Notes under the pieces: model-generated
Databases searched by the model: none
Told to the model about the DNA's origin: nothing
The model's input: the letters and a program-made list of their open reading frames with translations, nothing else
Position numbers and translations under genes: made by a program
Shown: positions 1 through 10,462 of the stretch, piece by piece
Layout of the letters: every line of letters begins with the position of its first letter
Numbering within the stretch: the stretch's first letter is position 1
From: Nitrospirota bacterium
GTDB taxonomy: Bacteria; Nitrospirota; Thermodesulfovibrionia; Thermodesulfovibrionales; SM23-35
NCBI GenBank assembly: GCA_029883145.1
Contig: JAOUJR010000035.1
Location: forward strand, 1-10,462
Length of the DNA stretch: 10,462 nt
Direction of reading: 5' to 3'

Positions 1-1
1 A

Positions 2-3000
2 TGGCCCACAACAAGCCGAACGGCCGAAACCCTGTTAGTTCGCGGTGAAGGGAGTGACGTGGTATTTCTGAACAGACTCCGACACAGGAATGACGCTCCA
101 CTCACTCTCCGTTTCCCGATAAGCGAACAAAGGCTCCTGGAAGAGATGGCAATTCATGGGAAGGAGGGGATAGTCGAAGGCATAGACTATCGAGGGGAAT
201 CGGTATTTGCTGTCTTACGAGCAGTCCATGATTCCCCGTGGTTTCTCATAGCAAAAGAAGACTTTGAGGAGGTCTATGAACTCATACACAGGGGGAACTG
301 GTTTATCGCAGCCGTAATGGTTCTGTCAATTCTTGCGTCATGCTTGGGCGTTGGACTCGTCTGGCGTCACCGGAGTGCACTGTTTTACCGAAGGGAGTAC
401 GAGATAGAGCATGAGCGCCGGGCTATAGCTCAGCGGTATGAATACCTATCCAGATATGCCAATGATATTATTCTGCTCCTTGATCAGGATTTGAGAATCA
501 TCGAAGCAAATGAGCGAGCAGTAGAGACTTACGGGTACACACTTGATGAGCTGCTGCACATGAGCTTAAAGGACTTACAGACTCCTGAGACACAATCAGT
601 TATCATTGCACAAATGAAAAAGGTGAGAGATCTCAAGGGAATGGTGTTTGAATCGTTACACCAATGGAAGGATGGAACACAGTTTCCTGTGGAAAATAGT
701 TCGCGGATTGTTGAAATTAATGGAAAGGAGTTTTATCAGTGCATCATTCGCAATATCACGAAGCGCAGGCAGGCAGAAGAGGCGTTACAGTCTCGAGCAG
801 AGTTCGAGAAACTTATCACTTCCTTCTCAACAAAATTCATTAATCTTTCATCCCATGAGATTGACAGCGGGATCCTTCATGCAGTGCAGACCATTGGCAA
901 GTTTATCAATGCTGATCGAAGTTACGTCTTTCTGTTTGATGAAAATGAAGATAAAATGATCAGCAAATATGAATGGTGCGCAGAGGGTATTCAGCCACAC
1001 AGTGAAAAACTCCAGGGACTGTCAGTCGGAGAGTTACTATGGTTGATGGTGAAACTCAACCGATTCGAAAATATTCATATGACATCTGTTGCAGACTTTC
1101 TCCCTGAGGGGAGCGCAGAAAAAGACATTCTGCACTTAGAGTCAATTCAGTCACTCATTGCTATTCCGATGGTTTCTGGTAACTCTCTTATCGGGTTTCT
1201 CGAATTCGATGCAGTGAAAACTGGAAAAATGTGGTCTACAGATATAATTACTTTACTCAGAATAGTAGGAGAAATATTTACGAATGCATTAAACCGTAAA
1301 CGAGCAGAAGATGTGCTGCGGGTGAGCGAAGAGAAATACCAAACGATTCTTGATACGGCAGGAATGGGGATATGTGAAATAGATCTGGAAGGAAAGGTCA
1401 CCTTTATCAATCCTGCTGGAGCAAAGATGTGCGGATATGAAATTCCTGAGCTGATCGGGAAGCATCTGCATAACACGCTGCACCATGCAAGACCAAATGG
1501 GTCTCCCTATGCCGAGCAAGAATGCCCCCATTATATATCGCTTATACAAGGAAATACTGCTGAGATAGTAAACGAGCTCTTCTGGAGGAAGGATGGTACG
1601 AGTTTCCCTGTCACGTGTATCAGTACTCCGGTAAAAATTCAGGATATGATAGATGGCGCAGTTTTAATATTCCGTGATAGGACTGCACGCAAAAAGTTAG
1701 AGGAGGCACTGTGGGAGAGTGAACAGAGATTGAAAAATATTCTCCATGGCTCTCCTATACCTGCGTTTGTTATTGACAAAAACCACAAAGTGCTGTTCTG
1801 GAATAAAGCACTGGAGCAACTCAGCGGTATCAAAGCCGACGTGATAACAGGTACAGACCATCACTGGAAAGCGTTCTATGATAAAGAAAGACCATGTATG
1901 ATTGACCTGCTGATAGACAATAGAAACGATATGATTCCACAGTGGTATAAGAGAAAATATATTCGATCTGTGTTGTTAGAGGATGCATATGAAGCTACGG
2001 ACTTCTTCCCTTCATTAGGGGTGAGAGGGAAATGGTTGCATTTCACAGGCGCAGTTATCAAAGATTCCACAGGAAATATTGTCTGTGGTTTGGAAACGCT
2101 CGAAGATATTACGGAACGCAAGCGTGCTGAGGAAGCGCTGATATTCTTAAAAGAGGCGATTGAAGCCCTGCCCATTGGCATTATTATTACTGATGTGAAA
2201 GGGAAGATTTTATATGCAAATCCATCCGAAGCAAGGATGCACGGCTACAAGTTGAAGGAACTCATTGGTAGGCATGTAAAAATACTTATTCCAAGGAACT
2301 ACTGGAGACCCCTGCTCTTTGAGCAGATAATGGGACATGAAATGGGGGTCTGGAAACGTGAGAGTGTTAATATCAGGGAAAACGGGGAAGCATTCCCCGT
2401 CCAGTTGACTTCGATTACCGTCAAAGATTCCGAAGGTGTTCCGATTGGGACGGTGGTAGCATGCGAAGACATTACCAAGCGCAAACAAGCCGAGGAAAAG
2501 CTGATTCAACGCCAGGAAGCGCTTTATTCTGTGTTTAAGATGGCCACAACTTTAGGCAGTTCTTTAAAAACGCTCTGTGGTAATATAGCCGTCATTTTGT
2601 CGAAACTCCTCCAGACTTCCCATGTCATAGTGCAGCAACACGATAATGGTAACGTTAAGGTTATTTCTTGTATGTTAGACGGAAAATTCGAGAGTGAAGA
2701 AGTAACCTGCCTTTCGAATTTTCAGTGTCTTTCTGGAGATAATGCCAATGAAGGGTGTTTACTGGAATGTTCTCTCGGTGATGCTTTCAAAAAGTATCCG
2801 TACGTGAGAGATGTCTTGAAAAGCTCAGTAAGTATTCCAATGTTAGATTCGTTGGCCAACATTATCGGTGCAATTACAGTTATCAACACAAAGGAGCGCA
2901 TCTTTACCGAAGACGAGGTTCGTCTGATAAAAATCTTTGCACAGTATATAGCATCCGAGATTGAAAAAAATGCAATGGAGATAAAACTTCGTAACGCTCA

Positions 3001-3679
3001 GAAAATGGAGGTTATCGGCACGTTAGCCGGAGGGGTTGCACATGAAGTCCGAAACCCTCTTAACGCCATTATGGTTATTGCAGAATCACTTGTTAAAGAG
3101 TTAGGGGAAAGCCCGGAATATCAGTTACTTCTTTCCCATATCCATTCACAGGTGAACCGGTTGTCATCACTAATGAATGAATTGCTCGATCTCGGAAAAT
3201 CAATTGAGCCATCCGATTTGCATGTTGAGTCTTTAAGTGAAATATGTTCTGCTACATTAGGTCTATGGAAGCATTCTGCCCTCAGCCATAGTCATAAGAT
3301 AAAATTACTTAAATCCCCGGAGTGTGATGATATCTTTGTAATAGCCAATAGTCAAAAAATCCAGCAGGTTTTTCTTAATCTTCTGGAGAATGCAGCCCAA
3401 CATGATCGCGAAGGCAATGAAATACTTTTTGTCATTAAGGAACCTGAAGGGGGCAGGTGTAGTATTCAAGTGGTTGATCACGGCACTGGTATTCCAGAAG
3501 AAATTTTGTCGAGGGTTTTTGAACCATTCTTTTCAACACGAAGAGGTGGTACCGGTTTGGGCCTGACTATTGTAAAATATATCGTAGAGACTCATGGAGG
3601 GAGTATCGTGGTTTTCAATAATACACCTCTCCCTGGTTGCACGGTAGAGGTTAAAATGCCAATTTATAGGAAGCAATAA
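2..3679 (+). CDS. Multi-sensor membrane histidine kinase (partial, 5' end missing)
   Basis: This is a sensor histidine kinase that should autophosphorylate and donate phosphate to the adjacent response regulators. The frame is open to the window edge. The 19 codons before the first GTG (position 59) read SRTAETLLVRGEGSD and continue smoothly into VVFLNRLRHR, which is the usual end of a periplasmic Cache-like sensor, so the true start lies upstream. Counting residues from position 59: sensor remainder 1-75, transmembrane helix about 81-101, PAS 125-243, GAF 249-420, PAS 422-551, PAS 552-694, PAS 695-814, GAF 820-968, HisKA 981-1045 with phospho-acceptor His995 in VAHEVRNPLNAI, and HATPase_c 1095-1206 with N-box Asn1111, G1 Asp1140 (DHGTGI) and G2 GGTGLGL from 1163. 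All catalytic motifs are intact. The second GAF has five clustered cysteines. The NtrC-type regulator begins 2 nt after the stop. The signal cannot be named. Confidence 0.93.
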   Translation, partial: WPTTSRTAETLLVRGEGSDVVFLNRLRHRNDAPLTLRFPISEQRLLEEMAIHGKEGIVEGIDYRGESVFAVLRAVHDSPWFLIAKEDFEEVYELIHRGNWFIAAVMVLSILASCLGVGLVWRHRSALFYRREYEIEHERRAIAQRYEYLSRYANDIILLLDQDLRIIEANERAVETYGYTLDELLHMSLKDLQTPETQSVIIAQMKKVRDLKGMVFESLHQWKDGTQFPVENSSRIVEINGKEFYQCIIRNITKRRQAEEALQSRAEFEKLITSFSTKFINLSSHEIDSGILHAVQTIGKFINADRSYVFLFDENEDKMISKYEWCAEGIQPHSEKLQGLSVGELLWLMVKLNRFENIHMTSVADFLPEGSAEKDILHLESIQSLIAIPMVSGNSLIGFLEFDAVKTGKMWSTDIITLLRIVGEIFTNALNRKRAEDVLRVSEEKYQTILDTAGMGICEIDLEGKVTFINPAGAKMCGYEIPELIGKHLHNTLHHARPNGSPYAEQECPHYISLIQGNTAEIVNELFWRKDGTSFPVTCISTPVKIQDMIDGAVLIFRDRTARKKLEEALWESEQRLKNILHGSPIPAFVIDKNHKVLFWNKALEQLSGIKADVITGTDHHWKAFYDKERPCMIDLLIDNRNDMIPQWYKRKYIRSVLLEDAYEATDFFPSLGVRGKWLHFTGAVIKDSTGNIVCGLETLEDITERKRAEEALIFLKEAIEALPIGIIITDVKGKILYANPSEARMHGYKLKELIGRHVKILIPRNYWRPLLFEQIMGHEMGVWKRESVNIRENGEAFPVQLTSITVKDSEGVPIGTVVACEDITKRKQAEEKLIQRQEALYSVFKMATTLGSSLKTLCGNIAVILSKLLQTSHVIVQQHDNGNVKVISCMLDGKFESEEVTCLSNFQCLSGDNANEGCLLECSLGDAFKKYPYVRDVLKSSVSIPMLDSLANIIGAITVINTKERIFTEDEVRLIKIFAQYIASEIEKNAMEIKLRNAQKMEVIGTLAGGVAHEVRNPLNAIMVIAESLVKELGESPEYQLLLSHIHSQVNRLSSLMNELLDLGKSIEPSDLHVESLSEICSATLGLWKHSALSHSHKIKLLKSPECDDIFVIANSQKIQQVFLNLLENAAQHDREGNEILFVIKEPEGGRCSIQVVDHGTGIPEEILSRVFEPFFSTRRGGTGLGLTIVKYIVETHGGSIVVFNNTPLPGCTVEVKMPIYRKQ

Positions 3680-3681
3680 CT

Positions 3682-5007
3682 ATGATGCCAAAGATACTAT
3701 TAGTTGATGACGAACCCGCAACACGGATTGGATTTGTGCGGTATCTTTCAAAGGCAGGCTATATAGTGGCGGAATCTTCGTGCCTTGCAGAAGCACGGGA
3801 AGCCATCATCTCACAACGGTTTCATGCCGTCATCCTTGACCTCATTTTGCCAGATGGCAATGGCATAGAGTGGATTGAAGATTTAAGAAAGACGTATCCG
3901 GACATAGCTATTGTCGTGATTACTGGTGCAGGCAATATCTCCACTGCGGTTGAGGCTATGCGCCGCGGCGCAGATAACTTTCTGACCAAGCCTGTAAACT
4001 TAGCTGAACTTGATGTATTTCTGCAAAAAAGTATCGAATTAGGGACACTGAGACGAAGAGATTCAACGTTTCAGCGTTTGAAGAAAAAAGTCAATCCTTA
4101 TTTTAGCGAAATCTCCACAATGAAAGAAGTTAAAAAACTTGCCGTATTGGCAGCGGAAAGCGATTCACCTGTGCTCCTTCAAGGAGAGACCGGAACAGGT
4201 AAGGGGGTATTGGCAAGATGGATTCATGAACAGAGTTCCCGTTGCTCTGGCCCCTTTGTAGAGGTAAATTGCTCAAGTCTCAGGGGCGAGCTTCTTGCCA
4301 GTGAACTCTTCGGGCACGTGAGGGGTGCCTTTACATCTGCTATCCAGGACAAACAGGGGCTCATTGAGGTTGCAGACAGTGGGACTTTATTCCTGGATGA
4401 GATAGGTGATATGGATTTTGCCGTTCAGGCTCAGTTCCTGAAAGTTGTTGAGGAGAAGTGCTACCGAAGGGTCGGAGAGGTCAAGGTAAGGAGGAGTGAT
4501 TTCCGTCTTATCTGTGCTACGAATAAGAACCTCCAGGAAGAAATACAGCAAGGCAAATTTCGTCAAGACCTTTATTTCCGGATTAACATTTTTCCTATTT
4601 CTATTCCTCCTTTGAGAGAAAGACTTGAAGACCTGACAGTGATTATCCAGGATATATTTACTGACTTAAGCTCATCTCAGAGCCAAATTCTCCCCAATGT
4701 AATCAAGCACTTGAGAAGTTACTCATGGCCTGGAAACATCCGCGAATTGAGAAATGTAATTGAAAGGGCACTTATTCTTGCACGCAATGGTTCATTAACT
4801 CCTGAATATTTCTTCGGCCTGGGGGCTTCTGCATGTCCTGTTGCTTCCAATAAAGGGAACATAACGGATTTGGAACGGTTTGAGGGGGAACATATTAAGG
4901 ACGTTATTAGAAATTTTGGTGGTGACAAAGAAAAAGCCGCAGAAGCGCTGGGAGTCTCACGAGCCACCCTCTACCGTAAGATGAAGAAAGGTAAACATAC
5001 TCTCTAA
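3682..5007 (+). CDS. Sigma-54-dependent NtrC-family response regulator
   Basis: This is a cytoplasmic enhancer-binding activator of sigma-54 RNA polymerase, very likely the partner of the kinase 2 nt upstream. The receiver domain (about 1-120) has the acidic pair in LLVDDEP, phospho-acceptor Asp53 (ILDLILPDG), the switch Thr in VVITGAG and the Lys in LTKPVN. The AAA+ domain (about 135-370) has Walker A GETGTGKG (168-175), Walker B GTLFLDEIGD (234-243; Asp239, Glu240), the FRQDLYFRINIF segment and the YSWPGNIRELRNVIERAL sensor region. A Fis-type helix-turn-helix closes the protein (about 415-436, AAEALGVSRATLYRKM). The length of 441 is normal for the family. The sigma-54 contact loop reads GAFTSA (215-220) rather than the usual GAFTGA. 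Two adjacent ATG codons open the frame, and either could be used. The convergent SQR operon carries a sigma-54 promoter and is a plausible target. Confidence 0.95.
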   Translation: MMPKILLVDDEPATRIGFVRYLSKAGYIVAESSCLAEAREAIISQRFHAVILDLILPDGNGIEWIEDLRKTYPDIAIVVITGAGNISTAVEAMRRGADNFLTKPVNLAELDVFLQKSIELGTLRRRDSTFQRLKKKVNPYFSEISTMKEVKKLAVLAAESDSPVLLQGETGTGKGVLARWIHEQSSRCSGPFVEVNCSSLRGELLASELFGHVRGAFTSAIQDKQGLIEVADSGTLFLDEIGDMDFAVQAQFLKVVEEKCYRRVGEVKVRRSDFRLICATNKNLQEEIQQGKFRQDLYFRINIFPISIPPLRERLEDLTVIIQDIFTDLSSSQSQILPNVIKHLRSYSWPGNIRELRNVIERALILARNGSLTPEYFFGLGASACPVASNKGNITDLERFEGEHIKDVIRNFGGDKEKAAEALGVSRATLYRKMKKGKHTL

Positions 5008-5056
5008 GGATCAAAACAATGTTTAAGGAACAGCGATACGAGGAGAAATAATAATC

Positions 5057-5416
5057 GTGAGAATTCTTGTAGTAGATGATGAACAAGCCTTCCTTTTTGG
5101 CTTAAAAAGAATTCTCAATGAACCGGAAATGAGCGTTGATACTGCTGAAACTTTTGAAGATGCCATAGACTTCCTGAGTAAAAAAACCTACGATGTTGTC
5201 ATTGCCGACGTGAGGCTTACTGGAGTCTTACAACAGGAAGGCTTGGCAATCCTCAGGATTGTAAAAAAGAATCAACCTCATACAAAAATGATAATAATAA
5301 CCGGATACGGTACTCCTGAAGTCATGCAAAAAGCATATGAATTCGGGGCAGACTATTATTTTGAGAAACCCATATCTACCCAAGTTCTCCTCAATACACT
5401 TAAAGAAATGAAATAA
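5057..5416 (+). CDS. Single-domain response regulator (CheY-like receiver)
   Basis: This protein of 119 residues is a receiver domain with no output domain. It shows the acidic cluster Asp7/Asp8 (LVVDDEQ), predicted phospho-acceptor Asp51 (VVIADVRLTG), switch Thr82 (IIITGYG) and Lys104 (YYFEKPIS), so it should be phosphorylatable. Its role may be as a phosphate sink, relay or interaction partner in the signalling block. An in-frame stop at 5024 and an AGGAG at 5041-5045 support the GTG start at 5057. The gene lies 49 nt after the NtrC-type gene on the same strand and may be co-transcribed. A small insertion (GVLQQEG) follows the Asp loop. The same kind of insertion is seen in stand-alone receivers of anaerobic, delta-proteobacterial style genomes (from memory of the family). 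Confidence 0.9.
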   Translation: MRILVVDDEQAFLFGLKRILNEPEMSVDTAETFEDAIDFLSKKTYDVVIADVRLTGVLQQEGLAILRIVKKNQPHTKMIIITGYGTPEVMQKAYEFGADYYFEKPISTQVLLNTLKEMK

Positions 5417-5476
5417 ATGGTGCAGCCGATAGGCACCTTTTCGACATTTAAAGCCCTATTTAAAAGAATTTGGGTA

Positions 5477-5528
5477 GCCCAGCGAGCAGGGGGGGTGTGA
5501 TTTTAAATACAACCCTTGCTCGCTGGGC
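5477..5528. terminator. Strong GC-rich hairpin between convergent operons; possible bidirectional terminator
   Basis: A perfect 12-bp inverted repeat (GCCCAGCGAGCA at 5477-5488, TGCTCGCTGGGC at 5517-5528) can extend by a few G-C pairs past a bulged T. It encloses an AT-rich loop of about 20 nt. It sits between the ends of the receiver gene (+) and the DUF1641 gene (-), where transcription from both sides should stop. Neither strand has a clear U-run after the stem, so it is not a textbook intrinsic terminator. It could instead be an extragenic palindromic repeat that exists in other copies in the genome. Confidence 0.5.
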
Positions 5529-5539
5529 ATGGTGGTGTG

Positions 5540-5560
5540 ACATCAAGTTTTACTTGATGT
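5540..5560. repeat. Perfect 9-bp inverted repeat overlapping the DUF1641 stop codon
   Basis: ACATCAAGT at 5540-5548 and ACTTGATGT at 5552-5560 form a perfect stem with a 3-nt loop. On the - strand it covers the last codons (TSSKT) and the stop of the DUF1641 gene. It may protect the 3' end of the mRNA or add to termination with the larger hairpin 11 nt further on. There is no U-tract. Confidence 0.5.
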
Positions 5561-6427
5561 GCCTTGTAAAGTTTCTGACAGAGAGAGCGACATATTCCTG
5601 GCAAATGCAGTCATTATCACCATTCCCTTGAGAACTTCCGGATCCCTCATGGCTGCGAAGATACCTTTTAATCCAGCCTTTGGTGGATTTGCTGTAATTT
5701 CTTGCATCGTTCGCACTGCGCATTTTTGTACGCCTATCATCATGCTATTCATCTCTTTAGATGAGAGTTGTTCCAGTGTGAAATCAAGGGTTCCGCTATT
5801 TTCAAAGCCGTTCAAAAAGGTCAGAAGTTTGTTGAAAGCATTTATATTTTTCCCCACGTTTTGTAAAAGATCAAGAACCTCCTCTTTCTCAAAGGATTCC
5901 CTGAGCATATTGATGCTCGGCAGCACTTCTTTGGTGATTCTCCCTACCGAGGGTTGCAGGTCTTCTACCAAGCCCTTTGCAACTTCCATCAACTCAAGGA
6001 GAGTTATAAATGTAGGGATGTTATCTCCGATCTTCTTAATAAGTATGAGGGTATCATCTTTTTCAAACCTTTCCCGCAATTCCCGGATAGTTGTATGAGT
6101 TTCCTTGGAGATCCTGCCTACTGCTGGTCCGACATCTGCAATCATACCCTTTGCAGATTCCATCAGATCAAGGAACTGCATAAAGGTAGGGATATTGTCT
6201 CCGACCTTTTTGATGAGCTTCAGCGTTTCATCTCTTTCAAACCTTTCCCGTAACTCCCCGATAGTTACACTAAGCTCTTTGGATATCCTCTCCAGAGCGG
6301 GGCTTAGGTCAATTACGAGATTGTTGATTAAACTAAATCTATTGTATATCTCGTCAATCTGTGCCGCCATTTTTCCATTATTGTTTGTCCCTGTAACCTT
6401 GTCTGTAACCATCTGCTCTTTATTCAT
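5543..6427 (-). CDS. DUF1641-domain protein with three 58-residue tandem repeats
   Basis: The protein has 294 residues, is mostly helical in appearance, and has no signal peptide or obvious membrane segment. After a polar N-terminus (1-36) come three consecutive 58-residue units (37-94, 95-152, 153-210). Each follows the pattern xxPxxxRIxKExxxxIxxLRExFEkdexLxLlkkvGdNIptF. The C-terminal part (about 245-285; GLKGIFAAMRDPEVLKGMVIMTAFARN) matches the DUF1641 signature of a short helical block built around DPEVxxG. DUF1641 proteins are known as neighbours of SQR-like flavoproteins and of some formate-dehydrogenase genes, and their biochemical role is unsettled. Here the gene is last in a - strand operon, 34 nt after the second flavoprotein gene, with a GGGAGGA ribosome-binding site. 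An accessory or scaffold role for the flavoproteins is inferred from context only. Confidence 0.85.
   Translation of the reverse strand: MNKEQMVTDKVTGTNNNGKMAAQIDEIYNRFSLINNLVIDLSPALERISKELSVTIGELRERFERDETLKLIKKVGDNIPTFMQFLDLMESAKGMIADVGPAVGRISKETHTTIRELRERFEKDDTLILIKKIGDNIPTFITLLELMEVAKGLVEDLQPSVGRITKEVLPSINMLRESFEKEEVLDLLQNVGKNINAFNKLLTFLNGFENSGTLDFTLEQLSSKEMNSMMIGVQKCAVRTMQEITANPPKAGLKGIFAAMRDPEVLKGMVIMTAFARNMSLSLSETLQGTSSKT
5798..6319 (-). repeat. Three in-frame 174-bp tandem repeats inside the DUF1641 gene
   Basis: The three coding units occupy about 6146-6319, 5972-6145 and 5798-5971. Exact nucleotide matches persist between units 1 and 2: the run TCAAACCTTTCCCG on the + strand recurs at 6063 and 6237, exactly 174 nt apart. 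Unit 3 is more diverged. This indicates duplication within the gene, with the unit 1/2 copy event being the more recent. Confidence 0.85.
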
Positions 6428-6461
6428 ATTTTTTAATTCCTCCCTAAAGTTGTGACGTTTA

Positions 6462-7619
6462 TTACAATAAGCCCTTGAGCATCATGTTCCAGTAAAGAGG
6501 TCTGAGCATGTTGACCTTGAGAACCCAGTTGAGATAACTTTCCGTAGCCGGAGACAAAGATTTTGTATAGTTGAAGTTTGCAAACAAAGCCCTCTTATCC
6601 CTGGTAAGGATCGGACATATTATTTCCCCATCATAAGTGGCTTTGGGCTCTTTACCAGCTAACAATGCTTTGAATCGTTCTGTTAATACCTTTGCCTGCT
6701 TCCTTGCACCCGAGGCTGTTTTAGATGTTGGAAAATCTGTCGCATCGCCAATTCCATAAATATTATCGTGATATTTGTTCAGCATGTGGTACTTATCGCA
6801 GGTTACCCATCCCGCGGCATCCCCTACACCGTCAGAGTTTTGAATCACATCGGCACCTTCATGTGGCGGCGTGATGCTGAGCAGGTCGAAATTGACTTCT
6901 TTTCCATCATAGCTCTTCATAACTCCTTTTTCATGGTCAACTTCCCCAGGGGCAAAGTTTGCAACTGTCTCGATTCCCCTCGACTCAAAGATACCATTCA
7001 ATGCTTCCATATAAGGATGTCTGGAAAAAGCTGATGGCAAAGGGGTAGTGAGTACAAATTTGAATTTGTTTCTTTTCCCCAGGTTTCTTATTGTGTCTTC
7101 TGCCATGAGGATGAACTTTATGGGTGCAGCAGGGCATTTTATCGGCATCTCACAGAATGTTGAGACAACCGTTCCACCATCACAGTTCTTAAGTGCATCT
7201 CTGAGTTTTAGAGCCCCGTCCATTGTATAAAAGGTATGGACGTTCTCCCCTTTTTTCAGGCCTTCCAGCATTCCCTCGGGCTCGCCCAAACTTAATTTTG
7301 CGCCTGTTGCAATAACAAGGTAATCGTATGCGATGTCGCCATGTTTTGTAGTAGAAATTGTGTTCTCCTTTGGGTTTATTTTTGTTGCTTCGTCTTGGAC
7401 CAGCTTTACATCTTCGTAGAACAACTCATTTGTGGGCTTGACTATATTTTCAGGTTCATCAAGATCGAAAACTAATAAGGTATAAGCTGGTTGGTAATGG
7501 TGTTTATCACTCTTTTCTATTACAGTAAGCCCTACCTGATTAGGAGTAAACTCCCTTCTCATTCTGTTGGCAAACATCACGCCGGCACTTCCTCCACCTA
7601 TGATCGCTACCTGTTTCAT
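6462..7619 (-). CDS. Sulfide:quinone oxidoreductase-like FAD flavoprotein (paralogue 1, promoter-distal)
   Basis: This is a two-dinucleotide-binding-domain flavoprotein of the SQR/flavocytochrome c sulfide dehydrogenase family, expected to oxidise sulfide or a related sulfur species and pass electrons to membrane quinone. The FAD-binding GGGSAGVMF is at residues 8-16, the YDYLVIATGAKL motif at 98-109, and IYGIGDATDFPTSKT at 287-301. Cys162 (KCPAAP) and Cys335 (IICPI) correspond by position and context to the redox-active cysteine pair of SQRs. Further cysteines are 146, 156 and 274, and the third cysteine near residue 128 seen in many SQRs is absent. The C-terminus (LNWVLKVNMLRPLYWNMMLKGLL region) looks like an amphipathic membrane-anchoring helix. 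There is no export signal, so it probably sits on the inner face of the membrane. It has a good AGGAGG 7 nt before the ATG. It follows paralogue 2 by 79 nt and precedes the DUF1641 gene by 34 nt. The exact SQR type and substrate are not determined. Confidence 0.87.
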   Translation of the reverse strand: MKQVAIIGGGSAGVMFANRMRREFTPNQVGLTVIEKSDKHHYQPAYTLLVFDLDEPENIVKPTNELFYEDVKLVQDEATKINPKENTISTTKHGDIAYDYLVIATGAKLSLGEPEGMLEGLKKGENVHTFYTMDGALKLRDALKNCDGGTVVSTFCEMPIKCPAAPIKFILMAEDTIRNLGKRNKFKFVLTTPLPSAFSRHPYMEALNGIFESRGIETVANFAPGEVDHEKGVMKSYDGKEVNFDLLSITPPHEGADVIQNSDGVGDAAGWVTCDKYHMLNKYHDNIYGIGDATDFPTSKTASGARKQAKVLTERFKALLAGKEPKATYDGEIICPILTRDKRALFANFNYTKSLSPATESYLNWVLKVNMLRPLYWNMMLKGLL

Positions 7620-7698
7620 TTTGCTTCCTCCTTTTAATTTAATTTGTTAGAAAAATTTACAGTGAACTCATTCCTGTTTCTTTTAATTCAATATCCCA

Positions 7699-8802
7699 CT
7701 ATATTAGGCCCTTGAGTATAAGGTTCCAGTAAAGTGGTTTTAGTTCATCGTAATTATAATGTGCAAACACAGACTTCTTATTTTTCGGGGAAATCGGACA
7801 TAATACTTCTGGTTTATAGGTAGCAGTAGGTTCCTTTCCCTCCAACACTGCCTTCATTCTATCTGTTAACACCTTAGCCTGTATTCTCGCACTTGTCATT
7901 GTTTTTGATGCTGGTACATCACTCGCATCGCCGATTGCATAAATGTTGCTGTAGTAGTTGCTGAGCAGGTGATACTTATCGCAGGTTACCCATCCAGCAG
8001 CGTCTCCCAGTTCTTCAGAGTCATGGATGACTTGTTCACCTTCATGGGGGGGTATGATGCAGAGCAAGTCAAAATTGATTTTTTTCCCATTGTAGCTCCT
8101 TACAACTCCGTTTTTATAATCCACTTCTCCTGGAGAAAAGTTGTTCACCACCCCTATTTCTTTTGAATCTAAAATACTGTTAAATTTTTCCAGATAGGGT
8201 TGATTTGGAATAACCGATTGCATAGGGGTGGAGAGTACAAATTTGAACTTGTTTCTTCTCCCGAACATTCTCATTGTATCTTCTGCCATGAGAATGAAAT
8301 TTATAGGCGCAGCAGGACATTTGATAGGGTTTTCAGAAGACATTGATACGATAGTTCCACCATCACAGTTCTTAATTGCATCTCTGAGTTTTAGGGCGCC
8401 ATCCATTGTATAGAAGGTAAAGACACCTTCACCTTTGTTGAGACCTTCTTTCATCCCCGCAGGTTCGTCAAAATTTAATTTAGCACCGGTTGCAACAATG
8501 AGATAGTCATAAGAGACTGCTCCATGTTTGGAAGTAGTTACCGTATTATTTTTCGGGTTTATTCTTGTTGCTGAATCTGTAATCAGATTCACACCTTCAT
8601 AAAACAAATCCTTTGTCGGCCTCACCACATCTTCACCTTCATCCAGACCAAAAGCTATTGATGTGAATGCTGGCTGAAAATAATGTTTGTCACTCCTTTC
8701 AATTACCGAGAGTTCCACTTCGTCTTCAGTGAAATCTCTTCTCATTCTGTTGACAAACATCACGCCAGCACTTCCTCCGCCTATGATCACTATCCGTTTC
8801 AT
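7699..8802 (-). CDS. Sulfide:quinone oxidoreductase-like FAD flavoprotein (paralogue 2, promoter-proximal)
   Basis: This is a tandem paralogue of the next gene, aligning without gaps over roughly the first 345 residues (33 of the first 50 are identical). It keeps the FAD motif GGGSAGVMF (8-16), YDYLIVATGAKL, IYAIGDASDVPASKT, and the redox cysteine pair Cys162 (KCPAAP) and Cys335 (VLCPI), plus Cys146 and Cys274. Differences include Ser at position 156 where its partner has Cys, Cys248, RIQAK in place of RKQAK after the GDA motif, and a C-terminus about 18 residues shorter that still ends in a similar hydrophobic segment (LKPLYWNLILKGLI). The predicted role is membrane-associated oxidation of sulfide or a related sulfur compound with quinone as acceptor. 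It is the first gene of the - strand operon, with AGGAGG 7 nt before the ATG and a sigma-54-type promoter about 75 nt upstream. Whether the two paralogues differ in substrate, or form a heteromer, cannot be read from sequence. Confidence 0.87.
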   Translation of the reverse strand: MKRIVIIGGGSAGVMFVNRMRRDFTEDEVELSVIERSDKHYFQPAFTSIAFGLDEGEDVVRPTKDLFYEGVNLITDSATRINPKNNTVTTSKHGAVSYDYLIVATGAKLNFDEPAGMKEGLNKGEGVFTFYTMDGALKLRDAIKNCDGGTIVSMSSENPIKCPAAPINFILMAEDTMRMFGRRNKFKFVLSTPMQSVIPNQPYLEKFNSILDSKEIGVVNNFSPGEVDYKNGVVRSYNGKKINFDLLCIIPPHEGEQVIHDSEELGDAAGWVTCDKYHLLSNYYSNIYAIGDASDVPASKTMTSARIQAKVLTDRMKAVLEGKEPTATYKPEVLCPISPKNKKSVFAHYNYDELKPLYWNLILKGLI

Positions 8803-8809
8803 TTTGCTT

Positions 8810-8815
8810 CCTCCT
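8810..8815 (-). promoter_or_regulatory. Ribosome-binding site of SQR paralogue 2, duplicated before paralogue 1
   Basis: A consensus AGGAGG lies 7 nt before the ATG. The same leader, including the 7-nt spacer and start codon, occurs before paralogue 1 (AGGAGG at 7627-7632). The identical run of 22 nt covers 8796-8817 and 7613-7634. This shows that the gene duplication carried the translation signal with it. Confidence 0.8.
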
Positions 8816-8887
8816 TTCCCTTCTCATCGGTAAACGTATGCTTCTGATTTAAATATGTAATGAAATTTATTCTTTAATAAAGGATTA

Positions 8888-8903
8888 AGCAAAAGATATG
8901 CCA
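8888..8903 (-). promoter_or_regulatory. Sigma-54 (-24/-12) promoter of the SQR-SQR-DUF1641 operon
   Basis: On the - strand the sequence is TGGCATATCTTTTGCT. This matches the sigma-54 consensus TGGCAC-N5-TTGC at TGGCA and TTGC, with GG and GC separated by exactly 10 nt and the preferred T after the -12 element. The predicted start is near 8877, giving a leader of about 75 nt to the ATG at 8802. An NtrC-family activator encoded in this window could act here. Confidence 0.75.
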
Positions 8904-8914
8904 TAATAGCATAT
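8896..8914. promoter_or_regulatory. ATATGC-N7-GCATAT palindrome overlapping the -24 element
   Basis: Perfect 6-bp arms are separated by 7 nt, centred just upstream of the -24 element of the sigma-54 promoter and partly covering it. A protein bound here would block or bend the promoter, so it is a candidate operator for the divergent MerR-type regulator. It could also be chance in AT-rich DNA. Confidence 0.35.
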
Positions 8915-8962
8915 AGCGAAAAATACTAATTTATCAAAGTGTTACGTTAAAAAAAAAGCAGG

Positions 8963-9004
8963 AGATTCTCATTTATTCAAACACAGTCTCAAAAATGAGA
9001 ATCT
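8963..9004. promoter_or_regulatory. 12+12-bp inverted repeat; candidate upstream activator site
   Basis: AGATTCTCATTT (8963-8974) and its exact reverse complement AAATGAGAATCT (8993-9004) are separated by 18 nt. The inner part also contains TCTCA-N4-TGAGA (8987-9000), and a further TGAGA occurs at 9035. Relative to the predicted sigma-54 start near 8877 the repeat spans about -86 to -127, the usual place for an enhancer-binding protein site. It also lies about 85-125 nt upstream of the predicted MerR-gene start. It could alternatively form an RNA hairpin, but no gene transcript is expected to end here. Confidence 0.55.
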
Positions 9005-9051
9005 TTTCTAAATTGAGTTGAGCGAAAGTTGTGATGAGACAATTCGAGGAG

Positions 9052-9080
9052 TTGAAAATTTTCTTTAAAGATAGTTTAAT
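9052..9080 (+). promoter_or_regulatory. Sigma-70-like promoter of the MerR-type gene
   Basis: TTGAAA (9052-9057) and TTTAAT (9075-9080) are separated by 17 nt, each one or two mismatches from the -35 and -10 consensus. The predicted start is near 9087, about 30-40 nt before the likely start codons at 9119 or 9125. The 17-nt spacer is normal, unlike the 19-20-nt spacers of classic MerR-activated promoters, so activation of this promoter by DNA twisting is not suggested. Confidence 0.5.
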
Positions 9081-9118
9081 AAAGCAAAATCAGAATTTGA
9101 GGATATCTTATAAGTGAA

Positions 9119-9559
9119 GTGAAGATGAAAACAGAATTAATAAAAGAAAAAGAAAAAAGAGATATGCCTCTCTATACAATAGGGGTTATTGCTGAATTGA
9201 TCGGTACCACAACCCAGACAGTGCGCATATATGAAAAACGTGGTCTGATAAAACCGTCACGCAAAAAGAAGAACAGATTCTACTCTGAGAATGACCTCAG
9301 ATGGCTCCTTTGTTTGAGAGAGTTAGTCCATGATAAAAAGATCAGCATTGAGGGCATAAAAAAGCTTCTTCATTATGCTCCATGCTGGGAAATTACAATG
9401 TGCACTGAAGAAAGAAAGAATAAATGCCTGTCATTTATCGACAGAGTAAAGCCATGCTGGGAGATTAACCGGATGATATGCAGCAATAGTAAATCACGCA
9501 ATAGATGCGAAGAATGTGTAGTGTTCACATCACAGACAAAACTTGCCAAGAAAAGTTAA
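9119..9559 (+). CDS. MerR-family transcriptional regulator with cysteine-rich CW tail
   Basis: The N-terminal winged helix-turn-helix (about residues 18-64; LYTIGVIAELIGTTTQTVRIYEKRGLIKP) is MerR/HspR-like. Instead of the long dimerisation coiled coil of classic MerR proteins there is a short helix (about 70-86) and then a cysteine-rich tail made of two similar units: APCWEITMC...C (Cys89, 95, 103) and KPCWEINRMIC...C..C (Cys113, 121, 130, 133). Cys65 lies in the DNA-binding part. The seven tail cysteines suggest a metal, Fe-S or thiol redox sensor. It is transcribed divergently from the SQR operon and is a candidate regulator of that operon or of itself. The start is uncertain: GTG at 9119, ATG at 9125, or ATG at 9164, which gives the family-typical MPLYTIGV beginning. 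The extra N-terminus is lysine-rich and has only a weak GAGGA 15 nt before the GTG. Confidence 0.85.
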   Translation: MKMKTELIKEKEKRDMPLYTIGVIAELIGTTTQTVRIYEKRGLIKPSRKKKNRFYSENDLRWLLCLRELVHDKKISIEGIKKLLHYAPCWEITMCTEERKNKCLSFIDRVKPCWEINRMICSNSKSRNRCEECVVFTSQTKLAKKS

Positions 9560-9680
9560 TCAAAATAATATCAAAAGATAAAATTTATTATAACCCCGTT
9601 GTACATTAGTTTTTCCCCGTGAGAAAGCCCTGCCATTTACCCCAGTGGAAATGAACATTCTATGGGATTTACTCATCGTG

Positions 9681-9708
9681 TTAATCAGAAAGGGATATAC
9701 TATATAAT
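9681..9708 (+). promoter_or_regulatory. Weak candidate promoter of the NamZ-like gene
   Basis: A perfect TATAAT (9703-9708) ends only 8 nt before the ATG at 9717, with a poor -35 candidate TTAATC (9681-9686) 16 nt upstream. If used, it would give a nearly leaderless mRNA. A TATACT at 9696-9701 is an alternative -10. The rest of 9560-9716 shows no clear terminator or other gene. Confidence 0.25.
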
Positions 9709-9716
9709 TAAAAGAA

Positions 9717-10462
9717 ATGACTGACAAGTTTATCAGAACCGGTCTTGACCTTTTCGAGAAGGATTGGCCCAAAACATTAAAAGGCGCACGGGTTGGACTT
9801 TTAGTACATCCTGCTTCTGTAAACAAAAAACTAACGCATGCGGTTAGCCTCTTTCTTAAATCAAAAAGAATTGAATTAAAGGCCATCTTTGGCCCACAAC
9901 ATGGAATCTATGGAGAAACACAGGACAATATGATTGAATGGGAGGGGTTCAAGGATAAGTACACAGGACTTTTTGTATATAGCCTTTATGGTTACTCCCG
10001 GAAACCTGAGCCATCAATGCTGAAAGATATAGATATAATGGTAGTAGACCTTCAGGATGTGGGGTCGCGATACTACACATTCATCTGGACAATAGAACTC
10101 TGTATGCAGGCATGTATGGAGACGAATAAATCAGTAGTCATACTTGACAGGCCCAATCCTATAGGAGGTCATTTAATAGAAGGACATGTGCTTGACATGA
10201 AATATGATTCATTTGTTGGACAGCGTCCATTGCCTGTGCGTCATGGGATGACAGTAGGAGAACTGTGTAGCTATTTTCGAGATGAATTCTATCCTTCTCT
10301 GGATTTACACATTATTCCCATGAAAGGATGGAAACGGAAGGCATGGTTTGATATGACAGGTTTACCCTGGGTAATACCATCGCCGAATATGCCATCTCTG
10401 GATACAGCTATTGTATATCCTGGAATGTGCCTCCTGGAGGGCACTAATCTGAGTGAAGGCAG
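9717..10462 (+). CDS. DUF1343/NamZ-type exo-beta-N-acetylmuramidase (partial, 3' end missing)
   Basis: The frame opens with an ATG at 9717 (an in-frame stop at 9705 rules out an earlier start) and runs through the window end, giving 248 codons of a family usually near 400 residues. Recognisable family blocks are GLLVHPASV (about 28-36), IFGPQHGIYGE (57-67), VYSLYG, DIMVVDLQDVGSRYYTFIWT, ILDRPNPIGG, FVGQRPLPVRHGMTVGEL and IPSPNMPSLDTAIVYPGMCLLEGTNLSEG. The characterised relative YbbC/NamZ of Bacillus removes N-acetylmuramic acid from the non-reducing ends of peptidoglycan fragments, serving cell-wall turnover. No signal peptide is visible here, unlike secreted relatives, so a cytoplasmic recycling role is possible. 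No Shine-Dalgarno sequence stands out. It has no clear functional link to the sulfur genes. Confidence 0.87.
   Translation, partial: MTDKFIRTGLDLFEKDWPKTLKGARVGLLVHPASVNKKLTHAVSLFLKSKRIELKAIFGPQHGIYGETQDNMIEWEGFKDKYTGLFVYSLYGYSRKPEPSMLKDIDIMVVDLQDVGSRYYTFIWTIELCMQACMETNKSVVILDRPNPIGGHLIEGHVLDMKYDSFVGQRPLPVRHGMTVGELCSYFRDEFYPSLDLHIIPMKGWKRKAWFDMTGLPWVIPSPNMPSLDTAIVYPGMCLLEGTNLSEG

Follow-up and report, generated by a model that had tools for sequence, protein, structure and literature searches.

A predicted sigma-54 promoter and candidate activator sites for a neighbouring two-component regulator upstream of a sulfide:quinone reductase operon in a Nitrospirota bacterium

The DNA analysed here (the window) is a stretch of 10,462 nucleotides from a Nitrospirota bacterium, contig C254 (JAOUJR010000035.1) of a draft genome of 2.23 Mb that is 86.6% complete. 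It carries a kinase-activator-receiver module that converges on an operon for two sulfide:quinone reductase (SQR)-like proteins and a DUF1641 protein, with the following features:

2 to 3679, + strand: sensor histidine kinase (PAS, GAF, HisKA, HATPase), truncated at its 5' end by the contig start
3682 to 5007, + strand: NtrC-type response regulator with receiver, sigma-54 activation domain with GAFTSA, and Fis-type HTH
5057 to 5416, + strand: stand-alone receiver-domain protein (REC)
5543 to 6427, - strand: DUF1641 protein, 294 aa
6462 to 7619, - strand: SQR2, sulfide:quinone reductase-like flavoprotein, 385 aa
7699 to 8802, - strand: SQR1, sulfide:quinone reductase-like flavoprotein, 367 aa, 18 residues near the C-terminus missing
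8888 to 8903, - strand: predicted -24/-12 sigma-54 promoter, TGGCATATCTTTTGCT, GG at 8902-8901 and GC at 8890-8889
8963 to 9004, no strand: 12-bp perfect inverted repeat with 18 nt between the arms, spanning both activator sites
8965 to 8971, - strand: putative upstream activator half-site 2, TGAGAAT, 20 bp from the right half of site 1
8985 to 9002, - strand: putative upstream activator site 1, ATTCTCA-N4-TGAGACT (spacer TTTT), from a relatives-only model and geometry
9119 to 9559: MerR-family gene with a MerR-type HTH, divergent from the SQR operon

SQR1 and SQR2 both match the pyridine nucleotide-disulphide oxidoreductase families. Their best NCBIfam match is the selenoprotein subtype of type III SQR (NF049943), for which 343.7 and 315.4 bits fall below the cut-off of 525. 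With a profile of ten relatives, mitochondrial sulfide:quinone oxidoreductase ranks first among solved structures (255 bits), and Cys-162 and Cys-335 (SQR2 numbering), which we take to be the catalytic pair, do not vary among 10 proteins and line up with cysteines of the mitochondrial enzyme. The two proteins thus combine kinship to known SQR with conserved redox cysteines, and the operon product is likely to oxidise sulfide. SQR at E ≤1e-90 was found in 21 of 176 genomes of the order, with two matches in the own genome only. SQR1 and SQR2 are sisters in the tree (support 99/98), which points to a duplication within this lineage. The 18 residues absent near the C-terminus of SQR1 are present in the other nine aligned SQRs, and the SQR1 branch is longer than the SQR2 branch (0.34 vs 0.19), so that the function of SQR1 may have diverged. 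Elsewhere in the tree, another genome of the same order (G113) and Candidatus Magnetobacterium casense have identical SQRs. With SQR1 alone as the query, no relative was found among the genome contigs; an alignment was the query in the later scan.

The protein encoded at 3682-5007 has the receiver, the sigma-54 activation domain and the Fis-type HTH of an NtrC-type regulator, together with the variant loop GAFTSA and the Walker motifs GETGTGK and LFLDE. Its first 130 residues contain one cysteine, and 49 nt separate its gene from the receiver gene. The first-pass annotation had described this activator as encoded with its kinase and convergent to the SQR operon, and we find the same arrangement. 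A full-length orthologue of the truncated kinase exists in the same genus (L119:2022-6737, genome G001), with a dCache-like region that scores 41.5 bits (cut-off 45). The sigma-54 activation domain has 13 matches in the own genome (ten full-length, one partial and two weak), which encodes sigma-54 itself as well.

The sigma-54 promoter consensus is TGGCACGNNNNTTGCW, and TGGCATATCTTTTGCT differs from it at two positions. This 16-mer precedes the SQR1 start (8802), and with it the SQR1-SQR2-DUF1641 operon, by 86 nt; it lies outside every ORF of at least 90 aa and has the GG-N10-GC cores and near-consensus context of a sigma-54 promoter. Its position, strand and spacing relative to the operon are as the first-pass annotation had given them, and transcription is expected to start near 8877, a position derived from the motif. 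The promoter score was reached once when the intergenic strand was shuffled 5000 times and 15 times when the whole window was shuffled 300 times; because of the latter figure, the 16-mer alone is only moderately significant. TGGCAY-N5-TTGCW has 18 matches in the own genome, compared with none for the reversed pattern and six for N6 spacing, and nine of the 18, including the one before SQR, lie outside ORFs of at least 90 aa. Matches to sigma-70 promoters showed no excess in 8700-9200 (2 found vs 2.0 expected), and TTGACA/T does not occur within 350 nt of SQR1.

Upstream of the promoter, the inverted repeat at 8963-9004 is unique in the genome with up to 3 mismatches allowed, and its arm length of 12 bp was reached in 2 of 300 shuffles of the gap. 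The first-pass annotation had passed over this repeat, as well as the stand-alone receiver protein and the divergent MerR-family gene. Counted from the T of TGGCA, the right half-sites stand at -88 and -68, and the left half-site, like that of G003 (a genome from the same family), stands at -99. A palindrome model built from relatives only gives site 1 a score of 21.4, the best in the window; the next score, 9.1, falls inside the same repeat. The other 17 motif sites of the genome score at most 6.6, the upstream regions of SQR in 20 relatives at most 4.9, and none of 20000 random 220-nt stretches of own-genome loci reached 21. The SQR promoter therefore appears to have an upstream activator site. 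The repeat was also considered as a terminator, a reading that we do not favour: it lies between divergent genes, and a terminator scan of 8700-9200 found none.

The sites recur beside orthologues of the activator. At E ≤1e-120 the activator was found in 18 of the 176 genomes, the own genome included, and of the remaining 17 we examined its surroundings in 12. All 12 have a kinase ahead of the activator, and 11 of them, G081 being the exception, have a receiver protein after it. In ten of the 12, the gap between activator and receiver holds TGGCAY-N5-TTGCW; all ten gaps are at least 183 nt long, and the motif is oriented away from the activator. It is absent from the gaps of G001 (50 nt) and G081 (54 nt to the next ORF); the 54-nt stretch of G081 contains TTCTCATTCTGAGAAT. 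With the window left out, the 7-mer that recurs most often ahead of the ten promoters is ATTCTCA (seven of ten regions), and in 200 shuffles no 7-mer occurred in more than six; this count is the one measure independent of the window, where the model seed TGAGAAT was first noticed, and some of the relatives compared are close kin. Right half-sites stand at -89/-69 in G003, G019, G018, G009 and G013 (degenerate in G018 and G009), at -94/-73 in G015 and at -68 in G024, and none were found in the gaps of G016, G006 and G175. The site model scores 24.05 in three gaps, 18.7 in two and at most 13.3 in five. The stretch SRATLYR of the recognition helix is kept in 11 of 12 aligned activator orthologues; G016 differs, and its gap is without a clear site. 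Nine other activators of the own genome with a readable helix differ from SRATLYR. The first-pass annotation had tied the SQR promoter to the neighbouring activator by proximity, and the tie is now strengthened by the same half-sites in the same geometry beside orthologous activators and by the conserved helix. The binding site of this uncharacterised Nitrospirota sigma-54 response regulator may be deduced as ATTCTCA-N3-4-TGAGAAT, with halves repeated about 20 bp apart.

A wider search of the 176 genomes for TGAGAAT-N45-75-TGGCAY-N5-TTGC gave 21 rows that represent 20 distinct promoters in 13 genomes, compared with 1 for the reversed control. Of the 18 genomes with the activator, 7 (the own genome included) have the pattern, as do 6 of the 158 without it (Fisher p = 4e-5, uncorrected for kinship). 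Thirteen of the 20 places are in activator genomes, and seven are in genomes without an activator at the threshold used. Five of the 13 precede a receiver gene, one precedes SQR and three precede isochorismatase-like genes, two of these confirmed by Pfam. Another two are in G013 and G019, the former before a PilZ gene; one, on contig C325 of the own genome, has a single half-site and stands before a gene that is lpxC-like by eye; and for the last, in G102, no downstream gene was found.

In genus g12 (G019, G013; L253, L254, L255), genes for isochorismatase-domain proteins follow -24/-12 promoters that carry stacked ATTCTCA/TGAGAAT repeats, which indicates that the module has other targets in that genus. 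Within the own genome, TTCTCA-N3-4-TGAGA gave 8 rows at 5 places (reversed control, 4 rows). Apart from SQR, four places remain: at one, a weak -24/-12-like match (12 of 15.1) lies no more than 200 nt away and inside an ORF, and at the other three that distance contains no such match. By eye, a second element of GGCAATATGCC/GGCAAATTGCC-like palindromes about 20 bp apart lies upstream of eight own -24/-12 sites (L034, L036, L039, L040, L043, L047, L048 and L049), and since these share an element of another kind, they may form a second sigma-54 regulon. Pfam identifies a sulphur transporter (L036), a cytochrome P460 (L043), a methyltransferase (L034) and an M48 peptidase (L048) downstream of these sites; the protein downstream of L040 has a multicopper oxidase match below the cut-off.

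The SQR genes of relatives are preceded by promoters of another kind. Loss of the motif from orthologous intergenic regions was to refute the proposal of the first-pass annotation, and both the sigma-54 promoter and the activator site are indeed absent upstream of SQR in all 20 relatives; but these are genomes of the order from other genera, and in 19 of the 20 the 350 nt before SQR contain TTGACA or TTGACT instead. The best GG-N10-GC match within 160 nt of an SQR start scores 11.1 in the 20 relatives, compared with 14.6 in the window. Two genomes of the same family, G003 and G019, have SQR and the module on separate contigs, with site scores of -1.7 and 3.8 upstream of SQR. Closer still is G001, a genome from the same genus, in which the module faces, at the edge of a contig, the end of a convergent DUF1641 gene (81% over 69 aa). 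The contig breaks before the SQR genes, the SQR region is unassembled, and SQR was not found in the assembly. At the DNA level, window positions 7500-9150 matched nothing significantly in G001 or G002, the best E being 0.127, and G002 has neither SQR nor the module at the thresholds used. From the 20 relatives without the promoter and the 19 with TTGACA/T, it appears that an existing module captured the operon in a lineage-specific manner, and sigma-54 control seems to belong to this lineage rather than to the SQR family.

Sigma-54 control as a general feature of SQR was rejected, because a -24/-12-like match in up to 300 nt upstream occurs at 9 of 80 named SQR-like loci, a frequency similar to that in random stretches (407 of 4000). 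The highest of the 80 scores belongs to a gammaproteobacterial SQR-like locus (L219), with TGGCCTGAACCTTGCA 56 nt before the SQR-like match; FisR-type control is possible there.

Three other explanations of the SQR promoter region were weighed. One accepts the sigma-54 promoter and assigns it to another activator of the own genome, the location of the module being incidental. The 13 activation-domain matches supply candidates, and the module also occurs in genomes without this SQR. We nevertheless consider this explanation improbable, as the sequence and spacing of the SQR site match the promoters beside the orthologous activator, another upstream element is common to eight further promoters of the own genome, and the SRATLYR type is distinct from the nine other readable helices. 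Still less probable, in our view, is regulation by the divergent MerR-family protein with the inverted repeat as its operator. Its gene borders the same gap as the operon, and the protein has, besides the MerR-type HTH, a C-terminus that is cysteine-rich by eye. However, MerR orthologues (E ≤1e-15) are present in 126 of the 176 genomes and SQR in 21, the six relatives examined have the MerR gene beside NamZ in two cases and beside SQR in none, and the repeat matches the sites of the activator; both genome distribution and gene context thus disfavour MerR as the SQR regulator. The best matches of this MerR-family protein are HspR-like models, below their cut-offs.

The -24/-12 motif could also be a chance match, with the operon transcribed from a different promoter. 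The whole-window shuffles that equalled the score of the 16-mer, and the TTGACA/T upstream of SQR in 19 of 20 relatives, leave some room for this. Against it, SQR1 is without TTGACA/T within 350 nt and without a sigma-70 excess, and promoter, half-sites and spacing jointly match the module promoters of relatives, which by the site-model controls is not a matter of chance. We give this explanation the least credence of the three.

Taken together, the motif, the sites, their geometry, the synteny and the contrast with relatives, all read from the sequence, make it probable that the SQR operon is under a sigma-54 promoter activated by the neighbouring two-component NtrC-type regulator. In such a scheme the kinase (2-3679) would sense a signal and phosphorylate the response regulator (3682-5007), which would bind two sites 20 bp apart at 8965-9002. 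Once phosphorylated, the regulator would act as an ATP-driven activator through a DNA loop, its GAFTSA loop would contact the sigma-54 polymerase, the promoter would open, and SQR1-SQR2-DUF1641 would be transcribed from 8888-8903. The stand-alone receiver might compete for phosphate, which is a guess. Binding by the regulator, its phosphorylation, the activation and the sulfide oxidation by the product are the steps that we infer.

The module in relatives appears to act on the receiver gene that belongs to it; in genus g12 it seems to feed PilZ and isochorismatase-domain proteins too. Many genomes have the module without this SQR, and its older role was therefore presumably something else. The receiver promoter of relatives is of the same build, and in the window the equivalent promoter stands before the SQR operon instead. 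We propose, with confidence evenly divided for and against, that in one genus the conserved module captured a sulfide-oxidation operon: a sigma-54 promoter, its two activator sites arranged in the module geometry, would have taken the place of a sigma-70-type one, the receiver promoter would have been lost, and sulfide oxidation would answer to an extracytoplasmic signal through a dCache/PAS kinase, not to intracellular persulfide. The locus would then be a sequence-level case of an operon that apparently switched sigma-factor class, with an identifiable donor regulon.

Work on FisR and sqr in Cupriavidus pinatubonensis was reportedly published by Li et al. in 2017. FisR is a sigma-54 activator of the sqr operon in Acinetobacter baumannii (PMC7315123), and is named as such in a further paper (PMC12170894). 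The suggestion in the first-pass annotation that sigma-54 control of SQR is unusual was therefore too strong, since such control by FisR is in print (PMC7315123). Like the activator here, FisR is a sigma-54 activator with an AAA+ domain encoded beside an SQR operon, which it activates (PMC7315123). As described in the excerpted accounts, FisR is a single-protein sulfide/persulfide-responsive activator divergent from its operon, whose cysteines matter in Cupriavidus and are not conserved in A. baumannii (PMC7315123). By that description it is set apart from the activator here, which has a receiver domain, a partner kinase, a convergent orientation and one cysteine in its first 130 residues; the Pfam receiver domain and the adjoining kinase are found in the window and likewise in each of the 12 relatives examined.

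Two-component systems for sulfur oxidation are also known. TspS/TspR of Acidithiobacillus caldus is a sigma-54 two-component system for sox-II with a palindromic site (PMC6335251). According to the excerpted text it controls Sox, with thiosulfate as the proposed signal and TGTCCCAAATGGGACA as the UAS, whereas the operon here is SQR and the sites are ATTCTCA/TGAGAAT. NreBC of Bacillus licheniformis shares with the present case a two-component system encoded beside SQR and activating it (PMC9918477); it has a sulfide-sensing PAS kinase, the repressor YrkD also acts, and the excerpt of that paper does not mention sigma-54. A search of titles and abstract openings in the open-access literature found no sigma-54 two-component system acting on sqr. 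The type of control is thus known, and the combination and the evolutionary route are new relative to the literature searched. If the proposal is true, a two-component sigma-54 route would join the known controls of sulfide oxidation.
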